64,000 nt of DNA, taken from Hyphococcus sp. (lineage in GTDB: Bacteria; Pseudomonadota; Alphaproteobacteria; Caulobacterales; Parvularculaceae). This document shows, one piece after another, positions 1 through 64,000 of the stretch. The stretch is taken from contig JAJFGF010000022.1 of the NCBI GenBank assembly GCA_021776245.1, positions 1 through 64,000 of the forward strand, read 5' to 3'. Both the position numbers and the translations under genes were made by a program. Positions within the stretch are counted from its first letter, which is position 1, and every line of letters starts with the position of its first letter. The notes under the pieces were generated by a model. The model saw only the letters and a list, made by a program, of their open reading frames with translations. It was not told the DNA's origin and did no database searches.

Positions 1-125
1 ATCTCAAGAAGGTCGGCGTCCGCTCAATCGACAAACTCTGGCAAGCCATCGGCGACATCTGCAGCCTGTACTCCCCACAAGAATGCAAAAACTACTTCGC
101 CGCCGCTGGATACGGATTCAATTGA
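1..125 (+). CDS. IS630-family transposase, C-terminal end (cut by window edge)
   Basis: Only the last 40 codons are visible, read from base 3 to the TGA at 123-125. The peptide carries the pattern typical of IS630-family C-termini: R-S-I-D-K-L-W-Q-A-I-G-D-I-C, then a S-P-Q-E-C-x-N-Y/F-F segment and a final A-A-G-Y. These enzymes are DDE transposases that insert at TA dinucleotides. The catalytic residues lie upstream of the window, so it cannot be judged whether the element is intact. It marks the left edge of an accessory region. Family assignment rests on recognising the tail motif only. Confidence 0.75.
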   Translation, partial: LKKVGVRSIDKLWQAIGDICSLYSPQECKNYFAAAGYGFN

Positions 126-140
126 ATGCGAAATGCTCTA
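1..140 (+). mobile_element. Right end of an IS630-like insertion sequence
   Basis: The transposase stops at 125 and is followed by a short tail that reaches a TA at 139-140. IS630 elements usually end a few tens of bases after the transposase stop and are flanked by TA, so the boundary is placed here. The terminal inverted repeat cannot be confirmed because the left end is outside the window. Confidence 0.35.
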
Positions 141-332
141 AAGCGACAAAACCAGAAGCTATTTGGATGTGTCGCTGTAGAAATTTCGATGTCGATAAAT
201 AATGGCCGCAGTGCTCAGCGACTGGCGTAGTGTTTAGATGGTGAGCTGAACATGCTGCAGTTTACCGGCGATGACCTTGCAATGGCGCCATCAAATCGCA
301 GAACCAGCTTATGTTGATCTGACCGGCCAGGG

Positions 333-584
333 TCACATTCGTTCCCTGTTGAAGAGGTTGTAGAGGGGGACGAACAAGAGTGCCGCATACCAGCCGTAAA
401 GATAGGCTTCAGCTAACCCGATCAAAAATCCAGGAAATGAAATCCAGTGGAAGCCTGGGAGCAAAGGCGCCCATGCCTGGTGCATGTGCATGCTTTGGGG
501 CGTCAACAAACCCCAGATAACGCAAAGCATAAATGTGATCGCGAAAAACACTGACAGTGCATGACCGACTGGAACGATTTTCAT
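333..584 (-). CDS. DUF5676-type small membrane protein
   Basis: The protein has 83 residues and two or three hydrophobic segments: one near residues 8-27, and a second hydrophobic stretch covering about 45-77 that ends in a P-L-Y-N-L-F motif. This fits the DUF5676 family of small inner-membrane proteins, often found beside copper or heavy-metal resistance genes. Its function is not known. The ATG overlaps the TGA of the upstream lipoprotein gene by 4 bases (581-584), so the two are almost certainly co-translated. A Met/His cluster (S-M-H-M-H-Q) after the first helix could touch metal, which is inference. Confidence 0.6.
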   Translation of the reverse strand: MKIVPVGHALSVFFAITFMLCVIWGLLTPQSMHMHQAWAPLLPGFHWISFPGFLIGLAEAYLYGWYAALLFVPLYNLFNRERM

Positions 585-1018
585 TTTTCCTCTCCAGCGT
601 CGCCGCCGACCGGAACTTCGTCCGCCATCATCTTGCAGCGTTTATGCATGCCGTCGCTCGCGGCCTCCTTCGTCATCTCTTTGCAATGCGCCTGCATTTT
701 CCCTTTCAACTCAGGCATCGTCTCCATACATTTTTGATGCTTCTTTTTCATTTCGGCAGGCATCGCCATATGACCGTCCTCTGACATCTTGCCGCCTTCT
801 TTCATTTTCGCTTTCATCTCTTCATGCATTGCCTTGCATTCGTCACGCATGACAGACAATTCAGCATCGGATCCGGCGGATGACTCGGTCGCGGCGACTT
901 TGCTTGCAGTTGTGTCAGTGACCGGCGGCGCAATCGTTGAACACGAAGCCAAAAAAAACGCAGAAACAAATACGCCCGTGAATTGGAAACTGAAAAGTAA
1001 CTTATTGATGATCGACAT
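581..1018 (-). CDS. Met/Cys/His-rich periplasmic lipoprotein, putative metal binding
   Basis: This 145-residue protein has a lipoprotein signal: a hydrophobic N-terminus ending in L-A-S-C at about residue 26. The mature part is rich in Met, His, Lys and Glu (repeats such as M-K-A-K-M-K, G-H-M-A-M, H-x-K-C-M) with several single Cys residues, so copper or silver binding is plausible but not shown. I chose the ATG at 1018 because an AGGAGG sequence lies just upstream (about 1023-1028). A longer open frame begins at 1138, but it runs through the decayed gene next door. It overlaps the DUF5676-type gene by 4 bases. Confidence 0.6.
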   Translation of the reverse strand: MSIINKLLFSFQFTGVFVSAFFLASCSTIAPPVTDTTASKVAATESSAGSDAELSVMRDECKAMHEEMKAKMKEGGKMSEDGHMAMPAEMKKKHQKCMETMPELKGKMQAHCKEMTKEAASDGMHKRCKMMADEVPVGGDAGEEK

Positions 1019-1077
1019 TTTATCCTCCTGACCAGTTTCGCTAAAGCGCAACAATTGAGATATGATGCCGGTTGAGA

Positions 1078-1260
1078 TTAGTGGTCGTGATCTCCTGTGA
1101 TTGGCGCCAATGATCAATGGATATGTATAATGCGCCATCTACCATCGGAATTGATCAGGATCATAGATTTCATGCTTTGGGCGTGACTTATTTCGCCTTT
1201 GGAACAGCGATAAATCTGCGATTTGGTAACAGTCTGCGCTGATCTCTGGAGTGCAGTCGA
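1078..1260 (-). pseudogene. Decayed 3' end of a SnoaL-like gene related to the gene at 12461-13471
   Basis: Read on the minus strand, this stretch gives T-K-S-Q-I-Y, then I-L-I-N-S-D-G-R-W-R-I-I-H-I-H, a TGA, and A-P-I-T-G-D-H-D-H ending in TAA at 1078-1080. It matches the last 50 or so residues of the protein at 12461-13471 (V-L-V-N-S-D-G-K-W-R-I-T-H-I-H-W ... A-P-I-T-G-D-H-E-H). The Trp codon TGG of that gene is TGA here. Nothing upstream preserves the rest of the gene. This is a relic of a duplicated metal-resistance locus. Confidence 0.7.
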
Positions 1261-1280
1261 TTATCTCAAAGATTCATACA

Positions 1281-1305
1281 CCGCGAAATGGCGGTGATTT
1301 CGCGG
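1281..1305 (-). terminator. Hairpin downstream of the MMPL-CqsA fusion gene
   Basis: Perfect 9-bp arms (CCGCGAAAT at 1281-1289, ATTTCGCGG at 1297-1305) with a 7-base loop lie 36 bases past the stop codon of the minus-strand fusion gene. There is no clear U-tract, so it may end or stabilise the mRNA rather than act as a classical terminator. Confidence 0.3.
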
Positions 1306-1340
1306 CGCAGGAGCCATTTGTTTGCGACGTGATTTGAGCG

Positions 1341-4300
1341 CTACGAGGCCTTTTTATGGATTATATCCTCGATTGTCTGCTGACTGTGGCGATTCCGATT
1401 TTGTTTTCGCTTGGTTGACGGCCAGGATTCGAGCTCCACTTCCTGCCGTATTTCAGCGCAGACTTCGACGATCCGTTCCAGCGCCTCCTCATCCAGGGCG
1501 CAGTTGACAGACAGGCGCAAAAGCGAACGATTTTGCGGGGTGGCCGGCGAACAGAAGACGGCGCCGAATATGCCTCTCTCTTCTAGCGCGTCTCGCAGTT
1601 TCATGCTGCTGGATTCCGGCCCGGCCTCCAGGGCGATCACTTGTGAGTTGCTGTTGTCGACATTGTATCCAAGTTCGCTCAACTGCCGGCGCAGAAATTT
1701 TGCGTTTTTCCACATCCTGTCCCGACGCCATGATTCTCTTTTTATAACGTTTAACGTCGCAGACAAACCAGCCAATTCATGTTGCAAAAGTGCAGAGCTG
1801 TGTATCATTGACGGCGACTGATTGCGAAAAAAATTCATCACACGCGCTGGTCCGGCGACAAACCCAGCGCGCGTCGCAAATGCCTTCGAGAGGCTCGCAG
1901 TGCGAAAATGGTTTCTGTCGCCGAGATCCAGGCTGGCAATGAGTCCTTCGCCTTTGAGTCCGTATGTGCCCAGTGAATGACTCTCGTCGACTACGGTTAT
2001 GCAGTTAAAGCGTTCTGCAATATCGGTAATTTCCGCCAGTGGGCAAACACTGCCCTCCGCGCTGTAGACGGCATCCACAACAACGATTCCTGGACCAAAA
2101 CGCGCCGCCAGTTTCTCAAAGCTTTGGGGCTTGTTATGCCGGAATGGATGAATCGGCGCGCCCGACGCCCGCGCGCCGTCCCACAGTGATGCGTGAACGG
2201 AGATATCGAGATAGATCGGCGTATCCGCATCGGCGATCAGCCGCAGAAGATCAACATTTGCGCACCATCCGGACTGGCAAAGCACCACGTCTTCAATGTC
2301 CAGGAATTCCGCGATTTCTCCTTCGACCTCTTGAAGATAGGATTCTGGATTCAAGTGCGCTGCCGAGGTCGTTGGCCTTCCATGATTGTCCTGCAGGACG
2401 TTTATCTGAGCACGTACGATTTTTGGATGCCCGGAAAGCGACAGGTAATCATTGCTCCAAAGTTCGATCGCGCCTTCACTGGGCGCTTTGCCGCGCAGAG
2501 GATGGCCATGCTCGACGCGTTCAAGATATTTCCCGACCCGGGCGGACAGGGCAGGGAGTTCTGTGAAGCGGGTTGCTCTACGGAGCACAGCCACGTCACC
2601 CGCCACGTCCTTCGTCGCCCGGTCAAACTGAAGTAGCAAACTGGGCAAAAACAGAAAATCTGCTACCAGCGCAAAAGCAAGTATGATGGCGGTTAACAGG
2701 CCGAGTGTGCCCGTCACCTTAAAGCCTGAGAACGCCAACACAAAAAAGCCGACCACCAACACCAGCGTCGTGACCAGCAGGGCTGTTCCGATCGAGCGGA
2801 AGGCATACAGAATTGCCTCCTGCGGCGCTTTGCCGAGCTCTCGCCTGCCATACAAATATTTGGAAAGAAAGTGGATGGTGTCGTCAACAACGATGCCAAA
2901 GGTCATCGCGCCAACCACCGAAACGGGTACGCCGGCTTCGCCAACGGTAAAACCCCAAAGGCCGAATCCTAAAATTGCCGGCACAAAATTCGGGAAAAGG
3001 CTTGCAATGCCGATCTTCACGCTGCGTAACGCGAAAACAAGGATGCCGGAAATCAAAAACAGAGCAATTGCAGTGCTTGAAACCATTGCCCGGATGTTAT
3101 TTTCTGAAAGGTGGGCGAACATTAGCGAAAGCCCGGAGCCTTGTGTGGCAAGCCCGTCCCTGCTGTTTTTTGCCAGCCATGCATCAATTCGATGAGCCAC
3201 AGGCTGCAATTCTTTCGACGGCAAATTATGTCCGTTATGATTCAAAATTACAGTGACGCGCGTTGCTGAACGATCAACAACAATGCGGTCATTCAGATCA
3301 AGGCCATTTGGCAATGAGAGCTCATATAACAGCAAGTATTGCGCCGCCAATTGACGATTATCGGGAAGACTATACGCGTCGGGACCGCCGCCATTTAGGT
3401 CCCTGTTTAAACGCTTCATAACGTCGCTCAATGACTGAACATTGACGACTTCTGGTTGGCTGCGCAGCCAGTTTGTGAATCGTTCCAGGTGTTGCAAATA
3501 GTCGGGCTCGAATATGCCGTCCTCGCCGCCGCTCGGAATCGAATATTCAAGAATATCAATCCCGGTCAGGTTATTCAGGATAAATTCGGTATCGCCGTTG
3601 AATTCGTAGCGCTCATCGAAATAACCGACCCAATCGTCGTTCAATTCGATGCGCGAAATGCCGGTCGCTAAAACGCCCATTACCGCCAGCATTGACCAGA
3701 AAACTGATCTGCGGTTCGACACCACAAAACTACCAAGCCATATTACGAGTTTCTGACCGTGTATTCGTCTTTTCGGCTTATTGATTTTCATGATCGCCAA
3801 AAAGGCGGGCAGGAACGTGAATGAGAGCACAAAAGCAACGCTAACGCCGCCAGCGACAATGTTGCCTAAGTCATGAAATGGCGGTGCGTCACTGCCATTC
3901 ATGCTGAGAAACCCGATGACGCTGGTCACGCTGGTAAGCGCTACAGGAGAAAGATTGAATTCCAACGAATTGCCAATGGCTTCATTCTTGGACCATCCCA
4001 ATCCGAAATCACTCAGAAATTTGGTGACAAGATGTACGCCATAGGCAAGCGCCATGGTCAATATTATGAGCGGCGCTGACGAAGATCCGGCATTGATGAC
4101 CACACCCAACCAACCCGCTACGCCCATTGCAACTGCCGAAGACATGATTGCGAGCAGCATTATTGACGCGACGCCCGCGAACGAACGAACCAACAATGTC
4201 ATAAGAACCACAATGGCGACAAACATCAGCGGAACGAGTGTTCTGAGGTCGCGCTGACTTGCCTCGTCAAAGGCAGACATCAACATGATGTTGCCGGTCA

Positions 4301-4922
4301 TATGAAGGTTGATATCGGTATTTTCCCGCTCGAGTTCAGACCGAAAGCTTCGCAGAGACGAAACGATCTCTCTAATGCCTTCAGGCTCTTTGGATTCAAG
4401 TCGAAAATTTACGGCAATCCCGGCAACCCTGCCGTCGGTTGAGATAAGAAGCCCCGAAAGAGCCGGCTCGGAAAGGGCAATATCGCGAATCCGGGCCGCA
4501 TGTTCGTTGTCTAGCGCAGTCCCTTCGGGCACCAAATCCGCGATGATGAGCTCGTCCCCAATCGACTCGGAGTGTTGGTAGTTTGTAATGGAGTCCACGC
4601 GCGTAGCGTTCGGCGTCAACCAAAGGGACTCCGTTGTCGCGCGGATGAGTTCCAATCGCTCGGGCGTGAATATGTCGCCGGATTTGGGCGCCACAGCGAT
4701 AAGGACATCATTACTTTGCCGATAGGTTGCTTCAAGCGCCTCAAAATATGTCAATTCCGGGTTGGCGGGCCCGAAGAAGACACGGTTGTCGGGCGTAGTG
4801 CGTAATTGCAGAGCCCCGATACCAATTGCCCCACAGATAAGGACACTGGCGATCACGACCGGCCAACGATATTGCAACAGAGCCCTGGTGTATATTTCGA
4901 TTATTTTGTTGAAGGACATCAT
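1341..4922 (-). CDS. MMPL/RND exporter fused to a CqsA-type alpha-hydroxyketone synthase
   Basis: This 1193-residue protein joins two domains. Residues 1-770 are an MMPL/HpnN-like RND permease: a first helix (about 18-38), a periplasmic loop, two blocks of helices (about 228-375 and 612-765) and the proton-relay-like pair D680-D681 in G-I-V-V-D-D-T. Residues 790-1165 form a PLP fold type I synthase like Vibrio CqsA and Legionella LqsA: C-Q-S-G-W-C-A-N, V-V-D-E-S-H-S-L-G (D979, H982), and the Schiff-base K1013 in S-L-S-K-A-F. Known CqsA enzymes condense an acyl-CoA with an amino-acid-derived substrate to give long-chain ketone signals. The exporter half is a paralogue of the protein at 18010-20388, which ends where the synthase begins here. 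It is the last gene of the quorum-sensing operon. Coupling of synthesis to export is inference. Confidence 0.85.
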   Translation of the reverse strand: MMSFNKIIEIYTRALLQYRWPVVIASVLICGAIGIGALQLRTTPDNRVFFGPANPELTYFEALEATYRQSNDVLIAVAPKSGDIFTPERLELIRATTESLWLTPNATRVDSITNYQHSESIGDELIIADLVPEGTALDNEHAARIRDIALSEPALSGLLISTDGRVAGIAVNFRLESKEPEGIREIVSSLRSFRSELERENTDINLHMTGNIMLMSAFDEASQRDLRTLVPLMFVAIVVLMTLLVRSFAGVASIMLLAIMSSAVAMGVAGWLGVVINAGSSSAPLIILTMALAYGVHLVTKFLSDFGLGWSKNEAIGNSLEFNLSPVALTSVTSVIGFLSMNGSDAPPFHDLGNIVAGGVSVAFVLSFTFLPAFLAIMKINKPKRRIHGQKLVIWLGSFVVSNRRSVFWSMLAVMGVLATGISRIELNDDWVGYFDERYEFNGDTEFILNNLTGIDILEYSIPSGGEDGIFEPDYLQHLERFTNWLRSQPEVVNVQSLSDVMKRLNRDLNGGGPDAYSLPDNRQLAAQYLLLYELSLPNGLDLNDRIVVDRSATRVTVILNHNGHNLPSKELQPVAHRIDAWLAKNSRDGLATQGSGLSLMFAHLSENNIRAMVSSTAIALFLISGILVFALRSVKIGIASLFPNFVPAILGFGLWGFTVGEAGVPVSVVGAMTFGIVVDDTIHFLSKYLYGRRELGKAPQEAILYAFRSIGTALLVTTLVLVVGFFVLAFSGFKVTGTLGLLTAIILAFALVADFLFLPSLLLQFDRATKDVAGDVAVLRRATRFTELPALSARVGKYLERVEHGHPLRGKAPSEGAIELWSNDYLSLSGHPKIVRAQINVLQDNHGRPTTSAAHLNPESYLQEVEGEIAEFLDIEDVVLCQSGWCANVDLLRLIADADTPIYLDISVHASLWDGARASGAPIHPFRHNKPQSFEKLAARFGPGIVVVDAVYSAEGSVCPLAEITDIAERFNCITVVDESHSLGTYGLKGEGLIASLDLGDRNHFRTASLSKAFATRAGFVAGPARVMNFFRNQSPSMIHSSALLQHELAGLSATLNVIKRESWRRDRMWKNAKFLRRQLSELGYNVDNSNSQVIALEAGPESSSMKLRDALEERGIFGAVFCSPATPQNRSLLRLSVNCALDEEALERIVEVCAEIRQEVELESWPSTKRKQNRNRHSQQTIEDIIHKKAS

Positions 4923-5033
4923 AATGCCGCGTTCCGCAAATCTGCGCGAAAATGATTCAGGGTAGACACAGCTCTATCCCATGGCCGCGAAAATAGTCCG
5001 ATGTCTGTGTTTAATCCGCGCATCTTTCTCTGT

Positions 5034-6233
5034 TTACGCCCTCTTTACTCTTAGCAGCGCATCACGGACGCGCGTGCATATTGCAACGGCTTGCTGAATG
5101 TCTTCTTCAGTCAAAGAGGAATTCACCAGCAGGCGAACAAAAGAGGCGTGGTCGGAGTTTTCTGGAAACCTAATGACTGTGCCAAGAAGGCCAGCGCGTT
5201 CAAGCGCCGCGCATAACTCGGCGGCATCCGGCGCCGAGCCGGTAAAAATGGGGATTATCTGTGAACCGTCTGGCGACACGTCAAAATCCGAGCCCGCCAG
5301 CTGCGTGCGCAATGATCGGATATTGCCACGCAGGCGCTCGCGTCGCCAATCTTCCTCCTGGATCACGTTCAGCGCTGCGCCGAGGCCGGCGATTTCATAT
5401 TGCAGAACCGCCGAGCTGAATATCGCGGGGCGCGCCTCGTATCGAAAAAAGTCCATAATTCTGGCGGGTCCGGTGACCATGCCGGCGCGCGTCACCAGCG
5501 CCTTCGAAAGGCTGAAGCTCCTGTAGTTGACCTTGTCCGCGAGTCCGAGGGCGGAAACCAATCCTGCGCCCTGGCGTCCATAAATGCCTATCGTATGAGA
5601 CTCGTCGACGACTAATTCGCATTTGTGCTGCACTGCTACGTCGGTCATATCCACAAGCGGGCATGTCACGCCATTTCCCGGATAGGCCGCGGATACGACA
5701 ACAACGCCGACGCCGTGTTGTTTTATCAGCCGCTCAAGATGCCGCGGATCATTGTTTCGAAATGGGTGTACTGCCGCGCCAGTGCTTTGCGCGCCATCCC
5801 ACATCGCGGCATGAGCGAATTGATCCATGTAAACATGAGTGTCCTGATCGGTGATCGCTTGCATCAAGCCGACATTTGCACACCAGCCGGATTGGCATAA
5901 GACTGCATCTTCTGCCCCGAGGAACGCGGCAATCTTTAGTTCAATCGACCGTTGCATTGTGGATTCGCTCAAAAACGCCGCGGACATATAAATATCGTCG
6001 CCGCCGCCTTTCAGAGTGGCGATTTGCGCTTCTGTGATGGCGGGGTGGCCGTGAAGACACAGATAATCATTGGAACCAAGTTCGATGGCGTCAACCGCTG
6101 GTTCAGGATTGCCCTGCGCGCGCTTTTGGCTCGATTGGGTTAGAAATCGCTCGATACTTCTAGTCAATTGCGGCGGCTCGCCCCAATTTGTTTTCGCAGA
6201 TGCAGCGGCGCTATTGTTCGGAATGATACTCAT
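5034..6233 (-). CDS. cqsA: CqsA-type alpha-hydroxyketone autoinducer synthase
   Basis: This 399-residue PLP enzyme of the alpha-oxoamine synthase family most resembles CqsA/LqsA. Visible landmarks are L-G-S-N-D-Y-L-C-L near residue 52, C-Q-S-G-W-C-A-N-V-G near 113, V-V-D-E-S-H (D210, H213) and the PLP lysine K244 in S-L-S-K-A-L. It should act in the cytoplasm, making a CAI-1- or LAI-1-like ketone. Unlike the synthase domain of the downstream fusion, the conserved V-V-V-D-x-V-Y-S stretch reads V-V-V-V-S-A-A-Y-P, which hints at a different substrate or reduced activity. It lies 34 bases after the kinase gene and 111 before the fusion gene, so one operon is likely. Confidence 0.85.
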   Translation of the reverse strand: MSIIPNNSAAASAKTNWGEPPQLTRSIERFLTQSSQKRAQGNPEPAVDAIELGSNDYLCLHGHPAITEAQIATLKGGGDDIYMSAAFLSESTMQRSIELKIAAFLGAEDAVLCQSGWCANVGLMQAITDQDTHVYMDQFAHAAMWDGAQSTGAAVHPFRNNDPRHLERLIKQHGVGVVVVSAAYPGNGVTCPLVDMTDVAVQHKCELVVDESHTIGIYGRQGAGLVSALGLADKVNYRSFSLSKALVTRAGMVTGPARIMDFFRYEARPAIFSSAVLQYEIAGLGAALNVIQEEDWRRERLRGNIRSLRTQLAGSDFDVSPDGSQIIPIFTGSAPDAAELCAALERAGLLGTVIRFPENSDHASFVRLLVNSSLTEEDIQQAVAICTRVRDALLRVKRA

Positions 6234-6267
6234 TTACTATACAATGCCCTGCCCTTATCGCGCCGTC

Positions 6268-7656
6268 CTATGAGTGAATGAAACTTGCCGGAAAAAATAC
6301 GACTGCGGTGGTTCCAACACTTGGCTCACTCTCCAGTCGGAATTCTCCGCCATGAAGTTGAACCAGCGCCTTAACAAGCGGCAGGCCGAGACCGGTCCCC
6401 TCAAAACGGCGGGAAAGTGTGGCGTCTGCCTGGCCGAACGGCGCCAGCGCAATGGGAATGTCTTCGGCCGCCATACCGATGCCGTTATCGCGGACGATCA
6501 GCAAGAAATTCCGGTTAGCGGAGTATTTGATCTGAACCGTGACTTTTCCCCCGAGGGGGGTGAACTTAACAGCATTTGATAATAGATTGGCCAATATCTG
6601 TTTCAGGACCCGACGGTCCATAATTAATTCGTTTGGTCCGTCCGGGGCCTTTATAATACTAAGTGTAACGCCGGCCTTCTCAGCATTATCTCTGACCAGA
6701 TTGAGGGCCGAATTGACTGCCGTATCGACGTTCAGAATTTCCTCATCCAGAGTCATGTCGCCGGTTTCCAGTTTCGACATTTCCAGAATGTCGTTCACAA
6801 TTTCAAGCAGCCGTTTGCCATTGTCGTGGATGTCTCGCACATAACTCAAATATTCGTCATTGCCGATCGGGCCGCAGACCTGGTCCTTCATAATTCCTGA
6901 AAAACCGTTGATTGCGTTCAGCGGCGTGCGAAGTTCGTGACTCATATTGGCAATAAATTCAGATTGAGCCTGTCTGGCTGCCGCAGCAGCATCGGAAGCC
7001 GCGTCGAGTTGAATGCGCAGTTGCGCTTGCGCCGCAAATAAACGTTGCGCGTGACTGGCGAGGACTATCATCCCCGAAGCCAGGATCGTCGCGACAGATA
7101 GCGACATCGCCAACTCAACACCGTGACCGAGCGATACGCCGGCAAGCGCAGTTAACAGTGTTAGAATAATATAAATTATGGCGGCTGGCAGAAATCGGGC
7201 CGCGGACATGGTCACGATGCTGGTCACGGTCGCAATAGCTGCAATAAGCAGCACTGCATGCTGTCCTGATTCGTTTGGCCAGATGAAAAACAGCCCGCTC
7301 GCCCAGATGACGCCCATCAAGCCGGTCGCGCCGGTTGTGGCCAAATTCCATTCCTGCAATTTCACGTCGGTTGGAACAGACTTCGCGACATGCAGGCTCA
7401 GCATCCCGCGCAACAAGGCTGCAATCCAAATGAGCGTTAACCAAAGTCCGGCTTGCAGACCGCTAATTTGGTTCCAGAGGGCGGTGATGATCAGTAGAGA
7501 GACGGCGGGCTCAAGAAAAAGGATTTTTCTGCTTTGCGCTAGCAGGCTTCTGATGCGTTCGAGCCGTTCGTGCGCGTCAAAGCCGGCCGCTGCGCCGAGC
7601 GAGCCAGCGGACGCGTTCAACCCACTTTCGTGCGTATCGTTTGCTGAAACAGTCAT
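6268..7656 (-). CDS. Membrane sensor histidine kinase (canonical, PleC/DivJ-like core)
   Basis: This 462-residue kinase has about six hydrophobic segments between residues 46 and 203, a short coiled coil (205-232), an H-box with His240 in M-S-H-E-L-R-T-P, and a complete HATPase_c domain: N-box I-L-A-N-L-L-S-N-A, G1 box R-D-N-G-I-G-M, and G2 box G-T-G-L-G-L. It should autophosphorylate. No receiver domain is attached. The membrane part does not look like the CqsS sensor, so its stimulus is unknown. Its place between the LolA-like gene and cqsA suggests it works with the CqsS-like protein encoded upstream, whose own ATPase domain is degenerate. Confidence 0.85.
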   Translation of the reverse strand: MTVSANDTHESGLNASAGSLGAAAGFDAHERLERIRSLLAQSRKILFLEPAVSLLIITALWNQISGLQAGLWLTLIWIAALLRGMLSLHVAKSVPTDVKLQEWNLATTGATGLMGVIWASGLFFIWPNESGQHAVLLIAAIATVTSIVTMSAARFLPAAIIYIILTLLTALAGVSLGHGVELAMSLSVATILASGMIVLASHAQRLFAAQAQLRIQLDAASDAAAAARQAQSEFIANMSHELRTPLNAINGFSGIMKDQVCGPIGNDEYLSYVRDIHDNGKRLLEIVNDILEMSKLETGDMTLDEEILNVDTAVNSALNLVRDNAEKAGVTLSIIKAPDGPNELIMDRRVLKQILANLLSNAVKFTPLGGKVTVQIKYSANRNFLLIVRDNGIGMAAEDIPIALAPFGQADATLSRRFEGTGLGLPLVKALVQLHGGEFRLESEPSVGTTAVVFFPASFIHS

Positions 7657-7801
7657 GTTTAAAGCGCAATCGCCTACCGCCGGTTATCGACGGCATTTTA
7701 GCGGATCGCGTTTAATAAAGACCTTACGATTGGAAATATTTGACTAATGGCGTCGCGTGCGGTGTTGGGCCATAGAAACTGGTTAACAAATTCCGACCTG
7801 C

Positions 7802-8623
7802 TTAGCGAAGGCGTTCAAGTTTCCCAATTTGGAACGCGCTGTCGGATAATTCATCTTCAAAACTATAATGTTTCCAGGTCAGCCGCGTGCTTTTGCCATT
7901 CTGCGTGTTCATCATGTGCATCTCAGAAGCGCGCCAGAATTTGCCTTTGTAGCGTTGATAGCCTTTCACGGTCAGCACCTTCAATGGTTCGCCTTTGCGA
8001 TCAAAAAATTCGATCTTGATAATTCTTAGTTCCTCTTTGTCGTACCAGACCAATTGGCGGGAATATCCGGAATTTTTGTAAATCGGCGTTCTTTCGATCA
8101 CATGTGCAGCCGACCCGTCGATATTTTCATCACGAAGCCAACGGCAACTATATTTCTCGATTTCCGGCCAAACCATGTCTTCATACGCGAATTCGCTGCC
8201 GACAAAGGGGCCAGATCTGTTCGTTGCGCTAATACGCTTGACCCGTTTCAGCGCCGGCAGATAGATCCATTGATCATCATTCTCCGACTTATGCGAGAAT
8301 GTCAGCAGCGCCGTTCCATCGACGTCACGCGGGCGATTAAAAACCATTAGACTTTTGTCGCCGTCATTTGCGACCTCAAGGACACTGACGCGAAAATGAC
8401 GGCGACTTTCCGTCCCGTTCTGATTGGTCAGGATCATCTCGACCTCAGCCGAAAAGTCATTAAACCCTGCATCGCGCTCCGCAGCTTCCTTGGCTATCAT
8501 TTGTCCGCGGTCCAACTGCGCGCCCGAGACTAAGTCATTTGCCTGAACGCCAGATCCATGAGCGGCGAAAGCCAACAAAAGGATGCGCGAGATGAATTTA
8601 CTCCAACCAGCAAGTTTTTTCAT
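7802..8623 (-). CDS. LolA-like periplasmic protein (outer-membrane lipoprotein-sorting family)
   Basis: This 273-residue protein has a signal peptide (about residues 1-28, ending near G-V-Q-A) and a LolA/LolB-like lipid-binding fold. Family signatures are D-K-S-L-M-V-F-N-R-P-R-D-V-D-G-T-A-L-L and W-I-Y-L-P-A-L-K-R-V-K-R-I, followed by G-P-F-V-G-S-E-F-A-Y-E-D. Proteins of this type are usually encoded beside MMPL exporters and are thought to carry lipids across the periplasm. It is clearly paralogous to the protein at 20357-21217. In this operon it would be the periplasmic partner of the MMPL-CqsA fusion, an inference from gene context. A GAGAAAG precedes the chosen ATG. Confidence 0.8.
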   Translation of the reverse strand: MKKLAGWSKFISRILLLAFAAHGSGVQANDLVSGAQLDRGQMIAKEAAERDAGFNDFSAEVEMILTNQNGTESRRHFRVSVLEVANDGDKSLMVFNRPRDVDGTALLTFSHKSENDDQWIYLPALKRVKRISATNRSGPFVGSEFAYEDMVWPEIEKYSCRWLRDENIDGSAAHVIERTPIYKNSGYSRQLVWYDKEELRIIKIEFFDRKGEPLKVLTVKGYQRYKGKFWRASEMHMMNTQNGKSTRLTWKHYSFEDELSDSAFQIGKLERLR

Positions 8624-8731
8624 ATTATCGACTTTCTCACTAACAATCGCATATGCGCTTTAGTCCTATCCGTACATTCAGGCCAAGCTGGCGGAGTCGC
8701 CGTGTCATCGCAGGCATCACTACAATTGCCA

Positions 8732-10078
8732 TTATTCCGCCGCCATCGACGCGACAGGCGACGGCAGACTTATTACAATCTCAGTGTGCTCACCGCGAAC
8801 GGCTTCAATAGCCAAGGCGCCTGAAAAGGCCTCAACCGCGCGTCTGACAAATTCCAGCGCGGGGCCTGTTCCGCTTTCGGAATCAAGCACCGAGGACCCA
8901 TCAAAGAAATGTGAATAGTTGCGGTTGATGGGCTTTCCGCCGCCAATAATAAGGAAGCGAAGCTGGTTTTGTTGCGACATTTTTGTCAGCTCCAGAAGCA
9001 CTTCGCCTTTACCTTGTTTGTCGCGGGAAATTAAAAGTGTTTTCAGCAGCGACAGGATTACGTATATCATTGCGCTTTCTGATCCGTAGAACGTGAAATC
9101 AGAAGTCAGCTGAACTTTTACAAGCTTGCGTTCTTTTTCAGACTTGAATGGATAGCGTTTGAGCGCTCTTTTTACACATTCAGCCATCGAAACCACGTTG
9201 AACTCCGCTGGGTCAATGGGCACGCCGCCTGAGTTGCGCAGGAGCATCTCAACGACCGTATTTGCATGCACCGTCTCTTCTTGTAAGCGGACAAGGCTAT
9301 GGCGCAGAGCGCTACGGTGAGCTGGTGGAATTTCCCCCACCGGCAATCCGCCTTCTTCAGCTAATTCATATGTCTGAAGCAGCAATGGCAAATACTGCGC
9401 GAGGCTCATCGCACTGGTTCTAATCCCTAAGAGAGGCGATCTGAGTTCATGTGACAAATTTCGACCAGCCGTCCGCATGGCGTCCAGGCGCTCCTGCTTC
9501 AACATTTCACTGCGATAGCTGAATATCGTGCCGACTATCAAAACGAAAATAACAATCGGCATCAACTGCAAGTAGACTGAAGGATCGCTGACTGCGCCGC
9601 CAGTCGCAGCAAAAACGGTCCAGGCGAGCAACATGCCGAGCATCGAAAGAAATATCAGGTTTAGCCAGTCGACCAGAAATACAAGCAAAAGCAGCGCTGC
9701 AATAAAAGACGCCAGCCATACAGCGGAAAAATCGTTCTTCAACGTCATGAACGTAAAAAAGAACGGCAGCACGTAGAGGACTGTTGCATACCAGAATATG
9801 GGAGCGAATTTCTGCAGTTTTTCCGACCAAAAATCCTTGAGCAGAAACGGCAGACACATCCCGGCCCCGATAAGACGCATGGTCAGGTTCTCATAGGGCT
9901 GCGGAAAAATATCGTGCCAAATGAAATAATAGAGCGGCATGCCCACAGCGCCGCAAACGCTGATCGCAATCAGATTGCGCTCGACGAGATGGTAACTTCG
10001 CCCGACGATTTGCATCAGTTGCGATCGCGCAACGTCCTTCGACCGCGGGCTAGCGATATTTGGTCCGGTCAATTCCAT
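8732..10078 (-). CDS. CqsS-like quorum-sensing sensor with degenerate ATPase domain
   Basis: This 448-residue protein has six hydrophobic segments (about 34-190) closely resembling the Vibrio CqsS sensor: Y-Y-F-I-W ... F-P-Q-x-Y-E-N-L, and L-P-F-F-F-T-F-M-x-L-x-N-D. An H-box follows with His210 in L-S-H-E-L-R-S-P. The ATP-binding part is eroded. The N-box reads I-L-S-L-L-K-T-L without Asn, the G1 box reads I-I-G-G-G-K-P without Asp, and G2 survives only as S-G-T-G-P-A-L. No receiver domain is present, unlike hybrid CqsS. It probably binds the ketone signal, but may not autophosphorylate. It is the first gene of the operon. A start at 10015 is possible, since the ribosome site is weak. Confidence 0.85.
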   Translation of the reverse strand: MELTGPNIASPRSKDVARSQLMQIVGRSYHLVERNLIAISVCGAVGMPLYYFIWHDIFPQPYENLTMRLIGAGMCLPFLLKDFWSEKLQKFAPIFWYATVLYVLPFFFTFMTLKNDFSAVWLASFIAALLLLVFLVDWLNLIFLSMLGMLLAWTVFAATGGAVSDPSVYLQLMPIVIFVLIVGTIFSYRSEMLKQERLDAMRTAGRNLSHELRSPLLGIRTSAMSLAQYLPLLLQTYELAEEGGLPVGEIPPAHRSALRHSLVRLQEETVHANTVVEMLLRNSGGVPIDPAEFNVVSMAECVKRALKRYPFKSEKERKLVKVQLTSDFTFYGSESAMIYVILSLLKTLLISRDKQGKGEVLLELTKMSQQNQLRFLIIGGGKPINRNYSHFFDGSSVLDSESGTGPALEFVRRAVEAFSGALAIEAVRGEHTEIVISLPSPVASMAAE

Positions 10079-10080
10079 CG

Positions 10081-10104
10081 ATTATGCTCATTTTGACGCA
10101 TAAT
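10081..10104. promoter_or_regulatory. Inverted repeat just upstream of the quorum-sensing operon
   Basis: Perfect arms ATTATGC (10081-10087) and GCATAAT (10098-10104) are separated by 10 bases, only 2 bases before the start codon of the CqsS-like gene on the minus strand. It could be an operator or an mRNA hairpin over the ribosome-binding region. The binding factor is unknown. Confidence 0.35.
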
Positions 10105-10184
10105 ACTGCGGTCGCCGTTAACATATTGATAACGAATTCAATTGGAGGCTGGTCCAGTAACTGCTTTATATAAGAGGTGCACGG

Positions 10185-10355
10185 ATGAAGATTGTCACGC
10201 AGCCATTTCGCGTTGAACCGCCGTTCGCGGGCAATGATAAATATCTGCCGCATGCAATTGAAGCATGCAGAGAGATTGCCTCAGTTCTGCAAAATGAGGT
10301 GACGCAATTGTTCTTCAGGCGTCTATTCCGCGTTGGATCATATAGTCGTTTGTAA
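10185..10355 (+). CDS. Possible 56-residue protein of unknown function
   Basis: An ATG at 10185 opens a 56-codon frame that runs divergently from the quorum-sensing operon and overlaps the last 41 bases of the convergent FAD oxidoreductase gene. A GAGGTG lies 6-11 bases upstream. A TATATA at about 10168-10173 could belong to a promoter. The peptide starts M-K-I-V-T-Q-P-F-R-V and has no motif that I recognise. It may be a truncated gene or a chance frame. Confidence 0.25.
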   Translation: MKIVTQPFRVEPPFAGNDKYLPHAIEACREIASVLQNEVTQLFFRRLFRVGSYSRL

Positions 10356-11886
10356 ATAATGCGCGATCACCCGGGTCCGGCAGAAGTTGGTGGCGCGCAT
10401 CAGTCCAGGCCGTCAAGTCGGCGCCATAGGCATTTTGCACGCGTGCCGGCGTATATCCGTTGGTCTTGCCCCAATGCTGTGTGAACGGAATGCCCGCTTG
10501 CTCCATCTTTTGCGGAATTTGATCAAAGAATTGCAGTGTCGTATTATTAAAAATGCCGTCAATGCTGACGACAAATGTGGTGTCGAATCGATTCATGGCG
10601 AGCAGCGCCGGAGATTTCTTCACATAGCGACAACCAAAGACAACCGGCGTCGGACCGATCGCATTGTTGATGCCAATCAACTGATCAAGTGTTTCCAGAG
10701 CACGATTAAGCGGCACCGCGACCGTGCCTGAGGCGACTTTCGTACGCGGCGTTTTGTAGCCGAACATTTCACCCCAACTGCCAGTGCGCGAGTTCGTGTC
10801 AAACAGCGCGGCAATTGCAATCTGTGCAAAAAGCGGTACGCCATCCTGATATATGTCAAGCAACTGTCCAATTACTGACAGGAAATCAAAACCGGGTCCG
10901 AACTTCGACGCCGCCATGTTGTAGTCAGGTTGATAACCGGTGGTCCACGGCTTTTCGTACATCAACGTCACCAGCACTTCCGGCGGGTTTGAATTGGGAT
11001 CGATAATTGGCTGGAAAAAATAAGGCTGCAGCCCGGTTGCCGATTGCAAAGCAGGGTGACCGTCAAAATCCAGCGTTTCAATGACATTGCGCATGGCCGC
11101 GTCGAGAGTCAGTTTGGCGCCAGTCCCGTCGCTGTCAATATTTACGGACTCAAGCAGAAATCGCGGACGTGTTTCAATTATCACATTGTGGATGATGCCG
11201 AAGGCGCCCAACCCAACCACGACCGCATTAAAAAGAGCGTCATCGCGGATGACGGCGGCCCCGAGAGCCGCAGCCAGCGATGGTTTGAGCACAGGGTAAG
11301 AGGCGCGCTCCAGCCAAAACTGATTACTGTCACCCGCCAAAAGGTGAATGGCCACAATTTGGTCGTGCAATGCGCTGACACCAAGGGCCGAGCCGTGAGT
11401 GCCTGTTGCGGTGGCGCCGACGATCGTTTGCCCGTTGGCGGCGCCTGAAGTCGGCAAAGATCTTTCGAAGCGATCACTTTCGATCATGCGATTGATCTCC
11501 GAAATATAGGCGCCGGCCTGGATCAGCCACAGTCCTTCGCGCGCATCGGCGTCGCCGGGATAGGCTGGGTCAAGTTGGTTCTGGCGTATCGGCTTCATGC
11601 CGCTCAGACGTGACACGTCAATAAGCGCCCCGTTCGTCGCGGGAACGTCTGATAATGACCAGCCGCGGCCGACCGCGCGCGCTGTAATGCCGCTGACTTT
11701 AGCTTCGGTCAGCGCGCGCTGAATTTGGTGTGTACACCGATTTATTGTGTCAGCGCCATAGCGCGGCAGATCCGCGGGATACCAGACATTGTAGACGCCC
11801 TTGATCGGCGCCGTAAGTGTTTCATGGAAGTTTTTCCACGGCACTGCCTGTGGAATCCAATCCAGCATTGCATCGTCATTGGGCAT
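10315..11886 (-). CDS. FAD-binding oxidoreductase (PCMH / sugar-lactone oxidase type)
   Basis: This 523-residue flavoprotein is of the vanillyl-alcohol-oxidase/PCMH type. The N-terminal FAD domain shows R-A-V-G-R-G-W-S-L-S near residue 70, S-G-A-A-N-G-Q-T-I-V-G-A-T-A-T-G-T-H-G near 150 and a G-L-G-A-F-G-I-I segment near 225. The C-terminal half resembles D-arabinono-lactone or cholesterol oxidase substrate domains only loosely. There is no obvious signal peptide. The substrate cannot be named. It follows the small lipoprotein gene by 12 bases, so the two are probably co-transcribed. A wholly different flavin-dependent dehydrogenase function is possible. Confidence 0.75.
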   Translation of the reverse strand: MPNDDAMLDWIPQAVPWKNFHETLTAPIKGVYNVWYPADLPRYGADTINRCTHQIQRALTEAKVSGITARAVGRGWSLSDVPATNGALIDVSRLSGMKPIRQNQLDPAYPGDADAREGLWLIQAGAYISEINRMIESDRFERSLPTSGAANGQTIVGATATGTHGSALGVSALHDQIVAIHLLAGDSNQFWLERASYPVLKPSLAAALGAAVIRDDALFNAVVVGLGAFGIIHNVIIETRPRFLLESVNIDSDGTGAKLTLDAAMRNVIETLDFDGHPALQSATGLQPYFFQPIIDPNSNPPEVLVTLMYEKPWTTGYQPDYNMAASKFGPGFDFLSVIGQLLDIYQDGVPLFAQIAIAALFDTNSRTGSWGEMFGYKTPRTKVASGTVAVPLNRALETLDQLIGINNAIGPTPVVFGCRYVKKSPALLAMNRFDTTFVVSIDGIFNNTTLQFFDQIPQKMEQAGIPFTQHWGKTNGYTPARVQNAYGADLTAWTDARHQLLPDPGDRALFTNDYMIQRGIDA

Positions 11887-11898
11887 GGCGCGAAATCC

Positions 11899-12255
11899 CT
11901 AAAGTCCGTCGCCGGTTTCGCAGTCGCAGGGCGGCGGTATTTCCTGTTTTTCGCAATAGAAATAGAGCGTCGCTGGCGACACGATGCCGAGTGTTAAGAG
12001 CGTAAGGACAGTCTGACCGACATTGCGGCGGAATTCGACTTCTGCGAGATCGCCGCCACGACATTCGAGTGCCGGATAACCGGTCCCATCGGAGGATAAA
12101 CCTGCGCGGCCCGCGATCGATAGCGTTCCATGTTCAAGCGGTTGGCCGGCATTGCCAACGGGGTCAAATTGCGATGCGCGAATAGTGTGGCTTGCGCAGC
12201 TTCCATTGAGCAATAGCGACAGCGCCATGATGATGTATGGGGTATTTGTTTGCAT
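11899..12255 (-). CDS. Small Bor-like lipoprotein
   Basis: This 118-residue protein has a lipoprotein signal ending L-L-N-G-S-C (Cys20). The C-terminal half carries a Cys, a G-G-D/E-like stretch and the pattern L-T-L-G-I-V-S-P-x-T-L-Y-F-Y-C. This resembles the L-G-I-Y-T-P-x-x-x-x-V-Y-C ending of lambda Bor, a serum-resistance outer-membrane lipoprotein carried by phages. Similarity is motif-level only. A Cys-rich tail (P-P-C-D-C-E-T) is extra. It lies 12 bases upstream of the FAD oxidoreductase gene. Its function here is unknown. Confidence 0.45.
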   Translation of the reverse strand: MQTNTPYIIMALSLLLNGSCASHTIRASQFDPVGNAGQPLEHGTLSIAGRAGLSSDGTGYPALECRGGDLAEVEFRRNVGQTVLTLLTLGIVSPATLYFYCEKQEIPPPCDCETGDGL

Positions 12256-12327
12256 AGTTTATCCCTCCGTGGCGTGACGGATAAACCAAAATACGTATCA
12301 GTCAGCGCTGAATGATGAGCGGAAATC

Positions 12328-12364
12328 TACTGTTACGGTTACAGCTTGCGGCATATACTGTTAC
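12328..12364. promoter_or_regulatory. Repeated TACTGTTAC motif, candidate operator
   Basis: The 9-mer TACTGTTAC occurs at 12328-12336 and again at 12356-12364, 28 bases apart start to start. The first copy continues into GGTTACAG, giving an imperfect palindrome CTGTTAC-G-GTTACAG. The site lies about 75-110 bases upstream of the lipoprotein gene, in the only sizeable gap between it and the copper operon. The factor is unknown. Confidence 0.3.
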
Positions 12365-12460
12365 ATAGAAAGTCAAACTATGCGGATTCAAGTAAAAGAT
12401 AAACTGATTCTGTCCGCCCACCGTTGCTACATATGATCCACAGCGCCGCTGCCAATGGCA

Positions 12461-13471
12461 TTAATGCTCGTGATCTCCCGTAATCGGGGCCGATGACCAG
12501 TGAATGTGCGTAATGCGCCATTTGCCGTCCGAATTGACGAGCACCATGGTTTCCATCATGCGCGAATGAATTGTTTTTTCGTTGAATGAACCATGAATTT
12601 GCGATTCGGTAATGATCGTCGCCATTTCGCTTTCAACAATAGAGTCGCGATTCTTTTGGCTCCAATCGACTGCCGCCGTAAACGCCATATCGGCGGGCAT
12701 ATGGTGACCTGCATATTCATCGACCGAGCGTTCCGCGCCGCCGCCTTCTGCAATAACGACATTCGGGACCAGAAAATTTCTGACGGCGGCTTCATCGCCG
12801 GCCCGAAGGGCGCCGGCAAAGGCGTCAACGACGCCTTCGGGCGTTTCCGGATAATCGATTGGCATTGCATCGACCGAAGCGGCAGTTGACGAATCAGGAG
12901 CGCCGGCGACGACATGGTCGTGGCCGTCATCATGGTTTTCACTATTTTCATTTTCGTCATTGGGCGCAGTGTCGGCGCCGGCGATTGCGCCATGATCATG
13001 ATCATGCCCGTCGCCTGTGACAGCCGGCAGGCTCGAGACGCCAAGCCCATAGTGATAGACCAGCTGGCCGCCTTTCCACGCTGTGGCGCCCAACGCGAAT
13101 ATTGCGATCAGAAAAAGAATGCTGAACATTGATGATGGCCTGGATGACCTCGCCGACCAGCGCCACAATGCAAACACGGCAATAATGGCGACAGTCGCAA
13201 GGGCCATGTTTCGATGAGTGGTCATCGCTGCGTGCGATGGCGCGTCATGGGCGACAGAGTAATAGGCCTGTAAACCAGCAGCCACAGCGAGTAGCGCAAA
13301 CACAACGCCTAGAAAAAGCATCCAGTCGCCCGCCGCCTGAATCGATTGTCCCCGCCGAGACTCAGCGGAAGCTGCAGATGCTGCGAGCAAGAGGATCGGG
13401 CTCGTCATCAGAAACGCGATGACGAAGTGAACGAACAGCGGATGCAAATTTGGCTCAATAAGGTTTTCCAT
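12461..13471 (-). CDS. DUF2231 membrane domain joined by a His-rich linker to a SnoaL-like domain
   Basis: The protein has 336 residues. Residues 1-150 form a four-helix DUF2231 domain that starts H-P-L-F-V-H-F. Residues about 155-190 are a His/Asp-rich linker (G-D-G-H-D-H-D-H, D-D-G-H-D-H) likely to bind metal. Residues about 210-336 form a SnoaL/DUF4440-like fold ending W-R-I-T-H-I-H-W, probably in the periplasm. DUF2231 proteins are often near copper and haem genes, with no firm function. It lies downstream of copB and is likely in its operon. Its 3' end has a decayed relative at 1078-1260. Confidence 0.65.
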   Translation of the reverse strand: MENLIEPNLHPLFVHFVIAFLMTSPILLLAASAASAESRRGQSIQAAGDWMLFLGVVFALLAVAAGLQAYYSVAHDAPSHAAMTTHRNMALATVAIIAVFALWRWSARSSRPSSMFSILFLIAIFALGATAWKGGQLVYHYGLGVSSLPAVTGDGHDHDHGAIAGADTAPNDENENSENHDDGHDHVVAGAPDSSTAASVDAMPIDYPETPEGVVDAFAGALRAGDEAAVRNFLVPNVVIAEGGGAERSVDEYAGHHMPADMAFTAAVDWSQKNRDSIVESEMATIITESQIHGSFNEKTIHSRMMETMVLVNSDGKWRITHIHWSSAPITGDHEH

Positions 13472-13522
13472 GGATTTCCGTCCCGTTGTTTTCAGCGATC
13501 GCGCCGAAAGTAAAAAAAAGCT

Positions 13523-14287
13523 CTAAAACCACAACCGCAATCCCGCCACGAATGACACAGCGCCCGCGTCGTCGCCGGCGCTGCGTTTCATATCGGCGGT
13601 GGCCCCAATTGCGCGTTCCCAGGAAACGCCAATATAGGGCGCAAATTCCCGGCGAATTTCATATCGCAGCCTTGCGCCAACTTCGGCAGTGGACAGACCC
13701 GAACCGACGCCTGCGGATGGAACATCCTGTACCGCGAAATTCAGTTCCGTGCGGGGTTGAAGGATGAGTATTTGCGTAATCAAAAACTCATATTCAGCTT
13801 CTATGCGCGCTGAAATATCACCGTCATCGGATATAAACGCCGCGGCGTCGATTTCAAATAAATAGGGCGTTAGCCCCTGGAGACCGATTACCCCAAAGGT
13901 GCGATCATCGCCTGGCGCAAAATCATGGCGCAGGCCTGCCTGAAAATCGAAATAGCGGCTGATTGCCCGGCTCCATAACGCCTGGATTTCCGCCTCTTCA
14001 AATGCGTCGGCGACAAAATCATATTCGCTTTCGGTTTTAAGCCACAGCTTGTTTTTATCGCCGCCGTACCAGCCTTGGGCATCCCATAAAAACAAAGGAT
14101 CGCCGTCATTGGATCGAAATTCAAGCCGTTCCGCCTCAATAAAGGTGAGCGTTCCGCCGCCATGATGCTCTTGCAAGTGCTCGCGGATTTCGTCCTGCGC
14201 GTAGACGCCTTGCGCGACTGTGTTGCTGGCGGATATCGCGGCGCCTATGACGAGCAATGGAGTGAGCAATAATTTTTTCAGCATCAT
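13523..14287 (-). CDS. copB: Copper resistance protein B, outer-membrane beta-barrel
   Basis: This 254-residue protein has a signal peptide (about 1-25, ending near V-A-Q-G) and CopB-family signatures: L-E-F-R-S-N-D-G-D-P-L-F-L-W-D-A-Q-G-W-Y-G-G-D, K-L-W-L-K-T-E-S-E, and a C-terminal aromatic residue (L-R-L-W-F) suited to barrel assembly. It lacks the long Met/His-rich N-terminal repeats of Pseudomonas CopB, so it is a short form. I chose the ATG at 14287, which overlaps the copA stop by 4 bases and has GGAGAA upstream. CopB works with CopA in copper sequestration or export. Confidence 0.85.
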   Translation of the reverse strand: MMLKKLLLTPLLVIGAAISASNTVAQGVYAQDEIREHLQEHHGGGTLTFIEAERLEFRSNDGDPLFLWDAQGWYGGDKNKLWLKTESEYDFVADAFEEAEIQALWSRAISRYFDFQAGLRHDFAPGDDRTFGVIGLQGLTPYLFEIDAAAFISDDGDISARIEAEYEFLITQILILQPRTELNFAVQDVPSAGVGSGLSTAEVGARLRYEIRREFAPYIGVSWERAIGATADMKRSAGDDAGAVSFVAGLRLWF

Positions 14288-16161
14288 GATTTTTCTCCAT
14301 GATGCATTTTGTGATTTCCATCCTGCATGGGCTTCATGCCCTTCGGGCGAACTGACACCACGCGCATCATGCCAGCCGCCATGTGATAGAGCAGATGGCA
14401 ATGAAACGCCCAATCGCCAACAGCATCCGCTGTTATGTCGACCGATAGTTTTTCTCCTGGTTTAACGACGATTGTGTGTTTACGCGGCGGGTGATGACGG
14501 TCGCCAGTGACGACGTCGAAGAACATCCCATGCAAATGAATTGGATGCGTCATCATTGTGTCATTGACTAGCGTAAGGCGCATGCGTTCGCCTTCGTCGA
14601 GCATGATCGGTTCGTCGACATCGGAAAACTTCTCGCCGTCGAAAGACCACATATAGCGATGCATATTGCCGGTGAGATGCAGCTCCATTTCGCGTTCGGG
14701 CGCCCGCATATCGGGTTTCATCTCAAGCGCCTTGAGGTCGGTATAGACGAGAACCCGATGGGGTTCATTTTCAAGGCCGAGGCCGCGATCCGACAATCGG
14801 TTTGTGGGGATTTCGGCGACCATATCAACACCGGCGCCGCGTTTATGATTATGAGATTGCGTCGCGCCGGCGGATATTGCGGCGCCTCCGCCGCCATTGT
14901 TGTTGTGCCTGGCATCGGATGAGGCAGGCGCGGCAGCCTCTCCCATTGCGCCTCGGTTCATTGCGTGATGCGCGCTTTGATCCATCGCTGGTTCATTGCC
15001 GCTTGCCGTCATGTCGTCGCCAGACCTGTGTCCGCCATGGCCCGCCATCGCCATATCGCGCATGGTAAGCGTCGGCGTTGGCCGTAGCGGCGGGACAGGG
15101 GCGTGCATTCCGTCGCGCGGCGCCAGCGTTGCGCGGGCATAACCGCTTCGGTCAATCGATTCAGACATGATTGTGTAGGCTTTGTTTTCAATCGGCTCGA
15201 CAACGACATCATAGGTTTCAGCAACGCCGATTTGGATCTCGTCGGTCTCCACCGGTTGAACATTCAAACCGTCGGCCTGGACGACGGTCATCGGCAATTC
15301 GGGAAGACGAAAATTAAAAATTGTCATTGCCGAGGCATTGATGATGCGCAGGCGAACGCGTTCACCAGGATTAAAGAGGCCTGTCCAATTGTCGTGCGGC
15401 CCGTGGCCATTCACCAGATAGGTATAGGTGGAAGCTGTGACGTCAGCGATGTCACGGGGGTCCATGCGCATATTTCCCCACATCGCGCGATCCCGGAATG
15501 TGTCGTCGAAGTTGCGGTCGCTGGAATCCTTGAAGAAATCGATTAGCGTGCGTCTTTGGTAATTATAGACTTCAGAATTCTTTTTGAGCTTTGCAAAGAC
15601 GCGCGCCGGATTATCGAAAGTCCAGTCCGACAGAACAATCACATAATCACGGTCGAACGCGATAGTATCGTCGCCTTTCGGTTCAATAATGATCGGCCCG
15701 TAATGTCCTGATTGTTCCTGGAATCCGGAATGTGAATGATACCAATAGGTGCCGGCCTGCTTTAACGGAAACCGATAGGTGAAGGTTTCACCGGGTTTAA
15801 CGCCTGCAAAAGAAACGCCTGGAACGCCGTCCATTTCGGGCGGCAGCAAAATGCCGTGCCAGTGGATCGATGTATCAACATCAAGATCATTGGTCAGGTG
15901 TAGCGTAATGTCTTCGCCTTCGCGCCAGCGCAGGAGCGGGGCGGGTAATTGTCCGTTGATCGTGATTGCGCGACCGGGTTTGCCGTCGATAACGTGTTTT
16001 GCCTTGCCGGCGCGAAGGTGAAACTCATTGCCTGAGATATCCGTCAATCCGGCCATGTTGTTCAAAGCGGCGCTGCGCGCCCAGGCCGGCAACAATGTCG
16101 ATGCGCCAAACGCTAGTCCGGCGCCGGCGGCGTTACTAAAAAGTCTTCGTCTGCTAAACAT
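14284..16161 (-). CDS. copA: Copper resistance multicopper oxidase CopA
   Basis: This 625-residue periplasmic multicopper oxidase starts with a Tat signal (S-R-R-R-L-F near residue 4, hydrophobic to about 35). Copper ligands are visible in order: H-W-H-G, Y-H-S-H-S-G, and near the C-terminus H-P-I-H-L-H-G and H-C-H-L-L-Y-H-M-A-A-G-M. Between the second and third cupredoxin domains lies a Met/His/Gly-rich insert typical of CopA. It oxidises Cu(I) or binds excess copper. The start at 16161 is preferred over longer frames because it places the Tat motif correctly. Its stop overlaps the copB start. Confidence 0.9.
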   Translation of the reverse strand: MFSRRRLFSNAAGAGLAFGASTLLPAWARSAALNNMAGLTDISGNEFHLRAGKAKHVIDGKPGRAITINGQLPAPLLRWREGEDITLHLTNDLDVDTSIHWHGILLPPEMDGVPGVSFAGVKPGETFTYRFPLKQAGTYWYHSHSGFQEQSGHYGPIIIEPKGDDTIAFDRDYVIVLSDWTFDNPARVFAKLKKNSEVYNYQRRTLIDFFKDSSDRNFDDTFRDRAMWGNMRMDPRDIADVTASTYTYLVNGHGPHDNWTGLFNPGERVRLRIINASAMTIFNFRLPELPMTVVQADGLNVQPVETDEIQIGVAETYDVVVEPIENKAYTIMSESIDRSGYARATLAPRDGMHAPVPPLRPTPTLTMRDMAMAGHGGHRSGDDMTASGNEPAMDQSAHHAMNRGAMGEAAAPASSDARHNNNGGGGAAISAGATQSHNHKRGAGVDMVAEIPTNRLSDRGLGLENEPHRVLVYTDLKALEMKPDMRAPEREMELHLTGNMHRYMWSFDGEKFSDVDEPIMLDEGERMRLTLVNDTMMTHPIHLHGMFFDVVTGDRHHPPRKHTIVVKPGEKLSVDITADAVGDWAFHCHLLYHMAAGMMRVVSVRPKGMKPMQDGNHKMHHGEKS

Positions 16162-16343
16162 AAAACATTCTCTGAACTGGCGAATTGATTTTTCGTTTAT
16201 CGTTGATCGCCGCGACGCCTGAATGAAACTTGCGTGTTGGCGTCTAACCGAACTTTGTTGGGATCGCTCATTGCGCAACTGATTGCATTCATGCGCAGAG
16301 CATCTGGTCCGCGCTCAAATACAGCGCAGGAAGATCAAGACAA

Positions 16344-16784
16344 TCAAATCAGGAGGCGGATTTTTAATGATACAGGAGTCTGCGCGCGCTGATCTCGCCA
16401 CAGGCGCACAAATCGCTTCTTTTGCGCATATCCCGAATGCGGGTTCGAGGGCAGGGCGTCATTGTCGATTACCTTTACGACTGCGGCCAAGGCAATCGAA
16501 ACACTCTGCTCCGATTTTGTCAGCGCTTTATATTTATGCGCCGCAGCGCAATACTCGCAGTCGTTGTTTTTAGGCGCCCTATGCGCCGAACCATCATGGC
16601 CAGATTGCTGATGATGATCATGCGCGGCGCCGCCTTGTGCATCGGACATTGTCTGATGATGCGCGCTCGCGGCAATACCAGCACTGCTGACCGCCGGCAT
16701 CATGGAAGCGCAGACGGCCTGACCCGCCCCGAGAAACAAGGCGAGAAACGCAAATAACAGAGTCTTGAAAGAACCTATCGCCAT
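16344..16784 (-). CDS. DUF2946-like secreted protein, first gene of the copper operon
   Basis: This 146-residue protein has a signal peptide (about 1-26, ending V-C-A-S) and a His-rich stretch (A-H-H-Q-T-M ... H-D-H-H-Q-Q-S-G-H-D), then D-C-E-Y-C, a CxxC pair as in DUF2946 proteins that accompany copper genes. A metal-binding periplasmic role is likely but unproven. It starts directly after the CsoR-controlled promoter and lies about 180 bases upstream of copA on the same strand, so it should lead the operon. Confidence 0.6.
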   Translation of the reverse strand: MAIGSFKTLLFAFLALFLGAGQAVCASMMPAVSSAGIAASAHHQTMSDAQGGAAHDHHQQSGHDGSAHRAPKNNDCEYCAAAHKYKALTKSEQSVSIALAAVVKVIDNDALPSNPHSGYAQKKRFVRLWRDQRAQTPVSLKIRLLI

Positions 16785-16812
16785 GCAGATTGACCAATCC
16801 TTTACCGCGCCC

Positions 16813-16841
16813 TATCTATACCCCCGTAGGGTATAGGTCAA
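16813..16841 (-). promoter_or_regulatory. Copper operon promoter with CsoR operator in its spacer
   Basis: On the minus strand a -35 TTGACC (16841-16836) and a -10 TAGATA (16818-16813) are 17 bases apart. The perfect palindrome CTATACCC-CCGTA-GGGTATAG (16816-16836) fills the spacer. This is the G/C-tract operator form bound by CsoR/RcnR repressors. CsoR should block the polymerase until Cu(I) releases it. The site lies 29 bases from the start of the DUF2946-like gene and 18 from csoR, so autoregulation is likely. Confidence 0.8.
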
Positions 16842-16854
16842 TATTGCGAGAATT

Positions 16855-17124
16855 ATGACGCATTCGAAAAAAACTGTCACACGCCTTAAACGCATTGAAG
16901 GCCAGGTGCGCGGCGTGGCGCGGATGCTGGAAGAAGACCGTTATTGCATAGACGTTCTTCATCAGGTGCAGGCCGTGAAAGCGGCGCTTTCAAAAGTTGA
17001 AGATGCAATCCTCGCCGATCACGCAGGGTCTTGCGTGGAATCCGCTATAGCAGCTGGAACCGCCGAGGATCAGCGTGAAAAATTCAACGAGCTGATCGAC
17101 CTGTTCGGTAAAGTGAAGCGGTGA
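16855..17124 (+). CDS. csoR: CsoR-family copper-sensing repressor
   Basis: This 89-residue all-helical repressor begins with the family's basic R-L-K-R-I-E-G-Q-V-R-G segment. The Cu(I) ligand set is complete: Cys31, His56 and Cys60, with the same spacing (25 and 4) as Cys36-His61-Cys65 of Mycobacterium CsoR. That fits copper rather than formaldehyde (FrmR) or nickel (RcnR) sensing. It is divergent from the copper operon and next to a palindromic operator, so it should repress both. Confidence 0.9.
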   Translation: MTHSKKTVTRLKRIEGQVRGVARMLEEDRYCIDVLHQVQAVKAALSKVEDAILADHAGSCVESAIAAGTAEDQREKFNELIDLFGKVKR

Positions 17125-17250
17125 TTTGAGGGGGAGCAATCTTTCAAATTGCGTATCCAGGGACAGCTGAACCGTTCCCGCCTATGGCGTATCGGTGGAG
17201 ATTTTTGGGCATGGATCGCGTTTTGGTGATCACGTTCCTGTCCACCGGGC

Positions 17251-17294
17251 TTGTGTTTTCAGAATTGGTGTTCTAAATCCAGAACGCGCATTCT
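17251..17294 (+). promoter_or_regulatory. Tandem TetR-type operators and promoter of the tetR-MMPL operon
   Basis: Two half-symmetric 14-mers, AGAATTGGTGTTCT (17261-17274) and AGAACGCGCATTCT (17281-17294), share the form AGAA-N6-TTCT and are 20 bases apart, two helical turns. Together they also form a larger palindrome (TTTCAGAAT ... ATTCTGAAA). A possible -35 TTGTGT (17251-17256) and -10 TAAATC (17274-17279), 17 bases apart, overlap the first site. The tetR start codon follows at 17311. Confidence 0.6.
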
Positions 17295-17310
17295 GAAATG
17301 GCCTAAAACA

Positions 17311-17937
17311 ATGCCGCGACCCGAAATGGATTTGAGTCCTGCGATTTCAGCCGCAAAGGAAGTTTTCTGGCGGCTGGGATATGAGGATGCGTCGATCGAA
17401 GAGGTTGTGCAGGCAACCGGCCTTAATCGATATGCTTTGTATAATGCCTTTGGCGGTAAGCTGGAGATCTTCCTTGCTGCGCTCGAAGCCTATCAAAAAG
17501 AACGTAAAGATCTTTTTTTGCGCGTGCTCAGCGATCCCGAACGCAGCCCTATTGACGCTATTCAGGAAGTTTCAGATTTCTGCATTGGGCAAATGGCTGA
17601 TCGCAATGCGGGTTGTCTCATCTGCAATATTGCGCTTGAGGTCGGTCATCAAAACAAAATCATAGCATATCGCGTCAACGCCTATTTGGAAGAGATCAGG
17701 GGCGCTGAAGAAATTGCGCTGACACAGGCTGCGGAACGCGGCGAGTTAAATCCGGCTATTACGCCGAAAGACGGCGCTGCGCTTCTTGTCGCGAATATGC
17801 TTGGCGTTGGCGCGCTCGCGCGCAACGGCGCTAGTCGCGCCGAAATGCTCAACGTATTCAATACGGTCATCGCGGCGTTGAAACATCCCGATGCAAATCG
17901 CCAAGGCAAAGTCATTCGTCGAACTTCGTTGAATTGA
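17311..17937 (+). CDS. TetR/AcrR-family transcriptional regulator
   Basis: This 208-residue repressor has an N-terminal helix-turn-helix (A-S-I-E-E-V-V-Q-A-T-G-L-N-R-Y-A-L-Y-N-A-F-G-G-K, about residues 27-50) and an all-helical ligand domain with C-L-I-C-N near residue 95. The start at 17311 is chosen because it keeps the usual length before the HTH and leaves the tandem operators upstream. It is followed by the MMPL exporter, LolA-like and outer-membrane protein genes on the same strand, which it most likely controls. The inducer is unknown. Confidence 0.85.
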   Translation: MPRPEMDLSPAISAAKEVFWRLGYEDASIEEVVQATGLNRYALYNAFGGKLEIFLAALEAYQKERKDLFLRVLSDPERSPIDAIQEVSDFCIGQMADRNAGCLICNIALEVGHQNKIIAYRVNAYLEEIRGAEEIALTQAAERGELNPAITPKDGAALLVANMLGVGALARNGASRAEMLNVFNTVIAALKHPDANRQGKVIRRTSLN

Positions 17938-18009
17938 GACGTCTATAGTGTCGCTGCAGGTTAAGCGGCAAATGAATACCGGCAACGCGCCGTGATGAGG
18001 AGTATTCTA

Positions 18010-20388
18010 ATGGCAAGAGCAATGAATATGCTGGACGTCTTTTCGACCGCACTGGCGCGAACAATGGTAAGCCTGCGCTGGTTGGTGATTATTGTCGCTA
18101 TCGCCGGCTCGGTCGCGATCGGAACGCAGGCGTCAAAATTAGAGTTTTCGAACAACTACCGAACGTTTTTCTCGAAACAGAATCCGGAGCTTCAGGCGTT
18201 TGAAGAATTTCAGGCGACATACACCAAGAATGACAATCTTCTTTTCGTGCTGGTTCCAAAAGATGAAGGCGGCGTCTTTACGAACGATACGCTTGCCGCC
18301 GTTGAATATCTAACTGAACGCGGCTGGCAGGTGCCTTTTGCGCTGCGCGTCGATTCCATCAGTAATTTTTCGCATACCTATGCCACAGAAGACGATCTGA
18401 TCGTTGAGGACCTTGTCGTTGACGCGCGCAGTCTTTCATCTGAGGAACTTGCGGACAAACGCGACATCGCGCTTGGTGAACCGCTTTTGCGTGATCAGCT
18501 GGTTACATCAGATGGCGGCGCAACCGCGGTCAACGTCGTCCTTCAATATCCGGAAATCTCGCTTTCCGAAGTGCCTGAAGCGGTCACCTATGCGCGGGCG
18601 TTAAAGGCGGAGATCGTTGAGAAATTTCCGCATCTCGATGTACACCTGACCGGCACGTCGATGTTGAACAATGCTTTTTCGGAAGCCAGCATTAATGATT
18701 TTGGTTTTCTGGTGCCGATTATGTTCGTAATCATATTGATCACAACGGCAATCGCGGTGCGTTCAGTGACGGCGACTTTGGCGACTCTCCTGATCATCAT
18801 TCTCTCGTCAATGATCGCCATGGGATTTGCCGGCTATATCGGCATCAAGCTCGCAGGCCCAAGTCCCAGCGCACCGATCATAATCCTGACTTTGGCGATT
18901 GCTGATTCAGTCCACATATTAATCGCTATGCGTTCGGCGATGCGCGACGGTCTTGAAAAAATTGCCGCAATCATTGAAGCGATCCGTATTAACTTTCTTG
19001 CGGTTGCAGTCACGTCGATCACTACAGTCGTCGGCTTCCTGTCGCTGCGATTTTCCGATTCGCCGCCATTTCAGGACCTCGGAACGATAACCGCGATAGG
19101 CATTTTCGCCGCCTTTATCCTGTCGGTTACACTCTTGCCGGCTTTGTTAAGCCTCGCGCCGATCCGCGTAAAACCGCGCGCGGTCGGGCAAACCCGCGGC
19201 GGGCTGATGCTTGGGTTTGCCAATTTTGTGATCGATAATCCGCGGTTTTTTCTGATTGCGACGGGATTCGCAACGGCGGCGCTGATAGCGTTCATTCCAA
19301 CGCTTAATCTCAGCGACCAATGGCGTGAATATTTTGCGCCGCGCATAGAATTTCGCGCGGAGACAGATAAGGCGATTGAGCATTTCGGTTTCTATCCGAT
19401 CGAATGGTCGGTGCCCGCCGGCGAAACGGGCGGAATCAGCAATCCGGAGTTTTTGGCAAAACTTGACGATTATACCGAGTGGCTGCGGGCGCAGCCTAAT
19501 GTCGTGCATGTTTATTCCTTCACCGATATTATGAAGCGGCTCAACAAAAATCTGAATGCGGACGACCCGGCATTTTATCGGTTGCCCGACGACCGCGATC
19601 TCGCCGCGCAATATCTGCTTCTTTACGAGATGTCTTTGCCTTTCGGACTTGATCTCAATGACAGGATTAATATTGACAAATCTGCGACCCGTGTGACGGC
19701 GACACTTGAGGGCTATGTCACCACCAAGCGCGTGCGTGAGTTTCTGAAGCAATCGACTGTATGGTTTGAAGAAAATGCGCCGGAATTGAAAGCGCCACCC
19801 ACTGGCGCCCAGGTAATGTTCACGTTCATTGCCCAGCGCAATGTCGAGAGCATGATTGGTGGTACAAGTTTTGCGATGATCGCCATCGCTGTCGTCATGA
19901 TCCTTGCTTTGCGCAGTATTCGGATGGGGCTGATCAGTCTTGTTCCTAATGCAATGCCTATTCTTGCCGCATTTGGCGCGTGGGCGATTTTGTTCGGAGA
20001 AATCGGATTTTCGGTTGCCGCTATTGCCGCCATTTCTATCGGCATCGTCATTGACGATACCGTGCATTTTTTGACGAAATTCATGCGTGCGCGCCGCGAG
20101 AAAGGGCTCTCATGCGCGGATTCCATTCGTTACGCATTTGAAACCGTCGGCGTTGCGATCATTGTCAATACGGTGATCCTCGGCGCGGGCTTTTCGGTGC
20201 TGACATTATCGGCCTTCAAGATCAATATGGAGATGGGTCTTCTCACGGCGATGACGATTGGTTTTGCACTCATTCTTGATTTTCTATTCCTGCCGGCGTT
20301 GCTCTTAACATTAGCGCGATTTTCCGGTGAAAAGATTGATGATAAAGGAGACAATTATGTCCGTCATACATTCAGTCAAACCGCTTAG
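18010..20388 (+). CDS. MMPL/RND-family lipid exporter
   Basis: This 792-residue permease has a first helix near residue 20, a periplasmic domain, and two helix blocks (about 225-380 and 610-770) separated by a second periplasmic domain. The second block holds S-I-G-I-V-I-D-D-T-V-H-F, the Asp pair expected for proton coupling. The family (HpnN, MmpL) moves lipids or other hydrophobic compounds out of the inner membrane. The start at 18010 has GAGGAG upstream. It shares long stretches with the exporter half at 1341-4922, for example L-A-A-Q-Y-L-L-L-Y-E and G-L-D-L-N-D-R-I, but carries no synthase domain. Confidence 0.85.
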   Translation: MARAMNMLDVFSTALARTMVSLRWLVIIVAIAGSVAIGTQASKLEFSNNYRTFFSKQNPELQAFEEFQATYTKNDNLLFVLVPKDEGGVFTNDTLAAVEYLTERGWQVPFALRVDSISNFSHTYATEDDLIVEDLVVDARSLSSEELADKRDIALGEPLLRDQLVTSDGGATAVNVVLQYPEISLSEVPEAVTYARALKAEIVEKFPHLDVHLTGTSMLNNAFSEASINDFGFLVPIMFVIILITTAIAVRSVTATLATLLIIILSSMIAMGFAGYIGIKLAGPSPSAPIIILTLAIADSVHILIAMRSAMRDGLEKIAAIIEAIRINFLAVAVTSITTVVGFLSLRFSDSPPFQDLGTITAIGIFAAFILSVTLLPALLSLAPIRVKPRAVGQTRGGLMLGFANFVIDNPRFFLIATGFATAALIAFIPTLNLSDQWREYFAPRIEFRAETDKAIEHFGFYPIEWSVPAGETGGISNPEFLAKLDDYTEWLRAQPNVVHVYSFTDIMKRLNKNLNADDPAFYRLPDDRDLAAQYLLLYEMSLPFGLDLNDRINIDKSATRVTATLEGYVTTKRVREFLKQSTVWFEENAPELKAPPTGAQVMFTFIAQRNVESMIGGTSFAMIAIAVVMILALRSIRMGLISLVPNAMPILAAFGAWAILFGEIGFSVAAIAAISIGIVIDDTVHFLTKFMRARREKGLSCADSIRYAFETVGVAIIVNTVILGAGFSVLTLSAFKINMEMGLLTAMTIGFALILDFLFLPALLLTLARFSGEKIDDKGDNYVRHTFSQTA

Positions 20389-21217
20389 GGCGGCGCTGGC
20401 TGCTGTCCTGATCAATGCTTCGGCTTTTTCTTTTGGCGCATTGGCGCAAAGTGCGCCGGTGTTTGAAGCCGACCCGGCTGCAAAAGGCGATACGCCGGAA
20501 TCTCAAATGGGTTATGAAATCGCTGCGCGGAGCGATCGCACCGACGCCGGTTTTGGCGACAGCAAAGTCGACGCCACTATGATGTTGCGCAACGCCGCCG
20601 GCCAGACATCCGAACGCAGCCTTTCTTTTTCAACGCTTGAAAAGGAAGACGAGACTGTTGGCGATAAATCGCTGGTGATTTTCAATTCGCCGCGCGATGT
20701 TGAGGGAACGGCGCTATTGTCTCATGCAAATATTCTCGATCCCGATGATCAGTGGCTTTATCTTCCGGCGCTTAAGCGTGTGAAGCGGATTTCTTCTGCA
20801 AACAAATCCGGCCCCTTTGTCGGATCGGAGTTTGCATTCGAAGATTTTACCCTAACAGAGCTCAACAAATTCACATATGCCTATGTGGGCGAAGAAGAAC
20901 TCGACGGCATGATGATGGATGTGGTTGAACGTTTTCCGCGCTATGAAAAATCGGGGTACACGAAGCAAAAATCATGGATTGACCAGACAGCGTTTCAGGC
21001 GCGAAAACTTGAGTTTTATGATCGTCGCGGCGAGCTCTTAAAAACGCTGACGCTGTCGGACTATCGCGAATATAATGGTGTCTGGCGCGCCCACAGGCTT
21101 TCGATGGTCAATCACAGAACCAATAAGGAAACCGATCTTGTCTATAGTAATTTCCAATTCAAGACCGGCCTTGATAAAAACGATTTCCAGCAAGGCATAT
21201 TAACGCGGTTGCGTTAG
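20357..21217 (+). CDS. LolA-like periplasmic protein (outer-membrane lipoprotein-sorting family)
   Basis: This 286-residue protein has a signal peptide ending near G-A-L-A-Q-S (about residue 31), then the same family signatures as the protein at 7802-8623: N-S-P-R-D-V-E-G-T-A-L-L, W-L-Y-L-P-A-L-K-R-V-K-R-I and K-S-G-P-F-V-G-S-E-F-A. The ATG at 20357 has AAAGGAG upstream and overlaps the end of the exporter gene by 32 bases, which points to coupled translation. It should shuttle the exporter's lipid-like substrate across the periplasm. The cargo is unknown. Confidence 0.8.
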   Translation: MSVIHSVKPLRAALAAVLINASAFSFGALAQSAPVFEADPAAKGDTPESQMGYEIAARSDRTDAGFGDSKVDATMMLRNAAGQTSERSLSFSTLEKEDETVGDKSLVIFNSPRDVEGTALLSHANILDPDDQWLYLPALKRVKRISSANKSGPFVGSEFAFEDFTLTELNKFTYAYVGEEELDGMMMDVVERFPRYEKSGYTKQKSWIDQTAFQARKLEFYDRRGELLKTLTLSDYREYNGVWRAHRLSMVNHRTNKETDLVYSNFQFKTGLDKNDFQQGILTRLR

Positions 21218-21225
21218 ACGCTGTG

Positions 21226-22470
21226 ATGTATATGCGGGGTGCAGTGAAAGTTCTTGTGCTGTCATTTCTAGCGGCTGCCATTGGAATCTTGCCGGCGGCG
21301 GCGGGAGAGTGGGAATTTGACGCAGAATTGTCAGGCGACGTCAGGTATTTTCCGGACGATGCTATGTTTTCCGGTCAGCTGAATGACTGGCAGCCCTCGC
21401 TGGCGTTTACGCCTGAGCTTCGCTGGGAGACTGACGACCGCAAGCACCAACTCGTATTCATCCCATTCTTTCGCCTTGATGCGAAGGACGATGAGCGCAC
21501 GCATGTGGATTTAAGGGAAGGCTATTATCGGTTTAATTCCGATCATAATTGGTCTTTGACGGTCGGCGCCGCGAAAGTATTCTGGGGGCGAACGGAATCG
21601 CGTCACCTCGTGGATATCATCAATCAGACAGATGGCGTTGAGGATATTGACGAGGAGGACAAGCTTGGCCAGCCGATGCTAAACCTTACAGTCTTAAATG
21701 ACTGGGGAACGCTTGACTTTTTTGTCATGTCCGGCTTTCGCGACCGAACATTTCCCGGTGTCGAAGGCCGCCTTCGGTTTGGGCAGATCGTCGATACGGA
21801 TAATGCGATATTTGAACGCGGCGCCCGGCGCGGGGCTGTCGATTATGCGGCGCGCTATTCACATTACATCGGCAATTGGGATTTCGGCGTTTCAATTTTC
21901 CACGGCACTTCAAGAGAGCCGCGCTTTGCAATCGCCCCCGGTGGAATGAATTTGCAGCCGGTTTATGATAAAATCACGCAAGGGGCGATCGACCTGCAAT
22001 ACACAAAAGACGCCTGGCTCTGGAAAGTCGAAGCCATTGTCCGCGAAGGTCATGGCGACACGTTTTTCGCGAGCGTCGCGGGATTTGAATACACGCTTTA
22101 TCAGATATTCGGGGCCAGTGCGGATCTGGGGCTTTTGGCGGAGTATCAATATGACGGCCGCGACGAAGGCTTTGTTGCTGAAAGTTTCGGTCTTGCTTCA
22201 GCGGCCCCGGTTGCTGTCGGTAATAATGACGTTTTTGCCGGCGCGCGTCTTGGCTTTAATGACGCCCAGGATGCGTCCGCGCTTGTCGGCATATCCGTTG
22301 ATGCTGACGATCAGACCATGGGCATGTTCATCGAAGCCGAGCGCCGGATTGGTCAGAACTGGACCGCGGAGCTTGAAACACGGCTTTTTTTCAATGTCGA
22401 TCCCTCAAATGTCGCTAATGCGTTCCGCGATGATGACGTTGTGACGCTGCGGCTGACGCGTTACTTTTGA
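21226..22470 (+). CDS. Outer-membrane beta-barrel protein of an MMPL export cassette
   Basis: This protein of about 414 residues has a signal peptide (hydrophobic to about 25, A-A-A-G cleavage) and many alternating-hydrophobicity strands, with a C-terminal L-R-L-T-R-Y-F that ends in Phe as barrel proteins do. It resembles the uncharacterised barrels (DUF1302-like in style) found with MMPL and LolA-like genes. It follows the LolA-like gene by 8 bases and could be the outer-membrane exit or acceptor. The quorum-sensing cassette has no such gene. The start is uncertain (21223, 21226 or 21232). Confidence 0.6.
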   Translation: MYMRGAVKVLVLSFLAAAIGILPAAAGEWEFDAELSGDVRYFPDDAMFSGQLNDWQPSLAFTPELRWETDDRKHQLVFIPFFRLDAKDDERTHVDLREGYYRFNSDHNWSLTVGAAKVFWGRTESRHLVDIINQTDGVEDIDEEDKLGQPMLNLTVLNDWGTLDFFVMSGFRDRTFPGVEGRLRFGQIVDTDNAIFERGARRGAVDYAARYSHYIGNWDFGVSIFHGTSREPRFAIAPGGMNLQPVYDKITQGAIDLQYTKDAWLWKVEAIVREGHGDTFFASVAGFEYTLYQIFGASADLGLLAEYQYDGRDEGFVAESFGLASAAPVAVGNNDVFAGARLGFNDAQDASALVGISVDADDQTMGMFIEAERRIGQNWTAELETRLFFNVDPSNVANAFRDDDVVTLRLTRYF

Positions 22471-22828
22471 GCCTGCGGCGGGGAGGCGAGGGCGATCGCG
22501 GCGATTTATTGCCTACGCTTCTTGCATTCTTCTAAAAACCCGGTAAGACGCCGCCTTCGCGGCTGCCAATCTTGATTGGCGGCGGCGACCTGTCCGAGAC
22601 TGCGGGTGTAGGTTTCCTACTTAATCTCCCGCATAGGCAGAGGGAAAAGGATCGGCTGGGCCCTTTTGCGGCCCACCTGTCCGTCAGACCTTCTAGGGCA
22701 GGCTCTTTGCGTTTTTGCGCGGGAGCCTTTTTGGTTTCCAGCGTTGAAAATGCGTATTCGAAGCCTGTATGGCTGGTCTTTTTCATGGTGAAAATGGCCC
22801 GCTCTACAAAACTTGAAGGGACTGCCTC
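22471..22828 (+). promoter_or_regulatory. Leader region of the rplJL-rpoBC operon
   Basis: This 358-base region without a gene precedes rplJ. It holds a compact hairpin GCCAATC-TT-GATTGGC (22565-22580), several G/C-rich arms, and an attenuator-like hairpin listed separately. Ribosomal L10/L12 commonly bind such leaders to control their own synthesis, and this one has the size and position for that. No promoter could be fixed with confidence. rplK and rplA, often next to rplJ, are not here. Confidence 0.5.
22701..22732 (+). terminator. Attenuator-like hairpin in the rplJ leader
   Basis: GGCTC (22701-22705) pairs with GAGCC (22723-22727), with further G/C pairing inside, and is followed at once by TTTTT (22728-22732). 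It lies about 95 bases before the rplJ start, where premature termination would throttle the operon. Its use as a regulated attenuator is inference. Confidence 0.5.
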
Positions 22829-23341
22829 ATGGACAGAACCCAAAAGGCGGAGACAGTTGAGTGGATCGGCGGCGTGTTCGACGCGAACGCAGTCGTGGTG
22901 GTCGCCAATGGCGGCCTTTCAGTCTCTGAAATGGAGTCGCTGAGGGGTGAGCTTCGTCAGGCTGGCGCCAACTTTAAAGTAGTTAAGAACCGCCTCGCCA
23001 AAATCGCCATCACCGGAAAGCCGAGCGAGAAGATCACTGATCTTTTTAATGGGCCAACCGCGCTTGCGTACTCCGAAGACCCTGTTTCGGCGGCGAAAGC
23101 TGTCGCGAAATTCGCCAAGGGCAATGACAAGCTGGTCATTCTTGGCGGGACAATGGGCGACGAGATTCTCGACCAAAAGGCAGTAACGGCGCTCGCGTCG
23201 ATGCCGTCACGCGAAGAGCTTCTGGGCTCCATTGTTTTGGCGATTACCTCTCCTGCCTCAAATATTGTCAGCGCCATTGGCGCTCCGGCGGCCAATATCG
23301 CCGGCATTTTGACCACTCTCGAGGAACGCGAGGCGGCCTAG
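22829..23341 (+). CDS. rplJ: 50S ribosomal protein L10
   Basis: This 170-residue stalk-base protein binds 23S rRNA with its N-terminal domain and carries L7/L12 dimers on its C-terminal helix (residues about 135-165). The segment [10 protein letters not shown] near residue 50 is typical. It is the first gene of the rplJL-rpoBC unit, preceded by a 358-base leader, and is probably the autogenous repressor together with L12. Confidence 0.97.
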
Positions 23342-23386
23342 GCCCGCCAAATTTTGAACCAAATCAACACATTAGGAACCAAGACC

Positions 23387-23764
23387 ATGGCTGATCTAAA
23401 AAAACTGGCAGAACAAATTGTAGGGCTGACGCTTCTCGAAGCGGCTGAACTGAAGGAAATTCTGAAAGACGAATACGGCATCGAGCCCGCAGCGGGCGCA
23501 GTTGCCGTTGCCGCGGCGCCTGGCGCCGGCGGCGGCGAAGCGGCTGAAGAAAAGACCGAATTTGACGTCATTCTGGTTGCGGCAGGCGAAAAGAAGATCA
23601 ATGTAATCAAGGAAGTACGTGCGATTACAGGTCTTGGCCTGAAAGAGGCCAAAGATCTTGTCGAAGCCGGCGGCAAAGCGGTTAAAGAAGCCGCGTCGAA
23701 GGCTGAAGCCGAGGAAATCAAGAAAAAGCTGGAAGACGCCGGCGCTAAAGTCGAACTTAAATAA
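23387..23764 (+). CDS. rplL: 50S ribosomal protein L7/L12
   Basis: This 125-residue protein has an N-terminal dimerisation helix (about 1-32), an Ala/Gly/Pro hinge (about 35-55) and a C-terminal domain with the factor-binding helix [12 protein letters not shown]. It recruits translation factors to the stalk. The ATG at 23387 is chosen because it gives the standard M-A-D-L-K-K-L start, with AGGAACC upstream. It follows rplJ by 45 bases. Confidence 0.97.
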
Positions 23765-23849
23765 GCCGGGTCATTTTGGTCTGGAGAGGGCGCGTTTTTT
23801 CGCTGTTAGGGCTTGCGAGAGCCGGCGAGCGTGCTTATTAACTCCCTTC

Positions 23850-23875
23850 GCCGCCGACGGCTTTCCGTCGGCGGC
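23850..23875 (+). terminator. Strong hairpin between rplL and rpoB
   Basis: A perfect 11-bp stem (GCCGCCGACGG at 23850-23860, CCGTCGGCGGC at 23865-23875) closes a CTTT loop. The following bases TAAAGGTTTT give only a weak U-tract. A partial terminator or RNA-processing hairpin at this place would lower rpoBC output relative to L7/L12, as in E. coli. Confidence 0.6.
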
Positions 23876-24032
23876 TAAAGGTTTTGCGGCGACGTGCTTC
23901 GGTTAATCGAGATCAAAATTTAAATCACCCGCGACCCGCGGTCGAACATAGTCCGGCCGGTGGGCGTATTTGCGCATGCGTCAAGCAAAACGTGTGTGCG
24001 CTGGAACAATTGACTTCCGTTGTGAGGAAAAG

Positions 24033-28111
<4,079 letters not shown>

Positions 28112-28112
<1 letters not shown>

Positions 28113-28125
28113 GCGGCGCGCCGCC
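28112..28125. repeat. 14-bp palindrome at the end of rpoB
   Basis: GGCGGCGCGCCGCC is a perfect palindrome that begins on the last base of the rpoB stop codon, inside the 79-base gap before rpoC. It can form a short G/C hairpin in the mRNA. No U-tract follows, so termination is unlikely. Confidence 0.35.
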
Positions 28126-28182
28126 TGTCTGTTTTCGCAAATTAACTGATTATTCGCGGACTGATCATCCGCAACCGATTGA

Positions 28183-32463
<4,281 letters not shown>

Positions 32464-32486
32464 GCCACAGCAAATATCATTGAGTT

Positions 32487-32616
32487 AAAAAAGGCGGCCT
32501 GTAGCGCCAGGCGAAAAAGTGGTTACCGGTTTTTCGCAAAATCCGTCGCGCAGCCAATAATTTAGATCATCGGTCGATTCCATCTATTCGCCCGATGATT
32601 TAAGGGCCGCCTTTTT
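32487..32616 (+). terminator. rpoC terminator with a palindromic element in its loop
   Basis: AAAAA-GGCGGCC (to 32499) pairs with GGCCGCC-TTTTT (32605-32616) as a long-range stem. Inside lie two further perfect hairpins: GCGAAAAA/TTTTTCGC (32511-32518, 32530-32537) and ATCATCGG/CCGATGAT (32566-32573, 32592-32599). The outer stem plus T-run forms a terminator for rpoC. Because the A-run and T-run are both present, it may also work for the minus-strand phosphotransferase gene, which ends at 32633. Confidence 0.7.
32511..32537 (+). repeat. Palindromic intergenic element, copy 1
   Basis: GCGAAAAA-GTGGTTACCGG-TTTTTCGC has perfect 8-bp arms. The core AAAGTGG-TT-ACCGGTTT recurs at 53891-53939, and as A-A-A-G-T-G-A-A-C-C-C-G-G-T-T-T in reverse at 63007-63028. 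This is the form of the short palindromic repeats common in alphaproteobacterial intergenic regions. Confidence 0.6.
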
Positions 32617-32632
32617 ATTGTGGAAAACCCCT

Positions 32633-33568
32633 CTATTGTTTGGCAGTCAGAGAATGAATGTAGTCAAACAATGATTGCGACATCTCGATAAATTTTTCTT
32701 CCGGAAAATATTCAAGATTTTGGCTGAGTGAGCCGATCGCACTGACAAAATAGGCAAGTGAATCGTCCTGGTCGCATTTAAACAAAGCACAATGGCGACT
32801 AAATTCCCGCACCGATTGAGCCTTTGGGATATTCAACGACAATGCCATCTTCGCGAGGTCGAAAAAGGGAAAGCCGGACGCGTTCGCACCCCCCCAATCA
32901 ATGACAACAAATTCCGGCCGGCCCGGCGTGTCGGCGCCGGCAAGCATAATGTTTCCGAGCCAGAAATCGCCATGTTGCACGCAATTGGCTGGTTGCAGTG
33001 CTCCCGAATTAATTTTCGCAATTGCCTCCCCGGCTGTTTTTCGAATTTTTGCGCTCAACCCTTGATGGTTTGCAGCAGCCGTCAACGGTTCAACGAAATT
33101 GGTTTTAACATGCGCTTTATCGGCGTTCACCGATCGTGTCGTCGCTGCAATATCGTAAAGCCAGTTCATAATTTTTGGCGTTAAACGGCGTTTTTGGAAT
33201 GACTGAACTAATCGGTTTCGGCCTAAAGGCCGTAACACCGGCCAAAGGGCGTAGCTGACTCCTTCGACATAGCCGCTTGCATAGGGTTTCACGAGTTTTT
33301 TGCTTGCGCTTGGCGAAAGCCGTGCATGAAACGTTTCAATATTTCGAACGCCACGCGCTACAATATCGGGGTTGCCGGGAGACGATGTCAGCACAAAACA
33401 ATTTCCGCCCTGTGGCGCCGGCGCGATAAATTTGCTGGTTTGGTCGGCTGGATTTTGGACGGGCCCTTTGTCAATCAGAGGATTTACTTCATCGCAGTTG
33501 ACCGGGCGGCCATAAAGGCTGGACAGGGCGGCTGCGATTTGCTTTGGGCTGAGTGTCGTCGCCTGCAA
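32633..33568 (-). CDS. Aminoglycoside-phosphotransferase-family kinase
   Basis: This 311-residue protein has the APH/choline-kinase fold. The catalytic loop is H-G-D-F-W-L-G-N-I-M (H199, D201, N206) and the metal-binding Asp is D225 in V-I-D-W-G-G. The nucleotide-binding N-terminal lobe is short and lacks a clear Lys motif. The family phosphorylates small molecules such as sugars, choline, homoserine or antibiotics, and the substrate here cannot be told. The start is TTG, chosen because AGGAG lies 7 bases upstream, while the nearby ATG is out of frame. It lies next to a glycosyltransferase on the same strand, so a role in glycan or lipid modification is plausible. Confidence 0.7.
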   Translation of the reverse strand: MQATTLSPKQIAAALSSLYGRPVNCDEVNPLIDKGPVQNPADQTSKFIAPAPQGGNCFVLTSSPGNPDIVARGVRNIETFHARLSPSASKKLVKPYASGYVEGVSYALWPVLRPLGRNRLVQSFQKRRLTPKIMNWLYDIAATTRSVNADKAHVKTNFVEPLTAAANHQGLSAKIRKTAGEAIAKINSGALQPANCVQHGDFWLGNIMLAGADTPGRPEFVVIDWGGANASGFPFFDLAKMALSLNIPKAQSVREFSRHCALFKCDQDDSLAYFVSAIGSLSQNLEYFPEEKFIEMSQSLFDYIHSLTAKQ

Positions 33569-33706
33569 GATCCATCTCCTATTGCACGCTACAAAACTAA
33601 ATTTCGGTTGTGAGCATTACACGACGCGTTCGCAAGTATGCGCCAGTTTTGACTGGATCGCGAGCCAAGGCTTTTGTACAGGACAGCGCTAATTTCAATG
33701 TGCTGA

Positions 33707-34909
33707 TTAGCGCCTCTTGATGGCCCGATGACTTTTTTCGAGCAAATCGGAAATCCAGACGGCCCGCAATTCGTGCATTTTGTCTATGGTGTAATTCTGA
33801 GCAAGGTCCCAAGAGGCCTTTGCCGCTCTCGACAGTACTTCGCGGTCACCGAGATTTGTGATCGCGTCAGCCAGCGATTTCGAGTCGCCGCGCTTATAGC
33901 AAAGAAGCTGTGGCATCCCGATGCCCCGATAGGAAACCGAATCTGGACAGAGCACCGCCATGCCGCGCGCGCCGGCGTCAAATACGAGGCGCGGCTGTTC
34001 GTCATTAAGATTTGACAGCAGCATGACATGATGTTGTTCGATTTCGCCAAAAAATTCCTCTGGATATTGCCGTGTCCCCAGGAAAGATACCCAGGCGCCC
34101 ATACCATTTCTGGCAACCTGGGCCTGGAGATTGTGCAGTTCCGGTCCAGCGCCGAGTATGGTTAAAGTCGGTGTATTGCCGCCAAGTTTTGCGTGGACGA
34201 GTTTGAGCGCGTCGAGCGCAATATGGACGCCCTTCATGCGCTCGAGACGCGCAGCGATGCAAAATTTCAAAACGCCGCAAGTCGCGAAATCGCTGATTTT
34301 TGCCTCAAGCAGAGTTTGAGGAATAATATCGCTCTGGGATATCCAGCTTGCTGTTCCGATGTGAATATTCTTTCCACGCGCGGCAAGAAGTGATTTCAGA
34401 CCTTCGCCGACGAGCAATAATCCGTCGCTCATTCCCGCCAGGTAGATTTGGGACGCGATAATGCCCGCGGCCTGTAAATGCCCTTTGATGAGTCGAACAG
34501 GACTGAGAGGCTTTGATTTGGCATTGAGGATCATCGTTTTTGCGCGATTGCTGGAAATTCCCAAAATGCCGACAGCGCCTTGTCGATTGGCCGCGCGCAA
34601 CAACCAGCGCGCACGGCCGGCTTTCCAGAAGGGCAAATTGCCGGGAACCTGGACAACATCGCATTTCGCGACCAGTTCTGCGGCTTGACCAGATGTTGAC
34701 AGTGCGTCGGCGGATCGCACGTCGATCGTCTCAGGGAGGGGCGCCAGATTGTCCGGGGGCTGTGTGGTAAGAACCGGCGCAATCAGCCTGCATTTGCTCG
34801 TGACCGATATCTGGGATGACAGATCGCGCACCCAAAGGGGATCGCTCAAATATCCATCCTTGATGCGATAAACCGGAATCTCCGAAAAGATGGCGATTGA
34901 ATAGGCCAT
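33707..34909 (-). CDS. Glycosyltransferase family 4-like (GT-B)
   Basis: This 400-residue protein has a C-terminal GT-B nucleotide-sugar domain: I-A-A-R-L-E-R-M-K-G-V near residue 225, L-T-I-L-G-A-G-P-E near 255, and E-Q-P-R-L-V-F-D-A-G-A-R-G near 315 in place of the usual E-x7-E motif. The N-terminal half has an acceptor-binding Rossmann-like fold. I prefer the ATG at 34909 (M-A-Y-S-I-A-I-F-S-E-I-P), a normal GT start, although the frame is open to a TTG at 34963. It precedes the phosphotransferase gene by 138 bases. The pair is the only minus-strand block inside the ribosomal region. The acceptor is unknown. Confidence 0.7.
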   Translation of the reverse strand: MAYSIAIFSEIPVYRIKDGYLSDPLWVRDLSSQISVTSKCRLIAPVLTTQPPDNLAPLPETIDVRSADALSTSGQAAELVAKCDVVQVPGNLPFWKAGRARWLLRAANRQGAVGILGISSNRAKTMILNAKSKPLSPVRLIKGHLQAAGIIASQIYLAGMSDGLLLVGEGLKSLLAARGKNIHIGTASWISQSDIIPQTLLEAKISDFATCGVLKFCIAARLERMKGVHIALDALKLVHAKLGGNTPTLTILGAGPELHNLQAQVARNGMGAWVSFLGTRQYPEEFFGEIEQHHVMLLSNLNDEQPRLVFDAGARGMAVLCPDSVSYRGIGMPQLLCYKRGDSKSLADAITNLGDREVLSRAAKASWDLAQNYTIDKMHELRAVWISDLLEKSHRAIKRR

Positions 34910-35493
34910 GTTGACGCCATACCCCGCTCGGCCAGCTAGCAGCCCAAGCTTTTTGTCTCCCAAAAGGCGTGATTCGACTACGCTCCCGAACCATTTTTCA
35001 CTTTTAGCGCTCGCGGGCCAAATGCCGGATTAACAAGGTCGCGATCGCAGGGAATCGTGGATCTGGCTCGGGAGGAAGAAAAAATGCCTTGCGCAGCCGG
35101 GTTTTAGCCGAAAACGCATGCCTGCCGCGTGTGGCGCAATTATGCTCCAAAATTGCGTGAAAATTGGACGCAACTCATCGGCGGAAAATCAGCCTGGAAT
35201 GGCCTTTGAAATGTGAAAAATACTCGGGATTTCTATTGACCCAAGCAACTCGCAAAGCTATGTCTCGCGCCGCTGGAAGGCTGGCCGTCATGTCATTCGC
35301 AGGAATGATCCTGAAACGCAGCCAATTTTAGCCGACTATAGGTAGGTTTTCATCGAACGGTGTTCCTCCAAACGGGGCCCGTTCGTTTGTGTCGTGGGTG
35401 CGTATTTCCCGGACGCAAGGGTTAAATTTTTGCGCGCGTTCAGCGTGACGGCCAAAAACGACAGGGCCAGAGACGACGAAGGTTGGAGACGCA
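34910..35493. other. Long intergenic region upstream of rpsL
   Basis: This 584-base gap separates the divergent glycosyltransferase and rpsL genes. It holds a small inverted repeat CGCAATT/AATTGCG (35135-35141, 35151-35157), a very short frame of seven codons at 35084 preceded by GGAGG, and the likely promoter at 35236. I see no other gene. Confidence 0.5.
35236..35264 (+). promoter_or_regulatory. Probable promoter of the rpsL-rpsG-fusA-tuf operon
   Basis: A -35 TTGACC (35236-35241) and a -10 TATGTC (35259-35264) lie 17 bases apart, about 230 bases upstream of rpsL and on its strand. A 220-base leader would follow. The -10 match is only moderate. Confidence 0.45.
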
Positions 35494-35865
35494 ATGCCGA
35501 CGATTCAACAACTGATCCGCAAGCCGCGGAAGCCGAAACGCACCATTAACAAGGTGCCGGCGCTTCAGGCCAATCCGCAAAAGCGGGGCGTGTGCACGCG
35601 CGTCTATACGACAACGCCGAAGAAGCCGAACTCGGCGCTCCGTAAAGTCGCAAAGATCAGGTTGACTAACGGATTTGAGGTGATCGGCTACATCCCTGGC
35701 GAAGGCCACAATCTTCAGGAGCACTCTGTTGTGCTGATCCGCGGCGGCCGCGTTAAGGACCTTCCGGGCGTTCGTTATCATGTCATTCGCGGCGTGCTCG
35801 ATACGCAGGGCGTTAAAGACCGCAAGCAGCGCCGCTCGAAATACGGCGCCAAGCGTCCGAAATAG
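35494..35865 (+). CDS. rpsL: 30S ribosomal protein S12
   Basis: This 123-residue decoding-centre protein contains [12 protein letters not shown] and [12 protein letters not shown]. Both lysines that mutate in streptomycin-resistant strains (E. coli K43 and K88 positions) are wild-type. It is the first gene of the str operon, with GGAGACGCA before the ATG and rpsG 11 bases downstream. Confidence 0.98.
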
Positions 35866-35876
35866 GGTAGAGAAAT

Positions 35877-36347
35877 ATGTCACGCCGTCACAGCGCAGAA
35901 AAACGCGTCGTTCATCCGGATCCAAAATTCGGCGACAAGACCGTTTCGAAATTTATGAACTACGTCATGGTCCACGGGAAAAAGCCCGCGGCTGAAAAAA
36001 TTGTTTATGGCGCGCTCGACCGCATCGAAGAAAAGCTGCGCCGCCCGCCGATCGACCTTTTCAAAGAGGCGCTGGAAAATGTAACGCCGGCGCTCGAAGT
36101 GCGGTCACGCCGGGTTGGCGGCGCCACCTATCAGGTGCCGGTCGAAGTTCGTCCCGATCGCAAGGTGGCGCTGGCGATGCGCTGGATCATCAACGCCGCA
36201 CGCAACCGCAACGAAACAACGATGGTCGACAAGCTGTCGAACGAAATTATGGACGCTGCGCAAAACCGCGGCGCCGCCGTCAAAAAACGTGAAGACACAC
36301 ACCGAATGGCGGAAGCCAATCGGGCGTTCTCACATTATCGCTGGTAA
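35877..36347 (+). CDS. rpsG: 30S ribosomal protein S7
   Basis: This 156-residue protein organises the 3' head domain of 16S rRNA. It begins [10 protein letters not shown] and ends with the usual N-R-A-F-S-H-Y-R-W. It lies between rpsL and fusA (30-base gap), the standard str order. In E. coli S7 represses this operon. No obvious S7-binding mimic can be seen in the 11-base gap before it. Confidence 0.98.
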
Positions 36348-36377
36348 CAGAAGAATAACGAGTAAGGGCCCGCAGTC

Positions 36378-38456
36378 ATGGCGCGCACACATAAAATTGA
36401 AGACTACCGCAACTTTGGAATCATGGCGCATATCGACGCCGGAAAAACCACGACGACGGAGCGGGTTCTTTATTATACAGGCAAAAGCCATAAGATCGGC
36501 GAAGTCCATGACGGCGCTGCAACGATGGACTGGATGGAGCAGGAGCAGGAACGCGGCATTACGATCACGTCCGCCGCTACAACCTGTCACTGGAACGATA
36601 AACGCCTGAACATTATCGACACGCCGGGCCACGTTGACTTTACGATCGAAGTCGAGCGGTCGCTGCGTGTGCTTGATGGCGCCGTTGCGCTTTTAGATGC
36701 TAATGCCGGTGTTGAGCCGCAAACCGAAACGGTTTGGCGTCAGGGCGACAAATATAATGTGCCGCGGATGTTCTTCATCAACAAGATGGATAAGATCGGC
36801 GCGGACTTTTATTACTCCGTGGACACGATCCACAACCGCCTGGCGGCCAAGACCGTAATTTTACAGCTGCCGATCGGCGCTGAGAATAATTTCAAAGGCG
36901 TTGTTGATCTCCTCAAGATGAAAGCGATCATTTGGGAAGAAGAGTCCCTGGGCGCTAAATTTCATGAAGCGGACATTCCGGCTGATCTCGCGGACAAAGC
37001 AGTCGAGTATCGCGAGAAGATGATCGAGGCGGTTGTCGAACTCGATGAAGAAGCGCTTGAAGCTTACCTCGAAGGCAACGAGCCGGATAACGACACTATC
37101 AAGCGTCTTATTCGCAAGGGCACCTGCGCTGTTGAATTCCATCCGGTTCTTTGCGGTTCGGCTTTCAAGAACAAGGGCGTTCAGCCGATGCTCGACGCGG
37201 TTGTCGACTATTTGCCGAGCCCCGTAGAGGTTCCCGCAATCAAGGGTCATCTTCCCGACTCCGACGTAGAGGTAGTCCGCAAGTCGTCAGATGATGAACC
37301 TCTGTCGATGCTGGCGTTCAAGGTGATGAACGACCCGTTCGTTGGATCATTGACCTTTTGCCGAATTTACTCCGGCAAGCTGGAAGCAGGCACACAGGTT
37401 TTGAACACTGTGAAAGGCAAAAAAGAGCGCGCCGGGCGAATGCTTCAGATGCACTCAAACAGCCGTGAAGAAATAAAGGAAGCCTTTGCCGGCGACATCA
37501 TTGCGATTGTTGGCCTGAAAGACACAACAACGGGCGATACGCTTTGCGACGCCGCCAAACCTGTTGTGCTTGAGCGGATGGAATTTCCGGATCCGGTTAT
37601 CGAGCTTGCGGTTGAGCCGAAGACCAAAGCCGATCAGGAAAAAATGGGTCTTGCGCTGCAGCGTCTTGCCGCCGAGGATCCGTCATTCCGCGTCGCAACT
37701 GATGAAGAGTCGGGACAAACGATTATCAAAGGCATGGGCGAGTTGCACCTCGACATCCTCGTTGATCGCATGAAGCGTGAATTCAAGGTTGAGGCCAATA
37801 TCGGCCAGCCGCAGGTCGCCTATCGCGAAACGATTACGCGTGAAGCTGACATTGACTACACGCACAAGAAACAGTCCGGTGGTTCGGGTCAATTTGCGCG
37901 GATTAAGATGCGCGTGATCCCGCAGGATCCGGGCTTCGGTTACGAATTTGAAAGCAAAATTGTCGGCGGCGCCATTCCGAAGGAATATATTCCGGGCGTG
38001 GAAAAAGGTCTCAAATCGATTCGTGAGACCGGTCTTCTGGTTGGCTTCCCGATTCTCGATTTTAAAGTCGAGCTCTATGACGGCGCATTCCATGATGTTG
38101 ACTCTTCAGTGCTCGCATTCGAGATCGCGTCGCGTGCAGCGATGCGCGAAAACAAGACCGAACTTGGTTTGGCGCTTCTTGAGCCGATCATGAAAGTCGA
38201 AGTTGTAACGCCGGAAGAATATACCGGCACGGTTATTGGCGACTTGAATTCCCGTCGCGGGCAGATTCAGGATCAGGAAATGCGCGGCAACGCAAATGTT
38301 GTGAACGCAATGGTGCCGCTGGCGAATATGTTCGGCTATGTGAACAATCTTCGATCAGCGACCCAGGGACGCGCTCAATACACGATGCAGTTTGATCATT
38401 ACGATCGCGTACCAAAAGCAGTTGAAGACGAAGTAAGAGCGAAGTTGGCCGGCTAG
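36378..38456 (+). CDS. fusA: Elongation factor G
   Basis: This 692-residue translocase GTPase has the G1 loop [10 protein letters not shown] near residue 17, the [10 protein letters not shown]3 motif, N-K-M-D for guanine recognition and domains II-V of normal length. It drives tRNA-mRNA movement on the ribosome. It is the third gene of the str operon, 76 bases upstream of tuf. Confidence 0.98.
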
Positions 38457-38532
38457 CCGGTAATTTGAGTGAGGCGCCCGGCTGGCGGGCGGCGAGTTTA
38501 ACGACAGTCGTCAAAAGACGGAGAAAAGTGAA

Positions 38533-39708
38533 ATGTCGAAAGAAAAGTTTGAACGCAATAAACCGCACGCCAATGTTGGCACAATTGGCCATGTTGATCA
38601 TGGTAAAACGACGCTGACGGCGGCGATCACCAAGTATTTTGGTGACTTCAAGGCTTATGATCAGATTGACGCAGCGCCGGAAGAAAAAGCGCGCGGCATT
38701 ACGATTTCGACGGCGCATGTGGAATATGAAACCGACGCCCGCCACTACGCTCACGTCGATTGCCCGGGTCACGCTGACTATGTAAAAAACATGATCACCG
38801 GCGCTGCGCAGATGGACGGCGCGATCCTGGTTGTGAATGCAGCCGATGGACCTATGCCGCAAACGCGCGAGCACATTCTGCTCGCCCGTCAGGTCGGCGT
38901 TCCTGCTATTGTTGTTTATCTCAACAAAGTCGACCAGGTCGATGACGAGGAATTGCTTGAGCTTGTTGAAATGGAAGTTCGTGAGCTTCTCTCGTCTTAT
39001 GATTTTCCGGGTGACGATATTCCGATTATCAAGGGTTCGGCACTGGCCGCTCTTGAGGACCGTGATCCGGAAATCGGCGAAAACTCCATTAGGGAATTGA
39101 TGAAGGCCGTTGACGAATATATCCCGACACCGGAGCGCCCGGTTGATCTGCCATTCCTTCTGCCGATCGAGGACGTGTTCTCGATTTCTGGTCGCGGCAC
39201 TGTTGTGACCGGCCGTGTTGAGCGCGGTGTGGTCAATGTCGGCGATGAACTGGAAATCATTGGCATCAAAGATACGAAGAAAACGACCTGCACGGGCGTT
39301 GAGATGTTCCGCAAACTGCTTGATCGCGGAGAGGCGGGTGACAATGTTGGCGTTCTGTTGCGCGGTATTGAACGTGAAGGCGTTGAGCGCGGTCAGGTTT
39401 TGTGCAAGCCGGGTTCTGTGACGCCGCACACGAAATTCGTGGCTGAGGCCTATATTTTGACGAAAGACGAAGGCGGTCGTCATACGCCGTTCTTTGGCAA
39501 TTATCGTCCTCAGTTTTATTTCCGCACCACCGACGTGACCGGCGTTGTGACGTTGAAAGAAGGTACGGAAATGGTCATGCCAGGCGACAATGTTGAAGTT
39601 AATGTCGAATTGATCGTGCCGATCGCAATGGAAGAAAAGCTTCGCTTTGCTATCCGTGAAGGCGGACGCACTGTCGGGGCCGGCATTGTGGCCAAGATTA
39701 TCGAATAG
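38533..39708 (+). CDS. tuf: Elongation factor Tu
   Basis: This 391-residue GTPase delivers aminoacyl-tRNA. Visible motifs are [18 protein letters not shown] and N-K-V-D, plus the beta-barrel domains with [24 protein letters not shown] sequence precedes the ATG. A terminator-like hairpin follows it, so transcription of the downstream S10 cluster may partly restart. A second tuf copy, common in bacteria, is not in this window. Confidence 0.98.
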
Positions 39709-39721
39709 GACATCGAATAGA

Positions 39722-39754
39722 AACGCGGATCGGCGCCATGCCGGTCCGCGTTTT
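39722..39754 (+). terminator. Terminator-like hairpin after tuf
   Basis: AACGCGGA-T-CGGC (39722-39734) pairs with GCCG-G-TCCGCGTT (39740-39752) around a GCCAT loop and ends in TTTT (39751-39754). It lies 14 bases after the tuf stop and about 50 before rpsJ, and it should reduce read-through between the str and S10 units. Confidence 0.7.
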
Positions 39755-39806
39755 CGACTCACTTGATTGAAGAAAATGAATTTTAAACAGGCGAAGCGTT
39801 AGACCC

Positions 39807-40118
39807 ATGCAACAAAATATCCGCATCAGGCTAAAAGCGTTTGATCATCGTGTGCTCGACGCTTCGACGATTGAAATCGTCAATACGGCAAAACGCACGG
39901 GCGCGAATGTGCGCGGGCCGATTCCGCTGCCGACGCGTATTGAGCGTTACACGGTTAACCGTTCGCCGCACGTAAACAAAAAAAGCCGCGAGCAATTTGA
40001 AATGCGCACTCACAAGCGCATGCTCGATATTGTCGACCCGACGCCGCAAACGGTTGATGCGTTGATGAAACTCGACCTCTCGGCCGGCGTCGATGTTGAA
40101 ATTAAGCTTGGCGCCTAG
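39807..40118 (+). CDS. rpsJ: 30S ribosomal protein S10
   Basis: This 103-residue protein, also known as NusE for its antitermination role, begins [14 protein letters not shown] and contains the loop [10 protein letters not shown]. It opens the S10 cluster, 98 bases after tuf, and is followed 12 bases later by rplC. Confidence 0.98.
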
Positions 40119-40130
40119 GAGCCCTTAGAG

Positions 40131-40883
40131 ATGCGAACCGGATTAATTGCAAAAAAAATGGGCATGACCCGGATTTATTCCGAGGACGGCACGCATGTGC
40201 CGGTAACGGTCATGCAGATGGACGCCTGCCAGGTCATCGGTCAGCGTACAGCCGACAAGAACGGCTATACGGCGGTCCAGCTTGGCGTCGGCGCCAAGAA
40301 AGCCAAGCGCGTAAACCGTGCCGAGCGCGGCCAGTTTTCCAAGATTAATGTCGAACCAAAAGCAAAGATTGCCGAGTTTCGGGTTTCGGAAGACAATCTT
40401 GTTGACGTGGGCGCGGAGCTTTCCGCGGACCATTTCCTCGCGGGCCAAAAAGTTGACGTCACGGGCACGTCGATCGGTAAAGGTTTTGCCGGCGCGATGA
40501 AGCGCCACAATTTCGGCGGTTTGCGCGCCACGCATGGCGTGTCGATCTCGCACCGTTCCCATGGTTCCACGGGCCAGTGCCAGGATCCGGGCAAAGTCTT
40601 CAAAGGTAAGAAGATGGCCGGGCATATGGGCGCAACGCGCGTGACGACCCAAAATCTTGACGTTGTCCGTACGGATGCCGATCGCGGCCTGATTTTGATC
40701 AAAGGCGCGGTGCCTGGTCCAAAGGGCGGCTGGGTTTTAATCAAGGACGCCGTCAAACGGCCGTTTCCTGAGGGCGCGCCTCTTCCTGCGGCGCTAAAAA
40801 GCGCTGCGGCTGAAAAGGCGGCGCCAGCTGAAGGGTCTGGGGCTGAACCGCAAGAAGAAGCAAAAACAGAAGGGGACGCATAA
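40131..40883 (+). CDS. rplC: 50S ribosomal protein L3
   Basis: The 250-residue protein contains the rRNA-binding loop [14 protein letters not shown] near residue 140. Residues about 215-250 form an Ala/Glu/Lys-rich tail ([11 protein letters not shown]) absent from E. coli L3 and usual in alphaproteobacteria. The stop overlaps the rplD ATG by one base. Confidence 0.98.
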
Positions 40884-41500
40884 TGAAAATTGACGTCCTC
40901 AGCATGGGCGGCAAGAAGGCCGCCGCCATCGATCTCGACGATGCGATTTTCGGTCTGGAGCCGCGCGCGGACATCCTGCACCGCTGTGTTGTTTATCAAC
41001 TGGCAAAACGCCAGCAAGGCACGCATCACGCAAAAGAGCGTGGCGAAGTTACTGCGACATCGAAGAAATTTGGCAATCAAAAAGGCGGCGGCGGCGCTCG
41101 TCACGGCAATCGTGCTGCGCCCCAGTTTCGCGGCGGCGGCAAAGCCCACGGCCCGCGCCCACGCAGTCACGCAATTGACCTGCCAAAAAAAGTACGCCGT
41201 TTGGCGTTGAAACATGCGCTCTCGTCCAAGCAAGCGGACGGCGCCTTGATCATCCTGGATGAAGCGAAAATCAAAGACGCAAAGACCAAAGCTGTGGTCG
41301 ACGCTTTTGCGAAACTCGACATTGCGAATGCTTTAATTGTTGACGCCGAAATCGATGACGCTTTCGGCCGCGCGGCACGCAATATTGTCGGCATAGATCT
41401 GATGCCGGTTATGGGCGCCAATGTTTATGACATTCTTCGCGCCAGGAAACTCGTGCTGACAAAAGCAGCCGTTGAAGGGTTGGAGGCTCGCCTCAAATGA
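40883..41500 (+). CDS. rplD: 50S ribosomal protein L4
   Basis: This 205-residue protein has the long exit-tunnel loop [20 protein letters not shown] near residue 70. E. coli L4 also represses the S10 operon, but no S10-type leader is obvious here. It overlaps rplC by one base and rplW by four. Confidence 0.97.
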
Positions 41501-41814
41501 GCAAGAAACAAAATCCAGAGGGCGGTCACGAAGCGCACTACGACACGATCAAGTCGCCGGTCATCACCGAAAAGGCGACGATCGCATCGGAAAACAATCA
41601 GGTTGTTTTCAAAGTAGCGCTGACAGCGACCAAGCCGGAGATTACGCAAGCCGTTGAGGCGCTGTTCAAAGTCAAGGTTAAGGCCGTGAACACGTTGCGC
41701 GTCAAAGGCAAAAACAAGCAATTCAAGGGTCGCTCCTACACGCGCTCAACGGAGAAGAAAGCAATTGTGACCCTTGAAGAAGGTCACTCGATTGATGTCA
41801 CGACAGGACTTTAA
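41497..41814 (+). CDS. rplW: 50S ribosomal protein L23
   Basis: This 105-residue protein lies at the tunnel exit and docks SRP and trigger factor. The core begins [14 protein letters not shown], after a short N-terminal extension ([12 protein letters not shown]). Its ATG overlaps the rplD stop by 4 bases. Confidence 0.97.
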
Positions 41815-41832
41815 CGGACGGGTTTGAGAATA

Positions 41833-42675
41833 ATGGCTCTAAGAAAATTCAATCCAACGACGCCGTCGCGCCGCCAGCTTGTGTTGGTGGACCGCAGCGA
41901 GTTGTGGAAGGGTAAGCCGGTCAAGTCGCTGACCGAGGGACTTTCAGCTAAGGCCGGCCGCAACAATATGGGCCGCATTACGATGCGTCGTCGCGGCGGC
42001 GGTGCGAAAAAGACCTATCGGATTGTCGATTTCAAACGTCGCAAGTTCGACATTGAAGCCAAAGTTGAACGTTTGGAATATGATCCAAATCGGACAGCCT
42101 TTATCGCGCTGATCAAATATCTCGATGGCGAGCAGTCCTATATCCTGGCGCCGCAGCGTTTAAAAGCCGGCGACAAAATCATTGCCGGTGTGAAAGTCGA
42201 TGTGAAGCCTGGCAACGCGATGCCGTTAAAATCGATTCCCGTTGGAACGATTATCCACAATATTGAAATGAAGCCGGGCAAGGGCGGACAGATTGCGCGT
42301 TCCGCCGGGGCCTATGCGCAGCTGGTCGGCCGCGACGCCGGCATGGCGCAAATTCGCTTGCAGTCCGGCGAAGTTCGCCTGACCTCCGGCGAGTGCATGG
42401 CGACTGTCGGCGCTGTCTCCAATCCAGATCATATGAACGAAAATATCGGCAAGGCCGGTCGCAACCGCCACAAAGGCAAGCGTCCATCCGTGCGCGGTGT
42501 TGTGATGAACCCTGTTGATCACCCGCATGGCGGCGGCGAAGGCCGTACGTCCGGCGGTCGTCACCCTGTCACCCCTTGGGGCCGTCCGACTAAAGGCGCC
42601 AAAACCCGCAATAAGAAAAAGCAATCAAACAAACTCATTCTTCGCTCGCGTCATGCGCGCAAGAAGAAACGCTGA
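41833..42675 (+). CDS. rplB: 50S ribosomal protein L2
   Basis: This 280-residue protein is near the peptidyl-transferase centre. It shows the conserved [13 protein letters not shown] with the functionally important His, and the basic tail [11 protein letters not shown]. The start at 41833 (M-A-L-R-K-F-N-P) is preferred to an upstream in-frame codon at 41824. Confidence 0.98.
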
Positions 42676-42695
42676 TAAGGGCGCTGGAGAAAATT

Positions 42696-42974
42696 ATGCC
42701 ACGTTCCGTTTGGAAAGGTCCGTTCGTCGATCGCTATCTTTTAAAGAAAGCGGAAGAAGCTCAGGACGGCAAGCACAAAGGCGGCGTCAAGACATGGTCG
42801 CGCCGCTCGACCATTCTGCCGCAATTCGTTGGGCTCACGTTCAACGTCTACAACGGCAAGAAGTTCATACCCGTTCGTGTCTCAGAGGACATGGTTGGCC
42901 ACAAGCTCGGCGAATTTTCACCGACCCGGACCTATTACGGCCACGGCGCTGATAAAAAGGCGCGGAGGAACTAA
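42696..42974 (+). CDS. rpsS: 30S ribosomal protein S19
   Basis: This 92-residue head protein begins [12 protein letters not shown] and contains [10 protein letters not shown]. It lies 20 bases after rplB, with GGGCGCTGGAG upstream, and 2 bases before rplV. Confidence 0.98.
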
Positions 42975-42976
42975 TC

Positions 42977-43357
42977 ATGGGTCAGAAGAAAAACGAGCGC
43001 CGGATCGACGAAAACGCAGCGATGGCCAAAGGCCGGATGCTGCGTACATCGCCGCAGAAACTCAATCTTGTCGCACAGTCAATTCGCGGCATGAAGGTTG
43101 AAAAGGCGATGGCGGAATTGACGTTTTCACGCAAACGTATCGCCCAGCACGTCAAGAAGGTTCTTGAGAGCGCCGTTGCAAACGCTGAGAACAATCATGA
43201 TCTCGACATCGACTCGCTCGTTGTGGACAAAGCCTTTGTCGGCAAAAACATTGTCATGAAACGCTGGCGCGCCCGCGCGCGCGGCCGCACCGGCAAAATT
43301 CTAAAACCGTTTTCGGAAATCACCATTGTGGTCAAAGAAGTTGAGGAGGCCGCCTGA
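42977..43357 (+). CDS. rplV: 50S ribosomal protein L22
   Basis: This 126-residue protein has a beta-hairpin that lines the exit tunnel near the macrolide site, here [13 protein letters not shown]. It starts 2 bases after rpsS and its TGA overlaps the rpsC ATG, so these three are tightly coupled. Confidence 0.97.
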
Positions 43358-44067
43358 TGGGTCAGAAAGTAAACCCTATTGGCCTTCGCTTAGGGATCAA
43401 TCGCACCTGGGATTCGCGCTGGTTTGCGACAAGGGGCGCGTATGGCGATCTTTTGCACGAAGATTTGGCCATAAGAAAATATCTGCACAAGCGCCTGCAA
43501 CAGGCCGGCGTGTCGCGTATCGTCATTGAACGTCCGCACAAGAAATGCCGGGTGACGATTTATACAGCGCGTCCGGGCGTGGTGATTGGCAAAAAAGGCG
43601 CCGATATCGAAAAACTGCGCCTCGAGCTGACCAAACTCTCATCGTCGGAAACGGTTCTTAATATTGTTGAGATCCGCAAGCCGGAGATCGACTCGACATT
43701 GGTGGCGGAAAACATCGCCCAGCAGCTCGAACGCCGTGTTGCGTTTCGCCGGGCGATGAAACGCGCCATGCAGACCGCGCAACGTATGGGCGCTCTGGGA
43801 ATTCGCGTGAATGTAGCGGGCCGTCTTGGCGGCGCGGAGATTGCGCGGACGGAATGGTATCGCGAGGGCCGCGTGCCGCTCCACACATTGCGCGCTGATA
43901 TTGATTATGGCGTTGCAACGGCGCGCACCACCTATGGCGCCATCGGCATCAAAGTATGGATCTTCAAAGGCGAGATCATGGAACACGATCCCATGGGTCA
44001 GGAAAAACGGCTGATTGAAATGCAGACCGGCGGCGTAGGCCAGTCGCGTCCGCAACAACGCCAGTAA
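43357..44067 (+). CDS. rpsC: 30S ribosomal protein S3
   Basis: This 236-residue protein has an N-terminal KH domain with the G-x-x-G-like loop I-G-K-K-G-A-D-I near residue 70 and a C-terminal domain with [15 protein letters not shown]. It forms part of the mRNA entry channel. It overlaps rplV by one base. Confidence 0.98.
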
Positions 44068-44096
44068 CGATTTTTAAGTCGGGAGACTTTTGACAA

Positions 44097-44510
44097 ATGC
44101 TGCAACCTAAACGGACCAAGTTCCGCAAACAGCATAAAGGCCGGATCAGGGGCGTCGCCAAAGGCGGCACTGATTTGAATTTCGGTTCACATGGGCTCAA
44201 AGCGCTCGAACCTGAGCGTGTGACAGCGCGTCAGATCGAGGCGACGCGCCGTGCGATCACGCGCGCCATGAAACGTGCGGGCCGTGTATGGATTCGGATT
44301 TTTCCGGATGTGCCGGTTTCGAAAAAGCCGACCGAAGTGCGTATGGGTAAAGGTAAGGGATCGGTCGAGTTCTGGGCGGCCAAAGTCAAGCCCGGCCGGA
44401 TTATGTTTGAGATCGACGGCGTCACTGACGAAGTCGCGCGTGAAGCCTTGGCGCTTGGCGCGGCCAAATTGCCGATTAAGACGCGCATTATAACGCGCAT
44501 TGGCGAGTAG
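44097..44510 (+). CDS. rplP: 50S ribosomal protein L16
   Basis: This 137-residue protein begins [11 protein letters not shown] and contains [12 protein letters not shown]. In many bacteria the Arg in the following loop is hydroxylated. It helps place A-site tRNA. A GGGAGACTTTTGACAA sequence precedes the ATG. Confidence 0.98.
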
Positions 44511-44522
44511 GGAGCGGACGCA

Positions 44523-44723
44523 ATGAATGCCAGTGAAGTACGCGACATGACGTCGGACGAGCTGAAGGACAAACTCCTGCAGCTCAAAAAAGAACAGTTC
44601 AATCTGCGGTTCCAAAAGGCGTCCGGCCAGCTGGAGAAAACATCGCGGATTTGCGAAGTGCGGCGCGATATTGCGCGGATCAAAACAGTGCTCGGCGAAA
44701 ACAGCCGGGCGAATGCAAGCTAA
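44523..44723 (+). CDS. rpmC: 50S ribosomal protein L29
   Basis: This 66-residue two-helix protein at the tunnel exit begins M-N-A-S-E-V-R-D-M and contains [11 protein letters not shown]. It lies 12 bases after rplP and 17 before rpsQ, the standard S10-cluster order. Confidence 0.97.
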
Positions 44724-44740
44724 GGAAAAGAGGCCGAGCA

Positions 44741-44983
44741 ATGCCTAAAAGGATCATGCAGGGCGCTGTGGTCAGCGACAAGGGCGACAAGACGGTGATC
44801 GTACGCATCGAGCGCGTTTTTACGCACCCGCTGCTCAAGAAAACCATGCGCCGGACCAACAAATTTCACGCGCATGACGAAGAGAACAAATACAAAGTCG
44901 GCGATCTCGTTCAAATACAGGAATGCGCGCCGAAATCGAAACTGAAACGCTGGGAAGTGATTGGCGCTGGTTCGAAGGCCTAA
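44741..44983 (+). CDS. rpsQ: 30S ribosomal protein S17
   Basis: This 80-residue OB-fold protein binds 16S helix 11. It contains [15 protein letters not shown]. The ATG at 44741 gives the family start M-P-K-R-I-M-Q-G. Longer upstream frames run back into rpmC and were not used. A 69-base gap separates it from rplN. Confidence 0.97.
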
Positions 44984-45052
44984 AAGTTTTGCAGCGTATC
45001 GCGCTGCTTTGAGTTGGATGTTTAACGGGCGCAGCCCATCAGGAGGATCGTT

Positions 45053-45421
45053 ATGATCCAGATGCAAACAAATTTGGACGTTGCGGATAATTCCGGCGCC
45101 AAGCGCGTTCAGTGCATCAAAGTGCTTGGCGGCGCGAAGCGCAAATATGCCGGTGTCGGCGATATTATTGTTGTCTCCATTAAGGAGGCGATCCCGCGCG
45201 GTCGTGTAAAAAAAGGCCAGGTAATGAAGGCAGTGGTTGTTCGCACGGCGAAAGACATCATCCGCCGTGACGGCTCGGTGATCCGCTTTGATCGCAATGC
45301 CGCCGTCCTGGTCAACAATAACAAAGAGCCGATCGGCACTCGTATCTTTGGCCCGGTGACGCGCGAATTGCGCGCCTCGCGCCATATGAAGATCGTGTCG
45401 CTCGCCCCGGAGGTGCTGTAA
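45053..45421 (+). CDS. rplN: 50S ribosomal protein L14
   Basis: This 122-residue protein lies at the subunit interface. It begins [16 protein letters not shown] and contains [15 protein letters not shown] strong AGGAGG lies before the ATG (45042-45047). The stop overlaps the rplX ATG by one base. It starts the spc-type segment. Confidence 0.98.
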
Positions 45422-45735
45422 TGGCGGCGAAGATCAAAAAAGGCGACAAGGTTATCGTGCTCGCGGGCAAAGATCGCGGCGCGGAAGGCGAAGTCGTGAC
45501 CGTAATGCCGGCGGAAAACCGTGTGATTGTTCGCGGCGTTAATATGATCAAGAAGCACCAGCGGCAGACACAGTCCGAGCAGGGTGGAATCATTTCTCGT
45601 GAAGCGTCGATCCATGTTTCCAATGTTGCGCTGCGCGATCCGTCAACGGGCAAGCCGACGCGCGTAGGTTTCAAAATTGAAGACGGCAAGAAAACACGGA
45701 TTGCAAAGGCGTCCGGCGAGGTTATCGATGGCTGA
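45421..45735 (+). CDS. rplX: 50S ribosomal protein L24
   Basis: This 104-residue assembly-initiator protein has a KOW motif at the N-terminus ([17 protein letters not shown]). Its end overlaps the start of rplE by 8 bases, an unusually long overlap for this cluster. Confidence 0.97.
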
Positions 45736-46288
45736 AGCAACAAATTACGAACCGCGTCTCAAAAAGCTCTACCGCGATGAAATGCGCGGCAAGCTGAACG
45801 AGAAGTTCGGGTACAAGAACGCGATGATGACGCCTTCCATCGAGAAGGTTGTAATCAATATTGGTGTTGGCGACGCCGTCAACGACCGCAAGGCCGTTGA
45901 CGCAGCGTTTGAAGATTTAATGCGTATCGCCGGTCAAAAACCGGTCGTTACAAAGGCGTCCAAATCGATCGCCGGCTTCAAGCTGCGCGAAGGCATGGCG
46001 ATAGGCGTCAAAGTTACGCTGCGCAAGAACCGGATGTATGAGTTTCTCGACCGCCTGGTCACGATTGCGCTTCCGCGCGTACGGGACTTTCGCGGCTTGA
46101 GTCCAAAAAGTTTCGACGGTCGCGGTAATTTCGCGATGGGATTGAAGGAACAAATCGTGTTTCCGGAGATCGATTACGACAAGGTCGACAAGATTCGGGG
46201 AATGGACATTATCGTGTGCACCTCGGCGAATAATGACGATGAGGCGCGGGAACTCTTGCGTGAGTTCAATTTCCCGTTTCGGAAATAG
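45728..46288 (+). CDS. rplE: 50S ribosomal protein L5
   Basis: This 186-residue protein binds 5S rRNA and P-site tRNA. Motifs are [13 protein letters not shown] and [17 protein letters not shown]. The ATG at 45728 (M-A-E-A-T-N-Y) is chosen, inside the end of rplX, because it matches the family start. The frame is open further upstream. Confidence 0.97.
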
Positions 46289-46355
46289 GTTAATCAGTAA
46301 AGGCCAGATTTGAGTCAGGTCCGCATACCGGAAACCGGCTTGAGAAGGAGAAACA

Positions 46356-46661
46356 ATGGCGAAGAAATCAATGGTCGAACGCGATCTCAAACGCCGCCGC
46401 ATGGCGAAAAAGTTTGAGTCAAAACGCAATCGACTCAAGGAAATTATCAACGACAAGGAAAAGCCCGGCGAAGATCGCTTTGTGGCCGCGCTTAAACTTG
46501 CTGAATTGCCGCGCAACTCTTCAACGACGCGTATCCGCAATCGCTGCCTCGTAACCGGCCGCCCACGCGGATATTATCGCAAGTTGAAAATGTCGCGGAT
46601 TGCATTGCGCGAAATGGGTTCGGATGGAAAGATTCCGGGCCTCGTGAAGTCTAGCTGGTAA
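46356..46661 (+). CDS. rpsN: 30S ribosomal protein S14 (zinc-free type)
   Basis: The 101-residue form lacks the CxxC zinc pairs of the short S14 type. It ends [16 protein letters not shown] and [23 protein letters not shown] precedes the ATG. It lies 67 bases after rplE. Confidence 0.97.
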
Positions 46662-46676
46662 GGGAGCCGAACGAAA

Positions 46677-47075
46677 ATGGCTATCAACGATCCTATCGGT
46701 GATTTGATTACACGCATCCGCAATGCGCAAATGCGCCGGCATTCAACCATGGTTGCGCCCGTCTCGAAGCTACGCGGCTGGGTGCTCGATGTGCTTGAAA
46801 ACGAAGGCTATATCCGCGGTTACGCTCGTATCGAAAAAGACGGTGAAAAACCGTCATTTGAAGTCGAGCTTAAATATTTCGAAGGCGCTCCGGTCATTCA
46901 AAAGATCAAGCGCATATCGAAACCTGGGCGCCGCGTATATTCGTCCGTGAATGATTTGCCGTCCGTACGAAACGGATTGGGTATTTCAATTGTCTCGACG
47001 CCCAAAGGCGTCATGTCCGACGCAGCAGCGCGCGACGCCAATGTTGGCGGCGAAGTGCTCTGCGAGGTTTATTAA
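46677..47075 (+). CDS. rpsH: 30S ribosomal protein S8
   Basis: This 132-residue protein binds 16S central-domain helix 21. It begins [17 protein letters not shown] and ends G-G-E-V-L-C-E-V-Y. In E. coli S8 represses the spc operon at rplE. It lies 15 bases after rpsN and 17 before rplF. Confidence 0.98.
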
Positions 47076-47092
47076 GATCAGGAGCGAGGATT

Positions 47093-47626
47093 ATGTCCCG
47101 CATCGGTAAAAAAGCGATTGCAGTGCCCGGCGGCGTCACCGTAACGGTTGACGGCCAGGCGGTGAGGGCAAAGGGCCCGAAAGGCGAATTGAATTTCGTT
47201 GTCAGCGATCTGTGTTCAGTTGCGCTTGACGGCGATAAATTGTCGGTGACGCCGGTCGATAATTCCAAGCCGGCCCGGTCTATGTGGGGTATGAGCCGCA
47301 CGCAGATCGCGAATATGGTCGATGGCGTGGCGAACGAGTTTACGAAAACGCTGCACCTCGTTGGCGTTGGTTATCGTGCGCAGATGAAGGGCAATGTTCT
47401 CAGCCTCGCATTGGGATTTAGCCATGACGTCGACCATCCTGCGCCGGACGGCGTCAAAATCGTCACGACAAAGCCGACGGAAATCGTCATTTCCGGCATC
47501 GACAAGCAAAAGGTTGGACAGACCGCCGCAGAAATTCGCGCATACCGTCCGCCGGAGCCATATAAAGGCAAAGGCGTGAAATACGCTGATGAATATATCT
47601 TCCGTAAGGAAGGCAAGAAGAAGTAA
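47093..47626 (+). CDS. rplF: 50S ribosomal protein L6
   Basis: This 177-residue protein has two similar domains near the factor-binding site. It begins M-S-R-I-G-K-K-A-I and ends [31 protein letters not shown] precedes the ATG. Confidence 0.98.
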
Positions 47627-47651
47627 CTCTTCGTTAAAAGGATAACAGGTC

Positions 47652-48017
47652 ATGGCTGACCAAAAGAGAACGAAACAACAGTCCCGCGCCGGCCGAAACA
47701 GGCGCAAGATTGCACGCGTATCGAAAGGCCGTCCGCGGCTTTCGATTTTCCGGTCGTCGAAAAATATTTCGGCGCAGGTAATCGATGATGCGCAGGGCAA
47801 GACGCTGGCTTCAGCGTCGTCGCTCGATAAGGAAATGAATAAGGACGCTGCAAAAGGTTCCGATAAGGACGCTGCGGCGAAAGTCGGTAAAGCAGTCGCG
47901 GAACGGGCGATTAAGGCCGGCGTTGAAAATGTCGTGTTTGACCGCGGCAGTTATATGTATCACGGCCGCGTAAAGGCGCTTGCTGACGCCGCGCGCGACG
48001 CCGGATTGAAATTCTAA
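47652..48017 (+). CDS. rplR: 50S ribosomal protein L18
   Basis: This 121-residue 5S rRNA-binding protein has a basic N-terminus ([14 protein letters not shown]) and the usual end [20 protein letters not shown]. It lies 25 bases after rplF. Confidence 0.97.
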
Positions 48018-48031
48018 GGGAGTATTGCTTC

Positions 48032-48610
48032 ATGGCGCGTGATGACAGACGTGGACGCGGTCGAGGCCGGGGTGAACGCGAAGAGCGCGACGAATTCGTC
48101 GATAAGCTCGTAGCTATCAACCGGGTCGCAAAAGTCGTTAAAGGCGGCAAGAACTTTGGCTTTGCAGCTTTGGTTGTTGTTGGCGATCAAAAAGGCCGTG
48201 TCGGTTTTGGCAAGGGCAAAGCCCGCGAAGTGCCCGAAGCGATCCGTAAAGCCGCGCAAGAGGCCAAGCGAAACCTCATTCGAGTGCCGTTGCGTGAAGG
48301 CCGGACGCTGCATCACGATGCGCAAGGACGCTGGGGCGCAGGTAAAGTCGTGTTACGCGCAGCGCCTCCGGGAACCGGCATCATCGCTGGCGGTCCAATG
48401 CGTGCAATCTTTGAAACGCTTGGCGTTCAGGATGTTGTTGCAAAATCGCTCGGTTCGTCGAATCCATATAATATGGTTCGTGCGACCGTGAATGCGCTGC
48501 AGCATCAGGTGAGCCCGCGGTCGATGGCCGCAAAACGCGGCAAAAAAGTATCGGATATTCTCGCGCGCCGCACCGGCGGCGGCGAAGCAAACGCGGCAGA
48601 CGCGGCGTAA
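48032..48610 (+). CDS. rpsE: 30S ribosomal protein S5
   Basis: This 192-residue protein has an Arg/Gly-rich N-terminal extension ([14 protein letters not shown]), longer than in E. coli and common in alphaproteobacteria. The dsRNA-binding-like core begins [18 protein letters not shown]. It helps translational fidelity. Confidence 0.98.
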
Positions 48611-48621
48611 GGGAGCCAACA

Positions 48622-48810
48622 ATGGCAGCGAAGAAAATGCTCAAGGTCCGGCAAACGGGCAGCCCGATCCGGCGCGCGCAAGATCAACGCGCGACGCTGG
48701 TTGGCCTTGGCCTGAACAAAATCGGCCGCGTGCGCGAACTCGAAGATACGCCGTCAGTGCGCGGCATGATTCGCAAAATTTCTCATATGGTCGAGATCGT
48801 AGAAGAATAA
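48622..48810 (+). CDS. rpmD: 50S ribosomal protein L30
   Basis: This 62-residue protein contains [10 protein letters not shown] and [21 protein letters not shown]. It lies 11 bases after rpsE. A 102-base gap without clear structure precedes rplO. Confidence 0.96.
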
Positions 48811-48912
48811 CCAAAAGGCGGAAACGCTCATATCAACAGCCCGATCAGCGGGCGCATCAGGCGAGGCGGCCGGCTTAATCGAGATTATGGCTGTCGAAAG
48901 TCGAGGAATAAA

Positions 48913-49380
48913 ATGAAACTCAACGAACTCTCAGACAATAAAGGCGCACGCAAGAATCGCACGCGTGTTGGCCGCGGTATTGGTTCCGGCAAGGGCAAAA
49001 CCGGCGGACGCGGCGTCAAGGGACAAAAATCCCGTTCCGGCGTTTCCGGCATCCGCGCTTACGAAGGCGGGCAGATGCCGCTTTATATGCGTTTGCCCAA
49101 GCGCGGTTTCAATACGCCGAACGCCTCAAAATATGTTGAGATCAATGTCGGCCGTCTGCAGGCTGCGATCGACGCCGGCAAGCTTGACGCCAAAAAGAAA
49201 ATTGACGCAGCCGTGCTGGTTGAAGCGGGGGTCGTACGCCGTTCTCGTGACGGGATCCGCCTTCTCGGCGTCGGCGCGCTTAAGGCTAAACTTGATATTG
49301 AAGTCGCGCATGCTTCTGCGGGCGCAAGAGCCGCCGTTGAAAAGGTGGGCGGCGCAGTAACGGTTAAGGGCGAAAAATAG
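48913..49380 (+). CDS. rplO: 50S ribosomal protein L15
   Basis: This 155-residue protein has the Gly/Arg/Lys-rich N-terminal extension that threads through 23S rRNA ([20 protein letters not shown]), then a globular part from about residue 65. It lies 81 bases upstream of secY. Confidence 0.97.
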
Positions 49381-49461
49381 GGCTGTGGCGGGGTTGCGGA
49401 CGAGACCCGCTACCGCCACATGGCGACTATCTTATCCCTCCAGCTCAGGTGAAATGGCCAA

Positions 49462-50802
49462 ATGACATCCGCAGCGGAACAATTTGCCTCAAACATCAAT
49501 CTAGCCTCCTTTGCAAAGGCCGATGAGCTAAAAAAACGGCTGTTGTTTACGCTGGGTGCGCTGATCGTTTACCGGCTCGGCACATTTGTTCCGTTGCCGG
49601 GAATCGATCCCGAAGCATTCGCCCGTGGATTTCAGAGCCAGCAGGGCGGCCTTCTCGGCACGCTTAATATTTTTGCCGGCGGCGCAGTTGAGCGTATGGC
49701 GATATTCGCGCTCAACATTATGCCTTATATCTCGGCGTCGATTATCATGCAGCTGATGTCTGCGGTCATTCCGTCGCTTGAAGCGATCAAGAAAGAAGGC
49801 GAGCAGGGCCGCCGCCAGATCAATCAGTATACGCGATATCTGACGGTGTTTCTTGCAACGATGCAGGGATATTTCATTGCTGTCAGCCTTCAGGCGCAGA
49901 CCGGTACTGTTATCGATCCCGGCCCGTTTTTCTTGTTATCGACGGTTGTAACGCTCGTCGGCGGCGTCATGTTCTTGTTGTGGCTGGGCGAGCAGATCAC
50001 GTCGCGCGGCGTCGGCAATGGCGTATCGCTGATCATTTTTGCAGGCATTGTCGCGGAATTGCCGCGGGCGATTGCCGGCCTTCTTGATCAGGGCCGCACC
50101 GGCGCCGGCGTCGGCGGCGGCGTCATTGTCATCATTGCACTTCTGGCGTTAGGGTTGATTGCCTTTGTCGTCTTCATGGAACGATCCCAGCGGCGTATCA
50201 TTGTTCAGTATCCGCGCCGTCAGGTCGGTCAGCGCATGACGCAGGGCGAAAAATCTCATCTGCCGCTTAAGTTAAACGTTTCCGGCGTGATCCCGCCGAT
50301 TTTTGCCTCCTCTTTGCTGCTGCTTCCGGCAACAGCGATCTCCGCCATTGGCGAGGGCTCGCCGGACTGGCTGCAGACCGTGGGCTTTTGGTTTGCGCCG
50401 CAAAAGCCGCTTTATATTGCGTTATATGCGTCGCTGATTATTGGCTTTACGTTTATCTATGCCTCGGTTGTTTTTAAGCCCGAGGAAGTCGCTGACAATC
50501 TCAAAAAATATGGCGGATTTATCCAGGGCTATCGCCCGGGCGCGCGGACCGCAGAATATCTCGATTACGTGCTGACGCGACTGACCATGGTCGGCGCTTT
50601 ATATCTGACCTTTGTCTGCATCCTTCCGGAGATTTTGAAGGCGAGTTATAGCCAGTCCATTCCGGTCTATATTGGCGGCACGTCTCTCTTGATTGTTGTC
50701 TCGGTGACGCTGGATACCGTCTCTCAGATCCAGGGCCATCTTGTCGCGCAGCAATATGAAAGTCTGATCAAAAAGTCGAAGCTCCGCGGAGGGCGTCGAT
50801 GA
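49462..50802 (+). CDS. secY: Preprotein translocase subunit SecY
   Basis: This 446-residue channel protein has ten hydrophobic segments. The N-terminal part has R-L-G-T-F-V-P-L-P-G-I-D, the plug and second helix read F-A-L-N-I-M-P-Y-I-S-A-S-I-I-M-Q, and the cytoplasmic loops carry basic residues for SecA and ribosome contact. Its stop overlaps the adk ATG by 4 bases. Confidence 0.98.
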   Translation: MTSAAEQFASNINLASFAKADELKKRLLFTLGALIVYRLGTFVPLPGIDPEAFARGFQSQQGGLLGTLNIFAGGAVERMAIFALNIMPYISASIIMQLMSAVIPSLEAIKKEGEQGRRQINQYTRYLTVFLATMQGYFIAVSLQAQTGTVIDPGPFFLLSTVVTLVGGVMFLLWLGEQITSRGVGNGVSLIIFAGIVAELPRAIAGLLDQGRTGAGVGGGVIVIIALLALGLIAFVVFMERSQRRIIVQYPRRQVGQRMTQGEKSHLPLKLNVSGVIPPIFASSLLLLPATAISAIGEGSPDWLQTVGFWFAPQKPLYIALYASLIIGFTFIYASVVFKPEEVADNLKKYGGFIQGYRPGARTAEYLDYVLTRLTMVGALYLTFVCILPEILKASYSQSIPVYIGGTSLLIVVSVTLDTVSQIQGHLVAQQYESLIKKSKLRGGRR

Positions 50803-51395
50803 TCTTGATATTTCTTGGACCGCCGGGCGCCGGGAAGGGCACCCAGGCGGCCCATATTGTTGAGCGCTACAATATTCCACAGCTATCGACCGGAGATATG
50901 TTGCGCGCAGCGGTTGCCGCCCAGACGCCGGTTGGCAAAAAGGCCAAAGAGGTGATGGACGCCGGCAATCTTGTCTCGGACGATATTGTAGCCGCGATCG
51001 TCGAAGAACGGATTGAGGCTGAAGATTGCGCAGGAGGGTTTCTCCTCGACGGATTCCCGCGCACCGACGTTCAGGCGGAGATGCTGGACGCCATGCTGCA
51101 AAAAAAGGAGCGCGCGGTTGATGTCGTGATTGAGCTTAAAGTCGACGAAACGGCGCTTTTGGACCGTCTCAAAAAACGAATCGCAGAGACCAGGGCGCGG
51201 GGCGACGAACCCCGCAAAGACGACAATGAAGAGACCTTCAAATACCGGCTCCAGGTCTATAAAGACCTGACAGCCCCCTTGATCCCGTTTTATGCGGCTC
51301 AGGATAAGTTGAAGGAGGTGGATGGTATGGGGTCAGTCGCGGCGGTTTCCGCCCAGATCGACGCAATTTTGGACGATTTTGGGCCCAAAAATTAG
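50799..51395 (+). CDS. adk: Adenylate kinase (short-LID form)
   Basis: This 198-residue enzyme interconverts ATP + AMP and 2 ADP. The P-loop is G-P-P-G-A-G-K-G-T-Q near residue 7, the AMP-binding part has S-T-G-D-M-L-R, and D-G-F-P-R-T follows near 85. The LID is short (about residues 125-140), without the zinc-binding insert of the long form. Its start overlaps secY, so it is translated with the secretion channel gene. Confidence 0.97.
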   Translation: MILIFLGPPGAGKGTQAAHIVERYNIPQLSTGDMLRAAVAAQTPVGKKAKEVMDAGNLVSDDIVAAIVEERIEAEDCAGGFLLDGFPRTDVQAEMLDAMLQKKERAVDVVIELKVDETALLDRLKKRIAETRARGDEPRKDDNEETFKYRLQVYKDLTAPLIPFYAAQDKLKEVDGMGSVAAVSAQIDAILDDFGPKN

Positions 51396-51570
51396 GTCCG
51401 GAAAGTGGTTGACGGCGGGGCCGCGAGAGCTATATCTACGCGCTCTCCGCCCACTGGAGGCACAGCTCGCTCGGCACGGGATTAATCGCGCCGTCGCGGG
51501 CTTCGTTGCATGGATAATGGCTTGCCCGGCCGGTCAAATTCAGGGCGGAGAAAAGGAAAAGGATTAGATC

Positions 51571-51939
51571 GTGGCCCGTATTGCAGGCGTCAATATTCCA
51601 ACAAACAAGCGCGTTACAATTGCGCTGCGTTACATTCACGGCATCGGCCCGACAAAGGCCGCCGAAATATGTGAAAAAGTCGGTATCGCCGACAGTCGCA
51701 GGGTCAATGAATTGTCTGACGCCGAAGTCCTGCAGATTCGCGAGACAATTGACGCCGACTATATGGTCGAAGGCGATCTTCGCCGCGAAGCCGCCGTCAA
51801 TATAAAGCGCCTGATGGACCAGGCTTGTTATCGCGGCCTGCGCCATCGTCGCGGCCTGCCGGTTCGCGGCCAGCGCACACACACAAATGCGCGCACGCGC
51901 AAAGGCCCGGCCAAGCCGATCGCCGGCAAGAAGAAGTAA
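51571..51939 (+). CDS. rpsM: 30S ribosomal protein S13
   Basis: This 122-residue head protein contacts the P-site tRNA. It contains G-I-G-P-T-K-A and [20 protein letters not shown]. The start codon is GTG at 51571 (M-A-R-I-A-G-V-N), with AAAAGGAAAAGGA upstream. It opens the alpha segment after a 175-base gap behind adk in which I see no gene. Confidence 0.97.
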
Positions 51940-51951
51940 GGACATTTCGTA

Positions 51952-52344
51952 ATGGCAAAATCACCGGCGCCCCGCGTTAAACGTCGTGAACGGAAGAATA
52001 TTTCTTCCGGCGTCGTTCATGTGAACGCATCGTTTAACAACACCATGATCACCGTCACCGACGAACAGGGAAATGCGATCTCCTGGTCTTCCGCCGGCGG
52101 CATGGGTTTTAAGGGCTCACGCAAGTCGACCCCATACGCCGCACAGCTCGCAGCTGAAGACGCTGCGAAAAAAGCGATGGAGCACGGCATGCAAACAGTA
52201 AATGTCGAAGTGCGCGGTCCGGGCTCGGGGCGCGAAAGCGCTTTGCGGGCGCTGCAGTCCGCTGGTTTGACAGTTTCGATGATCCGCGATGTTACGCCGA
52301 TCCCCCACAATGGCTGCCGCCCGCGCAAGCGCCGCCGCGTTTAA
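51952..52344 (+). CDS. rpsK: 30S ribosomal protein S11
   Basis: This 130-residue platform protein contains [14 protein letters not shown] and ends [12 protein letters not shown]. In many bacteria the Asn of the H-N-G motif is a site of isoaspartate formation. It lies 12 bases after rpsM. Confidence 0.98.
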
Positions 52345-52374
52345 TTAACCACCTTAATGAGAGCGATCCTCCCC

Positions 52375-53400
52375 ATGGATTCAACGACTGTTCTTGAGAA
52401 AAACTGGCTGGAACTGATCCGGCCGTCGAAACTTGAAGTTATTCCGGGCTCCGACCCGCAGCGTAAAGCGACAATTGTCGCCCAACCGCTGGAGCGCGGC
52501 TTTGGGCTGACGCTTGGCAATTCAGTGCGCCGGATTTTGATGTCGTCGCTGCAGGGCGCCGCAGTAACGTCAATTCAGGTTGACGGCGTCGTCCATGAAT
52601 TTTCATCAATTCCGGGCGTGCGTGAAGACGTGACCGACATTGTGCTCAACGTCAAACAGGTTGCCATCCGCATGCATGTGGACGGACCGAAGCGGCTTGT
52701 TCTGAAAAAGGATACGCCGGGCCTCGTGACCGCAGGCGATATCGAAGAGACGTCTTCGGTTGATATCCTGAACAAGGATCATGTGATCTGTCACCTTGAC
52801 GAAGGCGCATCGCTGCGCATGGAGCTGACCGTGAACACCGGCAAGGGTTACACGCAAGCTGAGCAAAACCGCCCGGAAGACGCGCCGATCGGCCTTATTC
52901 CCGTTGACAGCCTCTATTCACCGGTCAATCGTGTCGCCTATCGCGTGGAAAATACCCGCGAAGGTCAAGTCCTTGATTACGACAAACTGGTGATGGAAAT
53001 CGAAACTGACGGTTCTGTATCGCCGGAAGACTCTGTGGCTTATGCAGCGCGCATCCTGCAGGATCAGCTTCAAGTGTTTGTCAATTTTGACGAGCCGGCA
53101 AAAGATGTTGGCGTAGACGCCCGCGAAGAGTTGCCGTTTAACCCTGCGCTCCTGCGCAAGGTCGACGAGCTGGAACTTTCTGTTCGCTCTGCAAATTGCC
53201 TGAAAAATGATAACATCGTTTATATCGGCGATTTGATTCAAAAGACCGAAGCGGAAATGCTGCGTACACCGAACTTTGGCCGCAAGTCCCTGAACGAGAT
53301 CAAGGAAGTGCTGGCGGCGCTGGGACTACATCTTGGCATGGATGTGCCGGACTGGCCGCCGGACAATATCGAAGATTTGGCGAAAAAATTCGACGAGTAA
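52375..53400 (+). CDS. rpoA: DNA-directed RNA polymerase subunit alpha
   Basis: This 341-residue subunit has an N-terminal dimerisation domain ([16 protein letters not shown] near residue 45) and a C-terminal DNA- and activator-binding domain ([21 protein letters not shown]). I chose the ATG at 52375 (M-D-S-T-T-V). An in-frame ATG at 52357 is possible, since neither has a clear ribosome site. It lies between rpsK and rplQ. Confidence 0.97.
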
Positions 53401-53446
53401 AGATATAAACAAGACCGGCGAGACGCCGGCCTGAGGAGATGAAGCC

Positions 53447-53884
53447 ATGCGACACGGGATGGCGCACCGCAAACTGAACCGGACCCATGAACATCGCAAA
53501 GCGATGTTTGCCAATATGGCGTCCGCGCTGATCAAGCATGAGCAAATCACAACCACCTTGCCCAAGGCCAAAGAGCTGCGGCCGATTGTTGAAAAACTCG
53601 TGACCATGGCCAAACACGCAGAAAAAGATGAAAAACGCGCGTTGAACCTTCGCCGCCTGGCAATCGCCAGAATTCGCGACAAGGATATGGCCAAGAAGCT
53701 GTTTGAGACGCTGGGTCCGCGTTATGCGGAGCGTGAGGGCGGTTATATTCGGATCATGAAGGCGGGTTTTCGCTATGGCGACAATGCGCCGCTGGCCGTG
53801 ATCGAATTTGTTGATCGCGACGAAGACGCCAAAGGTCAGGATTCAGGTCCCGTTATTGGCGTCGAGGCAGACGACGAGGAATAA
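53447..53884 (+). CDS. rplQ: 50S ribosomal protein L17
   Basis: This 145-residue protein begins [12 protein letters not shown] and has [14 protein letters not shown] near residue 85. A short acidic tail (V-E-A-D-D-E-E) is extra compared with the compact E. coli core. GAGGAGATGAAGCC precedes the ATG. It is the last ribosomal gene of the series. Confidence 0.97.
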
Positions 53885-53890
53885 ACCTCA

Positions 53891-53939
53891 GGGCGTTTCC
53901 GGGATAAAGTGGTTCCCGGTTTATCGTCCGGAAACGCCC
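53891..53939 (+). repeat. Palindromic intergenic element, copy 2
   Basis: The outer arms GGGCGTTTCCGG (53891-53902) and CCGGAAACGCCC (53928-53939) are perfect over 12 bp. Inner arms GATAAA/TTTATC enclose GTGGTTCCCGG, the same core as the element in the rpoC terminator. It starts 7 bases after the rplQ stop, where it may protect the long ribosomal mRNA. Confidence 0.65.
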
Positions 53940-53952
53940 GGAGTCATATTTG

Positions 53953-54034
53953 GGCGCATTTCTTATCGGAAGTTCATCGCGTAGCGATGAACGCTCCCCA
54001 TTAGAAGCTTCGCTTTTAACTTCGGAAATGCGCC
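53953..54034. repeat. Nested inverted repeats between rplQ and the HtrA-type protease gene
   Basis: GGCGCATTTC (53953-53962) and GAAATGCGCC (54025-54034) are perfect 10-bp arms 62 bases apart. Within them GTTCATCGC-GTA-GCGATGAAC (53972-53992) is a perfect 9-bp hairpin. The block could fold as one branched structure. It does not share the core of the neighbouring element. Confidence 0.5.
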
Positions 54035-54076
54035 AGCCACATTGCCGTCCGGTAATAGATCGTTGCATTGAATTGA

Positions 54077-54112
54077 GAACACGCGGGATTATAATCCTGC
54101 GTGTTCTTTTTT
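54077..54112 (+). terminator. Rho-independent terminator of the ribosomal operon
   Basis: GAACACGC-G-GGATT (54077-54090) pairs with AATCC-T-GCGTGTTC (54093-54106), one G-T pair inside, followed by TTTTTT (54107-54112). This is the best intrinsic terminator in the window. The ribosome site GGAGG of the next gene starts only 4 bases later, so the protease gene must be read from inside this region or by read-through. Confidence 0.9.
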
Positions 54113-54126
54113 GTCGGAGGATTCCC

Positions 54127-55593
54127 ATGCTTCGTAATTCGCTTGCAAGTCTCGCCATGCTCTGCACCGCATTGTCTGCGGCTTGCGCGCAGCCGGCGCC
54201 GGCCGAAGAAACGCCTGCAACAGACGCGTCTGAAACAGAAATGCAAGGCGCGGCAATCGCCGCGTCGCCGCGCGTGACTCCGCAAACGATGACAGAGGTG
54301 AAACTATCTTTTGCGCCGGTGGTGGAGCGCGCCGCGCCCGCTGTCGTCAATGTTTATTCGCGCCGTGTCGTGCAGCAACGAAGCCCATTTGCCGGTGACC
54401 CATTCTTTGAGCGTTTTTTTGGCGGCAATTTTGACGCGCCCCGGGAGCGGGTGCAAAACTCACTGGGCTCCGGCGTCATCGTCAGTCCGGATGGCGTGAT
54501 CGTGACTAATAATCACGTCATTAACGGCATGAGTGAAATCAAAGTTGTCTTAAATGACAGGCGAGAATTTAACGCCGAGCTTGTCCTCGCCGATCCGCAA
54601 ACGGATCTTGCCGTGTTGCGCATTGATACGGGTGAGGCGTTGCCCTATCTGACATTTGCGAATTCCGATTCAGCGCAAGTTGGCGATATTGTTCTGGCGA
54701 TCGGAAACCCGTTTGGCGTCGGTCAGACTGTGACTAATGGTATTATTTCGGCGCTGGCGCGCACGGCTGTTTCGGTCACCGATTATCAGTTCTTCATTCA
54801 AACGGACGCGGCTATTAATCCCGGAAATTCCGGCGGCGCGCTGGTTGATTCCGACGGACGTCTTGTGGGCGTCAATACGGCGATTTATTCGCGCTCCGGC
54901 GGGTCCAACGGTATTGGTTTTGCGATCCCGTCGCGGCTGGTGCAACAGGTCATCAAATCCGCAATTGACGGCAGCGCGCTGGTGCGGCCCTGGATCGGCG
55001 CGTCAACCAGCACTGTGACAGCGGACATGGCGGCGGCGCTAAAGCTCGACCGGCCTGCGGGCGCTATCATTGACGACATATGGGCGCAAGGCCCGGCGGA
55101 CCGCGCCGGCATCAAGCCCGGCGATGTCATTCTTGAAGTCGATGGCCAGCCGGTGTTTGACGCCCAGACATTGCAGTATCGCGTCGGCGTCAAAAGCGAC
55201 GCGGATGTTGCCGATGTTGTCTATGTGCGCAACGGCAAAAATCGAACAGCGAAAGTCGTCCTTTCGCTGCCGCCCGAAACGCCGGCGCGCGATCCCCGTG
55301 CGCTTGAAGGACGCCAGCCCTTAAGCGGCGTGACCGTCGACAATCTTTCCCCGCGCTACAGCGAAGAGCTTGGTCTTGACCCGCTGTCAAAGGGCGTTGT
55401 CGTCACTGAAATCCAGCCGCGATCATTCGCGGCGCGCAGAGGATTAAGGCCGGGCCACAAAGTCCTGTCGGTCAATGGCAAAACCGTCAATAACGCGGCG
55501 GAGCTCGAACGGGAACTTGCAAAACCCGCGACCAGCTGGGAGCTGGAAGTCGATACTGGAGGACGGATCGTGCCCTGGCGCGTCGGGCGCTAA
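54127..55593 (+). CDS. HtrA/DegP-type serine protease with two PDZ domains
   Basis: This 488-residue periplasmic protease has a signal peptide (about 1-22) that ends L-S-A-A-C-A-Q-P, so it may be a lipoprotein. The trypsin-like domain shows the triad: His in V-T-N-N-H-V-I-N-G, Asp in P-Q-T-D-L-A-V-L-R and Ser in N-P-G-N-S-G-G-A-L. PDZ1 (about 290-380) has P-A-D-R-A-G-I-K-P-G-D-V-I, and PDZ2 (about 410-480) has F-A-A-R-R-G-L-R-P-G-H-K-V. It should degrade or refold damaged envelope proteins. The ATG at 54127 with GGAGG upstream is chosen over a longer frame that runs through the repeats. Confidence 0.92.
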   Translation: MLRNSLASLAMLCTALSAACAQPAPAEETPATDASETEMQGAAIAASPRVTPQTMTEVKLSFAPVVERAAPAVVNVYSRRVVQQRSPFAGDPFFERFFGGNFDAPRERVQNSLGSGVIVSPDGVIVTNNHVINGMSEIKVVLNDRREFNAELVLADPQTDLAVLRIDTGEALPYLTFANSDSAQVGDIVLAIGNPFGVGQTVTNGIISALARTAVSVTDYQFFIQTDAAINPGNSGGALVDSDGRLVGVNTAIYSRSGGSNGIGFAIPSRLVQQVIKSAIDGSALVRPWIGASTSTVTADMAAALKLDRPAGAIIDDIWAQGPADRAGIKPGDVILEVDGQPVFDAQTLQYRVGVKSDADVADVVYVRNGKNRTAKVVLSLPPETPARDPRALEGRQPLSGVTVDNLSPRYSEELGLDPLSKGVVVTEIQPRSFAARRGLRPGHKVLSVNGKTVNNAAELERELAKPATSWELEVDTGGRIVPWRVGR

Positions 55594-55685
55594 CCCAACC
55601 CGCGCAGGCCGGGCTTTGACACCAGCCGCGCAGCTGCCGTCTCGCAGCTGACCTTCGCGCTGTAAGCTGATAGGTTCTCGCCGCA

Positions 55686-57005
55686 ATGACTGATTTGTTT
55701 ACAAGCGCTGGCCTTGACGCCGCCGCGCCTCGACCCCTCGCCGATCGATTGCGACCGGCGTCCCTTGATGAAGTTGTCGGCCAGGATCACCTTCTGGGAA
55801 ACGGCGCGCCGCTCAGCCGGATGCTGCAGGCGGGGAGGCTTTCGTCGCTGATTCTTTGGGGCCCGCCGGGGGTCGGTAAGACGACAATTGCGCGGCTCCT
55901 CGCCAATGAAGCAGCGCTCGACTTTGAGCAGATATCGGCGATTTTTTCCGGCGTCGCCGATCTGCGCAAAGTCTTTGAACGGGCCAAGGCGCGAAGGGCG
56001 GCGGGCAAAGGTACGCTTTTGTTTGTCGATGAAATCCATCGTTTCAACAAAGCCCAGCAAGACGGCTTTCTGCCCCATGTAGAACAAGGCGTGATCACGC
56101 TGATCGGCGCCACAACTGAAAATCCGTCATTCGAACTGAACGCTGCATTGTTGTCCCGGGCGCAAGTCTTCACGCTGAAAAGACTTGATGAGGACGCATT
56201 GGAAAAACTCCTTGAACGTGCTGAACGGGAAGAGGGGCGTTCACTGCCGCTGACGCCGGATGCGCGCGCTGCGCTGCGGGTGATGGCTGATGGCGACGGC
56301 CGCTTTGCGCTTAATCTCGCCGAAGAATTATTCGCCGAGCCGGAAGATCGGTCACTGATTGAAGCGAAAGATCTTGGCGAACTCGTGCAGCGGCGTGCGC
56401 CAATCTACGACAAGGGTCAGGAGTCCCATTATAACCTTGCGAGCGCCCTGCAGAAATCAATCCGCGGATCAGACGCCGATGCGGCGCTTTACTGGGCGGC
56501 GCGGATGATCGTCGGCGGCGAAGATCCAAAATTCATATTGCGCCGGCTTGTTGTGATTGCGTCAGAAGATATCGGCAATGCGGACCCGCAGGCGTTGCCG
56601 ATCGCGATTGCGGCAAAAGACGCCTATGAGTTTTTGGGCCAACCGGAAGGCGAAATCGCCATCGGACAGCTGGTCGCTTATTTGGCGACAGCCCCGAAAT
56701 CAAATCGCTCCCATGTGGCGTTCAAAAAAGCCAAGGCTGCGGCTCATGAAACCGGCTCCCTGGCGCCGCCGCCCCACGCCATGAATGCGCCGACAAAACT
56801 CATGAAATCGCTCGGCTATTCCGACGGATATGTTTATGATCATGATACGGATGATGGCTTTGCGGGCCTCGATTATTTTCCTCCGGAAATGGAGCGCAGA
56901 GCGTTTTATCAGCCGTCTCAATTCGGATTTGACAAGGAAATCGCGAAGCGCCTCGAATTTTGGGCGCGCAAGAGGCGTGGAGTGCGGGATCGCAATGACA
57001 AATGA
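55686..57005 (+). CDS. rarA: Replication-associated recombination protein A (RarA/MgsA AAA+ ATPase)
   Basis: This 439-residue AAA+ ATPase has Walker A G-P-P-G-V-G-K-T-T, Walker B F-V-D-E-I-H-R-F-N-K, sensor 1 I-G-A-T-T-E-N-P-S-F-E-L-N and the C-terminal tetramerisation part with S-E-D-I-G-N-A-D-P-Q-A-L. The family acts at stalled replication forks and single-strand gaps. It lies 92 bases after the protease gene. Confidence 0.95.
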   Translation: MTDLFTSAGLDAAAPRPLADRLRPASLDEVVGQDHLLGNGAPLSRMLQAGRLSSLILWGPPGVGKTTIARLLANEAALDFEQISAIFSGVADLRKVFERAKARRAAGKGTLLFVDEIHRFNKAQQDGFLPHVEQGVITLIGATTENPSFELNAALLSRAQVFTLKRLDEDALEKLLERAEREEGRSLPLTPDARAALRVMADGDGRFALNLAEELFAEPEDRSLIEAKDLGELVQRRAPIYDKGQESHYNLASALQKSIRGSDADAALYWAARMIVGGEDPKFILRRLVVIASEDIGNADPQALPIAIAAKDAYEFLGQPEGEIAIGQLVAYLATAPKSNRSHVAFKKAKAAAHETGSLAPPPHAMNAPTKLMKSLGYSDGYVYDHDTDDGFAGLDYFPPEMERRAFYQPSQFGFDKEIAKRLEFWARKRRGVRDRNDK

Positions 57006-57065
57006 TCGGGGCGAACTTGCGAATGACCGCCATGGCAACTGTTTGATGCAGGGCGGTCGGACCGA

Positions 57066-57845
57066 ATGACCCTGGAAACGCTGTTGGCGGCAAAAACGAT
57101 GATTGTCGGCGTTTGGTTCGTCGTCTTCTTCATTGCAGAACGGGTCTCACGGGCGGCGGCGCCGCCAAAATCAACTGCGCGCATGCTGCGTAATGGCGGC
57201 ATGTGGTTGCTTGTTTTGATCGCGTCTCCTCTGATCGTTGTGCCTTTGACGGAGTGGGGCGCTAATCACCTGATCTGGACGCGGCCTGACTCAATGAATT
57301 CCGGCGCCGCAGGGACTGCCGCTCTTCTCGTCACGCTGATACTCCTTGATCTCTGGACTTATTGGCTGCACCGCGCCTATCACCGCATTCCGGCGATGTG
57401 GCGCTTGCATGAAGTCCATCATCGCGACGAGTTTCTGGACACCACAAGCGCCGTGCGCTTTCATTTTGGTGAAGTTGTTTTATCCGCTTCGTTGCGATTG
57501 ATCCCGATTGCGCTGTTAGCGACGCCTTTATCGACCGTCATTATTTTTGAAGCGCTCGTGCTTTGCGCGGCGATATTTCACCACTCAAATCTGCGTATAC
57601 CGCCCGTATTTGAGGGGCTGCTTTCGCGCCTGATCGTGACGCCGTCCATTCACTGGGTGCACCACCATGCTGTCAAGGCGGATACGGATTCAAACTATGC
57701 GACAATCTTCAGCCTGTGGGATCCGCTTTTTCGGTCGAGATCCCTGACAATGCGTGCTCCGGACATGAAAATCGGCGTCGAAGGTGTTGAAGATAAGGGG
57801 TTTTTCCGCTTAATGCTGATGCCGTTCAGAAAGGCTGACATATGA
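57066..57845 (+). CDS. Sterol desaturase / fatty acid hydroxylase family protein
   Basis: This 259-residue membrane protein has about four helices and the di-iron His clusters of the family: H-R-A-Y-H, H-E-V-H-H, and H-W-V-H-H-H near residue 197. Such enzymes hydroxylate or desaturate lipids using O2. The exact substrate is unknown. It lies 60 bases after rarA, and its stop overlaps the crcB start by 4 bases. Confidence 0.88.
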   Translation: MTLETLLAAKTMIVGVWFVVFFIAERVSRAAAPPKSTARMLRNGGMWLLVLIASPLIVVPLTEWGANHLIWTRPDSMNSGAAGTAALLVTLILLDLWTYWLHRAYHRIPAMWRLHEVHHRDEFLDTTSAVRFHFGEVVLSASLRLIPIALLATPLSTVIIFEALVLCAAIFHHSNLRIPPVFEGLLSRLIVTPSIHWVHHHAVKADTDSNYATIFSLWDPLFRSRSLTMRAPDMKIGVEGVEDKGFFRLMLMPFRKADI

Positions 57846-58228
57846 GTGGTGGAGTGATCTGGTTGGCGGTCGCAGCGGGCGGCGCGCTTGGCGCGATGGC
57901 CCGCCACGGCGTTTCGCGCCTGTCGCTTCACATGCTCGGGCCGAATTTTCCGTGGGGCACCTTGGCGGCGAATATCAGCGGCTCATTTGTGATGGGACTG
58001 GTAATCGTCTGGCTATCAACACGCGAGCCGAATTCGCCGGCGCTGCGCGCGTTTTTAACCGTTGGAATGCTCGGCGCCTTTACGACGTTTTCGACATTTT
58101 CGCTTGACGCGATCACGATCTATCGCGATCGAGATATGCTTGTCGCCGGCGCCTATGTTTTCGCATCAGTGTTGCTTTCGATCTTTGGCCTGCTTTCCGG
58201 GATCGGTCTTGGCCGGCAACTGACATGA
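57842..58228 (+). CDS. crcB: Fluoride channel CrcB/Fluc
   Basis: This 128-residue protein has four helices and the family signatures G-G-A-L-G-A-M-A-R, G-T-L-A-A-N-I-S-G-S-F and G-A-F-T-T-F-S-T-F-S, which hold the pore Asn and Phe residues. It exports fluoride as a dual-topology dimer. No fluoride riboswitch can be placed, since the gene overlaps its neighbours on both sides. Confidence 0.95.
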   Translation: MSGGVIWLAVAAGGALGAMARHGVSRLSLHMLGPNFPWGTLAANISGSFVMGLVIVWLSTREPNSPALRAFLTVGMLGAFTTFSTFSLDAITIYRDRDMLVAGAYVFASVLLSIFGLLSGIGLGRQLT

Positions 58229-59211
58229 GCGGCGTACAGATGAAATCAGTCGCGCCCGATGAAGCGGGCATGCGTCTTGACCGCTGGTTCAAAACGCATT
58301 TCCCCGCAGTGCGCCATGGGGAGCTTGAAAAATTCCTGCGCAAGGGGCAAGTGCGCGTCAGCGGCGGCCGTGTCAAAGCAAACCGCCGCCTTGAAGCCGG
58401 TGAAGAAATCCGCATTCCGCCTTTGCAGGAAAACGCAAACGTGCAAAAGCCCGTACAGCATTTCAATGCCGATGATGCTGCGGCGCTCAAAAAACTGATC
58501 CTGTTTGAAGATGACGCCATCATGGCCCTCAACAAGCCTTTTGGCATGGCCGTCCAGGGCGGCGCTAAAACCGTGCGCCATATCGATGGTATGCTCGCGT
58601 CGCTTGAAAAGGACGGCGTTCGCCCACGGCTTGTGCATCGCCTCGACAAGGATACTGGCGGTCTTTTACTGCTCGCGAAAACAAGAACCGCCGCCCAAAA
58701 GCTCGGGGCCGCCTTTAAGCGCCATGATGTTGAAAAAACCTATTGGGGGCTGACAGCCGGGGCGCCGCGTCCGCGCGAGGGGACGATCTCAATGCCAATC
58801 GCCAAACGCATGGTGCGTCTGGAAGGCGGTGATGTTGAACGCGTTGTTCCCGCCGAAGGCGAAGACGCCAAAAAAGCGATTACCGATTATCAAACCCTTG
58901 ACGATGCAGGCGGGCGCGTTGCGTTTCTTGCACTGCGGCCGGTAACGGGGCGAACCCATCAATTGCGCGTACATGCGGCGGCGATTGGCTGCCCGATTGT
59001 CGGCGACGGTAAATATGGCGGTGCGGCGGCGCATCTTGAAGGCGTTTCGGATAAAATGCACTTGTTCTGCCGCTCCATGACATTTCCGCACCCAAAAACC
59101 GGACGCAAAACAACGCTGACGGCGCCGCTTGCGGGGCATATGCGGGAAACATGGAAATTCTTTTCTTTTGACAGGGATGCGGTTTCCGAGTGGCCGGATG
59201 ATTTGCGGTGA
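58225..59211 (+). CDS. RluA/RluC-family 23S rRNA pseudouridine synthase
   Basis: This 328-residue enzyme has an N-terminal S4 RNA-binding domain (about 15-65) and a catalytic domain with H-R-L-D-K-D-T-G-G-L, whose Asp is the active residue, and the G-R-T-H-Q-L-R-V-H segment. Length and S4 domain fit RluC (23S 955/2504/2580), but RluD is not excluded. It overlaps crcB and the ATP12 gene by 4 bases each. Confidence 0.9.
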   Translation: MSGVQMKSVAPDEAGMRLDRWFKTHFPAVRHGELEKFLRKGQVRVSGGRVKANRRLEAGEEIRIPPLQENANVQKPVQHFNADDAAALKKLILFEDDAIMALNKPFGMAVQGGAKTVRHIDGMLASLEKDGVRPRLVHRLDKDTGGLLLLAKTRTAAQKLGAAFKRHDVEKTYWGLTAGAPRPREGTISMPIAKRMVRLEGGDVERVVPAEGEDAKKAITDYQTLDDAGGRVAFLALRPVTGRTHQLRVHAAAIGCPIVGDGKYGGAAAHLEGVSDKMHLFCRSMTFPHPKTGRKTTLTAPLAGHMRETWKFFSFDRDAVSEWPDDLR

Positions 59212-59918
59212 CGACAGAGAAAACGAAACTCAAACGGTTTTATAAAAACGTTGCGGTTGAAAATCGGGACAAAGGTTACGCGATTTTGCTTGACGGCCGC
59301 GTTGCGAAAACCGCCGGGCGCAATATGCTGATGGCGCCAACAGAGTTCCTTGGCGCCGCAATTGCCGCGGAATGGGACGCACAAGGCGAATATATCAAGC
59401 GCCATCATATGCCGCTGACCGCTTTATTGGCGGGTTCGATTGATAGCACTGCTGCTGCGGGTGGTAATCCGATTGAAGAGATTTTGACGTTCTTGAACAC
59501 CGATCTTGTTTGTTACCGCGCCGATGCGCCAATGGCGTTGGTTGAGCGGCAAGGCGCCGCATGGGATCCTTATGTGGAATGGCTGGAGGCGACATGCGGC
59601 GCCCGGCTTGTCACGACAAAGGGCATCGTCGCCGTTGCCCAATCGGGCGCAGCGATCAATGCAGTTCGCAATCATCTAGAAGACCAAACGCCGCCGGTGC
59701 TGCACGGGATCAAAACGGCGACGGAAATTACCGGTTCGGCAGTGCTGGCAATGGCAATGTGGAAAGGCGGCTTTGAACCACAGGCGGTTTTTGATGCATC
59801 GCGTGTTGATGAAAATTTTCAGGAGGGTCGCTGGGGTGTTGACGCCGAAGCGAAGGCGCGGACACAGAGGCTGGCCGCCGATTTTAACGCCGTCGCCCGG
59901 TTTTTGAGCCTGTTGTAA
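59208..59918 (+). CDS. ATP12-family F1-ATPase assembly chaperone
   Basis: This 236-residue protein resembles mitochondrial ATP12, which binds the F1 alpha subunit before assembly. Family features are R-F-Y-K-N-V near residue 9, L-D-G-R-V-A-K-T, A-A-E-W-D-A-Q and Y-R-A near 104. It occurs in alphaproteobacteria and mitochondria, which supports the assignment of the organism. The start is GTG at 59208, overlapping the preceding stop. Confidence 0.9.
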   Translation: MTTEKTKLKRFYKNVAVENRDKGYAILLDGRVAKTAGRNMLMAPTEFLGAAIAAEWDAQGEYIKRHHMPLTALLAGSIDSTAAAGGNPIEEILTFLNTDLVCYRADAPMALVERQGAAWDPYVEWLEATCGARLVTTKGIVAVAQSGAAINAVRNHLEDQTPPVLHGIKTATEITGSAVLAMAMWKGGFEPQAVFDASRVDENFQEGRWGVDAEAKARTQRLAADFNAVARFLSLL

Positions 59919-59921
59919 TCT

Positions 59922-60812
59922 TTACTGGCTGAATTTTTCACCGCGATTGAGCGCCCGGAACCGCATCAATTCATCGCTGCGCAACAGCGTGTCTTTGTTT
60001 GCATCCATGGTGTCAAAGTCGAGCAGATATTCTCGAATATAAACTTCGCGGGAAATCGATTCGGCGGCGCCGGCCATAAATGCAAATTTTTCACGCGCAT
60101 ATTGATCGCTCTGTGATTCTGCAGCCTGCGGATTAATTTCCGAAAGAAAGGCGTCATATTGGCGCTGTCGCGCAATTTCCTTGGTCGGCGCATCGGCGGT
60201 TCTGGCGTCATTTTGCCGCCATGTATCCACGAGATTTACAAATTCATCCTGCGTCATGATTTCATTGCGATCGGCATCGGCGATTGTAAAATCAAGTTTT
60301 GCTTCTTCAAAAGCTTCAATCCGCGTCAGCAGCTCGCCGTCGAACGCGGCCTTTAAGGCTTCGACGGTTGTCGTGCCGGCTTCAGTTTCGCGATAGGGTC
60401 TGTTCCGGTCGAAAGTAACGGTTCGTTTTTCGCTTTCAATGACTTCGCCGTTGATCGTGCGCTTGAGCGTATAGGTTTGTTTGAGTTGTTGCCGGGAATT
60501 GAGCATGTCGGCCATCTCATCAGGATTAACCGGGGCAGGGTCTTCGGTGACCAGCTCGGAGGGCACATAGGTGACTACGCCATCAACGACGATTGCCGTC
60601 AGCGCATCGCCAGGCGCCGCCATTTGTTGATCAATTTCCGTCTGAAGACCCTGCGGCTGGGCGCGCTGCGCCTGGACAAGATCCAGCGGCGCCTCTTCGA
60701 TAATTGCATTGGTCTGCGCATCTTGGGCCAGTCCGGGCGCGAGAAACGCCAAGGCGATGGCGCCGGCCATGGGGAATAGAAAATCGGTCGTTGGCGTCTT
60801 GGTCTTCGTCAT
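59922..60812 (-). CDS. Secreted EF-hand protein of unknown role
   Basis: This 296-residue protein has a signal peptide (about 1-30, A-P-G-L-A-Q-D). Two EF-hand loops are visible: D-A-D-R-N-E-I-M-T-Q-D-E near residue 177 and D-A-N-K-D-T-L-L-R-S-D-E near 275, so it probably binds calcium in the periplasm. No enzyme domain was recognised. It converges with the ATP12 gene, leaving 3 bases between stops. A 162-base gap with no clear feature lies upstream of it. Confidence 0.65.
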   Translation of the reverse strand: MTKTKTPTTDFLFPMAGAIALAFLAPGLAQDAQTNAIIEEAPLDLVQAQRAQPQGLQTEIDQQMAAPGDALTAIVVDGVVTYVPSELVTEDPAPVNPDEMADMLNSRQQLKQTYTLKRTINGEVIESEKRTVTFDRNRPYRETEAGTTTVEALKAAFDGELLTRIEAFEEAKLDFTIADADRNEIMTQDEFVNLVDTWRQNDARTADAPTKEIARQRQYDAFLSEINPQAAESQSDQYAREKFAFMAGAAESISREVYIREYLLDFDTMDANKDTLLRSDELMRFRALNRGEKFSQ

Positions 60813-60974
60813 AGCTTACGTGTACCGCTCGTTGTTACCATAGCCCCCTATAGCCTATAAAAGCGGCAAAAAGTTGCCAAATACGCCGGTGAAACCTTCG
60901 ATTTCCAGGCAAATAGATTAAATTGCTTTAACGCGTTCGAGGGGTTCGCGGCTTAAAGCCGGGAAAAAAACGCT

Positions 60975-61703
60975 TCAAAATGACGGCGCGTCAGCGTCGA
61001 TGCTCGGTCCGAAGATCTGACCAAATGCCGATCTTAACGCACTGTCCGCATCCGCCATTGTCACGGGATAACCAAGGTCAACCAGGCTCGTGACGCCGAG
61101 ACCCGTCTCGTCAATGCCGCATGGGGTGATGCCGGTAAAATGCGTCAGATCCGGTTCAACATTGAGCGATATGCCGTGAAAGCTGACCCAGCGGCGGATG
61201 CGTACGCCGATCGCGGCGATTTTGTCTTCGCGGCATGGTCCGCCCGGCTCGCTGCGATCGACCCAGACCCCGACCCGGCCGTCGCGGCGTTCGCCCTTGA
61301 TACTAAAGGCATCAAGCGTTGCGATGGTCCATTCTTCGAGCGCCCGTACAAAAGTGCGTATGTCTTTCCCGCGTTGTTCCAGATCGAGCATCACATAGGC
61401 GACCCGCTGGCCGGGTCCGTGATAGGTGTATTGACCGCCGCGCGAGCTTTTGAACACCGGAAAGCGGTCAGCCATCAAGAGATCTTTGGCGCGCGCGCTG
61501 GAGCCGGCCGTATAAAGCGGCGGATGTTCCAGAAGCCAGACCAGCTCTTGCGCCTCGCCAGCGCGGATTGCGGCGACCCGGCGTTCCATAAACGCGACGG
61601 CTTCCTCGTAATCCACATAACGGGACGAAACCGCCCATTCAGTCGGCTTTTGCGACCGAATCCTGGTGACGGCGTTTTCTGACTTTAACGGCGCGCTTAC
61701 CAA
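60975..61703 (-). CDS. lipB: Octanoyltransferase LipB
   Basis: This 242-residue enzyme moves octanoyl from acyl carrier protein to lipoate-dependent enzymes. It has [12 protein letters not shown] near residue 87, the catalytic Lys in K-I-A-A-I-G-V-R and the catalytic Cys in I-T-P-C-G-I. The start appears to be TTG at 61703, since no ATG precedes the conserved core in frame. It is divergent from the fliN-like gene, 49 bases away. Confidence 0.93.
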
Positions 61704-61752
61704 TGGGCGGCACTCTCTTTAATTGCTTACTCTTGAGGGGTTGTGGCCTGTT

Positions 61753-61984
61753 ATGGCGCCTGTGGACAAGATCGAAGTTGAATTGACCATGCTGATCGGG
61801 CAGGCGGCGCTGCCCCTGTGCCAGCTTCTGCGCAAGGGCCGGGGCGCAGTCATGCCCCTCGGACGCGGAGACGGAACCGCTGGAAATCCTCGTCAATGGC
61901 CGCAAAATCGCTCAAGGCCGCGTCGTATTGCGCGGCGAAGACATCGGCGTCGGGCTGATCGGCAAGGCAAAAGCTCTCGCCTGA
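61753..61984 (+). pseudogene. FliN-like motor-switch (SpoA) gene with a frameshift
   Basis: From the ATG at 61753 the frame gives M-A-P-V-D-K-I-E-V-E-L-T then Q-L-L-R-K-G-R-G-A-V-M-P, the first half of a FliN/SpoA domain. The second half (E-P-L-E-I-L-V-N-G-R-K-I-A, then V-V-L-R-G-E-D-I-G-V) is in the frame one base further on and ends at TGA 61982-61984. The join is at the CCCC run 61855-61858. With one C fewer, the reading would be continuous for about 76 residues. Either the gene is broken, or it is a sequencing error. Such stand-alone short FliN proteins exist. Confidence 0.7.
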
Positions 61985-62060
61985 GGGTCCCTAATTCCTC
62001 TGATTTTCGGGCTTCACAGGATAGCAGCCATTTGCTATTCCCGCCGCTCGCCGACTGGAT

Positions 62061-62145
62061 GCGGTCGTGGCGGAATTGGTAGACGCGCAGCGTTGAGGTC
62101 GCTGTGGGGCAACCCGTGGAAGTTCGAGTCTTCTCGACCGCACCA
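62061..62145 (+). tRNA. tRNA-Leu (anticodon GAG)
   Basis: The acceptor stem GCGGTCG (62061-62067) pairs with CGACCGC (62135-62141), followed by A and an encoded CCA. The anticodon arm CAGCG-TTGAGGT-CGCTG places GAG at 62095-62097, reading CUC/CUU. A variable arm (GGGGCAACCC-like) and the T-loop GTTCGAGTC fit a type II leucine tRNA. Confidence 0.95.
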
Positions 62146-62237
62146 ACTTTTCCATCCCAATAAGAGCGTTAATTGTGGCGACCGCCACGCTGCGTGTTCA
62201 GGGTTAACGGGGCACAAAGAATGCACCGGCGACCCCT

Positions 62238-62576
62238 ATGGGATGCGGGCGCCGCTTTTTTGAGCCAATTTCGGCTGTTTTGTTTGTCGCATCAGCTGCG
62301 GGGATCGGCGCGGGGCTGGCGCGGGCCAAGACGATCATCGTTCGCCCGGGCCCTTGTGCGGCTCAGACCACCTATTTTCTCGCTGGCAATAGCGGCGCGC
62401 TGATCCGCACCGATGGTGATGCGGTCGGCTCATTTGAAAATCATGTGATCGTTTTTCGACGCAATCAGACGCGCGGCTGGGCGAGCCGGCACGTGTTGAA
62501 ACGCTTTGATCTGAAACTGAACGAAAAGGGCGCCCGGATTTTAAATTCCGGCGCCTTTTGCATAGGGGCGAATTAA
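62238..62576 (+). CDS. Small exported protein of unknown function
   Basis: This 112-codon frame with third-position G/C use like its neighbours has a possible signal segment (about residues 10-30, ending G-L-A-R-A). The rest (F-L-A-G-N-S-G-A-L-I-R-T-D-G-D-A) has no motif I recognise. Its last codons overlap a terminator-like hairpin, which lowers confidence. It lies 92 bases after tRNA-Leu. Confidence 0.4.
   Translation: MGCGRRFFEPISAVLFVASAAGIGAGLARAKTIIVRPGPCAAQTTYFLAGNSGALIRTDGDAVGSFENHVIVFRRNQTRGWASRHVLKRFDLKLNEKGARILNSGAFCIGAN
62524..62559 (+). terminator. Terminator-like hairpin
   Basis: AAAAGGGCGCCCGGA (62524-62538) and TTCCGGCGCCTTTT (62546-62559) form a stem with two bulged bases, flanked by A and T runs. 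It could end the tRNA-Leu transcript or the small gene whose 3' end it overlaps. Symmetry suggests it could work in both directions. Confidence 0.5.
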
Positions 62577-62578
62577 TC

Positions 62579-62875
62579 ATGCGTATTTTTCTGATCGCGC
62601 TTGCGATTGTTTATTGGGCGGGCGCAAGTCTCGCGACGTCAATCGTATTAAAGCCTGCCAAATGTCCGGTTGCGGCAGATCTGGCGGCGCTCGCCGACGG
62701 CGATGCCGTTGCGCTGGACCTCAATCATTGGCGTAAGGCAGGTGATGACGTTAGGCCGCTTGTCGATGTCGCAATTGCCGAGACGCCGCAGACCGGGCAA
62801 GTGTTTGCACGGCTTAAGGCTGATCCGAAAACCGGCAGGACGCTGTCTTCGGCCTTTCAGGATTGCGGCGAATAG
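62579..62875 (+). CDS. Small secreted protein of unknown function
   Basis: This 98-residue protein has a clear signal peptide (M-R-I-F-L-I-A-L-A-I-V-Y-W-A-G-A-S-L-A, cleaved near residue 20). The mature part has two Cys residues, C-P-V-A near the start and D-C-G-E at the end, that could form a disulfide. The family is not recognised. The ATG at 62579 is chosen because it places the signal peptide at the start. Confidence 0.5.
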   Translation: MRIFLIALAIVYWAGASLATSIVLKPAKCPVAADLAALADGDAVALDLNHWRKAGDDVRPLVDVAIAETPQTGQVFARLKADPKTGRTLSSAFQDCGE

Positions 62876-62916
62876 GGGTCAGGCGGGCCCGGCAGACATT
62901 TTCCGCAGGCCCTCTC

Positions 62917-62956
62917 AGAGCGGATTATCCGATCTCCGATTTGGATTAACCGCTCT
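62917..62956. repeat. Imperfect palindrome upstream of proS
   Basis: AGAGCGG (62917-62923) pairs with CCGCTCT (62950-62956), and the inner ATTATCC/GGATTAA pair partly. It lies in the 198-base gap between the small secreted protein gene and proS, next to copy 3 of the palindromic element. Confidence 0.5.
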
Positions 62957-63006
62957 AAGTTTATGTCGGTCGCGTTCGGCGCGCTGATCCGCGCCTCACC
63001 CGAACC

Positions 63007-63042
63007 GCGAAACCGGGTTCACTTTCGCTGAAAACGCTCTAG
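63007..63042 (-). repeat. Palindromic intergenic element, copy 3
   Basis: GCGAAA-CCGGGTTCAC-TTTCGC (63007-63028), followed by TGAAAACGCTCT, is the reverse-oriented relative of the elements in the rpoC terminator and after rplQ. It lies about 30 bases before the proS start codon. Confidence 0.6.
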
Positions 63043-63073
63043 AAAGCTCGGCGAAGTTGTCATTCGTGGACCC

Positions 63074-64000
63074 ATGCGCCTGAGTCGTTTTTACCTGCCT
63101 GTCCTGAAGGAAACGCCTTCGGACGCCCAGATTGTCTCCCACCAGCTGATGCTCCGCGCCGGGATGGTGCGCCAGCAGGGGGCGGGCATTTACGCCTGGC
63201 TGCCCCTTGGCTTTCGCGTGCTCAAAAAGATCGAACAGATTGTCCGCGAGGAGCAGAATCGCGCCGGCGCCGTTGAAATGCTGATGCCGACCATCCAGCC
63301 GGCCAATCTCTGGCGTGAAAGCGGCCGCTATGAGGCATATGGCAAGGAAATGCTGCGGATCAAGGACCGCGCCGACCGTGACATGCTGTTTGGTCCGACC
63401 AATGAGGAAATGATCACCGAGATTTTTCGCGCAGGCGTTCGGTCCTATAAGGACCTGCCGAAAATGCTGTATCATATACAGTGGAAGTTTCGCGATGAAA
63501 TCCGCCCGCGCTTTGGCGTGATGCGCGGTCGCGAATTTCTGATGAAAGATACCTATTCATTTGACGTGGACGAGGCAACGGCGCGGCAGAGCTACAACAA
63601 GATGTTTGTCGCTTATTTGCGCACCTTTGCCCGCATGGGGCTGAAGTCAATTCCGATGCGCGCGGACACCGGACCGATTGGCGGTGATCTCAGTCACGAA
63701 TTTATCGTTTTGGCGGAAACCGGCGAGAGCGCAGTCTTTTGCGATAAAGGGCTTATCGATATGGATTGCCCCAAAAAGGACATCGATTTCGACGGCGACC
63801 TACAACCGATTATTGATCAGTTTACCTCACTCTATGCGGCGACCGATGAAATTCACGACGCAGCCGAATTTGAAAAAACCGTTGCCGCCAATGACCGGCT
63901 CGCAGCGCGCGGCATTGAAGTCGGTCATATTTTCTTCTTTGGCGATAAATACTCGGCGCCGATGAAAGCGCTGGTTGCCGGCCCTGAGGGCAGGGACGTG
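63074..64000 (+). CDS. proS: Prolyl-tRNA synthetase (N-terminal part, cut by window edge)
   Basis: The first 309 codons are visible. The class II core shows motif 1 near [10 protein letters not shown] and motif 2 near [21 protein letters not shown], with F-G-P-T-N-E-E near residue 115. After about residue 220 a region begins that in this family is either an editing domain or a shortened insertion. The end is outside the window. It attaches proline to tRNA-Pro. Confidence 0.95.

Follow-up and report, generated by a model that had tools for sequence, protein, structure and literature searches.

An MMPL-type pump fused in frame to an alpha-hydroxyketone-type synthase in a small group of alphaproteobacteria

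We analyzed a stretch of 64,000 nucleotides from Hyphococcus sp. (hereafter the window), in which one gene on the minus strand encodes both an MMPL/RND permease and a synthase of the alpha-hydroxyketone (AHK) type. A preliminary description of the fusion had left its strand unstated, and had made no mention of a second synthase, a LolA-like carrier and a sensor lying beside it. A related triad of genes is found further along the window, outside the fused block. The features are as follows, with the basis of each assignment in brackets where one applies.

1341..4922, minus strand: fused MMPL permease and AHK-type synthase, 1193 aa (Pfam, NCBIfam, alignment)
2628..4922, minus strand: MMPL/RND half, residues 1–765 (Pfam, alignment, weak structure model)
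2553..2627, minus strand: joint, residues about 766–790 (alignment, dN/dS, structure model)
1344..2552, minus strand: CqsA/LqsA-type synthase half (NF005526, alignment, tree)
5034..6233, minus strand: SYN2, a second, free AHK-synthase paralogue, 399 aa (NF005526, alignment)
6268..7656, minus strand: histidine kinase with HisKA and HATPase_c, 462 aa (Pfam, NCBIfam)
7802..8623, minus strand: LolA_like (PF17131) carrier (200.7 bits; cut-off 30)
8732..10078, minus strand: CqsS/LqsS-type sensor (identity to the Nitrococcus mobilis Nb-231 sensor)
17992..20388, plus strand: unfused MMPL paralogue of a separate triad, 39–41% identical to the pump half
20327..21217, plus strand: LolA_like carrier of the unfused triad
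21223..22470, plus strand: predicted outer-membrane beta-barrel of the unfused triad

The fused frame runs from ATG to TAG through 1193 codons without an internal stop, as first described. Pfam matched the protein to MMPL (PF03176, E 7e-37, two stretches) and to Aminotran_1_2 (PF00155, E 4e-37, residues 819–1153). The same fusion occurs in eight other genomes (1187–1215 aa, 46–81% identity) among the 80 top-ranking of 154 confirmed stretches, a set that leaves weaker relatives outside; the window brings the total to nine. Two genes misread as one frame can be ruled out, as there is neither a stop nor an ATG near the joint of the window: no in-frame ATG that could start a separate synthase lies within residues 759–848, and the GTG and TTG codons present there reach at best 4 of 6 matches to AGGAGG. 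Between the window and locus L076, dN and dS were 0.113 and 1.47 for the pump half, 0.095 and 0.77 for the joint, and 0.118 and 1.46 for the synthase half, while the C-terminal 23 residues are unconserved (dN 0.68, dS saturated). By these substitution rates, purifying selection acts on both halves. Constraint on the joint is weaker elsewhere, with a dN/dS of about 0.3 between L077 and L078 and of 0.19 between L077 and L079; across the nine fusions its length is near-constant and its sequence weakly conserved, and confidence in its modeled structure is low. The full-length structure model (pLDDT 59.8, pTM 0.41) resembles CqsA and MmpL4 most closely in fold but is too weak for judging the joint.

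The synthase half scored 477.5 bits on NCBIfam NF005526, the model for AHK-type quorum-sensing autoinducer synthases, against a cut-off of 428. Residues K1013, D979, H982 and H910, which align with K236, D202, H205 and H133 of Vibrio cholerae CqsA, are invariant in all nine fusions, in line with the complete CqsA-type PLP synthase first proposed from the initial three of them. CqsA is also the closest solved structure (6e-85; next kind, 2e-41). In a tree of 68 rows, the nine fused synthases and nine copies of SYN2 form one clade (support 99/95) nested in AHK synthases, the outgroup being four further alpha-oxoamine synthases from the genome that contains the window (split 100/100). The tree contains 46 references, namely 26 of the 69 unfused loci described below (36 chosen for spread, minus L122, L104 and eight near-copies) and 20 rows from a genome search; among them L117 and L038 are identical, and L131 and L039 nearly so. 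The same 46 served for the conserved-position and pocket counts given here. At L081, L082 and L084, fused and free synthases cluster together, which we read as apparent gene conversion. Passages of PMC3285556 list nine residues of the CqsA acyl pocket. The fused half of the window has the usual residue at six of these and is changed at F79, F257 and F264 (CqsA numbering), the residues concerned being H856, N1034 and H1041; SYN2 of the window has the usual residue at five and is changed at H30, V32, C346 and A349. Positions 257, which is variable, and 30, which is not fixed among the references, count little. By family score, catalytic residues and place in the tree, the fused half appears to be a CqsA/LqsA-type AHK synthase, with a product predicted from its family.

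The pump half carries PF03176 in both of its own halves, and the weak model gives it 12 membrane helices and two large extracytoplasmic domains. The acidic pair D680-D681 in the second half, already picked out in the preliminary description of a complete permease, is invariant in 9/9 fusions; in the RND/MMPL superfamily this pair serves proton drive. Many further pump residues are likewise invariant in all nine, and the pump half is constrained as strongly as the synthase half. The pump is not a member of the HAE3 family as modeled by TIGR00921 (154.1 bits; cut-off 351.9), and it missed the cut-off of the hopanoid exporter HpnN model TIGR03480 (107.7 bits; cut-off 751.85). In a quick tree of 71 MMPLs, for which no root was inferred, the nine pump halves make up one side of a branch with an SH-aLRT of 100; separate fusion events are hence not favored, despite the clustering of fused and free synthases at the three loci named above. 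Twelve predicted helices would place both ends of the protein on the same side of the membrane. The usual RND topology puts both ends in the cytoplasm, where acyl-CoA, amino donor and PLP are found, and the charges of the short loops agree with cytoplasmic ends.

Similarity to the synthase identified 77 loci among the best 80 of the 154 stretches, 8 of them fused and 69 unfused. Separate pump and synthase genes at this place in related genomes, which would have spoken against a true fusion, were looked for among these loci and not found: the five closest to the window are all fused. The preliminary description had further suggested that the pump may be the missing dedicated exporter of this signal class. 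The loci do not bear that suggestion out, and a general exporter of all AHK systems is rejected, with 69 of the 77 loci unfused. The flanking sequence covered extends at most 10 kb in each direction, and 19 of the unfused loci span less than 20 kb in all; within it, 64 of the 69 have no related MMPL. The other five (L092, L094, L100, L102 and L103) are gammaproteobacterial, and their MMPLs form one clade; we considered these loci as a two-gene stage and set the idea aside, since the pumps in question lie far from the fused clade and are divergent from the sensor. A phylum-wide sample of 398 genomes gave 18 with a strong synthase match, of which only that of the window is fused; one of the 18, G789, is truncated at the end of a contig. 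The carriers of the fusion are a small group of alphaproteobacteria; by their titles, the other eight all come from metagenome assemblies. A viral origin was also considered: 25 stretches of viral contigs matched a pattern, and none encoded a relative. In the accessible parts of the literature on AHK or autoinducer synthases with MMPL, RND or exporter, no report of such a fusion was found.

The genes around the fusion recur with it. Counting the window, the nine fused loci contain SYN2 in 9/9, a LolA_like gene in 8/9, the sensor in 8/9 and a homologue of the barrel at 21223..22470 in 6/9; the window's own block lacks the barrel. Among the 69 unfused synthase loci from the best 80 stretches, LolA_like and barrel genes were each found near none and a CqsS/LqsS-type sensor near 60. 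The block flanks are unrelated between loci, except for one gene common to L081 and L082. In L079 (genome G477), the fusion and SYN2 are present, a sensor search of the genome gave no match, and carrier and barrel are absent from the 44-kb contig. We take the LolA_like protein at 7802..8623 to be a periplasmic carrier, as its family would indicate. Pumps of a similar kind that have no synthase are accompanied by both LolA_like and barrel genes in three of six stretches (L211, L212 and L216, not L213–L215), and likewise at 17992..22470 of the window.

The sensor at 8732..10078 has 42% identity across 414 residues with the one adjoining the synthase of Nitrococcus mobilis Nb-231 and shares with it the motif YYFIWHD-FPQPYEN; it had no Pfam match at E 0.001, and its LuxN match is weak (32 bits). 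For CqsS, a section of PMC3376566 names W104, S107, F160/F162/F166 and C170 as the residues that read CAI-1. Among 28 genomes of the genus, two carry the sensor, and it is these two that carry the synthase. The top NCBIfam match of the histidine kinase at 6268..7656 is DivJ, at 207 bits far under the cut-off of 1000. No receiver domain that would mark an LqsR-type response regulator was found in six scanned proteins between 1341 and 11886 of the window.

SYN2 lies directly upstream of the fusion, 111 bases away in the window; in L077, L078, L079, L081 and L082 the two genes touch or overlap if the first possible start codon is used. The window's SYN2 scores 397.2 bits on NF005526, under the cut-off, and lacks the Ser of His-Ala-Ser and other conserved positions. 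The PLP lysine, the Asp, the His and the stacking His are kept in all 18 chains (nine fused, nine SYN2), so SYN2 may be active by itself. Upon comparing the two chains, we noted that their losses are split: S912, D950, S954 and F1123 are kept in 9/9 fused chains and lost in 5/9 SYN2, and P1038 and F/Y at 856 are kept in 9/9 SYN2 and lost in 5/9 fused chains. Some of these residues are known active-site positions. The losses fall in the same five pairs, and because these pairs form one clade they may reflect a single event. Twelve conserved positions are lost in the window's fused chain only; three of them (852, 1038 and 1041) sit in loops that we tentatively assign to the partner subunit, and the rest lie elsewhere. 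Two conserved positions are lost in both chains of the window, about the number expected by chance (14 × 17 / 93 = 2.6). Stand-alone references, left out one by one, had lost a median of 2 and a maximum of 6 of the 93 conserved positions. The losses that differ between the chains suggest that in the five-pair branch, the window included, the fused synthase and SYN2 may form a heterodimer with one composite site.

Collectively, we favor a reading in which the synthesis of an AHK signal is coupled to its export across the envelope, and to this reading we assign a probability of roughly 0.6. A hydrophobic product, either a hydroxyketone or an aminoketone, would be formed by the synthase on the inner side of the membrane, taken up by the pump and released on the periplasmic side; the LolA-like carrier and barrel would help it across the remaining envelope, and neighboring cells would read it with the sensor. 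Coupling had been proposed beforehand. What stands of the proposal is the physical joining of a complete pump and a complete synthase, in a frame that proved to be conserved across genomes and to lie beside an AHK-type sensor; for the direction of transport and the substrate, we rely on inference. In the branch of the window, the fused synthase may in addition pair with SYN2, the fused chain providing the PLP site and SYN2 the partner-subunit loops; tethering a single chain to the pump would then suffice for the dimer. The fuller picture is a whole-envelope machine for a quorum-sensing ketone, in which the pump-tethered catalytic chain functions solely when paired with an untethered one in a heterodimer with one composite site, and hands its product to its own MMPL domain, the LolA-like carrier and the barrel. 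We put this forward tentatively, as rather less likely than not. To our knowledge, neither a dedicated AHK export route nor a heterodimeric AHK synthase has been described.

The strongest competitor to coupled export, in our judgment an unlikely one, is that the pump works in reverse or on another cargo (bringing the synthase a lipid or fatty-acyl precursor, or moving a membrane lipid), with the ketone escaping by diffusion or in vesicles. MMPLs carry many lipids, and the absence of a related MMPL from most unfused flanks fits this account; the synthase family, however, uses cytoplasmic acyl-CoA, and the LolA-like and barrel genes, which accompany fused loci only, fit outward traffic. A 2023 paper (PMC10692735) states that the release of LAI-1 had not been known, and reports outer membrane vesicles without excluding other routes; departure in vesicles would suit this competitor. 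The changed pocket positions of the window's fused half would also suit an alpha-oxoamine synthase with another product, such as a long-chain aminoketone lipid placed in the envelope by the pump, and structural lipids are often exported by MMPLs. We consider this improbable nevertheless, given a score above the AHK equivalog cut-off, a place nested within AHK synthases and a CqsS/LqsS-type sensor in most blocks. That the pump is mainly a membrane anchor or scaffold, holding the synthase by the sensor or by the acyl-CoA supply, would accord with a block that houses both synthase and sensor and with a pump substrate known by inference only; the invariant Asp pair and the constraint on the rest of the pump make it a more doubtful account still. 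An artefact, by a missed stop or a misassembly that joined neighboring genes, gains a little from the metagenomic origin of the other fusions and is refuted, unless one error is common to all nine, by open frames in nine assemblies, one pump clade, a near-constant length of the joint and low dN/dS in both halves.

There has been little direct evidence of how AHK signals exit the cell. A natural synthase-pump fusion makes direct AHK export testable in one gene, and the LolA-like and barrel partners suggest a path through the remaining envelope. MexAB-OprM and MexGHI-OpmD of Pseudomonas are RND pumps linked to the export of acyl-homoserine lactone or quinolone signals. For them as for the fusion, hydrophobic quorum-sensing signals are the proposed cargo of an RND pump; they are, however, general pumps from separate genes and serve other signal classes. 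With MMPL permeases and MMPL – LolA_like – barrel triads the fusion has in common the MMPL repeats, the Asp pair and, in most but not all loci, LolA_like and barrel partners. Unlike the fusion, the unfused triads have no synthase, and of their partners the fused block of the window has the carrier but not the barrel. With CqsA (V. cholerae, PDB 2wk8/3hqt) and LqsA the fusion shares the family model, catalytic residues, fold match and a nearby CqsS/LqsS-type sensor, although the PDB entries show CqsA as a protein of its own and the enzyme is here the C-terminal half of a pump. CqsA and LqsA are free homodimers according to passages of a 2018 review (PMC6148460), in contrast to the second synthase copy upstream of every fusion. 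In the same passages, SPT1/SPT2 of eukaryotic serine palmitoyltransferase are a pair of dissimilar alpha-oxoamine-synthase chains believed to have one active site in common at a membrane, an arrangement termed unique in the family. A shared composite site of the fused chain and SYN2 would be its counterpart, proposed here from residue losses, and the two synthases together may serve as a bacterial model of the split site in serine palmitoyltransferase. The likeness has two bounds: no chain here lacks the PLP lysine, as one would in an SPT1/SPT2-like pair, and the membrane part is here a transporter.

The preliminary description had read a stretch of the window as one 1193-codon frame joining a permease to an autoinducer synthase. 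Positions 1341–4922 indeed hold a single stop-free frame of 1193 residues, on the minus strand, and all the catalytic residues named in that description were found in the fusion. Family profile matches divide the protein into two halves:

Residues 1–765, minus strand: MMPL permease half
From residue about 791, minus strand: alpha-hydroxyketone (AHK)-type synthase half

The synthase half scored 477.5 bits against NF005526, the NCBIfam model of AHK-type autoinducer synthases (cut-off 428). Among solved structures, V. cholerae CqsA comes closest to it (E = 6e-85), the next kind being far behind (2e-41). The pump half retains its Asp pair. Between the window's fusion and that of L076 (Marinicaulis), dN/dS was ~0.08 in the pump half and in the synthase half, and 0.12 in the joint. 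The joint is looser in other pairs (~0.3 for L077–L078; 0.19 for L077–L079), consistent with a linker; dS was saturated for L081–L082.

The synthase family was sought in whole genomes of the order, class, phylum and genus, in samples that overlap, and matches above cut-off occurred in 2/200, 8/385, 16/398 and 2/28 genomes, respectively. Three sampled genomes, G194, G477 and that of the window, carry a fused frame of 1207–1210 codons. A scan of species genomes confirmed 154 stretches, of which the top 80 were kept; these amounted to 77 distinct loci, eight of them fused, namely L076, L077–L079 (Rhodospirillaceae), L080 (Proteobacteria), and L081, L082 and L084 (Alphaproteobacteria). L076 belongs to G194 and L079 to G477; with each counted once, the window and these eight loci bring the total to nine. 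A quick tree of 71 MMPLs sets all nine fused pump halves apart from the rest at a single branch (SH-aLRT 100), with unfused alphaproteobacterial pumps as their neighbours. A close pump is present in 43/289 class genomes and is fused only in the window's and G477's. The fusion is real and conserved, and apparently undescribed so far, as literature searches returned no report of it.

SYN2, a second, free AHK synthase (window copy 5034–6233, minus strand), lies directly upstream of the fusion in all nine loci. A LolA_like carrier gene and a CqsS/LqsS-type sensor gene each accompany eight of the nine, and a barrel gene six (missing from the window's block, L076 and L079). The identical search of 69 unfused loci, as a control, found neither a LolA_like gene (0/69) nor a barrel gene (0/69); a sensor lies near the synthase in 60 of them. 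Five fused loci (window, L076, L077, L078 and L080) have a second kinase. In L082, receiver and Hpt domains make the sensor a hybrid; the hybrid sensor of L081 (13372–15269) is broken into two overlapping frames, possibly by a frameshift. Beyond the block, flanking genes are unrelated from locus to locus, except for one gene common to L081 and L082. Within the genus, sensor and synthase co-occur in the same 2/28 genomes. G477, which carries the fusion and SYN2, gave no sensor match genome-wide and no carrier or barrel gene on its contig, arguing against a fixed partnership.

The likeliest role of the fusion is to couple the synthesis of an AHK signal to its export (probability roughly 0.6); the earlier proposal that it explains export for the whole signal class is unsupported. 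The pump model, a weak one with hand-set helix ends, has 12 helices, with short-loop positive charges on the side holding both ends. Together with the Asp pair and family knowledge, this topology suggests that the synthase half should face the cytoplasm and that the pump should work outward. Synthase-free related pumps adjoin LolA_like and barrel genes in three of six fetched stretches (L211, L212 and L216); the arrangement was not found at L213–L215. The window has such a pump as well, with LolA_like and barrel genes, at 17992–22470. The whole cluster (17251–22470), ~7 kb from the fused block, comprises a TetR-like gene, MMPL, LolA_like and barrel genes, and its MMPL is 39–41% identical to the fused pump. 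Less than 400 bases past it are, by eye, apparent ribosomal-protein and RNA-polymerase genes. The barrel protein had no Pfam match; the window copy was modelled as a beta-barrel (pLDDT 70.9), and its nearest matches among solved folds, with modest TM-scores (~0.4–0.6), are AlgE and porins. At five gammaproteobacterial loci (L092, L094, L100, L102 and L103), a distant MMPL gene accompanies the synthase and sensor and is divergent from the latter, and a receiver-like frame was seen by eye in the three inspected.

Fused chains and SYN2 were compared residue by residue, with 46 synthases as the conservation reference (numbering of the window fusion). S912, S954 and F1123 are fixed in all 46, and position 950 holds D in 43 of them and E in the other three; an excerpt of a review describes the His-Ala-Ser motif, which contains S912, as strictly conserved across the family. 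All nine fused chains retain these four residues, and SYN2 lacks their equivalents in the same five pairs (window and L076–L079). P1038 and F/Y at 856, each found in 45/46 references, are retained in 9/9 SYN2 chains and lost from the fused chain in those five pairs; F1041 (46/46) is lost in the fused chains of the window and L076. At acyl-pocket positions listed for CqsA in an excerpt of PMC3285556, the window's fused chain alters F79, F257 and F264, and its SYN2 alters H30, V32, C346 and A349. In the related serine palmitoyltransferase, according to part of PMC6148460, both chains contribute residues to active sites located at the dimer interface. The split losses and the split pocket fit a heterodimer with its working site on the fused chain. 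Going by related structures, F79, I263 and F264 would be supplied by the partner chain. Several observations count against a heterodimer, however: the lysine, Asp and His are retained in all fused and SYN2 chains; four pairs (L080, L081, L082 and L084) show no split losses; the five that do belong to a single clade; of 12 positions that the window's fused chain alone has lost, nine fall outside the partner loops; and losses shared by both chains are about as numerous as expected by chance. SYN2 is less constrained than the fused synthase (dN/dS 0.11–0.16 versus 0.07–0.11).

In a careful tree of 68 synthases, the 18 chains of the nine fused loci form one clade (99/95). At L081, L082 and L084, fused and free synthases cluster together, not by type, as if levelled by gene conversion; those of L084 are sisters (100/98). 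Elsewhere, L083, L085, L097 and L098 hold AHK-type synthases with an adjoining LqsS-like sensor frame (569–584 aa, 112–124 bits) in assemblies labelled Candidatus Neomarinimicrobiota, outside Proteobacteria, which may be binning errors. A deltaproteobacterial AHK-type synthase (L122, 9395–11182) has a 595-aa frame with an N-terminus possibly longer than in its relatives. The 18-chain clade is nested within AHK-type synthases of Nitrococcus, Polaromonas, Janthinobacterium, Cupriavidus and others, and lqsA/lqsS homologues are named in Nitrococcus mobilis and Polaromonas in an excerpt of a review (PMC3376566). The window sensor, which had no Pfam match, shares 42% identity across 414 residues with the sensor adjoining the Nitrococcus mobilis Nb-231 synthase.
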